From positions 8,703,991 to 8,767,990 of the forward strand of contig NC_090792.1 in the NCBI RefSeq assembly GCF_040054535.1: DNA of 64,000 nucleotides, read 5' to 3'. A program made the translations under genes and the position numbers. Shown piece after piece: positions 1 through 64,000 of the stretch (positions within the stretch are counted from its first letter, which is position 1; each line of letters begins with the position of its first letter). The stretch comes from Antennarius striatus (lineage: Eukaryota > Chordata > Actinopteri > Lophiiformes > Antennariidae). The notes below the pieces were generated by a model that was not told the origin of the DNA, did no database searches, and worked only from the letters and a program-made list of their open reading frames with translations.

Positions 1-3000
1 TTTGTGTTGTGAAAGTTCAAGCTCTATGGTCAACTGAATTACTAGCATCACAGCAGCAATCATAGCTTGCCTTGAGAAACATTGTAGCTGGGAGCAGTTT
101 TTGATGTGTATTACATTTGCTCATATTTTCATTTGTTCACAAGTCACAGGGTTGATTTGAATTTAACACAATGGATGACTCACAGGTTCTGAGTGCCGCC
201 TCTGTTCTGATGTAAGTCATAAATTGAGAATTTGGAAATATAACCACTCAACAGCTTCTTTTTCTTACATCTGCTATGTATGGTGTTTCTCATGCACAGT
301 TCATATATATTGCAGTCAGCATAAGAGTTTAACCTCTAAAGTAAAAAAAAAAAAAAACTCTTTAACTACTGAATTGGATTAATAGCTCATTTACTCATTA
401 GCTACACTTATTATTACAGACATTTTACGCTGCCATGGTCAACAATAGCGAATGTCCTCACAGAAAAATGTGAAGTCACACTAAGTGATCATCGTAGAGC
501 TGATTTTGTAAGCACGGAAACTACAGTCGGCAAATGAGAAATAAGAGGAACACAACTTTTGGCACATTGTCAGTTTTCAAGCAAAGTGCTTGAACATCCT
601 GTAGACAGTGTCTGACTGGTCGATTGATAAAGGATTGATCCAGAAAAATAATCTCCATCCTGTATGTGTGATGTTTGGACGGCTGAACTCTGAACATTAG
701 AAGTTTTTTGTTATAGGTCTGATCTGCTGGTTATTGAATTTTTTATTCCTGATATGTGTCTTTTAATTCCATAATATATCTTTATATCATACATGTTGCA
801 TCCACTCAATGTATGTCTATATCTTAAGCCTTTATACACTTTATGATGGTCAAAATTGAATAAATACTGTAGTTTGGCAGTTTGTGCAAGAACAAAAAAA
901 TAGAAAATTAATTAACTATTGATAACAATCCTCAATAACGACTGCAGCCTCTTTTGTAGCCACTTTATAAAAGGACTTTTTGCTGCACACACTTGTTTAC
1001 CCTTGTTGTTAACTCTTTAAGATGTCGCTTACACCCCTCATCACACACTCGCCTGTTGCAGTCGACTGAAAGTAGATATAACCATCAGATCGGATTCGGT
1101 CAGAGGGGAACTTGCCGGTAAATCACAGACCAATAAATCAGTCTTGTTGTCCTGTAGCTAAATTGTTCACACATATTTCTTTCAAATGTGTGATTTTTCT
1201 TTTTAAATCTTATTTTTTGAACCTCTTGAAAGTTCTGGTTCAGGGTTTTTTTGGGGGGATGAGAACCTTCTCTTTCCTAACTCTTGTCTTTTCCGTGCTT
1301 GAGGCCACTGGGTCATCATTAAACAAAGTTTTGACTAACTTAATTAATCTCATTAGCAGACTTAAAAGCTTTTGGACGGATGGTAAAGTACAGAGCGCTT
1401 GGAGCAGTGGGCTAAAACGGTGCTCTGCCATATTTTACTGGCACACTTTTTCTTTTTTACAGAGGATAAACAAATAAATAGTGGAAAATGCGTACTGACC
1501 CAGATACCACATTACAATCCCCTCTCCCCATCATTTCATTCCCATGTGGCTTTTGTGCTTTGAATTCACACATGTATCCATCGGCTGCTTCTAAACCAGA
1601 GTCTTGTGTTGTCACGTTGTCGGTCACCTGTAGCTGCAGATGTGTGCAAACAGGTGGTGAAATTCTAGAACAGATGGAGTGTTTTGGGTGTCGACAGTTT
1701 GGCAGTAATTGCATGGTAACAACATTGTGGGAGGGTTGACCTTCATTCTGACTTCCAATAAAATCATACGAATGTTAAAAGGAGGTTAAACCAGTTTTCA
1801 TTTGGCAATAACCTAGAACTGGGATGCTCTTACGTTAGCTCATTCTTTTCTGGAAACATCTACGCGGATGCCAGTAAACTAATATCCTGTTTTAGTGTTG
1901 GTGCCATTATGGATTCCATTATCATCCATTCGAAATAACCTGGCCTTTAATAGCTCAAGCATTTTATGCACAAACATACAGCTTTGCTCCAAGTGGACCA
2001 TATTGGGCCTGGAAAAACACGGAAAGGATTTTTTCATGTGTTTTATTTATGATTATTTATTGCATTGCTTATTGCTGTTCTCTCTCTGTAGGTCCAGTCA
2101 GTCTTCATATGTACCCGCCTACACCTCCATTCACGCTGTGTTTCTATTCAGACACCTTTAAACCTCTGTCTCTCTCCCGATCTTTCCCTATCTCTCGTTC
2201 TCTGTGTGTCTCTGTCTCGCTCTCTCACCCATTTGTCTTGAGTCAGTGATTAAATGTTTTTTAAAGTGCCTGCTTTTTTATTGGTCAACACTTATTTTAT
2301 TTCTTTTCTTTTCTGTGTGTCATGTGAGCTTGCTCTCGTTCGTTCCTTGCTTCCTCCCCTCTTCCATGCAACAGGACCCATTCTCCAGCATTTTACGTCA
2401 CAGCGAGGCAGCTCTCAGTCCATTTTCATTCGCAGCTTCTTTTTTAAGTATGTCCTTATGTAACTGTGCAGGCTCTGATAAGAAGAAAGCTTTTCAGATG
2501 TCAGTGCTGCCATTAAGTAATGGCTCTTAACCACTTCAGGCTTCGTTTCCCATATACTCAATGCAGCTCTTTTGATCTGCAATTTGATGTACAGCACTTG
2601 GTTTCCTCATTTATTTCTGTCCAACTGAATTTTCCATACAAATCAGTAATCGTTTACAAGGCACATTTGGAGGTTGATAGAAATGATGATCTATCTACTT
2701 ATAACTCTGTCAAGTGTATTTGGCCTCTTTGTTGTCCATATATTCATGTATGCATGGAGTTGTCTACATTAAAACAAAAATCCCTCAATCATCTGCCAGA
2801 AGCACAAGAGGTTTTCAGTTCCACTGCGGCCTCATGAATAGGTAATGATGTTTGGAAGTCAAAGTGCTACAAACTCAAGTCGGACACCAGGTCTATTGAT
2901 CTGTTGACTAAACAGTGGAGACCTGATGTCAGTACAATACGAGACGCCAATATCTCGTTCTCCATGTACTCTAAGAGGGAAACTGATAGCGAGCTGCTGC

Positions 3001-4320
3001 TGTCAGCATGAGCAGATATTACAGCTGTCTGCCAAGTGCTGTAACCTCAAACTCAAGGCCCGGGGGCCAAATGTGGCCCACCACATCATTTCAGATTCCA
3101 AGTTATTTAACATTAAAAAGTAGTTACATTTATGTTACATTACATTGAGTTACATTTATAAGTTACATCTGGCCTTTTGAGGACACCCATTATACTGATG
3201 TGGTCACCGGTGTAAATTAGTTTGACATCCCAGCTCTAGAGCGTGAAAAAGAAGTTTGAATGTGAGTGCATTAAATGTAAACTTTCAAAATTTTACTTCT
3301 GATGCAACAGAACTGCTATTTTATTCCTCCTTGAAATGGAGACAGAAGTCGATTTCTTTCTGTGTTCTACGTTTCATTTTTGGGTATGTTGGCCTTCCTG
3401 CCCTCTAGATCAGGACCAGACAGGCTGGTATTAGTTCAGCCACCATATGTCAAATCAGAAAGATTCTCTGAACTATTAATCAGAGTGACAGATGATCAGG
3501 GCTGCTGGCTTCCTTCTCTCTAGTTTGTACCCAGCCCGGAACTTGTTCTGCTGAAGAAAGATGAACGCAGTGTCGAATTCAATGAAGAGAAGCTGCTCCT
3601 CTCACCACAGACCATTTGTATCATCTGCCATGTTGTTATTTTTATCCTTTGGTACTAGTGAATAGTCTGCTTATCTACTGATTCAGTCGAGAATTCATCC
3701 TGAATGGATCTGAATATCACAGAAATGGAGGAATGTTGTCACAGGCATACTTTTGTTCAGATGTTTAACTACAGTCACAGCAGGGCAGCTGATAATCGCT
3801 CAACATCTCACCGGATGTTTCTTTTCTTTCTCTAAAGAAGGAAGAGACCCATGCTGGGCTGCACCCCCAGTCTGAAGGAACTTATCACAGACCTATCAGC
3901 TTTTCTGGGTGGAAATCTGCTGAAGAGAGGCTCATGCATGCTAAGTATAGATAATTGTGTGTAGTCTATGGTGGATGAAAATTGTGACATTGTTGAAGCG
4001 TGAATAACTTCATATAGCATTATTCCCTGCAGGGTTTGTAGTGGTATGGGAGAGTAAGGCACAGTTTCAAGGGCAGGTCTAGATAATTATGGGAAAATGA
4101 AAAATAAGTATTGAAAATGTAAAATTCTGTATCTTTGCTATTATACTGGATGTGCACATGTTGTGGTACGTTATATTTTGAGCCGCAGTCAAATTTTCAC
4201 CATGAGTGCAAAGGCCACTGGTATGAGTAGCTGGCATCAGAGTCACTGGAGCGAGTTGAACAAGATTGATGGTGTGTGGTGCACAGTTTAACAACAACCA
4301 GTTTGACTACATTAGTAATA

Positions 4321-4845
4321 GGATGGAACGGGTGGAGGAAAGTGTCAGGTGTGATGTGTGATAGAAGAGTTTCAGCTAAAATGAAGGGAAAGGTGTACAA
4401 AACTGTGGTGAGACCAGCGATGTTGTTTGGTCTAGAGACAGTGTCACTGAAGAAAAGACAGGAGACAGAGCTAGAGGTAGCAGAGATGAAGATGCTGAGG
4501 TTCTCTCTGGGAGTGACCAGGAAGGATAGGATCAGGAATGAGTACATCAGAGGGACAGCACATGTTAGAGGTTTTGGAGATAAAGTCAGAGAGGCCAGAC
4601 TGAGATGGTTTGGACATGTCCAGAGGAGAGATAGTGAATAAATTGGTAGAAGGATGCTGAGTTTTGAACTGCCAGGCAGGAGACCTAGAGGAAGACCAAA
4701 GAGGAGGTTTATGGATGTAATGAGGGAAGACATGAAGGTAGTTGGTGTGAGAGAAGAGGATTCAAAGGACAGGGTTAGATGGAGGCAATTGATTCGCTGT
4801 GGCGACCCCTGAAGGGAAAAGCCGAAAGGAAAAGAAGGAAGTAAC
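4321..4845 (+). mobile_element. 3' end of an RTE/L2-like LINE, 5'-truncated and broken
   Basis: The plus-strand frame from about 4321 reads like the C-terminal part of a non-LTR retrotransposon reverse transcriptase: VYKTVVRPAMLFGLET, then MKMLRFSLGVTRKDRIRNEY, then RPRGRPKRR. In the known family these follow the polymerase palm. The frame is interrupted by an in-frame TAA at 4639-4641 and ends at a TGA near 4810. The polymerase core is absent, as in 5'-truncated insertions. The 3' tail (about 4768-4840: GATTCGCTGTGGCGACCCC and then an A/G-rich run) recurs at 55545-55631, which marks the 3' end of the family. Exact clade assignment (RTE, L2 or Rex) is not certain. Confidence 0.8.
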
Positions 4846-7800
4846 TCTGTTTGTGAAACTGGCTGGATAAACCCAAATAACAAAACTGGTTGGCAAATGA
4901 TTTGCTATATCTGAGGAAGAGTCAGTCCTTAGTCTGAAAAGGTGACACCCTGTGTCAATAGATTGTTGGTCCAACCCAGCAGCAATTGATGCATCTACCA
5001 CCACATCAAGTGATGAATAGTAAGCATAGAAGCTAGCCTTAACTAGCTTAGCCTTACAATGGCCATGTAAACTAACGTTGGCTGGAAGGATTAACCAGAT
5101 TCATCTTTTTTTTAGTTGTCAAACTATATTTGTAAATCTCTTGTGGTCATTTATTCAAACATCACCTTGTAGGTCTGTGGGTAGCACTGTACCTGACTTT
5201 GACTGGAAATAAATGTGAGACTGAACTGTAACTAAAGCAAGGCTTTATTATTTCTGAAGCGTCATGAGATGTTAGAAGTGTCGACTTTTCCGTCTTGAAA
5301 TTTTAGCTCTTTAATGCTGACCATCGCACTTAACACCAAAACCTGGCATCAAACCTGTCTTAAATGAATCATCGTGGACAGGATGGTTCATTGGGCTGTA
5401 TTGATTCTGGCCTGTCGGCCTCCATCTTCAGAAATGGAAAAATGGAAAATAAATCAGGTGAACACTGACTCTAGGATGTAGACTGTAGATAGCTTTGCAT
5501 GACTGCAGTTTGTTTTCCTGTTGTCAAAGTGCGTTTCTCTGAATGTCTGTCTGACATAGGTCAGAGTTGTTCATCTTCACACAGGGGAGAATTAATTACA
5601 CCCAGGTTTGGAGTGACAATTACATTTCATGCTCTCACTTTAACGACTACTGCAGTTCTCCTCATCTCAATATATTCTTTACCAGGTCATTCAGTTTTGA
5701 CTTCTTTGTTATTGGCAGAATAATAACTCACAGGTGTGAAGACAAAAGAAAGAGGCTCTATTATGAATTCACTTGACATTTTAACCATTACATTTGTGAA
5801 TCGCATTTACACGAACCTCAGCCTGACCTGTTATTATGACTGGAAACCAGGACATGTCTGCTAGATGGAAGAACTGTAAGGGTTCAGTGTGACACAGAAG
5901 AGTCACAGAGACTACTGATAAGAAAGTGTTGGCACAAGAATGAGCTCAGATGTCTAAATAAAGACAAGCAGAACAATAAACTCATGTGGAACGTCCAGTC
6001 TTGTGGTGTCTGTTTTATGAATTTATTTTAATTTCCCATTTGCACGTAAAGGTCACTGTCTCGACTGTTGGTTGCTTTTATCAGAAGTGAATCATTGATT
6101 TTTTTTTTGGTCAAGCTAAGGTTTCTTTATTTAGCAGCAGTGTTAGATAAACATCCAGTCAAATCATCACGAGTCCAACTACAACTCTAAGCGTCTCCCA
6201 CAGTACACCATTTATGTAATTCCAGTCATATGTGTTCCACAGCACTGTTTTATACTCATTAAATTTCCCTTCGAAAAAACGGCTTTATTTCTTATTCTTT
6301 CCTCTTAGTCATTATTTGCTCATCCCAGGCTTACAGAAACATGGACAGGAAACAGACAGAAATAAAGAAAACCTTTTGATGATTGAGTTTGTTTATATAT
6401 ATACATATATATAATATGACGAGGGAAGAACCTTAGAGGACTTCTTTCAAATAAAGTATGGCGTCTTGCAAAAATAGAGGGAAAACAGCATTCTAATCAT
6501 GAGGCAACACGATGGTGACGTTACCTCCAGCATCCAGGAGCGACAGTGACCTACAGTCAACGAGTCTAGAAGCATTCATGGTGTTTGCTATTGTGCCAGC
6601 CAACCGTGCAGCATTGCTTTCCAGACATGTGTCTTGTGCTTCGAATGACTCGGATTCCTCCTGCATCTGATGACGCAGGCGTGTTCACAGATAGTAACAT
6701 GACTGAAGCTGATCTTCAACAAAGATTAGATGCACAGTTATGGGTTAATGTGTACTTTATTTTAGAGTACAGTTATGGAGAACTCTTTTCTAGCTTTTTA
6801 AATTGCAAATTGAACGTTTAAAATGATGCGAAAGGGGAAGTTAACGTTTTATCTGAAAAAACTCAAAGAAATAGAACGTTTTTCTTGTCGTCATGACTTG
6901 CATACGACAAATGTAGTCGTGTTGTCCTGTTAGCAGCAATGGTGAAATGTACTCTGGTTTGTGGGGAAAGAAAACACACGTCCAATTGTCAGACTCACAA
7001 ACCAGTACTGTATTAATGAAATAAATATATCAATAAAGTCAACAGTCATTTTAAAGTTAAAACAATAGCAGTTAGTATTGCTGGATGAGGCTGGAGGTAA
7101 AGTAATGTCTACAGCAACACCGCACTGTCTTGGGCTCCCAGCAACTGGCATGATTTTAGTACATGCAGAGTTTAAGCCAATGGACAGATCCAGAGGTATA
7201 CACTTTACATGTAAACGGACATACAAATATTCCTTATAATAGAGCAAGATGCACTGCCTTGAAATGAATCATATCGCAGCCCGGCACAGGGTGAAATTGA
7301 GCATATTCTGTGCCCAAATTTATCCCAACACTGGTTTCCGCATTACTTGAAGGGTGACAACAGAAAGATCATCAGAAGAAATGTGATCTTGGATGCGAGC
7401 AATTGCTGTTACAATTATAAGGTCAGAAGATCGTCACATTGCTTGTCGGCAAGTAAACAAATGTGGCCTGGAAAAAATAAAGCATGGAAAATAGGAAAAT
7501 AGATGTAATAGAGTGCCTTCTTTATAACAATCCGTGAACTGCTTGATGTTTTAACTTTACCAAAACACAAAGTGAAGCTAGGGATTAGTGTATAAAAACT
7601 TTGTCTTGTAAATCTGGAAGGTTTCACTGGTGACCAGGAGCTGAAGTAGGATTTTGGACTTTGGGAAATATACAGAACAGGATTAACCTTCCAGCCAACA
7701 GTATAACAATGCTTGTGCATAAAGTGCATCTTATTATCTGCCAGTAATAAGTTTTTATACTTGCCATCTGTCTCTTTTGTGTTTGTCCTCCCTGCGGACC

Positions 7801-8296
7801 TCATTGGACTTTGTTAAGCAGCCAGAAGTCCAGGGTAGAACAAGAGCTGTGTTGTGTTCCTCTGCACTGTGATGCCTCATCCAATACCTGGTCGTACCAT
7901 CACTTATCATCCTTGATACAGGCTGGTATCATATTTATGTTTCCAAATTATTGAACTGATCTCTATCAGGGTCTTGGCCAAGGCCTTTGTCAGTTCAGTA
8001 GTGACAAACTTTGAAGGAGAGAACTTGCTTCGTCATGAGCTACAGGGCAGAGATGTGGAGCATTTTTATTTCAAGGAATAAGCAAATGTGCAAAGAATAA
8101 AAGGCTTTGATCTGAAAGTAGTCATGTATTTGATCAGAATTATCTCAGGATTTGCTATCATCTGATATGCTTTACAAATTTAACCCTGAGTTGGGCATAC
8201 TCTAGACTCAACAGAAATGACTACAAAATGGTAGTGAGATGAAGTGTTCAGCACATAACTCCTCCAAGGCCGAACATGCCTACACATCTATCAAAG

Positions 8297-8353
8297 CACC
8301 ATAATAAAATATTTCAAAGAGGGACTCCCTCTTTGAAATATTTTATTATGGTG
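8297..8353. repeat. 57-bp perfect palindrome (28-bp arms, 1-nt centre)
   Basis: Positions 8297-8324 are the exact reverse complement of 8326-8353, with a single C at 8325 between them. All 28 pairs were checked by eye. The next pair outward (8296/8354) does not match. The arms are AT-rich with a GAGGGA/TCCCTC centre. It lies in the presumed zdhhc14 intron. With a 1-nt loop it is not a typical microRNA precursor. Confidence 0.9.
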
Positions 8354-11119
8354 GAATGATTTATGTAACACAAATGTTTTTGATCCAACAGCTCTAGATT
8401 ATTATCTGGATCCACTCAACATTATATACTCAGAGATATCAAGACCTCAAACATACGATTGCTTTCACATCACAGTCATAATAATCCTAGTTATTTTTAG
8501 AATTCCTGGATTCGCCCTTATATCCAGATCTGCACCAACATTGAGTGGAGCCTCTGAATCACTTCTTAACAAAATTGACTGAAATTAGATTTTGCACAAT
8601 TTGCTAACAGTCAAACAAACAGCAGTTCAACAAACGAGTATAACAAAACACCAGTGGTGGTGAGGGTCATGATGCTCATCAACAACCAACATTAACAGGC
8701 TTTTAGCATCAACCACCCATAAAGCATGGGCACATGTCCTTAAATGGAACGTACCAACATGTCCAGGCAGGTGTCGTTGTTCTTGACCTGTTTTGGACCA
8801 GGTGATGTCACTGAAGATGTCAATGAAGATCCAGAGCTAGATGCCTCCAACTGTTCCAACTCATCCTTACTTAGCAGGGTGAAAAATATGCACAAGTAGT
8901 AAATTAGTTAACACAAACTTTTCCATGTTGTTGTACATTGGCAGCAGAATTGTTGTACATAATATTACTTTACCACCTTATCTCATACCTGTTCAAAATA
9001 AAAACTGCAGGGCAATGCACAGACAATATAACTAACTTCCATTATTTGGCATATTTAATAATACTTATTTATTGCTGATCTATTCAAAAAAATTAAGTTG
9101 CCCAACAAAAAAAAATCCTCATTTGAATTTATGATTCAGTTAAACGAGACAATGGGCTGAATACTTTCTCATTGTTTTTAGTCAATGTTGCAGTTTTTGT
9201 AATTAAAGGGTATTTTTGTAAATTATTCTCTTGTTCATTACTTTAAAAAAATCACTTTTTAAAACCAGAGGGAGGTTAATAGCATATGTATTATTAAAGA
9301 GGAGTTATCTTCAAATTAAATCTTATCTGTTGTAATTTATAATTATTTCCTTTTTATTTCCTTAGAATTAGAAGTGATCAGTGCAGTTGTCATACCTTTT
9401 TACTTACAATAATTTGTCATTGTGCAAGAATTATATTTGTCATTGTGCAAGACTTTGGGATTACTGTGCGACACAGCAGCCTTACAGGATTAAGGGAGGA
9501 GGGAGGCTGCAGACATTGTTTCTGTTGGTCAGCCAACAACCTTGTATAATTGGTCATGTTTCCATCTCAGTTGTAGTTCCATGTTCTTAAGTTTTTGGTG
9601 TGTTTGCATGTGAGTCCTCTTGCATATATGTATGTTATTTTATGGTTTGAAGCTCTTGGGCTGGGTCTTATTCTCTGAGGGATTTCCCAGTGGACGCTGA
9701 CGCTGTACATTTTCGTGTCTAGGATAGCAGCGTACAAATGGCTTTATTCAGCAGAAAAGCTGCTCTGACAGTCCCTCACTACTTCAGACATCTGTGGACA
9801 TGTGGAGGGAATGTTGATGGGGTTGGAGATGTGGGCTGAGGTGAGATCAGTCAGCTGTCAGTATGGTGTTCAGATGTAGAGGTATACTTAAAGATCCCAA
9901 AAAGTCTCTTCCTAACCTTTTAACAGCCTTACAAAATCTACATGTTTAATTTGTAAGTATAGAAGAAAAGTTCTCAATTTGTTCATATGCATCTGTCTTG
10001 ACGTCTGTGTCCTAGAATTACCCATAATAATCAACCTCGTCTTCCTTGTAGTGGGTAGAGGAAGATCGAAGGAGAGAGGAGAGCAATCCGTAGGCATTGA
10101 TCACAATAGAGATGGATTCACTGGAACACGCCCGTTTCCTTTGCTCTCCTTTTAAAAATGTCAAACACCCACACAAGCCTCTCATTCCCTTTACAAGCCC
10201 CCCTATAACTTATACCCACACCACACTGCTGGATTGTGTGTAAATAATACCCAAATGGTCTTCCTACACACAAAATCTCAAATTGAACTGAGCAATAATG
10301 GATTCAAGGCTCTTCCTTTTATGGCTTGAAAATCACTATCATCATTCCGGTCCTTACCGTCACCACTACTAGCCCGTCACCAGTGCTGCCTTACTCAACC
10401 AGAGGCCATCCAGAGCTGCTATCATCGTCCTCTTTATTACAGTTTGGGAAAAAATGACAGTAAGCGTTCCTAACTGATGCTGATGTTACTTGAACGTGTC
10501 TTAATCATGATCACCGTGTAACAAAGTGTACATCGCAAAAGCGTCCTTGTTCAAAGCCTTGTTCACCATATTATGTTGATATGATCTTCACATCAGAGCT
10601 GAAGATAGGACAGCTTCACCTTAGTAAAGCCTGTTACTCGGCCACGTGAACACTTTTTTACTAAAAAATAACATTTATTTGAAAGAATCAGTCGTTTGTG
10701 TGAAATTCTTCATTGTTGTTGGGTTTTTTGGTTTTGTCTTTGTCTTGAATTTGAATTGTGTTTGATATTTATTCTAATGAGGCTGCTTTACAGATGTAAA
10801 TTTGCCATCCATTAGTAACCTGCAGCCTTCATATAGCCTGCTGCTCTCACACATCTGAAGTGCTTTACTAGACATTATGCAGTAAGAGGTTTTTATCATT
10901 TAGGATAATTTACTTTGTTTTCCTACATTATGCAGTATGGTATGATATTCATGTTTTAAACTGTTTTTATTCATCAAGTTTGCCACATAAACACACACCC
11001 ACACACGAAAGTCCTCTGTGTTGAAGTCCATTAAGGCTTGATGTATGCCTGAGAAAAGAATGAAGTTGGTTTCCTTTGTGATTCTTACCTGTTATTTTTC
11101 TCTCTCTGCTTTTACCCAG

Positions 11120-14100
11120 ATGTGGCTAACGGCAGCACGGGCTATAGGCCTCCCCCCAGGACCAAGGAGGTGGTCATTAACGGCCAGACTGTCAAGCTGA
11201 AGTATTGCTTCACTTGTAAGATCTTCAGACCGCCACGTGCCTCCCACTGCAGCCTCTGTGACAACTGTGTGGGTGAGTGAAAATGTAATTCCCTTGGTGT
11301 GACATTGTGTGTTTGGCTGATGTCTGCTGTCTGATTTTCACTCCATTAATCCATTAATTTAATAAACACAAATGTTCAAGACTCTTCTGTCTTAATCTTA
11401 AACCATTTCGTATTTGTTCAAAAATGTATTTTAATGGATCACATGAACAGGTGATTTTTTTGTTTAAATGCAGTATGCTTAAAAAATCTTTTTAATATAT
11501 TCTTATCTCTTTTTAGAACAAACTTTGGAGTTGATTTAAATGTAGACATATGAACGTCTCCATACCCACTGTAAACATCCACACGTGTTAGGACACATGT
11601 TGCAGATGAGTCAGAAAAGTCACACTGAGCATCTGTTTTTGGAAGATAAGCCAGACTAAATGTTTAGAATTCAATGCCGATTTGCGGAGATAGAACCGCT
11701 CCCTGTGCGTCAAAGAGTTGTCATTCCCACTCACAGGAGGGAAGAAGGAGGGAGGAATAAAACTGAAGCATAATGAATGAGTTTCGCTGCTCTTGAAAAC
11801 CACTTTTTTCCATCCCTGGAGACAAAGCAGAGCATAATGAGGAAATTGTTTAGGGACAGAGATGGAGAGATTAGTGGATCCTGTGTCTTTCTCTTGGTCT
11901 TGGGCTGCTCATTCATCAGAGATGACGACTCCTTTGAATTCCTGTTTCCTCGTCTGAAGAGGAGCTGACTGAAACCTCGGGACACTAAAGATGAAGAAAT
12001 AGTAAACAGGAAAACGATGAGGCGTCAGTAATCAAATGCATGCTGGCAGGAAGGGAAACAGACTGGCAGATGAACAGACAGACTGGAGGGCAGTCGTTTT
12101 CAAAAGCACACTTTGCATGCTGATACAAAAAGGTGGATCCTGTGTGCATTTTTATTTCTTCTTGTAATTAAATTGTTCGGGCTGTTTGATTAGATTTTGA
12201 CATATAGTAATGCAGATATCCTGCCTGAAAAACCATGATAATACATAAATGAGCGTGATTTAAACTAGTAAAACGTTATTCCAGCTCGAACAGGGACTCA
12301 GAGACGCATGAGCGAGGTTTAAAACTTGTTTTGATCATAGTTGTGAGCCACAGAGAAATGTGAAGAATGAAGAACAGCCAGATTGTATTGATTATCCATA
12401 CTGCAGGCGGGTGAGACTGATTAAGTCCTGTGATGTTGTAACTGGTCTTTCCCCTCTGCGTTCAAAGCTGCAGGTTTCCATACAACACGGCTCCATATCC
12501 AGTCAGTCCAGGGTTCAACCTGAAGCCTCAGAGATAAAGTATGGTACAGGGAACAAGGTCACACGCAGGAGGAAAGACTGTTAAGTTCCTCTGCTTTTGT
12601 GAACAGCAGGGAGCCGGGAGATCCTGTCTGTTTCTGTTCTATCCTCTGCATACGTTTTAATTTTGTAGTTGTGACAAAATGGATTTTCAACTTTCTCCCA
12701 ATGTAAATGGGGAATGCATTGGCAGTAGAAAGTTCTCTGCTGCCTCCTCTTGACATCTCTGTTTCTGTTCCTCTTGTGCTTTGAGGGCCACGGGGCTAAC
12801 AGACTCTCAAATACTTGAGCAGCCAGAATGGATGAAGCCCCCCCCCCCTTACCGATATGGTCTTCTTCTGTCAAGACGGCTAATAGAAGAGCTTGAGCAC
12901 ATTATGACACACATTCCCACTCTGTCGTCTTTCTTTTACCTCCTCACATCCACACTAAACACCTGTTCAGTGTAACATTTAGAACAGGACAATATGAGCG
13001 TGCACAAATTACAATCAAATAGTCCAACTTCCCGCTTTATTATTCACGGGACATTAAGGACGAATGTTTCATGCTGTGCTAATCAGACATTCTTCCTGTC
13101 AGACTAATTTGCATTTCCCAAACACTTCTTCTTAGAACAAAAGCAAGGCATTTCTCCTCAGTGAACAAATAATGGATCTGATTAATTGTTAAGTAACTAA
13201 TACTGTGCCAAGCTGGGGGTCTGCCCTTAAGGTATAAAAACTGTAGAGGTCACTAAAAATCCCCGGTCCGCAAGAGCGGCAAAAGTGGTTCACAAATAAA
13301 AGTATTTTCTTGTTTAAAATCCCACCAGCTGACAACCTTTCACGTTCTAACTATTTATACTGCAAACTGCACACAGATGTACATGTTGTTTCAAAGACAT
13401 TGCTTAGATAATTTCTTAATTCCACACTCTTCACTTTGTTCAGCTGTACACACTGTGTGTACCAAGTTAGCAGACGAGCATTACATTAATGTATTTGAGA
13501 AGCCTTTGGCTTTAATATCTCCGTGTCTCAACATGTCTGTTGTCTTCACATGAAATTCCTCTAATGTCCTCAGATGTTTTTGAATAAAAAGGTTTCTTTC
13601 AGCCTCTCAAGCAAACACACTGAGAGCTTTTTCATCCTCACATTCTTGTTGACCAGCCTATCATTTTTATTTGCAAGCCTGTATAAATAGCCAGTTTACA
13701 CTTCTGTCAAATTCTGGAATGTCTCCTGGCCAGAGCATCAAATGTTCTTTATGTTTTGCCATTTTCACTTATCCTGCCTTAAGTCTCTGATTTCTAATCC
13801 ATATGTGCAGAATCCATAAACTGGATTATTTATGATGATATTTATTATGTGTTTTTTTAAAAGCGCATACAACATGGCACAGATTTACAATAGAAATATA
13901 TGAAGACTAGATGTGCATCCAGTGACTCTCCGTGTGTCTGTCCCTCTATCTATGCAGAGCGTTTTGACCACCACTGTCCTTGGGTTGGGAACTGCGTGGG
14001 AAGGAGGAACTACCGTTTCTTCTACATGTTTATCCTCTCGCTCTCCTTCCTCACCATCTTCATTTTTGCCTTCGTCATCACTCACATCATTTTAAGTAAG

Positions 14101-16614
14101 TAGCTGAGCTCAGAAATGGTGTAGACACACACAGTCCTCCTACCTGTGTTCTGAGTGTGTGTCAAACCAACAGGTTGTTGGTGGGTGTTGTGAAAAGATT
14201 CAGCTCTCTGGATTGTTCCCATCTTTCCAGCTGGGCGCAGGCAGAAGACGTGATCTCCTTATCAGTGTGAATGTAGTGAGTGAATTAGTGCCATACTAGG
14301 AAAAAAATGTGGGCCAAATACTTGGTAATTTTTAATTGTTAGTGTTACATGTAATCGGCTTAGTTCATTCTGTAAACAACATTTCAGAATGAACACTCGT
14401 GATCTAGTAATAGAACAGTAGTAGAGTCAGGAAGATGTCACACAGAGCTACCAAAAACTTATTTTTGGTCTTCTTGGAAGTTCATTAAAGTTCCAGATAC
14501 CATGGGCACACTCTGCCCCTCACGGTTAAACCTGTTGAGCTTTTTAAGTCTCATTCATCAAAACCACATTGTAAGTGTGAGTAATGCATTCAGGCCACAG
14601 AAGTGCAGACCATGTGGGTAAAAAAAAAAAAAGATTTAATGGCTGTGAGCAGAAAACAGATGGAACTCATCCTCACATTGTAGTGGCCAGAATGAGTTTG
14701 TGCCACCAACGATGTTGTGCTGCACCATCAGGACAGGAGGAGAACTTTGTGTCGGATGTGAAAGCCTCTTTGGAAGAGTTGTTGCTTCGAAGCTGGGAGC
14801 TGAAAGTCGCTGACTGAACACTCCCACCTGAATCATCCCACGTGGCTGAACAAACCTACATATCTGAATTATATCTGAATGCAATCTTGGACGTCTGCAG
14901 AAAGCAATGGCTCAAGAGTTTGTTGAAGCCAGTATCTGATACGCTTGATGTTCTGTACAGTGGTCTAATGTAGACTTTTTTCTTTCTCTGTTCTTAGGCT
15001 CTCATGGAATTGGGTTCCTCAACGCGCTGAAAGAGAGTCCTGCTAGATATCCTTCCACTCAATATTGCATGTGTCTGTTAGCGTAGTCCCATCTGTTCAT
15101 CTGTTTCTCTTCATGTTTCCCTGCCCTCCTTTTTCTAATCACACAGTTGATATGGACTAACTCACCCAGCACTCTCCAAGTGGAGTTCATTGGCATGACA
15201 TGCCTTTTCAAGTCTTTTCCATTTATCATGCCTTCCTGTTATAGCACTTTGGTGGGTGTTGTATGTCTGTTTAGTCCGGTTCAGTCAAAGTAACACACTC
15301 TGTTCCTGTCACTTGGTTCAGTCGGTCTTTGATTTCAACACACTCTCCACTATAGAGATGCTATGTGAACCAAACCTGGGACAAGCGTGTCTACCTGAGT
15401 TCTAAAGACAGTTAATGGTCTCAACATCAGTGACCATTGTGTGGATTGTGGTAAAACGAAGCAAGTCAAACATTTTACTTTGACATTGCAGTGAAGACTG
15501 GTCTCTCACTAGCTTTTAGCTGTTAGCCACGACTGTAACAGGAGTCAGCAGTCAACTATAGTTAGTACTATTGTCATCTCCTTAACATAGCGATTAATAG
15601 TTGTGTTTAATTCAGCTCTTTATCAATACTGTTTGACTATCAATGACTGCTAATGATAAATACGTCTATCTTTGACCGGATTTTTGATTTTTTTTTTTTT
15701 CCCCCCACATAAATAATATAAACAAACGAGTCTGTGAAAAAATTATAAACAATTCTTTTTTCTGAGCAACAAATCAAGTCGCGAGCACAGTGCTGTGACA
15801 GCGTCAGTCTTTCTGGACTGAGCGATGGAACTCCCTCTCTGGCAGAGGACGGTATACCAGCTCAAGCTGATAACAGCTTGTGTCCTGCAGGACATTCATA
15901 AAGGGGAAGGCAGTCGATCGCGTCCAAGCAGTGTTTTGTACGAGGTGAATGATGACATGTTTCATCCTTGCCAAAGAGGAAAGGCTTGCGCGCAGAGAAG
16001 AAGAAGGGGAGTTTAAGGGAGGCAGAAGGGAAGAGAGACAGACTGACTCATGTTGACCTGCAAAGAAAGTTGACCTGCAAACTTTTTTTTTTTTAAACTT
16101 GAGTTAAAGAGACAAAAGCATGTCACACTTTCAGTTCCTGTATATTTTCTCACTCCAGATTGCATCTTGAGATGTAATGTCTCGTCATTGTTCAGTCACA
16201 GAGACAGACGGATTATCTTGGACACTGTCTGTGTTTTTGTGCTCTTTTTGGAGCAGAGAAAATGAGCAGCATTCAGCAGCCCCGGCCAAATGAACTGGTT
16301 ACTAGGAACTATTGGCAAGAGCAGGACAGCCCCGAGGCTGTAGGTCAATATGCTAGCTGTTCACACTCTGTCCATACTGATTCCACTAAGTGAACGTCTT
16401 TGTCAGTGTTTAAAATGCAAAAATGAAGCTGTGGTTGGCGTGTGTTCCTTGACTGAATTGTGTCACTGTGCTGGAGGTGGTGGTGTGCTTCTTCTCCGTC
16501 TGGTCCATAGTGGGCCTTTCAGGCTTCCATACATACTTAATCAGCTCCAACCAGACCACCAATGAAGATGTGAGTATGAACACACACAGTGGACCTCAGT
16601 ATGCTACAGAAGCT

Positions 16615-16677
<63 letters not shown>

Positions 16678-19600
16678 GTAAAGGATGAGGTGTCACTTCT
16701 AGGTTTGTACACTTCCTGAATCTGTTCCACACGCTTCATTTTATTTTCTGACATATTTGTTCCAGAGTTTATGACAGTTGGCTTTTAGTGTGGATCAAAA
16801 GTGTCTTTTGTTTGTTTGGTGGTTGTTTGAAGGGACAGAGCTTTAAAGCCAAAACATACCCCAAACATCAAAATGATGGGGCAAAAATTATTTGTTAATT
16901 ATTTAATAATTATTTTTGTTCATATTTAGATTATTTTACGCACTACCCTAACCAAATTTCAAGCAAATCTTTGGTGTTAAACGATGATTTCCCGGTTGTT
17001 CTCATTCTCCTTTATACATACCCAGAACACTGTACGCTGTGCTCTTCTAGGCTCCCAGTTGGAATGGAAGTTGACTTGTTTGTAATTTTGGGGGCAATTT
17101 GTCACCTTCAAATGACTCCTGTTTAAGAAGCAAAAAAGTGATTTTGCTTATTTATATATAATGCAGGAAAAATAAGTAAATATTCTGTGTGTATGCATTA
17201 CTTGTTTTTATGGTTATCTTTATTTGAACTTTGAATGATCTCTTTTTCACCCCAGTCAGACTGGCGAGGCTGATTTACAGTATGACCGTGTCTTGTTTGC
17301 TCATTTGGTCTGAACGTGATGCTAAAGACGACCAAAGTCGTAGATGCGATGCTGATTGAGAATTGATTCCAGTGAGACATGACACATTGATCTGTTTGGA
17401 ACTCCAGATCAAAGGGTCCTGGTCTTCTAAAAGAGGGAAAGACAACTATAACCCCTACAGCCATGGAAACATAATCACCAACTGCTGTGCAGCCCTGTGC
17501 GGACCCCTGCCACCGAGGTACGACATGTGTGGACGTGTGAGAGTTTTTATGGTGTGGTTTACACACCCCCAGATGTTCATCAAGATCTTTTCCTGCTCTT
17601 TGAAAGCCCATTCAGCATGTTTTCACTTGTCACGGTAAAAGTTCGCACCATTACCCCTTCACTGTAATTTACAGTTCCTTCCTTGGGAAATTTACAAATA
17701 TAAAATCTAAAAATAGGAAGTAGAACTGTTAGTCAAGACTCCTGTTGATGTGAGGATGTGCTTTGAAAGGAGCCTGCAACCTTTTCACTTCTGAGTATGT
17801 TTATATTCAGACGCGAGTATCCAACACACACACACACACATATACAGTATATATCATGTTCATGTGACTCTTAAATGTCAGTACACATGACGGTTTCTCT
17901 CCCACCTTCTTTCACTTCTGCATTTAGTAGCAACAGCTACAGTTACTGATCCCTGTGACACTGTACTTCCTTCCTTTCTGTCATTGTGACAAAAATCTTC
18001 TTGTTTATCCACAGGACTGATGTGCCAACGGTCTCTTTTCTTATTGAACAATATCCCCACTTTAAAGAAAGGACACTCGACACTGTAATTTACGCCACAC
18101 ATAACTCTTAACTTTTGGAACCTGCATCACTTTCAACACCTTCAATACTGTTAAACTGCACACACTGAGTCCATCTAGAGGGGTATGTACGTTCACTAAA
18201 GGTATAAGAATTCCAAACATTCTGCTGGTGTGTCTGGCTGTACTGCGCTCTGCCCCAACCATCAGTCACCAATAATGATATCTGTAGCAAAGGAGAAGCC
18301 TCAGTGCACAGGTGGAGGCCAGGCCATCTGCACATGTGTGTGTTTGTGGTATTGTACAGTTGAGTCCACTAGAAGGAAAAGAATGTTTCACCTCAGCCTC
18401 AGCGCTGCTGCTCACACTCAGACAAAAGCCTCTTGCGTTTCATTCCCTGCTGAGACCTTGACTCACATTTTGTAACGCATCAGCCTACATGTTTTTATAC
18501 TTGTTTCCTCCTGACTGCATTTGCAGACATCGTGGTATTCATTACCCTCAACGCACACACACCGCTGCCGCAGGTTCCCGGAGTCTGTCTGTGCAACTCG
18601 AGCAGGTTGCATCCACCTGAATCCAGCTCGATCCCACAGAAAGACACTGTCAACACTGTTAAATGATTACCCTGTTTCTGCTGCATAACACCTCATCTGT
18701 GTGTGTGTGTGTGTGCGTGTGCGTGTGCGTGTGCGTGTGCATGACACTGCTCTGTGACACGTCAACCTTTATCTGGGTGATAAGTAGCCATGAGCACGTG
18801 CGTCTGGCCCATGACCACATGAGGATATGCACGAGTTCAGCAGGCTGTCCTCTCACCAGAGAACCAGACTGTGGTGTTAATAATGGGACAGGAACAATCA
18901 TTCACTCCAGTCATCTACTGCAGGACCTCAATGACTTATTGCCTAGATCTCATTTTATATGTGTGTGTAAAGGTAGATGTGAAGACTGAACAAAGTAGTG
19001 TCTGTGTGATCCCACTGTTGCTCTAAATCATTGTCCTTAAAAACATTAACTCGACCTGACTGAAGACTCGGTATCCATGTATTGTGTGGGAGTCGATGTC
19101 TGTCCAGTTTCATTTGTGTTAGAAGGTTCATGCTGAAAATAATCCATTTTTACGACCCTCTTACCGTATTTAATCTGTTGGTGAGCAACGGTAGCACTTG
19201 TGAATAATCGCCACAAACTTCTTTCTCCCTGTTTCTTTCTGAAGCCTCATTGACAGACGGGGCTTCGTCCAATCAGACACGCCGCAGCTGGCACCACCGA
19301 CCAATGGCATCACTATGTACGGTGCCACCCAGTCGCAGCAAAGCCACATGGTAAGACACTAACCTCAGCTTACACTGCTGTAAAATGGATAACTACACAG
19401 ACATGCAAACACAGTCTGAGTTGTGTTTAAGGGACGAGGATAATAATTGGAACGCACACGGTCTGATGTCATGCTGTAGGGACACGTAGGGTGTGAACAT
19501 GTAGGGTCTGAACTGGGTCGATAGCCGAGCTTGTCTTCGCTTCTCTGAGGTTTTTTGTCGTGCACTGAAGGTGAGAGAGGGAAAACAAACGCTTCCTGCA

Positions 19601-22600
19601 TCAGTAGATACAGTGTAGTTGGACATCTGGCAGCTGAATGGCATGAATTTAAAAAAGCACAATATGGGACTTTTAATAAAAAGTCAGTCAATATTTGGCC
19701 TTTTCCCGTCATAGAATGAACATAATTGGTTTTCCACGTAACAAATCTCAAAGTGTCTACTCCTTATTTGTTTGCCTTCTTTCTTAATATTTAGTGAAAC
19801 TGTGGAATAATAAGAGAAGTAATTTGAAAATACTGTTGCTGAGGTAGATTGATTTTATGAAAAAGATTCTGAGGTTAGAAAAAAATGCGAGTGTCATTTC
19901 AATTAGTCAGTCGCAGTAGTTTTTGGTCAGGACCTTCTGAGGCCATGCTGTGACTCCTACAGGACGAGGCCTTGACCAGAACAACACAGAGAAGAATGAG
20001 TCTATCACAGCCGCCAAGCTGACAAAATGAAGCTCCAGTTGATGTCTTGTTTGTTTACTGGAGACAGAAAACAACTCTCATAAACCGAAACAGATGACTT
20101 TATCCCCAAAGTCAGTACAGACGCTACGGTTTAAATTATTTTATGTAAGAATGTCTCTAATTCTAATGATGAACAGTAACTATTGGTTTGACTGGCCTAG
20201 ATAGCCCAAAAAATATTTGAAACAACAGTTTTACTCTATTTCTGCCCTTTTCTTTGACATCATACCAGAGAATCACAAGTGTTGCATCTTTTATCTCTGT
20301 CCAGACCTGGGAAATCAAATCCAGTGAATTTATCTAATCTCGCTAAATTAAAACTAATTGAACTGAGTTAGTCTTAAAAGAGCACAGCTCCTTCTTTCTC
20401 TTTTTTCCCTCCTTCGATTTTGGTTTTGTTTATACCATGTCAGTGAAGTAGGTCAACAGTAAGGAAGGGTCCTTCGTGTCACATGACATCACAGCCTGGG
20501 CTGTAGTATTTAATTCCCTGGTTCCAGTCAATATTGTAGTTAAGATCCAGAGATACAGAAAATCTAAGTCGTGGATCGGGTCCTAGAAAAACAAAGGACA
20601 GAAAACTTATTCAACTCCTGTTGTACATATCACAGTTACTGACTAAATATACAATTTGTCAGTTTGTGTTTGTGGATAACCGCAACATTTTCCCCTAAAC
20701 CAAACATGATGCACATCCAGACACCAGCTTCTGGCAGTGTTCCTGGGGAATCTTAGTCTCCTCTTCGTCTTTACTATTCCTGGGGTTAAATGCTGCAACC
20801 ACCTCCCTCAAATCCCACTAGTCATTCTCCATGGGATTCATGTCAGGCCCCTCTAGGATGATCCGGGACCAGGAATGGGTGGACTTTGAGTCCTGCTTGT
20901 GATTGTTGTCCTTTGACATCTAGAGACGTCCAAGCTTCAGTAAGACGAATGATGGGATATAAACACTGTTGGTAGGGTGTTGTTCCTCCTCCTCCAGATG
21001 CAACGCTGATCTGAAGGCCCAAAAAATGATCTCTCCACAGAACAGCGTCCCAAATCTTCTTTATTTTAGATGGTTTTTAATGACTGAAGCAGCATTTCTT
21101 ATGCTTTTGGGTTCAGTGGTGGTGACTTCTTATTCAGGCATCTATTCCTGATGGAAACTTATTGTTTAACTGAGAAACTTCGGACTCCACACTCAAAGTA
21201 AGTCTAACGGCTGGAGAGTTTTCACACCATCTTATTTGCAAATTTCTACATTCATTATGGATGCTGTTCAGGGTTGAATCATTTTCAGCCTCCAGTAGTT
21301 CTTCATATTAGCATTATGTGTTGGATGTGGAAAAAATCTTGTAAAATCTATTGAATTGAGCTATTTAGTGTGTCCTTGTGTCATTTTGGTGCTGCAAACA
21401 GCCGAATAATAATATATTTTGTCAGTAAACTTGTAGAAAGGGGTTGAATAATTTGCCTTCCAAATGTTAAAAACACAGTCCAAAATTTATCTGTTTGGCA
21501 TACATGACAGATAAATTCAATATTTTTGTTTTGTTAGGGAAAATGTTGAAAAACCTTCGAGCAAAGGTTTGGGCAGAAGAAGTCAGTGAGTTCTTATGCA
21601 GGCTGTTACTCCTCCCTTTACCAAGTTTCCTTGAAATCTATTTTTTAAATACAGACGGTAATGAATTAAAAGCCCGCTGTTCAAACACACAATCTGATAA
21701 AAGTGGGAATAACCCACAGCTGATGTTCACAAGAGGACATCCATCTTCAACAAGGCACCTGCCTCATGCGTCCCACACAACGGTCAAGGCCTGTCCACTT
21801 CAAAGCCTTTAGCTCCGCCCTCCCTCCACCGCAGTCATCGCGTCCAATTCCCTTCGGAATTCCATGGAGATGTCAAACGTTGATACGGTCCCTCCTCGCG
21901 TCCTGACTTTGTGGGTGACACGTGATTGGCTGACAACCAAAGGACCATCCCTGATATCAGCACATTCACCAATGACTCATCTGTTTCCTGTCGCCATTCG
22001 TGGCCAGAGTCGTGTTGTTCCAGCTGCAAACAGTTTATCCGCACATTGTTGGACTCAGTAACGTTCCACACTGGTAACACATCAGAAGAGGAATGTTTAT
22101 TTTTATATCGTCGTCATGTTCTTGTTTGTTCCAAAATCCAGACACTAGACAACGCATTCCGTTGTTAATTGGAGATGTTTTGACCGGATTTGCAGGTTAT
22201 TTGTCATTTTGACTGTAAAGCTTTATTTTACACTCATTATGGGAGACATACAGCACAGCAGGTCAAAACATTATTAGTCTGGAAGTCAACTCAGGCTGAG
22301 GACCGTCTTCATCATGTCTTTGTGGGTTCTCGGTTTCATCTCTGAGCGTGACAGAAGACAGACGACAGTAAAGTGAACCGTTTTCCTCTTAACTGTAAAT
22401 TGTGGCCTTTAGAGTAACGCTGTTAAAAGGCATTTGCATTTAGGCAATGAGAGCCTTGTTCCTTCAAACGGCAGCCCGGCATGGAGAAGCCTTGTGCTGT
22501 TGCCATGGTAACACTGTGTGAAATGATGTCACAGTACACCTCCATAACATAAAACCTCACTGCATTATTTGCTTTTGACAGGGCGACCGCAGTGAAGCGG

Positions 22601-24770
22601 TTATATTTAATATTCTCGGGTTCAAGGGTCGGTTTCCCCAAATGGTAACTAAAACACAGGAAGACAGGAAACGGTTTCACATGTTCTGGTATTAGGATAG
22701 ATCTGGTCAGGAATAAAAAGACATCCTTGGGTTCTGCAAATATTTTCCATTTTTCAATAACCTAATACAGTAATATATATTTTTATAGATCAAAAATATG
22801 AGTTAGATAAAGAAATTTTTTAGAAATCTGAATTACAGGGTTATCAGATTTCTTCCTACAGAAAACCAACAAAGTCAGGGTTTCATGTTGGTTTTCCTTC
22901 CTTCCTGCCCCTCTTCTGTTGTGTCTCCTTTTACTTGGTGAGCAGAGTGGTATTTTCATACAATGCACACACACACACACCGTGCTGCTTGATCAATCTT
23001 TATTTCCTCATTGATACATACTCAGTCACTGGTGTGTGATCCACAGCTTCGTTTTCCCTGAACTACAACTGATTCACACTCCAATCAGACATTGATCGAC
23101 ATTAAATTATGGTGTGGAAACGACTGGACGTTCACGAGAATTCTTCAGAAGATTTATCAGACACCTCCAAACATAAAGTTATTTAATACAATAAACAAAC
23201 GTATAAACTCTGGATTAGAAACTGGGATTAGAGAAAGGGATTTTGTATTTTATTTGGCTGGAAAATGGCTTAAAAGATTATCAATGAAATAAGAGAATCG
23301 TGTTTGCGCCTGTCTCTGTCCATATGAAGGTCTGTAACGGTTAAAGATTAAATTACAGACTGAAATCTAAATGTACGATTCTGATTTTTAAAATACTGAC
23401 ATTCCACAGAAACATTTTGTGCTTTTTTTTTGCCAACTATAAGCTGGTCTGTCTGCTTTTCTTGCCACTTGTTGTCTGAGGTTATCCTATCAGCACACCT
23501 CCCTCATCATTTTTGGGTGTGTTCTATTGGAATGAGAGAGTAGTGATTGTTAGTAAGAAACACAGGCCTGAAATTTAGAGAAACACCTCCACCTTAGCTT
23601 CTGTTTGAACCACATCCTCAAATCTGCTCTTTTCAGGTCAGTGAGGTTGGAACACAAAGGTGAGAAGTCCAGGCAGAGCTCAATGCTTCCAATCATTGAT
23701 CAGACACATTGTGAGGTGATTTTGTTTGTAAAAGACCGATCAGAGCACGTCTGTTTGATTGTGTGTATTTTTTAACTTCTGTCACCGCTGGTCTGCTAAA
23801 CACACAGTTGCCCCGGGTTGATAATGGGCTGATGGGGTGGGAGCTAATCTCCCAGAGTGTGTTATTGATGACTGGCCGATTCCCAGCCTGGCTTCTGTGC
23901 TCCAGTTTTCGACGTGTGATTTCCGCTCTAAATCCAGGCAATAAAGATCAATAGACGATGAAGCGCTGACTTAAAGCATTGTGTTTTCAGCTCTGTCCTC
24001 CCCTCAGCTCTGTTTTCACTGGGGCAGAAGCACAAGCTGGTGGGGGCTGTTTGTGGCTCTGCATTCTAACATGGGTACTAATATCTGGTTCTCTGTGTCT
24101 CTCCCTTGTCCAATCATCTATCCCGTCCTATCATGTTCCTCTCTTCTCTCTCCCTCCATTTAATTTTCATCACTACCTTGCTCTTATTTGTTTTCAATTT
24201 CCGTTCTTCACCCCCACACCTTATCCACCTCCTCACCTTTGCCGTCTCCCTTCCAAATTGTTCCTCCCTCTCCCCTGCTTCTTTGCTCCTTCCTCTCAGT
24301 GTGACCAAGACCAGTGCATTCAGAGCACCAAATTCGTTTTGCAGGCCGCCGCCACCCCTCTCCTCCAGCAGCAAAGCAGCGAGCCGATCATCCTGACCGC
24401 CTCCCCCGAAAACGGAGGCTCTCTCCCGGGCCGCACCTCGCTCTCCCTGGGTGGCCCGTGCACCTCTCTCCCTCTGGGCCAGCCCACCCCTCCGACGTCC
24501 ACGCCCAGCCTCAGCTGCCACGAGGCCACCGACATGCTGCCGATTCACGGACATGGCCACGCTCACAACCACAGCCATCCCCTCCAGGAGTCTCTGGCCC
24601 ACCACCACTTCCTCACTCCAGAGGAAGTGCCTTCGCCACCAGGCATGCTTCCCTGTGGCACCCCCATGGGTCACAGCCACACTGTTCAGGCTGGTTTTTA
24701 CAACCCAGCGAGCCAGGATTCGCTTCACGAGGACTCCGTCAGAGGACTGGTCAAGCTCAGCTCCGTCTGA
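11120..24770 (+). CDS. zdhhc14: Palmitoyltransferase ZDHHC14 (3' seven exons; 5' end outside window)
   Basis: Transfers palmitate to cysteines of substrate proteins; family members are multipass Golgi/ER-type membrane enzymes. Coding exons: 11120-11272, 13958-14095, 14998-15046, 16467-16569, 17408-17517, 19245-19350 and 24300-24770. Phases agree at every junction, giving about 375 residues to the TGA. In order: [20 protein letters not shown] leading into the cysteine-rich domain ([16 protein letters not shown]), catalytic DHHC in [12 protein letters not shown], a membrane segment ([20 protein letters not shown]), a second one ([20 protein letters not shown]), and the TTxE motif as TTNED. The tail ends [19 protein letters not shown], which is the ZDHHC14 C-terminus and separates it from ZDHHC18. 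One intron is AT-AC type (15047-16466). The last exon carries a His-rich stretch ([11 protein letters not shown]). It converges on the galectin gene downstream. Confidence 0.94.
13958..14095 (+). CDS. zdhhc14: zdhhc14 catalytic DHHC exon
   Basis: The acceptor is TATGCAG and the donor is A/GTAAG. The exon completes the Glu codon split at 11272 and encodes [20 protein letters not shown] followed by a hydrophobic membrane helix. The Cys of DHHC is the acyl-intermediate residue in the family. Both incoming and outgoing introns are phase 1. Confidence 0.95.
15047..16466 (+). other. zdhhc14: U12-type AT-AC intron of zdhhc14
   Basis: The exon ending at 15046 stops inside a Ser codon (AG), and the protein resumes at 16467 with T GTG CTG GAG, giving the conserved ESPASVLE. 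No GT donor or AG acceptor fits that junction. Instead the intron begins ATATCCTT, which is the U12 5' splice consensus. It ends in AC, with TTCCTTGAC (16445-16453), the U12 branch consensus, placing the branch A about 14 nt from the 3' end. Length is 1420 bp. No other frame-preserving U2-type solution was found. An ancient minor-spliceosome intron is the simplest reading. Confidence 0.93.
16620..16673 (+). repeat. (CA)n microsatellite
   Basis: Uninterrupted CA dinucleotide tract, about 26 units, just inside the zdhhc14 intron following exon 16467-16569. Other short CA/TA tracts in the same gene occur near 17825-17850. Confidence 0.97.
17518..19244 (+). other. zdhhc14 intron with GT-rich repeat
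   Basis: Intron between exons 17408-17517 and 19245-19350 with canonical ends. It contains a (GT)n/(GTGTGC)n tract at about 18700-18741 and no recognisable gene on either strand. Confidence 0.85.
18700..18741 (+). repeat. (GT)n / (GTGTGC)n compound microsatellite
   Basis: A run of GT units passes into a regular GTGTGC hexamer repeat. It is purine-pyrimidine alternating throughout. Confidence 0.9.
19351..24299 (+). other. Last intron of zdhhc14
   Basis: This 4.9-kb intron has a GTAAGA donor and a C/T-rich CTCAG acceptor. Open frames inside it are short and show no family signature. An RFX-type X-box lies at 22499-22512. Otherwise it is unique, AT-rich sequence. Confidence 0.8.
22499..22512. 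promoter_or_regulatory. Consensus RFX X-box in zdhhc14 intron
   Basis: GTTGCCATGGTAAC is two half-sites in near-perfect inverted arrangement with a 2-nt spacer, the consensus for RFX transcription factors. It is intronic and far from any recognised start codon, so any role would be as an enhancer. The sequence match is direct; the function is inference. Confidence 0.5.
24300..24770 (+). CDS. zdhhc14: zdhhc14 terminal coding exon with His-rich insert
   Basis: Starts with [20 protein letters not shown], which contains a conserved Cys pair, and ends at TGA 24768-24770. Compared with the mammalian protein as I remember it, the middle is longer: it has a QQ-containing Ser/Pro-rich region and a stretch of alternating His ([11 protein letters not shown]). 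The exon is notably GC-rich against its AT-rich intron. The C-terminus is again family-typical. Confidence 0.93.
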   Translation, partial: CDQDQCIQSTKFVLQAAATPLLQQQSSEPIILTASPENGGSLPGRTSLSLGGPCTSLPLGQPTPPTSTPSLSCHEATDMLPIHGHGHAHNHSHPLQESLAHHHFLTPEEVPSPPGMLPCGTPMGHSHTVQAGFYNPASQDSLHEDSVRGLVKLSSV

Positions 24771-25471
24771 CGATGGCGCCTCCTCCTTCCCCCCTCCTCC
24801 AAACACGCGTCCAACACATGAAACACTCCTGTGCCACTTTTGTACCGGCTCTCAGTCAACTTTCTTCCTTTTCTTCTCGTCAGCGGGGCTGGAGAACTGA
24901 AAAAGGCTGAATTCAGCTGCTATGAAATGAATGGACTCTGAATGAACTGACATGAATCCAGTTGTCCCTGGCGGCCGATGTCTTGCCAAACCTCCGAGCC
25001 TGAACTGGGAGAGGTGTTTTCTGGTGTGATGGCTTGTACGACAGCTCAGACATGATCTTCTCACTTCTTTTTTTTAAACTTTTTTTTTTCATGTCAAAGC
25101 GTTTAAAACGGACAGTCCGTTTGCTCCTGGACACTGTGGACACTTTCTTTTTTTTTTAAAGAGCCGTGTGTCTGTGAGTCAAGCTACACGTGGAAGAGAA
25201 GAACACATTTTTGAGAAAACATGACATTTTTGTTCAAGATACTGAATGGATCACAGGTCTGATTTTTATTTTCTGAAACAAACCAGCCTTTTCGCCTGTT
25301 GCTGAATGGCCGGAGTCTCTTGCCTTTTTTTTCTTGGACATTCTCAACAGTGCAGCAGTTGATGTCATGATGTTGCATATCATCCTGCTTTTTCTATGTT
25401 AAAAAATAAGAGGTTGTTGTACTATATCATAATTATTACAGATCTTACAAATTATATTTCCTGTGGACATT

Positions 25472-25477
25472 AATAAA
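25472..25477 (+). terminator. zdhhc14: Poly(A) signal candidate for zdhhc14
   Basis: AATAAA about 700 bp after the stop codon, followed by a T/G-rich stretch suitable as a downstream element. The interval 24771-25471 is read as 3' UTR. Confidence 0.55.
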
Positions 25478-26232
25478 ACACCATCTTTTTATCTGATGTG
25501 ATTGAATTAATGCTAGAAGGGATGTGTCGGGGTCTCCTGAGGGGGGCATCCTGTGGCGGATGTGTTCAGTTAGAAATCTAGGTTTTTTATGAGGACTACT
25601 GACAAAAACAAGACTGTTCTTTTCACGCGATTCGTGGTTGACCTGAACAGAGAATTACATTTTCCTCACCCAAAAACATTGAAAGAAATCTGTTTTTTAA
25701 TTGGATGCTGTTATTTTGGATGTTTTAATCCAGGGATGCAACGTTTAGCTCTCCTCTGCCACCATGTGGTTGAGCAGGTGTACTGCTGTAGATTTGAAAG
25801 GACCACGGTACAGGAAATTCTTCCCTTTATGTTCATCAGATGATCACCAATCTATTTAACTAATGATTTTATCATGGATGTTCAGTAAATGCTGTTTTCC
25901 AGCACCTTAATTATCTTTCAGCTGAAAACATGTTTTTGTTTCCAGCTTGTTGCCTCAATGTCATGGTCAATAACACAAATGAAAGAAATGTCAAGCAAAA
26001 TGATGGTAACATTTTTTATTAAATTTTTCATGACGCATACAGAAGATTCTCATACATATTTTACAAATAAGACAAGCAAATCAAACGGATATTGGGAAAA
26101 AAATTGTGATTCAGAGTTGATCACTGACAGAAGTGACGCAGATTCTACTAGAGCTTCCATAAACAGTGCAAAAAGCATTTTTTAGGTTGTTGTAATGGTT
26201 CTGAATTGACGTGACCCTGTACTCTAATGTGC

Positions 26233-26238
26233 TTTATT
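26233..26238 (-). terminator. lgals8: Poly(A) signal candidate for lgals8
   Basis: The plus strand reads TTTATT, so the minus strand reads AATAAA, about 660 bp past the galectin stop. The 3' UTRs of zdhhc14 and this gene thus face each other across roughly 0.7 kb. Confidence 0.4.
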
Positions 26239-26899
26239 TATTTTCCCTTTTTAAATGGGCTCATATTCAAAATATATTGACAAATCCTGCTATTTACCCC
26301 CCAGAACACACAAAAGTGGCCGTGCCCTGACTCGCCAGGTTCTCTTTGAGATTTTGTTTGGAAAAATTACTATACATCAAGTAGAAATGTTCACATTTCC
26401 AGGAGTTCAATCACTTCTAATGGTTAAATAATGACAAATGCTTCCTAGCATTGTAAATTTAGCTGAACGATAAATTAATCTTCTGAGCTTTGCTACAGAG
26501 GAATGGAGGTGTACACTTTTTGTTAAAACAAAGGCAGTACTTGACTGCTTATGAACATTTATACATACGTTATGTCCTGCTCTACTTAACACTGTGCACT
26601 AGCAGCAGAGATGCACTAGTGACAGTATCAGAAGTGAACCGGGGTGAACTGAACTTGTAGCTTTAAAGTCATGATGGCTCACAGGCTGACGACCCAACAG
26701 TTAAAGCTCAAGCGTCAGTCCATCGATGCTCCACGAGGTCCGCTGTCACCACAATGCTAGACTAGCTTAAATCAGTCATGGACGGCGGGCACAAAGTTAC
26801 CCAGACCCCAGGTTGGTGCAGGGTTTGCACCTTCTAGCTTCCATTGTGGCTAAGCTAATGTAGCATCAATAACCAGAGCATTGTGTCGCTGGCTTAGAG

Positions 26900-29804
26900 T
26901 CACCACAGTTTAACATCAGCCAGCTCCAGGTCACCCATGATCTCCAGCTGGTCAATGCTGGTCAGGTCCTGCACCCGATGTCTGAACTCAAACAAGTGTG
27001 AGCCGTTCACCGCCAGCTTGAACTGATGGGGCTGACAGAGGATCAGGATCTGGTAAAAGAAAACACACACTGGTCAGCATTTAATCCAGCTTCAGAATAA
27101 AAGCATGCTTTAGGCGGCTCCTACCTCAAAGTACCCCCCTGATGAGAAGGGGAAGAAGGGCAGCTCCTGCTCCTCCTGACCCCAGGACTCACTCAGGTAC
27201 GAGTTCCTGATGAACACACCGGACTTCATGCGGGGGTTCAGATGCAGAGCGATGTTCTCCGTCCTGCTGTTGCGGAGGTTTACTGTAAAACTGGAGGAAA
27301 CGGGAGTTTAAAATGACTTTTAGAGCAGATTGCTTTTATTTGTCACATCAGTGTCACAAGTTGTGAAGTTACCTGTGAGGATACATGCTGACCTGCCCTT
27401 TGATTGTGATGTGTTGGCCTGGAGATAGTCCTTTGAGTATACTGCCTTTGTAAGGCAGCCTCTGGAATGAGAATAGAGCTCCTTCAACATTTTATACCAT
27501 TTATGTCCATTGGTTAATCCAAATAGCTCTTTAATCTTTTTGGGGGGCGTCAATAGTTTTAGCTGTCCTTCCAACTAGTGATAATAACAGTCATAAAGTT
27601 AACTTCTGGGATCTATGCATTTAATTTGTGAAGTGCTGTTTTTTAGAATTCTGCACCACTCCCAAAATATACCATGAAAAATCAATTTTTTATTTTTTTT
27701 AACTTGGACAAAGACGTCAAACACTACAAAAAGCAAAAAGCACAGATAACGGCAAATTATTCCCACAATCATGATTTTATGGGGGAGCAGAGCTGAAGCT
27801 ATTGGCTGTCTTTTAAAGGTCTGAGTCTGCAGCACACCAACAAAGGAGTCATTTAGGAAATGTGATCTACTTTTAACAACATCACAAGATGCTGAGCACA
27901 TTTTGACGGAAAGGCTTTTACTGGGGGGGGGGGGTCTGGTTGTAGATGAAACAGAAGAGAAAACTCACCAAGTCACCTGATTCTGAATATATTGCCTGAA
28001 GGATAAAAAGAAAACAGCTTCAGAAGTGATCAAATACATCAATAAAGCAAATATGTTTCACCAGCTCATGAGGACAAAGTGAAGAAAACAAGGGGATGGG
28101 GATGTACTCACTGAGTTTGGGATGTAGCCAATGGCGTAAACCCTGACTTCACCACATATAGAAAACGTGTCGACCCTGTTCAGTGGGATTTTGTGCTTGT
28201 ACTCCAGCAAGTGAGCTCCGTTCACCGCCACCTAAGGGGGACGACGAGTATAGTACACCTCAGTTAGTTGATACTGTCGTTTTTACGTACTGCACAGACT
28301 TGATGGGGGCCAACTGGCCTTGAACGCGTCGTCGTGCACCAGGATGATGGTCTCGAAGGGGGCTCCACGTTTGTAGGGCAGCTGGTGCAGCGTCTCCTCT
28401 TTGCCCCAGCTCTCCTGCAGCAGGGAGTTACACACCACCCGCGGCGAGCCTTTGAAGCGGGCGCTGAAGTGCAGGGCGACGTCAGAGCGCGGCTTCGTGC
28501 TGCAGCCGCTCGACAGGTCCATCTGAAACCTGTGCAGGAGGGGGAGGGGAAGGGGGCACACACCAAGGATGAGTGAATCCCCTTCTCATCATGAGGATCC
28601 CGTCCCAGTGGCAACAGCAGCGACCAGGACGAGGACAGGAAGCACGAATGAATGAGCTGTAAAGGTGAGTCGGCTCCAGGTCAGACGTTTGTGTCAAATA
28701 TCGAGGCTCTGTGTTCTGGAGAAGGAGCGTCACTCTCGCCACCAGATATGTAGTGGATGAGCCTTTACACCACACAATGTGTTCAATTCCAGTTTTAATA
28801 ATAGGTCATTTTTGTTTTAGTCCTAAAAACATACATTCATTCAAGAGGATGTTTAAATGTTTCAAATTAAACCAGCTCATTTAAGTCAGTAAAAGCTCCT
28901 GGTTTCTTGTTTTGGTGTAAAGATAAAAAGAAGAATACTTTACTTTCCCTGTAGGGAAATAGTTTTTCCTCACTCTCGTTACGTCCCACTTCAAAGCGGT
29001 GATATATTGTAATATTCAGCGTTTCTGTGTTCGTTCGTTAGTCCACCAAATATCTTCGCAACCGTTGCGGATAGAAAGATGAAACAAAAAACGCATTACT
29101 CGCGCAGCAAAGGGGATGGAATTGAGATGATGACCTCGACCTTGAGAAAACTAGCTCAAGGTCAAATTTCAACTTTTGTACACTCAGGAACTGACGAGGG
29201 AGAAGGCCAGTGTGAGTAAGGCCATAGATCAAAGCTACTGCGTTGATCTATTGACAGTAGATCAGAGCACTAGCTTTGAACTTTGACCTATGCAGGTAGG
29301 TCAGTGTAAAATTTTGAATTCAGGGGGTGTCGCGGGATGTTGCGGTGGTGGAACGTTTAGGACCTGCTGATGTAAAAACGCGCGTCTGGGGGCTGTTCAC
29401 GCATCTCTGAACGCATCTGCTCAGACTTGTGCGTGAAGGCGCCTCCTCATCCATGCGCTCCCCCGGTGGCGTCTCACCCGTCAGCCTCTGGGGGCACAGT
29501 GCCCTGGATGATGATGATCTCCCCGGGGTGCAGGCCTCCCGGGATGGGCCCCGTGTAGGGGACCGCCTGGGTGGGGGGAGAGGTGCGGTTAGACCAGCAG
29601 ACGGGACGGAGCTAAAGTCAACCATCACAGACTCATGCGCGATAAGACGCGGACGCTGAGCACGCAGGCCGTTTATAGCGCTGTATTACACGCTACATAA
29701 GGTTCTATTGATCCCTGATAGATGACTGCTGATCACAGGATCGATACTAATAATGATCTTCTTACCGGATTCAGGACGGAGTGTTTGGCGTTAGCCACAG
29801 ACAT
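26900..29804 (-). CDS. lgals8: Tandem-repeat galectin, galectin-8 type
   Basis: Beta-galactoside-binding lectin with two carbohydrate-recognition domains (CRDs). Galectin-8 is a secreted and cytosolic lectin that also marks damaged endosomes for autophagy. Coding exons on the minus strand: 29804-29766, 29566-29478, 28529-28319, 28231-28112, 27995-27969, 27461-27373, 27290-27125 and 27049-26900. All phases agree, giving 296 residues. Start [16 protein letters not shown]1 carries LHFSARF, VVCNSLL and ESWGKEE; the usual Asn of HxNxR is Ser here. A short linker follows, including a 27-nt exon (AIYSESGDL). CRD2 carries LHLNPRM, FIRNSY and ESWGQEE and ends ADVKLW. The C-terminus resembles human galectin-8, but the linker is shorter. 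Another tandem-repeat galectin (galectin-4/9 type) is less likely. The intron at 28232-28318 appears to use a GC donor. Confidence 0.87.
28232..28318 (-). other. lgals8: GC-AG intron in the galectin gene
   Basis: On the minus strand the exon ends TTC AAG at 28319 and is followed by GCCAGT. The next exon starts GTG GCG GTG AAC after a CTTAG acceptor. Joining at the GC gives the conserved galectin strand HDDAFKVAVNG in frame. The nearest GT donor downstream (in TACGTAAA) would insert about 14 extra residues into that strand. The intron is 87 bp. GC donors are the commonest non-GT class in vertebrates, though the usual +3 A is a C here. Confidence 0.75.
28932..29477 (-). other. lgals8 intron, right-hand part; possible degenerate repeat
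   Basis: Part of the intron between exons 29566-29478 and 28529-28319. The segment about 29030-29320 contains repeated and inverted words (AGATCAAAGC, CTTTGAACTTTGACCT, TTGATCTATTGACAG) and looks like old dispersed repeat DNA, but no family was recognised. Confidence 0.4.
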
Positions 29805-29945
29805 GGCTGGTTGACGCAGTCCCCCCAGCCTGCAGCGGAGCCAGAGGCCTTAGCGCTAGCAGCTCCGCAGTGCTACGCGGCGGTGGGCATCTTCTCTGCC
29901 CAAGCGCAGCGCGCATGCGCAAAATCGCGTCACGTGATCGTGGAC
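29805..29945 (-). promoter_or_regulatory. lgals8: GC-rich promoter of lgals8 with NRF1 and E-box motifs
   Basis: Immediately upstream of the start codon the DNA is CpG-rich. It contains GCGCATGCGC at 29911-29920, a consensus NRF1 palindrome, and GTCACGTGAT at 29929-29938, an E-box that differs by one base from the CLEAR element GTCACGTGAC bound by TFEB/TFE3. No TATA box is evident, as usual for CpG promoters. The function is inferred from motif and position. Confidence 0.55.
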
Positions 29946-32487
29946 GTTCAATCGAATAACAACCCGAGTTTTTTTTTTTTTAATCGGTGTTGATATAGAT
30001 GTTTTTGTCGGTTAAAGTGGGTGCGACGGAGGATAGTGTTTTTAAAAAATTATTTCCTGGTTTTATTTTGAACAATCCGTGTCACCTTCGTCACGTGACA
30101 CGTCTGGAGTCGCCGTCCAGTGGGTTAGAGGAGGACTCTGTCGCCCTCTGTCGGTCAGAAGTGGATAAACGTCACAGTGTGGGACACCCGACTCCATCTT
30201 CACAGGGTTTAAATATTGAATCTCTCCGGTACCAACTCCACACAGAAAACCAGCGGGAGGATGTTCTTAAAAACTTAAAATCATTGAGACGCAATTCATT
30301 AAAGAAGAAAAAACACTTTCACTTTCACAGGGTAGGGCGCTATCCAGTTTCGGGACTTTGAAACCACACAGAACAGTGACGGTGGTGTCCTACAAGTATA
30401 TCATCTGTGTCCAACTGTCAGCTGTCAGGTTGACAGCAGATGTCTGGATTACAAGAGCTGCTGCTTTCTCCTTCGTTGCCTTGTACTCGTCCTCCGCCAT
30501 ATTCCCCAAGGTCTTCCTATTGTGTGAGGTTCAAAAGGTTGATAAAGGCCTAAGGGTGGCATTAAATTAAATACAGCTCATCAGGTAAACATGCATTGAT
30601 CCATTGATCAATCGTACCTTGAAGCCTTTACTTGTACAATGGAGACTGGTTACACATCCATTATAATTATGTCCACCAATAGCATCAGTAGCATCAAGCT
30701 TTTGCTTTGTTGACTCTGCAAAAAGCTTATCCTGGAGCTTATCCCAGCTGACTAAGGGTGTGAGGTGGGGGAAACTCGGGGTGTTTATATGAGCTAAATA
30801 AACAAGTCATAAAAATAATGTATTGTCCTCCATAAGTTAGAAGCTTAAATGTGCTGCCCCCCCCCTTTCTCTTAAATAAATGATATCTGCATGCATTCCC
30901 ATAATAACAATAAATCACATATTTGCACTTTATTACCTTTGATCGAACCAGACGTAAATCCTGCTTCTTCTTCTTTTATCTTCTTTTAGTTACAGTTATC
31001 ACCAGAGTGGAGATGCAGGTAGTCTTTTGGCAGACATATATTTTGCATCTATTTAACCAATGTTATTCTGCTTTTTACATGCTAATTACTCAAAACATGT
31101 GTGATGGTGATGTTTGGGTACACTATCATACCTGACATCATCACTAAAAAATACTGATGACATTTTGTTAAAAATAGATTTGTGACTGATCATTCTGATG
31201 TGGAAGACATTTACTGCAGCTCCATGGATCAGAACGTCACTGAATGAGGGAGGAACGACAGGGAATTATGTTTTCTATAGTACTTTAATCTTAATTTCAC
31301 TCTTAAACAATTTAATTGCATATCAGTGCATGGTGCTGATTTAGCCCAGAATTACCCAGACTACACATGCAGGTACAACTTCCATAGTGAAGAGCAACAG
31401 AACCAGTAACAACACACATCAAGGACAAAATAACTAAAACAACAAACCAGCCAGGGAGACACCAACCAGATTGGTAACTTCAGGTACAAGAAGCAAACAT
31501 GACTTTTGAACACAGCGGAAATAAATAAATGTTTGACGTATCAAATTTAGTCTTTGTCAAAATAAATAAAAAAAGAAGCAAAAATGATCATTTTCACAAT
31601 ACTCTTCTATACTTGAGATATATCTGGAAACTTGACCCAACGACCTTCTGTACAAACATATTAAACCTTGTACCAATAGCATGCAAGACTGAGACAAATA
31701 CTGACAGTAGTGAGAAAAAGGCACTGTCTTTAGACAGATGTGGGTACATTATAGAACACAGTATGTACTGGATGTGTTTCAGGGCTGTGATCATTAGTTG
31801 TGTGTGGTTCAGGGGGGCTGTCATGACGATAGGAGCTTTGCTTTAACTGGTGCTCACGCTCCTTCTCTGCTTCATACTGGTAACGGAGATGTGTTCTGTC
31901 ACAAATGTAATGTAGTTATTAGACATCAGCCACTGCAGATAACATGAACATGTCTTCATCGATACTGAGTTCTAGATGGGAGATGAAGAAAAACTACTTT
32001 AATGGAAATTGTTACTGGCTGAGAGGTGAAGAGAAAGGTTAATGGTTAACATGAACACATTTAGAGTTAGCAGGATGTTAACAATCCCTCTGACTAATGT
32101 TTGTCCTGTCTAGTTAATAATAACATATCATGACTATTAATAAAACACTCATAAAAAAGATTTTGGTTTAGATGCTCCACATGGTCATAAGTTACAATCA
32201 GTGAAAGACATTTTTCATGATATTGCAAAAAGAAATTTCTTTTTATAACTTATAACTAACTGAAAAGCTTCACTGTGATTTATTTATGAATAATAAATAC
32301 TTAATTACAATTCTGTCTGAGTAAGAGGTTTCTGGTTTTTTAGATAAAAACACACTGAATTTGTGATGTGAATAAAATAACTCTGAACTGAAAGGTCATC
32401 GACCATTATGGCATAAATAATCTAATTGATGTTACGACATAGTCTTACTTTATAATCATATACATGATTAGTACTGCATACTCTGCT
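29946..32487. other. Intergenic between lgals8 and nt5c1a
   Basis: About 2.5 kb of mostly AT-rich sequence with short uninformative open frames on both strands. No RNA gene or conserved domain was recognised. Confidence 0.7.
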
Positions 32488-32493
32488 TTTATT
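32488..32493 (-). terminator. nt5c1a: Poly(A) signal candidate for nt5c1a
   Basis: The minus strand reads AATAAA about 80 bp beyond the stop codon; a second candidate lies at 32281-32286. Confidence 0.4.
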
Positions 32494-32573
32494 ACATTGT
32501 CAATATCAATTTAAAACTTTTCTTCTGATTTTCACATTTTCCCTTCAGTCCTGTTTGCAGAGTGACATCCAGG

Positions 32574-35500
32574 CTACTCGTGTGCCGGAGACGTGTCCTT
32601 GTCCATAACTCCCTTTTTGGTAACTCTCTGACTTATCCCGTAGGGCACATGACACGCTACCGTCCCTAATTCTGCCGCCCCTTCCACATGAAACATCTGG
32701 TCATCAAAGAAAATGTGTGGCCTTATCTTCTCAAGCACAGGACCCTTCGGAGCCCCTGCTAGAAACAGGGCCTCATCGATCTCCAGCCCCCACGAGCGTA
32801 GAGTCTTCAAGGCTCTGATTCCAGAACTGGCTGCGCTGCGAGCCGTCACCAAGAAGGTCCGGATGGGGCAGTCCATGCGGTGGCCTTTCTCATAAAACTT
32901 CTTCTGGAGCTTACCCAAAGCCTCCAGGAAGCCTTTCAACGGTCCCTGTGGAAAAAACGGAGTCGTTTCTACATTCACATGTAGCTCATAACACTTTAAA
33001 ATTCATGTCATTGTTGGATCTTTTCTTCTTTTTTTCATTACAAATTTGCTTTATGTTTGCTCTGTATGCATTGTCCATCAGCTGCTTAAAGCCAATTACT
33101 TTTTTTTAAAGCTTAACATTAACCATCATATGATCCATCACTGTGCACATCCTGGATTCTACCTGTTCCTGTGTCCTGATCTCATAAATGACTTTTTTAC
33201 CAAAAGTACCAGAAATGATGACATAGAATTTAAAAAATATATAACCATAGCTATTCCTTGAGTAAATGTGAATTGAATAAATATTTGATAGCAGTGTGAT
33301 ACTGATAGATGTGTAAACTGTACATGGTCCAGAGGCTTGTTCTCGTGTGTCTTCTCGTGTTCAAAAAACTTTTGTAGTCCGTGTGCCTTGAAAATGCGCT
33401 CCGACTCATCCGAGAACAGGACCGCATCACCATCGAAGGCCACTCGCAGCTGAATCTCCGACACCTCCGCCATCTTCTCTTGGGTGAACATTGTGGCTGC
33501 AGCGATACCTGAATGCATTGTGGGAATCAGACATTCATCAGTACATCTTAATGCATGCAGAGGGAGCGTTTCATCTTCTCAGTAAGAGGTGTCTCTGCAC
33601 TGACCTTCCTCCAGAGCTTCTCGCACCTTGACTGGATCAGCAGACAGGTAAAGGTTAGCGTGGTAGGCCTTCAAGTAGCCAATGGGACTGTTTCCCCCGG
33701 TCATACATATGCGCTCAATGGCCAGCTCTGGAAAGAGGAGTCAATAGTTCAGTACAAGACTGAAAACATGCACAGGTCAGCTGAACACAATGCTGTAAAC
33801 CAGTGTCACAGAAGATCAGCATCAATATTGTGCTTTTCAGGAAGATGTTTCAGTGGTAGTGCCACAAGTTTGAGTTTTAAATGGTCATCCTTTCTGTGAT
33901 GTCATCAGTGGATTTGTTGACTGCGTGGTCGTCCAGTCCACAGTGTTTTTCTAATTACCTACCTACCTACCATCCATCCATCCATCCATCCATCATGTTT
34001 ATATCTAACATGTTTCCATCCCTCACAGGAGCCTCACAGTGAGTCAGGGAGTGTTTACTAGTTGTTGTCGCTGGTTTAGGTAACCTGATGTCAAAGCTTG
34101 AGCTCAGTTCTCACAGCCATCATCTAATTTGTGACACAATGGTTCATAACACAACCATCTATCAGTAAGTTAAATTAATGCCTGAAAAAGTATGAAGGAT
34201 GTGAATCCTGGATTGAATTCGGTGTGATGTCAGTGCTGATGTTTGAATCCAGAGAATAGAGTCAGAATTTAAACTGACTATAAGCACAAAAAAACAACAA
34301 CAACAAATCTGACCCTCATCCCCTCCCATAAGAAACACATTTAATATGAATAGATCGGGATTTTGCTTTAAGTGTCCTAATTCGTCCTTGTTGGTAAACA
34401 CATTATTAAAAGATACCTTCAATGACTAAGCTAATCATTTGTGTTTGTTTGTTTGTTTGTTTGTTTGTTTGTTTGTTTGTTCTAAACTGTTCTACATGTT
34501 GTAATTATATACATCCCCTGTTTTAAGTTCATTTGTTGCACATTTACATATTTAATTTTCTGTCTTCTTCTTCTCCACACTGCCCTGCAGAACATGCAGG
34601 GACGACGATCTCCGGGTATCGATGGTCTGACGGTTGAATTCTATACAGCCTTCTGGGACATTCTAGCACGTGATATGCTAGAAGTGTTTACCGATAGTCT
34701 GGCCTCAGGCTCTTTGCCACTGTCCTGCTGGAGGGCGGTTGTTGCCCTCCTGCCTAAAAAAGGCAATCTGCAGGACATCAAGAACTGGTGCCCTGTGTCA
34801 CTGCTCTGCACCGATTACAAGATTCTGTCCAAGGCTTTGGCTACCAGGCTGAGGGAAGCTATGGAGCAGGTCATCCACCAGGATCAAACCTACTGTGTGC
34901 CCGGCAGGTCCATGGCGGACAATGTCTTCCTAATTTGAGATGTTTTGGAGGTTTCCAGATCATTGGGTATAAACGCTGGTCTCGTTTCATTAGATCAGGA
35001 AAAGGCATTTGACCGTGTTGAGCACAGCTTCCTCTGGACAACTATGGAGAAGTTTGGGTTCAGCACCGAGTTTATTGCCAAGATCCAGGTGTTGTACAGT
35101 GACGTTGAGAGTACTCTGAAGTTTAACGGCAGTTTGTGTGCCCCCTTCAGGGTGCAGCAGGGCATCCGACAGGGCTGTGCTCTGTCTGGGATGCTCTATG
35201 CACTCTCTCTCGAACCCCTCCTCTATAGAATCCGCAAAAGCATCGATGGTTTGATTTTACCTGGTGTTAGAGAGAGCGTTATTTTATCTGCTTATGCTGA
35301 TGATGTTGTTGTTCTTATCGAAAACCAAAGGGATGTTGATGTTCTGGTGGGTTTGACAAACTCATTCAATGTTTTAACTGCTGCAAAACTAAACTGGACC
35401 AAAAGTGAAGCCTTTGCTGTTGGTGAGTGGAATGGCAACCTCCCGGTTCTTCCTCAAAACTTGTGTTGGAAGACTGATGGTCTCAAATATCTCAGTATGT

Positions 35501-38062
35501 ACCTTGGAAATGAGACAACGACCAGGAAGAACTGGGAGGGCGTCATTGAAAAAACAGAAGGGAAACTTAAGAAATGGAAATGGTTGCTCCTCTGGATTGT
35601 CGTACAGAGGTCGAGTTTTAGTGATAAACAATCTGGTAGCCTCACAGCTGTGGCACCGCTTGACCTGTATGGACCCTCCATCAGGGTTTGTAGCCCAAAT
35701 CCAGACCAAACTTGTTAACTTTTTCTGGGATGGGCTGCATTGGGTGCCTCAAGGAGTGTTGTTTTTATCAAGAGAGGAGGGGGGACAGGGCCTCATCCAC
35801 CTGGCTAGCAGAACAGCCACGTTCAGATTACAGTTCATCCAGCGGTTTCTGACCAGACCAGCGGTTCTGACGTGGAGAGAGGTGGCCAGCTTCATGTTCA
35901 AACGTGTGAGTAACTTGGACCTGGATGCTGCACTGTTTTTAATGGACTCCAAGTTTCTAAAGTTAAACGGTTTGCCTCCGTTTTATCATGGTGTTTTTAA
36001 GTCATGGGCCCTATTTAAAAGCAGCCCAGGAAAAAGCTCTGACTCTTTGTTCTAAACGTGATTTTAAAAATGAAATCAAATCATCTTCTTCGTCAATTTG
36101 TTTTCATTAGATGGTGCTGAGCTCCAGACTGACATGTCTCCCAGTAGACTAACCTCCAGCAGGTGTGTTTCCTGCCTCCACCCAGAGTAAACACTAGCAG
36201 CTGTTGGTGGGTTGGTTGGATTGTTGGAGGGATTACACAAAACCTACAGGATGGATTTCCACCAGACTTTTTGGGTGGGTTAATCCCATCAGTCCTAACT
36301 TTCCTTCATGTTTGGGGATCATTCAACATTTCACCTAATTGTGCTACGACTGTGTGAAAACATCTGTGCGTAGGATCGCTGCTGCTTTTCTTGTCCTACA
36401 AGGAACAAATGCACTGACCAAAGGAATTTTAGGCCACATTAAAATTTTACCTTGCTTTAAAGTACAGGCTAAATCATAAATGTTGGTTGTTTGTTTCTGT
36501 GTCAGGAACTCACGATGATGATTGATGGTGTTGATGAGTCTTAATCCGACATACGCCTTGTTGTTGGTCATGAGCACGACATCAAACAGCTCCTCGCTAT
36601 CGGGGTAAAGCTCTCTGAGTCGAGCGTTCACGGCCTCCAAAGCCTTGGAACACATGAACAAGAGACAATCGCTGCAGTGATGATGGATGTGGGTGAGCGG
36701 GTGGGGATCAATGCTGATTACTCATCCACCTCCTCCACAGACACCAACGAACACCAAACACTGATAACCATGCTTTCACCCTGCAGTGGGGGGTTGACAG
36801 TTCTTTCTCAGCATCTTCCTCTTGGTCGTGTCTGACCTTGACGAAGGAGAAGGCCGGTCCAGGGCTGAAGGGCTGCTGTTCGTGCTCCTCCTGGTACTTG
36901 ATGTACTCCTCCACACCGCGCTGCTTGTAGATCTGCTGCTCCTTCTCCATGTTGAAGAGGACACGCGACGACACGGCGATGGTGATGGCGTTGTGCATCT
37001 GGGGCTAGGTGGGTGGGGGTGGGGGTGGGGGGTGACAGTTTGAACATGTTTGATTTTGTTCCTCATTGAGAATTCTCCTTTATTTAAAGAAAAAATCCAC
37101 AAATTTACCGACTGATTCCCAGGAGAAAAGAATAAGTTAATAAGAGTTTAGTCGCAGATGTCTGACATGTAGCAGCAGGTAAAAGGAGCTGATCCCCTGA
37201 TGGCTGGAGTCGGATCATTCAGCTCACTGACTCCTACAGACTGAACTGTCTGTCCCCTTGTGGTTTCCATGCTGTTTGTTGTGGCTGTTGTGTTTGGTTT
37301 GTCTTTACCTTTAGCTTAATTCTAACAATGTCAGTGGATCAGGTTTCAACTCCTGTGTGTGTTTGTCCAGCCATCACCCCTGAGTTCATGTTGTATTCTA
37401 TCCACATATACAACACAGATTGCTTGTGCCAGAGCAGGAAGTTGCTTCTGCGTCTTTTTTCCATATGTTGGTTCAACGTCTGCACATCGGCAACCAATGA
37501 GCAGCAGATACCGAAACCACACAGCTGATCTGAGACAAAAGTCCGCTGGGATTTGCTCAGTTTCCCATGGAAAATAATGTCTAGTTCAGCCTGTATATCC
37601 TGTTCAACTCAACTGCTATTATTTTCAGCAGAGCATCCACCTTATCTAGTAAACTTCTATGAACCCTCTTGGTTCCACTGCACTAGTGTGAGAAGTCAGT
37701 GCTTTCATTTTCTGTCATTGATCACATATTCATTATATTTTGTCATCTTTAACCCCTGGGGAAATAATAAACCTATATGGGCTTTAAATATTTGAAGCGA
37801 TAAGCTGCAGGCCTCAAGATAAGATGTGAGCATCTCTGCTCAGATATAGAAACTGACAGGAAGTGGATACTGCAAGAAGTCGGCCGTAGGGGTACTCACT
37901 GGGTTAGGTTTCTGCATGGATGCTCTTGGCTTCAGGACTCCCCCGGTGTCTTCCAGTTGAGCCTGATCACTGCAGAGTCTGGCTGTCGTTCAGACTCATC
38001 CTCCCCGGAGTTTCCCGTAAAATGCTCACCGACTGACATTCGCGGAGGATGTCGCTCAACAT
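32574..38062 (-). CDS. nt5c1a: Cytosolic 5'-nucleotidase IA
   Basis: Hydrolyses AMP to adenosine and phosphate in the cytosol; a HAD-fold enzyme. Firm exons (minus): 36998-36837, 36643-36514, 33727-33605, 33508-33324 and 32945-32574 (stop TAG). Phases agree, giving 323 residues from [12 protein letters not shown]. Landmarks: [49 protein letters not shown], catalytic [16 protein letters not shown] (DxD nucleophile), TARSAASSG, and FFDDQMFH (Mg-binding Asp pair). [11 protein letters not shown] and SPGPAF favour NT5C1A over NT5C1B, as does the mycl-mfsd2a neighbourhood. Two less certain 5' exons fit in phase: 37962-37900 and 38062-38030 ([11 protein letters not shown]). They need a 67-nt intron, so the true start is open. 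At 36998 a TAG three codons earlier offers an alternative acceptor. A dead LINE lies antisense in the 2.8-kb intron 33728-36513. Confidence 0.88.
33957..33994. repeat. (CCTA)n then (CCAT)n tetranucleotide repeat
   Basis: ACCT units pass directly into CATC units, in the nt5c1a intron. Confidence 0.9.
34441..34481. repeat. (GTTT)n microsatellite
   Basis: About ten TTTG/GTTT units in the nt5c1a intron, about 110 bp before the LINE fragment. Confidence 0.95.
34590..36055 (+). mobile_element. L1/Tx1-like LINE reverse transcriptase fragment, degenerate
   Basis: The plus strand encodes reverse transcriptase blocks in order: [19 protein letters not shown], then [56 protein letters not shown], and the catalytic [11 protein letters not shown]-terminal region with [13 protein letters not shown] and [18 protein letters not shown] resembles fish Tx1-clade L1 elements. 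It is not functional: there is an in-frame TGA at 34936-34938 and a frameshift near 35590, after which reading continues in another frame to 36055. The endonuclease and 5' part are missing. It lies antisense to nt5c1a inside an intron. Confidence 0.9.
37008..37032 (+). other. G-quadruplex-type G-run at an nt5c1a acceptor
   Basis: Four G-runs (GGG to GGGGGG) separated by single T bases on the plus strand. This is the non-coding strand complement of the C-rich polypyrimidine tract just before nt5c1a exon 36998-36837. Confidence 0.7.
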
Positions 38063-38346
38063 GATGCTCTAAAAAGGATGAGAAGGAGTGTCACGCTGCA
38101 GAGTAAAAGTGTAATGGAGAGAAAAAAGCTGATAGCATTTCCTCTTACCTGTGGCTTCACATGTGTGACATCCCACATCCAGCTCCACTGTTCCACAGCT
38201 CTCTCTGATTCCTGCTGGCAGCAGTGAAGCAGATGATTTTGTGCCTGTGAAGACTGGTTGATGCCTTTCAGATCAAAGTGCCGTGATACACACTGCAAAA
38301 CCAGTTTAGGTGCACTGTATCCCACGTCATCTAAACAACCAATCAT
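37967..38346 (-). CDS. Candidate two-exon small ORF / alternative 5' exons of nt5c1a
   Basis: Not recognised. On the minus strand an open frame runs from ATG 38346 to 38149 (MIGCLDDVGYSAPKLVLQ at its start), ending CCACAG at a consensus GTAAGAG donor. After an 80-bp intron with acceptor CTTTTTAG, the frame continues at 38068 ([13 protein letters not shown]) and stops at TGA 37969-37967: 99 residues, phase 0 at the junction. If the GTGAGC donor at 38029 is used instead, the same frame joins the nt5c1a 5' exon at 37962 and would give nt5c1a an N-terminal extension. Trp/Cys/His-rich composition with no known domain. Either reading is inference from splice signals and open frame only. Confidence 0.35.
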
Positions 38347-38508
38347 ACGCCAGTATTTCTCTTTGTTTCTCGGCAGTGTGGGAAATGGAGTCCTCCCTGA
38401 GTTCTTCTTTCACAAACCCCTGCATCTGACGATTATTTCCTCTTGCCTCCTCCCATGTACCGCCCTGCGGGATTTTTCTATAGATTGAATTACAAAGCAG
38501 CAGCCTCA

Positions 38509-38521
38509 GTTGCCAGGCAAC
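38509..38521. promoter_or_regulatory. Perfect RFX X-box between two divergent candidate ORFs
   Basis: GTTGCCAGGCAAC: two perfect inverted half-sites with a 1-nt spacer. RFX sites of this form typically sit within a few hundred bases upstream of ciliary genes. It is 163 bp from the minus-strand ORF start (38346) and 257 bp from the plus-strand ORF start (38778). Confidence 0.55.
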
Positions 38522-38777
38522 TACCAGGCAAGTCAGTCTCCCATCTCTAGAATCTGATTGGCTGTGAGGATTCCACCCTGCATATCAAGCCTGATAGCCG
38601 TCCCAATAAGGCCTGCGGTGTCAATCAGGAACAGGTCGGTGATGCAGAGCAGCAAAGATGAGTGAACACAGCAAACGACATTAGTTCTGCTTTCATCACA
38701 AGAAGCAGGCTGGAAACATTTACCAGTTCCTTGTTCTCTAGAAAGAAGATACTGAACAGACGTCAAGGAACAAAAGG

Positions 38778-39495
38778 ATGATAGAGAGAACACGACTGAC
38801 TGTGGATGAACTGGATTCGCTGGAGCCGTCGCCTCCACCAGGTATCAGATACTGACATGAAACTTTAGCTGGAATTAGCAATTATTTTTTGCTTTTAACT
38901 ATTTCCTGGGATTGATTGTGAGAAATTTATTAAAAAACAGTCCAGCCTTTTTGCTGTTATCCGTCCACACGCTCCAGACGCAGCGGGAATATCTTCATTC
39001 CTCCAGACTCGGACGCAGAGACAGTTAATGACTGTCTGAACATTGTGTGTATTCAGTGTATTCACAGAGCAGAAACCTACTTGCATAACATCTGTTTTGT
39101 CTCTTTATAAACATTTACAGTACTTTTGACATAAGTTGAAGCCTGCATTAGTGTCCGAAAAGCTGTCAAATGTAACACGGAATAATTCACCCTATTAAAT
39201 TCTCAGTGCATTAAAAATCAAAATGTTTCCTTGGAGCTGGTTCTTTCCTCAGTGCGGTTTGAAGCTGGGTGTCATTTGTTGTAATTCATGCTCACAGCCA
39301 CTGGAGGGCGGCAGAGGACAGCCAGCCCTCCCAGCTCCCTGGTGGAGTCTTCATCACTTCACTGCCTCATTCATCCCTGCAGCGGTTGTAGACAAAGAGG
39401 ATGTGAAAGACAAACTGTATACCGAGGAACTGAGAAAGGAAGTTCAGCTGAAAACCAGAAGGGTTTTTTTGTGTGTGTGTCTCTTGAAACTATAG
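38778..39495 (+). CDS. Candidate plus-strand gene start (two exons), product unknown
   Basis: Not recognised. Exon 1 runs from ATG 38778 to 38841 (MIERTRLTVDELDSLEPSPP) and ends G/GTATCAG. A second exon with a good pyrimidine tract and TGCAG acceptor begins at 39383 and completes an Ala codon in phase. It reads VVDKEDVKDKLYTEELRKEV, a charged, helix-like sequence. The frame reaches TAG at 39493-39495 after a low-complexity LCVCLLKL end, so a donor near 39460 and further exons are possible. Codon-phase agreement and the X-box upstream argue for a real, possibly ciliary, gene; there is no homology evidence. Confidence 0.35.
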
Positions 39496-41189
39496 CTATG
39501 TGACTTTCTACTGTGAGCCAAGGGATATTCACTATTGGAGTATGTAGTATATTTTATTATAACCTAAAATTAAGGGTTTAAGCCCAAACCCTTTCAGTCC
39601 AAATATTTTCATCATTTACCACAGAATCAGTACAATTCATTTTCATAAAAACATCTTGGTAAAGTGTGTCAGTATGAAACAGAAGTTCTGCATTCTAATT
39701 CTATAAAGAGCAAAAACTTGATATGACTTCACTTTGCTTCACTAAGAGAGAAAAAAACCTCACTTTTTGCTGTGTCTGTTGATCAATTATACATTAATCA
39801 ATAATAAGGTTCTGTCTTTGTGTGTCTTGTGTTCTGAGTGGGTTAAAAGGATGTGGAGACAGTTGGGCCGCACCCACTGAGCTGATTTAAATAACGTCTG
39901 CATTTGGCGCGAGGCTCAGAAGAGCCAGCCTTTCTTCTTTCTGCCGTCTGTGACACCACACCACCCCTCCCTGTTCCTCCCCCTGCACCCTGGAGTGGCG
40001 GGAAATGCTACAGAGAGGAGGATAGAGAGAAAGAAGGAGGCTGGGGGGTGACCTGAGCGGCTGGATTCACCTCCTCTTTATCACCAGGTGAAGGAGAGAC
40101 CTTGCAGAAGCCACAGAGAGAGAAAAGAAAAGCCATCATGGGTGTTCGGGCGCGAGACGGATGGAGATAATGCTCGCTCAGTGTCGACTGTGGGTGGAGA
40201 CAAAAGCAGGCATGAGTGGAGTGGGCGAGAACAAAGAGGGTAACAGCCTGGGCTACCCCCCTAGTCCCTATTACACAACCCCCCACCCCCCAAACACACA
40301 GCCTGAAGGCTTCAGACCAGTCAGATGACGATTATAACCTTAATCAGTCCTTCAAAGCGGCCACAGGCATGTTCTTTGTTCTAATGGAGGGGGGTGGGGT
40401 GGGGGTGTTCTTTGTTGGTTGAACCCTTTCCTCACCTTCGACTCGTAAATTCTTCAGGCACACAAATATAAGCTGCTATCACACACAAACTCTTCCTTTG
40501 GTTGCTGACATAAGAGCTGGCGGTGGTCCACCGCCGTGTGCGGAGGGCCCGTGTGAAGGTCACACGCTCAGATTGCAGCGCAGACCATTAACGGCGTCCA
40601 CACCGCGCTCAAATGACATGATTTGATTTGCTGTTATTGGCTTTCAGAGAGACGACTGTCTGGATTGGCCTCACCTTCCTCAATGTATAGTAAGTGTTTG
40701 GCAGCTGACTTAGCAGTAGCATCTTTTCATCAGGTAAAGAAATCAACCCGTCGGAGAGCAAGAGCAGCAGTTCCTCTCATTTCCTGCCTACAATGGGCTC
40801 TACGCAAAAACAGGAAGTAAGTGCTGCCTGTGTTTTTCCTAGGGCCTTACAACAGAGCCTCTCTCAAAAGTTTCACACACACCCAGAACTGTAGTGGGGA
40901 AGAGGGAAGCAGGGCACTGATAATTACATAAGCTCCACAGTGGTGCTCACTCAGACCCAATGACAACAGCAGACACATTCAGACGCGGCCTGAAAAGAAG
41001 GAATTGTAGTCATGCAGCACAAACGGAGGTCTCTACACATTCAGCATCTGATAAGAGACAATCTGATAACACACAGTGGGAAGGTCTCCGTAGGTGCATC
41101 TGCATTTCAATGCATTTCATTGGAAATCCTCTCTTTATTTACACTCACACTGCAGTAATTGGCCTGTAAATTCACTTTTGTTAGTCTGT

Positions 41190-41227
41190 GTGTGTGCGTG
41201 TGTGTGCGTGTGTGTGTGTGTGTGTGT
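41190..41227. repeat. (GT)n microsatellite
   Basis: GT units with two GC interruptions. Confidence 0.95.
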
Positions 41228-42625
41228 TGGGATGGGGTCGGGGGTTGATTCATTGCTGAAGCCCTGGCTGAGCGTGAGACAAAGAGCACTAACACTTAAG
41301 CAGTGATCAAGAGCGGGGGATAGTATTGGTGGTGGTGGTGGGGGGGGATTGGAAGTCTGCAGGGGGTTAAAGGGGATGTGGGGGGGGGGGGGTACAGCCT
41401 CTCCTTGAGAAGCTTGTAGGGGTACAGAGGGAGGTGGGGGTTGGCGACGGGACTCAATGGGGCTGAATTCAAAAGATGCAGCAAGTGTCCCAACTTCAAC
41501 TGAAGCAACCTTACACCACAGAGCCTCACAAAGGAACATCTGCTCAGGGACAAAGCCTGCAGTTTACTGGGAGGGCCACAGGGCCCGCTTCAGACTGTCA
41601 CTGTGGATGGAACCCACAGCAACAGGTTTCAGCAGACAAACGCTGAATGAGCAGATATGTCAGGCGTTAATTCCAGTGAAGGGGGAATCTTACCACATAG
41701 TTTGTTTCCAACTTTGTGGGACCGTTTTTTGTCGTTTTCTACACGTATCCCAGAGCACGAAGCGGTTTTTGTGGAAGATCTGCACTGAACCCTGTGGGGA
41801 GGGCAGGGTCCATATCAATGAATTAGTTTGGAATGGAATGTAAGGTGTGTGTGCGTGTGTGAGGAACATTTTTATCTACTTTATGCATTGTCCAAGTTGT
41901 GTGAGAGGTTTTAAATATAACGCATTTATTCATTTTTTTAAAAATTGGTCCTTATTTTTTCCTGTCTGTATTTTCAAGATGAAATAAAAAATATGCAGCA
42001 ATGATTTAATAAACTGAAATATAAAATGACTGTTATCCCTCTGTTAACTTTCTTTTTTGTCCATTTGGGGGACACTAAAACTAAAATGAAGGAGTAAAAA
42101 CAATAATGGGTTCAGTATCAACTGTGTTAGTGGGTGGAACACCAGTCACACCAGTAATAACGGGCGTCTGGATCCGGTGTCTCTAGAGAAATATAAAAAT
42201 AATGCCAGAACTGGCTCCAAACATCATACTGGTGCTGAATAGGACAATTGTATTGGGACAAAACTTTAAACTCAGTACTTTAAGTAGAAACAAGCCTTAA
42301 AGACTCTTGTGTTTATCAGTGGAATCAACCCGCTTCACATTATTCACATTCATTCAAGAAGCTTTTGTTCAAAGCAGAAATTCTTTTCACTTTTACACCA
42401 AATTGCTGGAGAGAATCCAGGAGGTGAGAACCCCGGGGGCACTAATGTCAGTTACTGTCAGTGACTGATAAAGGATGGATGTAAAGTAGGGACGGCGTCA
42501 GCCAATCAGAACTCACAGAGCTCACTTTTTAATTGTTGGTTTCCTCCTCATGTACTCTGTGCTTTCAACCCAGAATCAGGCTCAACGCCAAGACACGATC
42601 ATACCTGTACACACATCCAGCAGGC

Positions 42626-42627
<2 letters not shown>

Positions 42628-42662
<35 letters not shown>
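42628..42662. repeat. (GT)n microsatellite
   Basis: Pure GT tract of about 17 units. Confidence 0.95.
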
Positions 42663-42663
<1 letters not shown>

Positions 42664-43560
42664 GTCCCCATTGAGGCCTTCCCCCTCCCCCTTCCTAACC
42701 ATTAACCAGCACCACAGTAACTCCCCCAGGCTGCCTCTGACATCTCCAGTGTGCAGAGCCCCCGGAGCCCGGCGCCGGTCCCTGAACACACCGGGGATCT
42801 TCTGCTCCTGTGTTTGGTGACAAACATCTATTTAGTATTTTTGATGCTGCGTTCGCTTGCTTCCTGACAAACAGTTGGACTGTTTTTCTCAGCGTGGCTG
42901 TGTCTTAACCCCGGGTCAGAGAGTTCAGCGCCGGTTACTGACTGCTCGTGGGTTCATTATAATCAGAGATGCGATGCGTCTGAGCCCAGATGGCACCGGT
43001 GTTTACGCTAACGGGATTAGGATTAGCTCCAGATTAGACAGGAGAGTTGAAAGACCTGCTCCCCTGACACAAAGTGGCTGATGACTGACCTCAGCGGCTC
43101 AAGGGCCGGGAGTATCTAAGGCGGTTCACTGTGGAAAGGTGGCAGCGAGGTGAGAGGAAAGAATGCACAACAAGTACCGTCGTGCTGCGGAAAGACTGCC
43201 GCTCAGGAACCCGTCACACCTCGTGTGTTTATTTGGCTTCAGGCTGGATTGTTGGAGCGGCTGAGGTTAAAGGGAGAACACCAGTCAGCTGTGGCCAGAT
43301 GAGTCTGCCCAGTGGAACAGACAGCCTGCTCCGTTACGTAACACTGGCCTGATGATGGGGAGCCTGATCAGCAGATAAAGAAGAAGAAGATTGACCTAGA
43401 TTAGTAAATAGTTGAGATAAGTACCTGGGAGGAGGGCAGAGGCTAGAGCTGGGGGGGGGGGTGTGAGGGTCAGGGAAGAGTGGGGGTAAGAGGGATGAAA
43501 AGAAAGAACGGCATTTCTTGAGTATTGCTGTTTGGTCGGCGGCTGGCTAACGGCTTCAGT

Positions 43561-43674
43561 AGGATCACACACACAGGATCACACACACACAGGATCACAC
43601 ACACAGGATCACACACACAGGATCACACACACACGATCACACACACACGATCACACACACAGGATCACACACAC
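43561..43674. repeat. AGGATCACACACAC minisatellite
   Basis: About eight tandem units of 13-16 bp, each with GATC followed by four or five CA units; unit length varies by 2 bp through the CA run. Confidence 0.93.
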
Positions 43675-43747
43675 TCCACTGACACAAGCAGGATGGAACA
43701 CAGGCCAGGAGGCACAGATGGAAAACTGAACCAGCAAAAGTTCTCAC

Positions 43748-43751
<4 letters not shown>

Positions 43752-43797
<46 letters not shown>

Positions 43798-43804
43798 TGT
43801 GTGT
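43752..43804. repeat. (GT)n microsatellite
   Basis: GT tract with one AT interruption, starting 77 bp beyond the preceding minisatellite. Confidence 0.95.
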
Positions 43805-43890
43805 ACACCCTGACAGGCAAATGTGTGTATTATTTGCATCAGTTTTTTGCTGCATGTCAGTCAGAGAGTTAAAAAATGCTTTAACTCTAC

Positions 43891-44096
43891 CCTGAACCCA
43901 GACTTGTGTTCCTTTTCGCAGCTCCTCAGTGTTGGAGTTGTCAAACATGCTGACTAAGACTTCCAGCTGGTATGACCCCGTGTCCCGGAGGGTTAAACGG
44001 AAATGTGCGTGTTGCGTAAAGGAGGGACAGCAGTAAGTCAGCTTCTCCTTCCAGCTGACTACAATTTCCTCAGAACACAACGTCACAGAGAGCCTC
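43891..44096 (-). CDS. Orphan candidate exon, product unknown
   Basis: Not recognised. The minus strand has a CTCGTCTCCTGCCAG acceptor, 68 open codons and a G/GTAGAG donor. The sequence contains SEEIVVSWKEKLTYCCPSF, then HAHFRLTLRDTGSYQLEVLV and FDNSNTEELRKGTQVWVQG. The alternating hydrophobic pattern with a D-x-GSY-x-LEV core looks like a beta-sandwich repeat (PKD or Ig-like), but that is only an impression. No partner exon in matching phase (needs 2 nt before, 2 nt after) was found. It could be a real exon of an unannotated gene, a pseudogene remnant or chance. Confidence 0.25.
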
Positions 44097-44963
44097 CTGG
44101 CAGGAGACGAGTGTGTTCAGCTCGTTCCCACACAGGAGATTATGAGGTTACATCTCTCTTTCATATGTCCTACATTCTCCCACATGTATGTCACAGATAA
44201 GTACCAGCTCAGTCTGCTAGAATCACAAACCTTTGCTGTGTGTTTACAGCGTGTTTCCTCCTCTACCCTACTGTGTAAACATGTGATACATACGTGGTAT
44301 ACAAACCAGGTCAGTCAGAACACGACCAGTTAACACGCTGGAAATATTTGCTCAATGTACCTGTGTGTGTGTGTGTGTGTTTGCGTTTTTCTCTCCTGGT
44401 GCAGCATAAGGCAATGAAAAGAGATTCATTACGTCAACAGCTGGGGGGAAATATTTTGTTTCGTCCTCCCACTTTCCAAGAACACAGATTTCACATCACA
44501 TGTTGGTCACAAACTAAAGTTTAACTGTTCCTCCAGCGAACCTGTGGATGTACACTTGTTTGTCTGTGATGGTGGTTTTAGAAGCCAGACGTCCCGGCAT
44601 GACCAGTGTAGCAGGTATTCAGTCTTGCCAAGGAGAGCTGCCAGACATGAGACCTGCTCATCAGCTTCTGAGGTGATGCTTTGTTTGCAACAAACACAGT
44701 TATGTCATTAAGTCAATTCTAGTGGTAGGCAAACAATCCGATGCTGCCTCGAAGGCTGAAACGGTCGCCTGAGAAGACTTTCCTCTCTCATGGCCACAAG
44801 TAAAGCAGCTCTGATCCTCTCTGGTTGGAGTGAATCACAAAATTAGTCCATTAATCAGCTGTTCAGTGAAGGGATTTCCCAGACACTGTGTGATACTGAA
44901 GCTAGATAAACATGCAGCTCTGCAAAACATTATCACACATCCCAGTTTAAGGTCGGAGACATG

Positions 44964-45070
44964 TACAGCATTTTCCGCGCTATAAGGCGCACCTGAAAGC
45001 CTTTGATTTTCTCCAAACTTGACTGCGCACCTTATAATCCAGTGGGCCTTCTGGTGCGGAAAATACTGTA
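44964..45070. mobile_element. Short MITE-like element with terminal inverted repeats
   Basis: The ends are TACAGCATTTTCCGC (44964-44978) and the inverse of TACAGTATTTTCCGC (45056-45070): 15 bp with one mismatch, flanked by TA on both sides. Sub-terminal TATAAGGCGCACC and GCGCACCTTATAATCC are also inverted copies. At 107 bp with no coding capacity it fits a non-autonomous DNA transposon. The superfamily was not determined; a TA target site would suit Tc1/mariner-like or piggyBac-like groups. Confidence 0.75.
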
Positions 45071-45444
45071 TGTGCTGAAATAGGAAATATATTAATGAAA
45101 CAGTTTTTTACATTCGCATGTGAGGAGGATGCATAAATCAGACTCCTCTCTAATCAGCCAAATCATCGATTATCCACAGTCCCACCCCGATCACACACTT
45201 CAGTCCGGCCACCTATGAAGCTGTCACCCTGGGAATGTGGAGACCGCTAGTTCACAGCCACGACTAGATATCTTTTTACATTTTGTTCAGGGGGGGGTGG
45301 CAACAGGTTGCAGCTGTTTAGGACTCAAAGGCTTATTTTATTGCAAAAAAAAAAAAAAAAGTAGCCTGCAGACGTGACAGAATTAAACACATATGCTCGG
45401 CAGGGAGGCAGCCGCGGTATGAACATGTGCATCACACGTGCACT

Positions 45445-45540
45445 TCAGAAATCGCTCTGCGTGGGAGTCACTTGAACTTGAAAGCAGAAAATCTGGTCCA
45501 GCGAGTTAACCGTCAGCAGCAAACCCTCATTATTCCAGTC
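45445..45540 (-). CDS. Orphan candidate terminal exon, product unknown
   Basis: Not recognised. A long pyrimidine tract and CTTCCAG acceptor precede 31 codons (DWNNEGLLLTVNSLDQIF onward, ending TPTQSDF) and TGA. A minus-strand AATAAA lies about 100 bp further at 45337-45342. The layout is that of a last exon with its poly(A) signal. No upstream exon was found before mycl. It may be the end of an unrecognised gene. Confidence 0.25.
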   Translation of the reverse strand, partial: DWNNEGLLLTVNSLDQIFCFQVQVTPTQSDF

Positions 45541-48122
45541 CTGGAAGAAAGAAAAAAAGAAAAAGTGGCAGCTTTCTCCAAAGGCATCCCGGGTTAACAC
45601 ACAACGTGGCTTTATTAATGCTTCACATGATGTTGCATTGTCCTGAGATGACCACAAGGCAACGTTAATAGTACATCTGAAGGGGAAAGTCTGTGAACCT
45701 TGACTAGATTATTGAGTTAATGATTGATTTCCTGCTGTTGTGCTGCAGCACTTTAGATAAACTTCGTGGTGACAGGAAACACGTCAGACAGGTTGCTATC
45801 TGTTCCGAGACCTCATATCAGATTTCTGCTTTTACTTCCTCTTGTAGAAATGTTCAGGTTATTCTGTTTATTTGTATGGCTTGAATTTACAACCTCAGTT
45901 ACACGGCCAAACAGGTGCACAACAGTAGAAACGCTATGAATTCACAGCAGCTGATCCCAGTTTAAATGTCGGTGCACTTTACTGTGACTTTTCCTTAAAG
46001 TCATTATCTGATGTAATTTTGCAAGTTGTCAGTTTCCCTGAGTTTGTTTAGCATAAGTAGTATTTGAGGGGAAAAAAACAGCAAAGTCAATAACTTTTCT
46101 GTTATTTCTTGTTACTAATAGGCTCATCTGACTATTTTGACTGAACATCCTGTAACACATTGCTGGTTTTGTAGGGAAACGTTCACATGTGCCAGAATAT
46201 AGTGCCCTCCGGGATTAGAATGGAGCCCAGAGAGAAAAAAAAACCAACAGGTGAAACATCATCCTCTCCCGGCCGCAACAAAGACGGCAAGGTGTGAGAC
46301 GGTTGTAGCTCAGGGTGTGGCCAGCAGGTCCATCAGGCTACGCTGGAACCAAATGATTGCTTTGACTTTATTACACTAATGAGTGGAGAGCAAACCGCTG
46401 TCGTACAGGCTTGTAGGAACTTGTCAGTGTGCTCAACAGGGCAGGAACGTCACGCGACAACTAATAGGATGTATATGAATGTTTTTAAGTGGTTAACGCT
46501 CACGGTGTTTTTCACCTTGATGCACTTTTTGATCTTAGATCTCAAAAGAAAAGGCCTTGAGGACATAGAAATAAAAAATATCCAGATGTGGAGCTCAGAC
46601 ATCACACCGATTCAGGAGGACCAACTTCATTACGAGAATCAGGTTACATTTACTGCTTATCCATCAACATCCCCCCACCCCACCCCTGTTTATTTACACA
46701 ACAGGTCCCTGGGGGGCAATGGGGTATAAAACAAAGGGTGGTAGAGGTGTTATATAGCAAAGCTTTATGAACAGGGAGAACCAATAATGTAGAAATAATA
46801 GTCCTTCTCCTTTTACAAGTGTTTTTACAGCCTCGTACGCGGAGCTGCTCATCTCTGGAAGGCTGCGCCCGATGCATGGAGCGCTCCCACAACCCCCCGG
46901 GACTGTTCTAAAGATACCGATGGCATGTGTGTGGCTCTAACCTAGTTCAGAGCGTTATCAGGTGCCCGGCGTGCAGCAGCAGCCACTGCAGAGAGGAGGA
47001 TCCACACACTCTTCAAGGACAGTCCAAGGACACGCCGAGTCCAACCTCTTGGAGGCCAACAGCTGGCGCTCAAGATGTGATGCTGACACCAGACGCTGCA
47101 CAAGCGGCCACTAAGAGGCAGCAGGTGGCTCCCCGGTTATGACTGGCACTCATTTACAGCTGATTGGTGGTGGAGGCGTTGTCAAGGGGACCGGACCCAC
47201 ACTTCAATGTGTTTGATTTCACAGCAATAAAAACGGCGGGAATATTTAGACACGTAAATAAATTCAATCTGGTGCCAAGATGGTTGACAATCTAAATTTA
47301 AATTCATTTTGCTGGTTTATTATTGGGTACAAAAAGTCACTTGTATAATGTTGTAATAAAGCGACACAGGCATAGTTGTGTACTTAAATGGTATAAAATT
47401 TAATGTAATGTTAGCATGCTCAAAAAAGGAAAAAAAAAATCAAAAAACAAAAATTAGGAGAAGCATCAAAATCACAAAGTGACGTGTGAATATAAAGTAC
47501 AGCAGTGCGACTTACTTTTTGCCCATATTTCCTATTTTCTTAACAAAATAGAGGTTCCTCGATGCCTGATGGCACGTCATTAAGAGGAGCAAAGCTCGCT
47601 GACATCTTTTGACTCCCTTTATCGGGAGCAAGAAGAATATTTACAGACTGTACATCAGAAGTCAAACAATTCTAACAAACCAGATCCTGACTCACTCACT
47701 CGTCTGCAGAGGCATTGACACTTCACTCCACTGTAAGTGTGCAATGATGAAATGAAGACATCTCCACCTATTTACACACACACACACACACACACCCTGA
47801 AGGCTACATATACGTTGAATGTATAACACACTGGTTGACCGATTCTAATTCCCGGTTGTTGCATACCAGGAAATTTTTAGCCGAAGCTGTAAAATCAATT
47901 CAATAACCACTGTTCAAAACTGTGCAAATAAAAAAATAGAACACAGCACACCCACCGCTCCTCCCGGTATCAGGTTCATTGGCCAGAAAAAGTCAATTCA
48001 GGAAGCCCATAGATACGATTATATTCCAAAAAAAAAAAATTATTTACATGAGGCATGTTTGTTATAAAATATGTAGCATTTGAAAGTGACATTGAGCATA
48101 AGTCCAAAGGAGGCAGATTCTT
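45541..48122. other. mycl 3' flank / 3' UTR and intergenic
   Basis: No coding feature was supported. The portion nearest mycl (about 47320-48122) is probably its 3' UTR, with a minus-strand AATAAA candidate at 47316-47321. It includes a short CA tract at about 47777-47796. Confidence 0.55.
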
Positions 48123-48923
48123 TCACAGGTGTTTCAGCTCGGACAACCTGCGGTGGAGCTGCTGCTGTCGGACCTTGAGACGTTTCTTCTCCTGGAGCTG
48201 CCGCTTCTCCTTGGCGCTCAGCTCCATGAGGTACTCTGTTGCTTGGGTCAGGATGGCCACCTTGGGGGTCTTGGACGACTCCAGGCCGGGGATCTGATCG
48301 CGTAAGGCCAGGAAACGTGAGCGCAGATCATTCCTCCTCTTCCTCTCGAGGAAGTTGTGGTTCTTTCTGCGGTCGGTGTCCTCCGTGTCGGAGGTTTGAG
48401 GAGTCTCTGAAGGCGAGGCTGACTGAGAGGCGCGGGCGTGCCGACTGGACCCTGTGCTGACGCGTTTCACTGGAGGTTCCTGCTCTTCTTCATCTTCCTC
48501 ATCCTCCTCCTCGGGGTCCGGTTCGCTGTCTGGAGAGGGGGCTGCGTAGTTGTGCTGCTGCCGGTGGACAGACGCGTGGAATCGTTTGGGGCAGGGATCC
48601 GCTCTTACTGTGACGGTCACCGGTTTTCTCAGGTTGACCAGTCGCATCCGGCTCTGTTTGCTCTCCACGGTGACCACGTCGATTTCCTCTTCCTCATCCT
48701 CCTCATCATCCTCCTCATCTGTGATCACACAGGAAACATAACCCATCAGTTACACATGTCATCCAGAAATACTACACTGCTTCCTGTGGGAGAGGAGCGC
48801 GGTGGTCATCCGGAACAAAAGCTTGCAGGAATTCATTCATTGTCATTCAGCACTGAGTGTTTAAACAAGAGCTGGTGGCAGGGGGGAAACTCCCCAATTT
48901 GACAAACGTGAAAGAGTTACTGT

Positions 48924-48985
<62 letters not shown>

Positions 48986-49824
48986 TAATTAATCACCAGC
49001 ACCGGCCACCCCGCCCCTCTGCCGCACCGACCGTCGAGCCAAACGCAGACACTGACAAGTAAAAGCGGCGGGGGCGCGGTTTTTAAAACATTTCACGGAC
49101 ACTTAAAAAGCACGCATGTGGCGCATTGCGAAAGTGAGAGTGGAATAAACACTTTAAATATGACCGTGCACTTGATAACCCTGACCGGTTACACAACCCC
49201 CCCCCCAACCCTCCAACACCAAATTACGCATTGTTATGGGGCAATCTAATCCCACGGCAGGGACAGGGTGGGGCGGGAGTTGACTGTGACTTCCTTACCG
49301 GATGAATCAGAGCGAGACTCCGAGCCAGATGAGGCCGGCTTCCTGCAGCTGTTCGCGGGGATGGTGAGAACAGCCGCCGGGTCTACGCAGTCTGTCGCCG
49401 GGGTGGCGAGAGGCGCGACGGGCGCGACGCACTGCGCTTTGGTCGGTCTCGCCGCCGAGACGGCCGCCTGCGCCGCAGCAGACACCCTCCCGTTGACCTT
49501 CTCCAGCTGCTTACTGGCGGAGAAACTACTCCACATGCAGTCCCGGATGATGATGGAGCTGAGGTTACCGAACAGCTTGGGTGGGTGCGGGATGAACTGG
49601 GTGTCGTAGTCCTCGTCCTGGCCCAGGACTCTCGATAACCGGCTGAGTTTGTCCCCCGGAGAGAGAGGCGGCGCGCCGCCGCTCAGAGTCCGTGTGGGAG
49701 ACAAGGGAGGGGAGGGGAGCAGCTCGAACTTTTTCCATATGTCCTCGCTTGGTGCGGTCGACTGGTAAAAATCCTCCTCCGTGTCGAAATTGTTGAAGAA
49801 ATAATGCGGGTAGTAACAGTCCAT
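48123..49824 (-). CDS. mycl: L-Myc transcription factor
   Basis: Nuclear bHLH-leucine-zipper factor that binds E-boxes as a heterodimer with MAX. Coding exons on the minus strand: 49824-49299 and 48718-48123, 373 residues. The start MDCYYPHYFFNNF was chosen because it matches the family N-terminus and follows the probable acceptor at 49883; an in-frame extension upstream is intronic. Myc box I: EDIWKKFELLPSPPLSPTR. Myc box II: IIIRDCMWSSFSASKQLEKV. The intron splits an Asp codon inside the acidic tract, and exon 3 continues with a Glu/Asp run and EEIDVVTVE. A second acidic run (about residues 250-265) is followed by the bHLH (KNHNFLERKRRNDLRSRFLA) and a zipper ending SELKHL. Length is close to human L-MYC. 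Teleosts can have two copies (a/b); which one this is cannot be told. Confidence 0.96.
48926..48983. repeat. (GT)n microsatellite in the mycl intron
   Basis: Pure GT tract of 29 units within the 580-bp intron between the mycl coding exons. Confidence 0.97.
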
Positions 49825-49882
49825 GTTGTCGGTGAATAAGAGTTTATTCCCCCCAAGGAAGAAGAAGCGGGTCCTGGACAAC

Positions 49883-50248
49883 CTGAGGGCAAATACCAGA
49901 GTAATAAGCAACGATCTTTTTAAAAGCCATTCCAGTCACACGTATCAAGTATCCATTTAACGGGCTGTGAGGATATCACATCCTCCAGTCGCCTCCTCTC
50001 CACATATGGGACCTCATCAATAATTGACCGCACCTTGTGGATGCTCTTTACACAAACTGTCCGGTTACATAAGGGCGTCCACGGCTTTCTACTTCTAGGA
50101 GTTGAGACTACAGATAAAACATGAGGCGTGACTTTCCTGGAATGAATCAGGATTGTGCGTAAAATAAGAAGAAGAAGAAGGGAGAAGAAAAAAAAAAAGT
50201 AACATTGTCAAAGAAACTTTCATAAGCGGATGGAATAAATGTACTCAC
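49883..50248 (-). other. mycl: Probable mycl 5' UTR intron
   Basis: On the minus strand a CCG/GTGAGT donor at 50248 and a TTTGCCCTCAG acceptor ending at 49883 would join a non-coding exon 1 to the 58-nt 5' UTR before the ATG. MYC-family genes typically have a non-coding first exon. Confidence 0.6.
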
Positions 50249-50660
50249 CGGCTTTCAGATCTCACAGTAAAAATCTGATCATTTAAATTCCCACAGAAGG
50301 TAAAGAACACAATGTCCACGGAGAACACACGTGTAGAGCAGCTCGGGCTGTGACTGGATGAGAGGATGTCCCGCTGGCGATGATTTGGGTTATTTTAAGC
50401 AGTAAAGCTGAATATAAAGCCGGGGGCTTTGAAGACACACAGGGTCCGCCCCGAAACCACACAGTGCGTTTTTCGCGCCAGTGAGATGAGCTTTTATCAG
50501 GCGGAACAGGCGCCGGGCGGAGCCTCGGAAATATCTGCAGCGGTAGATCCGGGTAAGGCCCTCATTTACATAAGAGGCGGGGGCAGCGCTCGGTCCCGCC
50601 CCCTCTACAACACCAATTATGGTCACAGCCTGACATCATCACAAATGTATTGGTTACGTT
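50249..50660 (-). promoter_or_regulatory. mycl: mycl exon 1 and promoter region
   Basis: GC-rich block upstream of the 5' UTR intron. It holds TTTCGCGC (50471-50478), a consensus E2F site; GC boxes near 50441, 50515 and 50595; and an inverted CCAAT box at 50649-50653. An A/T-rich TATAAAG occurs at 50413-50419 on the plus strand. The start site cannot be fixed by eye. Family knowledge: MYC genes are E2F-responsive. Confidence 0.55.
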
Positions 50661-54642
<3,982 letters not shown>

Positions 54643-55957
54643 GTTTGTATTGGGCTGCATGAGTTTGCATTGGACTGCGAACTTCCCCACTGTGAGACAA
54701 ATTAAGGATTATCTTATATTATCTTAGGTTGTATTGGTCTGCATTATGGTTGTGTTGGGCTACATTATGGTGCACTGGGCTGCATTGGGTTGTATCGGGC
54801 TGCATTAGGTTGTATTGGGCTGCATTAGTATACATTGGGCTACATTAGGTTGTGTTGGGCTACATTAGGCTGCATTGGGTTGCATTGAGCTGCATTGGGT
54901 TGCATTGGGCTGCATTAGGTTGCATTGGGCTACATTAGGCTGCATTAGGTTGCATTGTGCTGCATTTGGCTGCATTGTGCTGCATTAGGCTGCATTAGGT
55001 TGTATTGGCTGCATACGGTTGCATTAGGGTCCATTACGTTGCATTGGGTTGCATTAGGTTGTACTGGGCTGCATCAGGTTGTATTGGGCTGCATTAGGTT
55101 GAATTGGGCTGCATTATGTTGTATTGGGCGGCATTAAGTTGTATTGGGCTGCATTAAGTTGCATGGGGCTGTATTAGGTTGTATTGGGCGGCATTAAGTT
55201 GTATTGGGCTGCATTCGGTTGCATTAGGCTGCATTAGCTAATATTGGGCTGCATGAGGCTGCATTCGGTCACATTGGGCTGCATTAGGCTGCAATTGGGT
55301 TGTAATAATTAGCATTGGGCTGCATTAGTTTTAATTGGGCTGCATCAGGTTGCATTGGGCTGCATTAGGTTGCATTGGGCTGCATTAGGTTGTATTGACT
55401 GCATTAGCTTATATTGGGCTGCATTAAGGCTGCATTTGGTCGCATTGGGTTGCATTAAGTTGCATTGGGCTGCATTAGGATGTATTGAGCTGCATTAGGT
55501 TGCATTTGGCTCCATTAGGCTGCATTGGGATACATTAGGTTGCAAAGGATGCAAAGGACAGGGCTCGATGGAGGCAATTGATTCGCTGCGGCGACCCCTG
55601 AAGGGAAAATGAAAAGAAAGGAAAAGAAGGAGGGATACATGAGGTTGCATTAAGTTGTATTGGGCTGCATTAAGTCGTATTGGGCTGCATTAGGTTGCAT
55701 TGGGCTGCATTAGGTTATATTGGGTTGCAATAGATAGCATTGGGCTGCATTAGGTGGCATTGGGCTGTATTAGGTTGCCTTGGGCTGCATTAGGTTGCAT
55801 TGGACTGCATTAGGTTGCATTGGGCTGCATTAGGTTGCATTGGGCTGCATTAGGTTATATTTGGCTGCATTAGGTTGCATTGGGCTGCATTAGATTTCAT
55901 TGGGCTGCATTAGGTGACATTGGGCTGCATTATGTTATATTGGGCTGCATTAGGCTG
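54643..55957 (+). repeat. Minisatellite of ~10/20-bp GCATTGGGCT/GCATTAGGTT units
   Basis: About 1.3 kb of degenerate tandem repeat. The basic word is GCATTRGGYT, usually alternating as GGGCT then AGGTT to form a 20-bp higher-order unit. Units vary by point changes and 1-2 bp indels; an interruption lies at about 54680-54727. Because 20 is not a multiple of 3, any translation cycles through frames and is not meaningful. A LINE 3' end has inserted at 55545-55631. Confidence 0.93.
55545..55631 (+). mobile_element. LINE 3'-end fragment inserted in the minisatellite
   Basis: About 87 bp match the 3' terminus of the LINE at 4321-4845 (shared AGGACAGGG, GATGGAGGCAATTGATTCGC and GGCGACCCCTGAAGGGAAAA, then an A/G-rich tail). 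It is flanked by GGGATACATTAGGTTGCA (55527-55544) and GGGATACATGAGGTTGCA (55632-55649), 17 of 18 identical, a probable target-site duplication. It is extremely 5'-truncated. Confidence 0.88.
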
Positions 55958-58900
55958 CCACCTGCTGCTTACTTTGTGTAGTAACTGATTTGAGAGTACT
56001 GTACAGTATATATTTTTACTGGCAAGTTAATGTGATGAAAGGGTTAATGGCAAAGCAGCTGAGTGTTTACTTCAATAAAAAGAGAAAGAAAATATATATA
56101 TTTTGTAAATATTAAAAATCTTCTACTGAAATGAGAGAACAGTGCAAAAGTATACAAGCTAAATCTTCTGTATGTGCAAAGTGAAACTGCAAATAACATT
56201 TTAACTAACTAATCATTTTAATAGGGTTATAGTTAGCTAGATGTATCTTTCAAATTTATGTTTCTGTGCAACACTGTCGCCTCACAGCAAGAATTGTGAT
56301 CGTCCTGTCCACAAGATAATGGATGGATGGATGGATGTTTCTTTTCATGAAATTTCAGTCAGTAACACTCTTATTTTATGCTGTCCATACAAAGTGGCGT
56401 AAAACAGTAGATTTCCTCCAATGTTGCAAGTTTAAAAAATAAATAAACCTAAGCAATCAAATAAATACTAAATATTAGGGGCTTCTAATGGCCAAAATCC
56501 AAAATCCGATCTACCAGGGAAAAATAAATGACAACAATGAGATTTTCTATAAGGAAACAGTAGCAACCAGTCCATATAATGATCACACAGCAGCAGGAAG
56601 CAGGTTCTATATTTTCCAGAAATCTCTACACTGAGATGATTTCACAGGTCGATACGGGAACAAAGTTGGTTTTGGATCACTACAAATAACAATGAGAACA
56701 TTTCCAATGAAATACTGTTTGTTTGATTAACTTTTTATTGTGACATACTGGATATATTTTGTTCTGTCTTTGTAGACCTTTAAAATAAATAATAGTGTAA
56801 TAATCTGAGGCTGTTTCTGCAGGAGACGAGTTATCTGTTCAATGTCTACAGTGCAGTGTGATGATCTGTCCAGTAGATGACACCACAATGAGGCATTTGA
56901 CAGAGGAACTAACCGACACAGTGATTACTGTTCACGTTTTCATCCTCCGGTGGGGTAACTGAGTGTATTGCGGACAGTTTTTACTTCTGTTTTAATATCT
57001 CTGTTTCATTATGCTATGGAGTTCTACACTTGACATACTCTTGAAATGTTCAATGTCATCATTTTTACCCTGTTTTAGCCGTCAGCATTTGTAGTACAGT
57101 TATAATCTTTTGCCACAGGTTTCAATGAATTCTGATCTGATCCATTTTGCAGTTTTTATTGAAAAGTTCTGGAATTCCTATTTTGGCCTCTAATGACAGG
57201 TGTGAAACCAAATAACATGACATGTAAAACTGCTCCCTGGTGACACAACAGTACAAATAACATGGTAAAAATTCATTCTCAGTATAGTGTAACTGTATAG
57301 TGAGAATATAGACAGGTCAAATCAAGATAATTTAATCAGTAGAGCCTAAAATCACATATCGTAATGTTTGATTAATGCTGTAAGACATAACAAGAGTACA
57401 AGAGTGAAACTACATTTTTAAAATAGAAGACAGGACCTTTCTCTCTCCTTTTAGTTTCACTATGACTGATTCTGTACTGAACATCCTGGACTCCACAATG
57501 GAAAAAATTAAACCACTTGGATAAAGAGAAAGGAAATGGCTCACAGTGAACAATGGAAGAATCTCTACATGACGGAAACAAACAAATGCAACCATGAAAA
57601 CATAAAGTATGTAAAAGTACTAATCCTGAACAGACCAATGGCTTCTAATCCAGCACACACATGGTGTAAAGGTCGCCTAATTCTACATTTGCTGCAAACA
57701 AAATCTGTAGGATTAAGAAGTTTGAGCTTATTTTATGTCATAAGACCACAGTGCGTCCCACCCCCAGTAAGTTGATCATAATTGGTTTGTCTCACCATAT
57801 CAGGGTTATGATGGAAGACCATGTCTTCAGATGACAGGAAACAGATGACAGTTTGGGTTTTTTATTTTTTGTTTTTTTCTCAGAAAAGTTTTGAACATGA
57901 CTCACTCGACCTCTGGATGCCCTCTCGCTTTAGTGCTTAATAGAGAACATTTGAACGATTCAGATCTGCTCTGCTTTTTCAGACGCTCACAGACATTTGT
58001 CTTCAGTGAAGTAGCAGAGTGGTAGTATCATGTTTTAAACTCGGATGAGCAACATTGTTGAATCTTAGATGCAAAAAAAAAAAGACCGTGGATTAAATAA
58101 GGGAACAAAGGTGGAGTTGCTCATTTAAAGGGCTCATTTTTAACTCTCTAGGTTGATGTACAAATAAAAGCAGGCTATAAAACAGTAAACAGGTTGAGTG
58201 AGTAACTGTATGAGGTGTTATTATGTCTATAAATGCCATATATCATTGTACTATGTACAGTGACAATAAAGGCTTTCTATTTCTATATACACACTCAAGT
58301 CAAATATTTTGTTTATCATTGTAGTGGTATTAAAGCTTTGTGCAACTTGAAGACTTAAGATTCCTAACCTGCTTAGCTGTGTCTACTGCTTTCAGTTCGT
58401 TGAAGAGAAGAAACGCTGTGTTGCAGCAGACTGTCGTTATATAAAAAGCTGTAATGCGACCTTCGTGCGTTTATGGTTGTGCAGAGGTGAAAGTGAACAC
58501 AAATAGTTACACGGTTTTAGAAAAGATCACACACATGAACTGCAAGACACACTGAAATTATAAGAGCAGGAGAGGATGTTACTATCATATGGGCATACGC
58601 TCCAGTCTTAAGAGTTTTACTTGAACATGCAGAACCTGCAACACCAACGTTTACTTTCTCTACTTCTCTCTACAGACTTGAACTGGGAACTTTCCAGTCT
58701 TGCAGCCTACTAGATAAATGTTATTCCAATCAATTATAAGATGTATAAATTTATTCTTCAAGGTTTCTTCACTGTGAATTGTGCATGTGAGGTGTTTAGT
58801 TGTCAATATCTGCACAGGAGGAATAACATCCTGCACAGGTCATAGCAATGCTCAAACCTGTTTGCTCTGTGCTCACCAAGGAGATCTCATGACCTTTAAT

Positions 58901-58963
58901 GGCGTCATCTGAAAGTCAAGTCAAGGTGTGTAAGCAAGACTTTCTCTGAAGTAACGTCATGAC

Positions 58964-59048
<85 letters not shown>

Positions 59049-59639
59049 TGTGTGGGTGCCCAGCAAGTGTGTGAATATTGAGAGTATGCAGATTTAATAA
59101 TTACTTTTACTCTGTTGGATTCCTCCATTCAGCTTCATTGAATTCATTTTGGTGATCACTGCACTTCTACTTATCCACACATTTTCATTTTAGTATATGT
59201 ACATTTAATTGTATATGAATTAAATAAATGTAACACATAAAGTGCTAAATCCCTACAACGTGTTTGCTGCTCCTTCAAGGGTCCAGTATACGGTCTGAAT
59301 TTTCAAAAATCACGTGTTATAGCATTTTATTGAAATAACTAGATGCTAGATGGACTATAGATGGTTTTGTGCAGGATTTGTGATGATTTTATTTATATCA
59401 AACTGACTACGATGAGATATTTATTTGACTTAAAGTGTATTTTTTGAAAATAAAATAACTGTTCACATACTACACACAAAAATTTACGTGAATTGAGTTA
59501 ATTATTGAGTCGCAATGTGAGTATTTTAATATTCCTACTCAACTATTTATTTTCGTCTCCTGAACGTGACATTTACGGTCATATTAAACGCTGCGTCGCA
59601 TCTCATCGGACAAAGTTGTATTATTTCCTGCTGTCCGTG
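55958..59639. other. Intergenic between minisatellite and mfsd2a promoter
   Basis: AT-rich, no recognisable exon. Includes a short (ATGG)n at about 56318-56337 and a long GT tract. Confidence 0.7.
58965..59054. repeat. (GT)n microsatellite
   Basis: About 40 GT units, then an imperfect end. Confidence 0.97.
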
Positions 59640-59821
59640 AAGTATCCACCGAAACACGCGGTGTGACGTCACGCCCGACGGGCGACGTAGGCGGTGTAGT
59701 AGAATGAATGAGCGTGGCTCAGGCGGCGGCCGTGTCAGAGCAGACAGACGTGGACGTGGAAGCAGCTGTTCCTCAGAGATTAAACCATAATTCAGATTAT
59801 TTGTGCTAATCCTGAAGCGGA
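59640..59821 (+). promoter_or_regulatory. mfsd2a: CpG-rich promoter of mfsd2a with a perfect CRE
   Basis: A sharp rise in CpG content before the ATG. TGACGTCA at 59664-59671 is the full palindromic cAMP-response element. Liver MFSD2A is known to be induced by fasting through cAMP-linked signals, which fits, but binding here is inferred. The region includes the 5' UTR. Confidence 0.55.
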
Positions 59822-61785
59822 ATGGCTCGTGGGGAGGGAGCGGAGCAGTGCGCTGCGACTTTACTGTCAGTGAAACCCATCAATGCGGAGATCAAGACGG
59901 CAAAGGTGAGAATCCCGCAATTAATCTGTGGAAATAATCTGTGTGAGAGCGTGGCTCCCAACATTTTGTGTTCGCCGGCTACCTCTATGAAGACCACTGA
60001 TCACGTGTTCGTTTGTTAATCCCAGCATGTGTCATGGTAGAACACAATGGGCTGTGCCGGTACCGGCACCCCGCGTTCCGAGCCGCGACAATGGGAACCA
60101 GTTGATTTTCACATAAACCCAGAAGTGTTTTTAATGTTAAAGACAATAAAATATTTTTGATCTGGAACACCTCCCACATCACTGAATTCATGTCAGGTCG
60201 TCAGATTTTAGTGAAAGGTTGTCATTTTTAATCAGCTGCTCAAAACAAATGGAAAGACATAAATTGATCTGTTGAGAAAATTGCTTTCCCAAATTTTGTG
60301 ACCATGACATCAATCAAACTTCAAAATTTTGCAGTTGAAATTTTAATTACTTTTCCTGATGATTGTTTCCTATGGAAATTTCCCTGGACTGTCAGATAAT
60401 CTCATTTTTCTGTTACCAGCTGATGCTTTACATCATTGCATTCAAAACTGATCGATCAACCATTTCATCCATCCCTCCAATCATCCATCCCTCCATCCAC
60501 CTGATTCGCTGTCTCCATGAGGTGATGCTGCTCCCGTTTTGATAGCAGATGTGAATCAGGTGGTTGCCGACGGCAGCAGGATGTGATGCAGCTCTGCTCA
60601 GCCTGAAATGTCACACTACCTACAACAGCCTATCGCTCCAGCCAATGGCAGCGCTCGACTCATTGTGATGTCACGTTTGAGTGTGTGAACCAGAGTAACC
60701 TCATTGTTTCACACCGCTGTCTGACTGCAGCGTGTAAACGCAGACTGCATCACCACTGGGTTTGGTCTCTAATCTTGTTGGGTTGAGAGGAATGAGCCAA
60801 TCACAGAGCCTCGAGATGGTTCATCGCTACAGCGACGGTCAGACTCTAACAGAAGGATGAATTGATGCAGATGCAGCTAATGATCCTGTAGCACATCACT
60901 ATCCAAACCACTTAATGTCTGTTTATAGCTCCTCTGGGAATGTGAGCTTTAAGTGTTTACAGCCAGACACACAAACTGAACTGTATTCTATGTCTCCACT
61001 GTCCAATCCAATCTTTATTTGTTGAGCACTTTACCACAACCTGTCCTTCTCTCTAATCGTCTACCGGCCGTAGGATCGGAGAAGTCGTCTGTCTGTGTGC
61101 AACAAACTGTGCTACGCCATCGGCGGAGCGCCCTACCAGATCACCGGCACCGCTCTGGGCTTCTTCCTCCAGATCTACCTGCTGGACGTGGCTCTGGTAC
61201 GTTACAACAAGTGTCCTTACGTACGGGGGGTGAATGTTCTTTTAATCTGTTTGGAAGTTTAACAAAAGGAGGTTTAGTTCTGTTTGAGGTTTAGTTCTGT
61301 CCACCTACTGTTTAGTTTGTGTTCACATTTCCCAGCATCGGATTGGTTGCATAATCTCCGGCGGAAACCGGTTGCGCTGACTGACTATGACTCCAGCTGG
61401 TGTGTTTCATTACTCACTAAGGAAATGAAGCTTTTCCACTGTGGACAATGGAAAATTAAAATCAACCCCATTCAGGCCAAAGATGAACTCATCAATGTGG
61501 ATTTAAGTGCTGCCTCCCAGCGTCACGTAGTTGAGGTCATTTCTGGGACTCGGTGCATCAAGTTCTTTGGTAGCTCTTCTGAATCATTTCCTATCAGTAG
61601 ATGATGTCTGGCATCCTGTTTGTTTCTGGGCCTTAACCTCCGTCTCCCTCCTTCCTTCAGCTGGATCCCCTCCATGCCTCCATAATTCTGTTCATGGGCC
61701 GGGCGTGGGACGCCATCACAGACCCAACAGTGGGTTTCCTGGTGAGCCGAAGCAAATGGATGGGCATTGGCCGCATGATGCCCTG
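59822..61785 (+). CDS. mfsd2a: Sodium-dependent lysophosphatidylcholine transporter, exons 1-3 (3' end outside window)
   Basis: Major-facilitator transporter that takes up LPC-linked DHA and other long-chain lipids at the plasma membrane, notably at the blood-brain barrier. Exons: 59822-59905, 61074-61196 and 61661-61785; phases 0 and 0, leaving a split Trp codon (TG) at the last donor. Residues 1-28 are MARGEGAEQCAATLLSVKPI and the rest of exon 1. Exon 2 begins DRRSRLSVCNKLCYAIGGAP and holds TM1 (GTALGFFLQIYLLDVAL). Exon 3 holds TM2 (ASIILFMGRAWDAITDPTVG); its Asp pair (WDAITD) matches the sodium-site aspartates known in mammals. Exon 4 was not found before the window end. Head-to-head with mycl, as in human. 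Teleost a/b copy not determined. Confidence 0.95.
59906..61073 (+). other. mfsd2a intron 1
   Basis: Canonical GTGAGA donor and CGTAG acceptor. A short CATC tetranucleotide run lies at about 60464-60498. No other gene was seen. Confidence 0.85.
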
Positions 61786-62489
61786 GTAGGTGTCAGAATT
61801 TCCGCACAGAGAGGGGGATGTTCCTTCAGATCAGAAAAGGAAACAGGAAATATTAAAAATGTTCGATCCCTAAAGCAAAACGAACAATACTGATACAATA
61901 CTCAGTTTTTCATTGGTGTGTGTGTGTGTGTGTAGGTGCTCGGCTACATGCTAGGCCTGAGATACACTAGCGAGGTGTCCCCTTCCTGTGGCTAGAGCTT
62001 GGATTAGCATCAGTTCCCTCAGACCCCAACACCCAAACCACCTGTTTTAACATGTCTGTGAGCACAGAGGCCAAAAGTGAAAGTAACAAATATATTCAGC
62101 TTCAAAGGTTAAAACAAAGATGATTGTTTGGTCTCACAGAGGAAGTTCAAACAGAAAGATGACCTTTACACTCTGCTTGTAGGGTTAAAATAGATGTCTC
62201 TTCTTTTGTGTGTGTGTCTCAGAAACCTTTCGCCATAGGCCATGAGGTCATTCGCACATGATCGGCGGTAGGAGATGGATGGATGGTAGACCTCCATATT
62301 TTGTGGCCGGTGTTTGTCACGTGAAGTCACAGAGATATCTTTATCTTTGTGGGAAGTTTTATCGGAATTACTGGCTGTGTGAGAGCTGCCCTCGTGAGGG
62401 GAGGGGGGAGGGGGACTCTCTCCAGCGCTTGCTGCGATTGGTCCAACCCATAACACGCGATCAGTTTCAGACCGATGGGGGCGTGTCCG

Positions 62490-62535
<46 letters not shown>

Positions 62536-64000
62536 CGGATTTCTCCTTGGCTGCAGCAGAGAGGTTACTTTGGGTCAAGAGGCATGCTTGAAATAGAGGT
62601 CATTGTTAAACGCTGACGTGCACATGGTTCCATGTGGCGTTTCAGATGCAAGTGGAGCGATCCGGTTGAGATGAGGTTCTCTTCATCCGTCTTGACTGCT
62701 GGAAGAGTTTAACAGGAACATATTTTCATAGACAAGAGACATTTTGGGAAATTTGTTGCTTATTCTTTTGAATAAGTCAAGTCAGTTTTTTTTTTTGTAT
62801 TTGTAATTTATAAATGTGACTTTCTGACAAATATGACGGATAAATAATGTTTGGCTTGTGTTCAATCAGTTGTGCCAGCGAGCGACACAACGTGAGCCCC
62901 GTTTAAAGATAAAACAGCTCTCATTTACTCATTTAATCAGACATTAGTAGCAACCAGGAAGCTCTTCCACCCTTACTTCCCGTGTGACACAAAAAGAAGC
63001 GCGTTTTTTTTTTTTTGTTCCTGGCATTTGACAACATTATGGGAAAGTATGAAATAACATGACAATACCATTTTAACTTCTGATCCATTTTTTTTTAGCT
63101 ATTTCTTTTGTTGTCAGTGCTCTTTTACTCTCAGCTCCTAAAGATGCTTACAGGTGCAGCTGAAGTCTTTTTCTGTATTCATTCCATCCATTTCTGTGCA
63201 CATTTCCAGAGAATTAAGGGATGTGGATGAAACAAGGGATGTGGATGAAACATTTGCACTTAATGTTTGTTGGAATTTACCTGTGATGGGTAGTATAAGA
63301 AATTCACTCAACAGAGCATCTTGTCCCAAGGTACAAATTTTCTGCGGTCATTTGATTGTTTGCTTCTAAAGATAAGTTTTCACACATTTCTGAGGCCAAA
63401 GGTCACCTCTGAAAACTTATTTCAATCAGAAAAAAGTCTGAAACGCAAAGATATTTGGTCCATTAGCACAGAAGCAATAGTATTCTGTTTATCTAAATAT
63501 TTCTCCAGTATAAACTTTGTTGGGTTGCGTCAAAGCCAACAAGAAATATGTGGTTTCCTCTGGGTACAAAAAAAATCTTGTAATGTTTCCCTTCATTGCC
63601 CTGCCTGAGTCAAACTAAGTTTTAACTGGACTGATGCCAGTTTAAACATGTTTTTAATGTGGCACCAGTGTTGAGGTCAACTGGAGGGTAAACCGAGCTG
63701 AGAAAGAGGCCTTTGAGACGGAGTGGGGGGGGTGGTAGCGAGGTGGGCCTACCCACATCCTCACACTCTGCCCACACCAAGCCCTTTCTCCACGAGGCGA
63801 CCCAAACAAGGCAGGATTAGGGGGATTATTGGCAAAGCCAGATGACTGAGTAGAAAAAAAAGAAACCTGCAAGAGTGGAAAATGAAAAGAGATGAAGCAA
63901 CAGAGGCAGTTCCCGGAATCACTACAGAGTCGTCAGCGGTGGGAACCGGGCCCGGGTACGCGTTCAGTCTCCAGCCAAACAGTGCAACTCAAATCAGACA
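61786..64000 (+). other. mfsd2a intron 3 (to window edge)
   Basis: No continuation of the transporter could be found. Contains a GT tract at 62491-62535 and short A/T runs. Open frames are uninformative. Confidence 0.75.
62491..62535. repeat. (GT)n microsatellite
   Basis: Pure GT tract of about 21 units in the mfsd2a intron. Confidence 0.95.

Follow-up and report, generated by a model that had tools for sequence, protein, structure and literature searches.

The window, by which we mean the whole stretch of 64,000 nucleotides analysed here, carries on its forward strand a gene of the DHHC palmitoyltransferase family, whose recognisable parts are these:

11245..11272, plus strand: 3' end of the CRD exon (HCSLCDNCV...), its 5' end approximate; ordinary GT donor (GTGAGT) at 11273
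13958..14095, plus strand: DHHC-motif exon, 138 nt, donor GTAAGT
14998..15046, plus strand: 49-nt exon directly 5' of the AT-AC intron, 15 codons plus 2 nt
15047..16466, plus strand: predicted AT-AC U12-type intron, phase 2, 1420 nt, assigned from its signals, the reading frame and same-position introns in eight further genes
15047..15054, plus strand: U12-type 5' splice site ATATCCTT with C at +5, matching the consensus at 8 of 8 positions, at the exon border AG/ATATCCTT
16445..16453, plus strand: U12-type branch site TTCCTTGAC, matching TTCCTTRAY at 9 of 9 positions, with 14 nt after its A
16465..16466, plus strand: terminal AC, the first AC 3' of the branch site
16467..16569, plus strand: TM4 exon, donor GTGAGT
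17408..17517, plus strand: exon after the TM4 exon (...CGPLPP), its 3' boundary a candidate only (GTACGA)
24314..24764, plus strand: part of the last exon, with the type-I PDZ ligand LSSV at its end; boundaries approximate

We name the gene zdhhc14 because its last coding stretch, when translated, ends in the PDZ ligand LSSV, a C-terminus described as being peculiar to ZDHHC14 among mouse and human palmitoyltransferases and conserved in vertebrates (PMC7685708). The name zdhhc18, to which the adjoining MYC-family and 5'-nucleotidase genes had pointed, was dropped on account of this ending. The window's own genome (548 Mb), to judge by its genes that of a teleost, was searched for paralogues and for snRNAs, and a second zdhhc14 copy, on contig C19, shares the C-terminal ending. 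For the other genes below we use zdhhc9, zdhhc18 and zdhhc5/8 as provisional names, which follow from sequence likeness and family features. As to the neighbourhood, the window contains a cytosolic 5'-nucleotidase exon (32574-32978, minus strand; PF06189, 134 bits), a LINE-like element with reverse-transcriptase open reading frames (34594-36055, plus strand; RVT_1, 73.5 bits for 34945-35718) and two MYC-family gene open reading frames (48123-49911, minus strand; one with Myc_N at 118.7 bits, one with HLH at 53.3 bits and a Myc_N tail). An Rfam search of the window returned nothing at gathering scores.

The 49-nt exon ends in CCTGCTAG and is followed by ATATCCTTCC, and 1420 nt on, TTCCTTGAC and TGAATTGTGTCAC are followed by TGTGCTGGAGGTGG. 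Joining of the two exons at these borders brings AG and T together in a serine codon, and the resulting protein gives a Pfam DHHC match (PF01529, 84.8 bits) that runs through the junction. An earlier note on this DNA had held that the donor, a branch site 14 nt from the end and the terminal AC fit the minor-spliceosome consensus, and this stands in every position and coordinate, the branch distance being one nucleotide beyond the stated optimum of 11-13 nt (PMC3584512). The donor ATATCCTT occurs only once in the window, both strands counted, as does the combination of TTCCTTRAC, 6-14 nt and AC, which is found at the zdhhc14 intron. ATATCCTY appears at a rate of 2.7e-5 per base in a first-order Markov sequence, 4 Mb long, with the window's composition, and at such rarity a match exactly at the sole frame-joining base is not expected by chance. 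The intron resembles the AT-AC U12-type introns of animals in its ATATCCTT donor, TTCCTTRAY branch site, AC end and phase other than 0, and it differs from them in none of its signals and only in the gene family that hosts it. Minor introns in general avoid phase 0, and AT-AC introns make up about 26% of those in human (PMC10639083), so that the earlier description of them as a small minority of U12 introns is right as to minority but overstates its smallness.

Could the two exons be joined in some other way? All joins with a donor within 15000-15100 and an acceptor within 16300-16600 that are open and in frame to TTNED were enumerated. The four GT-AG joins all drop VLEVVVC, the closest of the five GC-AG joins (15042/16476) drops the five residues ASVLE, and of the five AT-AC joins in frame 15047/16466 is the only one that gives the conserved protein; its product agrees in length and residues with the paralogues and with human ZDHHC9 (PDB 8hf3_A). 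The earlier statement that no way but the AT-AC intron had been found of joining ESPAS to VLEVVV in frame thus holds against the GT-AG joins but has to be softened for the GC-AG join, which is in frame though five residues short. That the major spliceosome serves this junction, be it through such other termini or through a U2-type AT-AC intron like SCN4A intron 21, is nevertheless very improbable. The GC-AG join is indeed open and in frame and U2-type AT-AC introns do exist (PMC2831892), but the ASVLE residues lost by the former are conserved in the paralogues and in human ZDHHC9, the GT-AG joins delete even more, and the U2-type AT-AC introns of sodium-channel genes reported in the same source all have G at +5. 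Here this position is C, in zdhhc14 as in all nine genes with the intron described below, which speaks against the U2-type AT-AC class.

The strongest argument for a U12-type AT-AC intron comes from the relatives of zdhhc14. A DNA search gave three further TM4-exon loci and a Pfam DHHC search 37 matches, from which 30 loci were extracted; two TM4-exon searches returned at least five strong matches of the ZDHHC9/14/18 type and at least four of the ZDHHC5/8 type. An ATATCCTY...AC intron is present at the same codon and in the same phase in all five ZDHHC9/14/18-type genes found, C being the last donor base in one of them, and a GTATCCTT...AG intron is present at exactly this position in all four ZDHHC5/8-type genes found:

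zdhhc14, window: ATATCCTY...AC, 1420 nt
zdhhc14, C19: ATATCCTY...AC, 145 nt
zdhhc9, C10: ATATCCTY...AC, 659 nt
zdhhc18, C14: ATATCCTY...AC, 99 nt
zdhhc18-like, C9: ATATCCTY...AC, 628 nt
ZDHHC5/8 gene, C8: GTATCCTT...AG, 82 nt
ZDHHC5/8 gene, C10: GTATCCTT...AG, 125 nt
ZDHHC5/8 gene, C15: GTATCCTT...AG, 92 nt
ZDHHC5/8 gene, C3: GTATCCTT...AG, 100 nt

In all nine the junction is in phase 2 and lies 15 residues before GL[ST]GFH, the donor reads [AG]TATCCTY with TATCCT invariant in the alignment, and retention of the intron would bring an in-frame stop that starts 7-73 nt inside it. The branch sites match TTCCTTRAY at 9, 8, 8, 7, 8, 7, 8, 9 and 7 of 9 positions and leave 14, 9, 11, 13, 12, 17, 9, 12 and 14 nt after the branch A; each is simply the best-scoring match within the final 40 nt, chosen with no control, and some are weak. 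Weak or off the optimum are those of the C19 zdhhc14 copy (9 nt) and of two ZDHHC5/8 genes (9 nt and 17 nt, the latter with 7 of 9 matches). Since the nine genes are related, they should not be treated as nine separate trials. With one intron at one codon in all of them, it looks long conserved and not like the product of a sequencing error. An error of sequence or assembly, with a true GT-AG intron whose ends were turned into AT and AC by wrong letters, had been named in the earlier note, for the case that orthologues have a GT-AG intron here, among the findings that would overturn the AT-AC reading. The paralogues speak against it, and it is hardly conceivable at this site: the same termini recur in five genes on five contigs, in introns of 99-1420 nt. 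Taken together, the signals of the zdhhc14 intron itself and the introns of its paralogues support its assignment to the AT-AC U12 type, and we regard it as almost certain that 15047-16466 is such an intron; its origin probably predates the separation of the ZDHHC5/8 from the ZDHHC9/14/18 genes.

Neighbouring donors and other DHHC loci served as controls. The adjoining donors that could be located in the nine genes (nine of nine for the TM4 exon and eight of nine for the CRD exon; n=17) are ordinary GT donors without TATCCT, and the TM4 exon of a zdhhc2/15/20-like gene on C13 is unbroken through the homologous point. On the gene strand of the other 21 of the 30 DHHC loci RTATCCTY occurs five times in 67,284 bases, compared with about 3.2 expected from the Markov sequence, and this bulk count is not above chance; two of the five matches lie exactly at exon borders. 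One is in L043, which we take to be a zdhhc16-like gene (reverse complement, ~1381; G000:C21:6459005-6459148:-), where a U12-type donor, TGCC/GTATCCTTCTTAA, stands right after the DHHC codons in phase 1 and at a different position, with an acceptor CTCCAG/CGTGGTTGAAC that restores PWLNNCVG. The other, a second further U12-type candidate, is in L037, presumably a zdhhc1/11-like gene (reverse complement, 1011-1140; G000:C1:1776672-1776800:-), and reads PAGYI/GTATCCTTACGC...CCCTCAG/TGCATGGGC in phase 0 over 130 nt. The branch site is weak in both. A weak TM4 match on C16 (E 0.386) was rejected as it shows no DHHC features.

How, then, would one position come to hold AT-AC introns in one group of genes and GT-AG introns in another? 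The simplest reading is that a single U12 intron was already there when the 5/8 and 9/14/18 genes still shared an ancestor, before fly and vertebrates separated, and later underwent one subtype switch: with AT-AC retained among the 9/14/18 genes and GT-AG among those of the 5/8 clade, a single switch at a single ancestral intron would suffice. The direction usually reported for such switches is from AT-AC to GT-AG (PMC2831892, PMC3584512). The closest published case is intron 4 of ZDHHC8 (Drosophila CG34449 and human ZDHHC8), which is U12-type with GT-AG ends in both fly and human and has turned U2-type in two dipterans (PMC2831892); it shares with the zdhhc14 intron the gene superfamily and the minor-spliceosome signals, but it is GT-AG instead of AT-AC and belongs to the other clade. 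In the fish ZDHHC5/8 genes the GTATCCTT intron lies 3' of the exons CPWL..., CRD and DHHC, an order from which we infer that it corresponds to this intron 4, given one further 5' exon. Known subtype-switch cases, such as the U12DB clusters and fish syntaxin-6, likewise hold both U12 subtypes at one position, although these clusters are orthologous (PMC2831892), whereas here the subtypes are split between paralogous clades within one genome.

Then again, the AT-AC introns of the 9/14/18 genes and the GT-AG introns of the 5/8 genes might have arisen independently at the same codon without any switch. Their difference in subtype, together with the description of switches as rare (PMC3584512), is in keeping with this. 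So is the exon structure upstream, where the 9/14/18 genes have an additional intron, separating the DHHC exon from the 49-nt exon, which is missing from the ZDHHC5/8 genes. However, two separate gains would have to coincide in codon, phase 2 and U12 type in all nine genes, the 36 U12DB clusters with both subtypes (PMC2831892) make it plain that switches do happen, and the unbroken TM4 exon of the zdhhc2/15/20-like gene argues, from this one gene, against a family-wide insertion hotspot. Two independent gains that agree in codon and phase are therefore less likely than a single origin, and on the whole we consider them unlikely. Over the 21 residues around DHHC, zdhhc14 and the ZDHHC5/8 genes are identical at 17 of 21; since another locus, L017, reaches 16 of 21, short-peptide identity alone does not prove that the two groups are sister clades. 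In fly, the orthologue of the 9/14/18 genes is the gene approximated. The table of 19 fly U12 introns in PMC2831892 does not include it, which suggests that the intron was lost or converted there.

The genome encodes the RNA components by which such an intron would be removed. Across the whole genome, U12 (123.1 bits), U11 (114.7 bits) and U4atac (94.1 bits) snRNA are each matched once above the Rfam cut-offs, and U6atac snRNA eight times, the best at 129.6 bits. In U12-type splicing U11 and U12 recognise the donor and the branch site and U6atac then replaces U11 (PMC3584512); at zdhhc14, ATATCCTT would be recognised first by U11 and later by U6atac, and the branch site TTCCTTGAC by U12. The intron would be cut out at its AT and AC ends, with the 49-nt exon joined to the TM4 exon in phase 2. 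If the intron were retained, 13 residues would be added before a stop, and skipping of the 49-nt exon would likewise shift the frame to a stop. In either event the frame would end before or within TM4, so that the full-length enzyme would need minor splicing. The retention product would keep the DHHC segment and lose TM4 and the C-terminal tail, unless the mRNA were destroyed; a truncated product, loss of the mRNA and any regulatory use of either may be envisaged. The dependence of enzyme output on the minor spliceosome, which the earlier note had taken to be implied, is a prediction from the reading frame.

How much of this is already on record? One count for zebrafish gives 662 U12-type introns in 612 genes, of which 218 introns are retained in zrsr2 mutants; palmitoylation is among the protein-processing functions affected, and the main text of that report names no zdhhc gene (PMC9501576). 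Our search of the literature on ZDHHC14, 9, 18 and 5 with U12 or minor-spliceosome terms, which covered neither supplementary tables nor U12 databases, found no description of this intron; the ZDHHC9/14/18 introns are probably present in the U12 catalogues. The zdhhc14 intron does not represent a new kind of system; it is a well-founded annotation and, in evolutionary terms, an attractive case. Its value is that the junction is settled in nine genes and not in one, at a place that gene finders confined to GT-AG introns are expected to miss, and that AT-AC and GT-AG forms of one ancestral intron make a natural pair with which to study the resistance of AT-AC introns to conversion.

The U12 intron shared by nine genes before TM4, together with the GTATCCTT donors that stand at other positions in two or more additional DHHC genes (among them the zdhhc16-like and zdhhc1/11-like ones), also raises the idea, a speculative one that we consider unlikely, that a large part of the palmitoyltransferase family is jointly gated by the minor spliceosome. 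If so, low minor splicing would truncate many DHHC enzymes at once with their catalytic domain intact, and protein palmitoylation could mediate part of the neural phenotype seen in minor-spliceosome disease. A joint effect on the DHHC enzymes would be directly testable in the zebrafish zrsr2 mutants.

Two minor observations concern the snRNAs. Duplex energies computed between splice sites and the 5' termini of three of these RNAs, which lack a shuffled control and were kept out of the evidence, ranged from -4.3 to -9.9 kcal/mol for U11, from -4.3 to -8.2 kcal/mol for U6atac and from -7.8 to -10.8 kcal/mol for U12. Of the eight U6atac matches, four follow one another at spacings of about 9 kb (G000:C19:1773862-1800690), in an arrangement resembling a tandem array.
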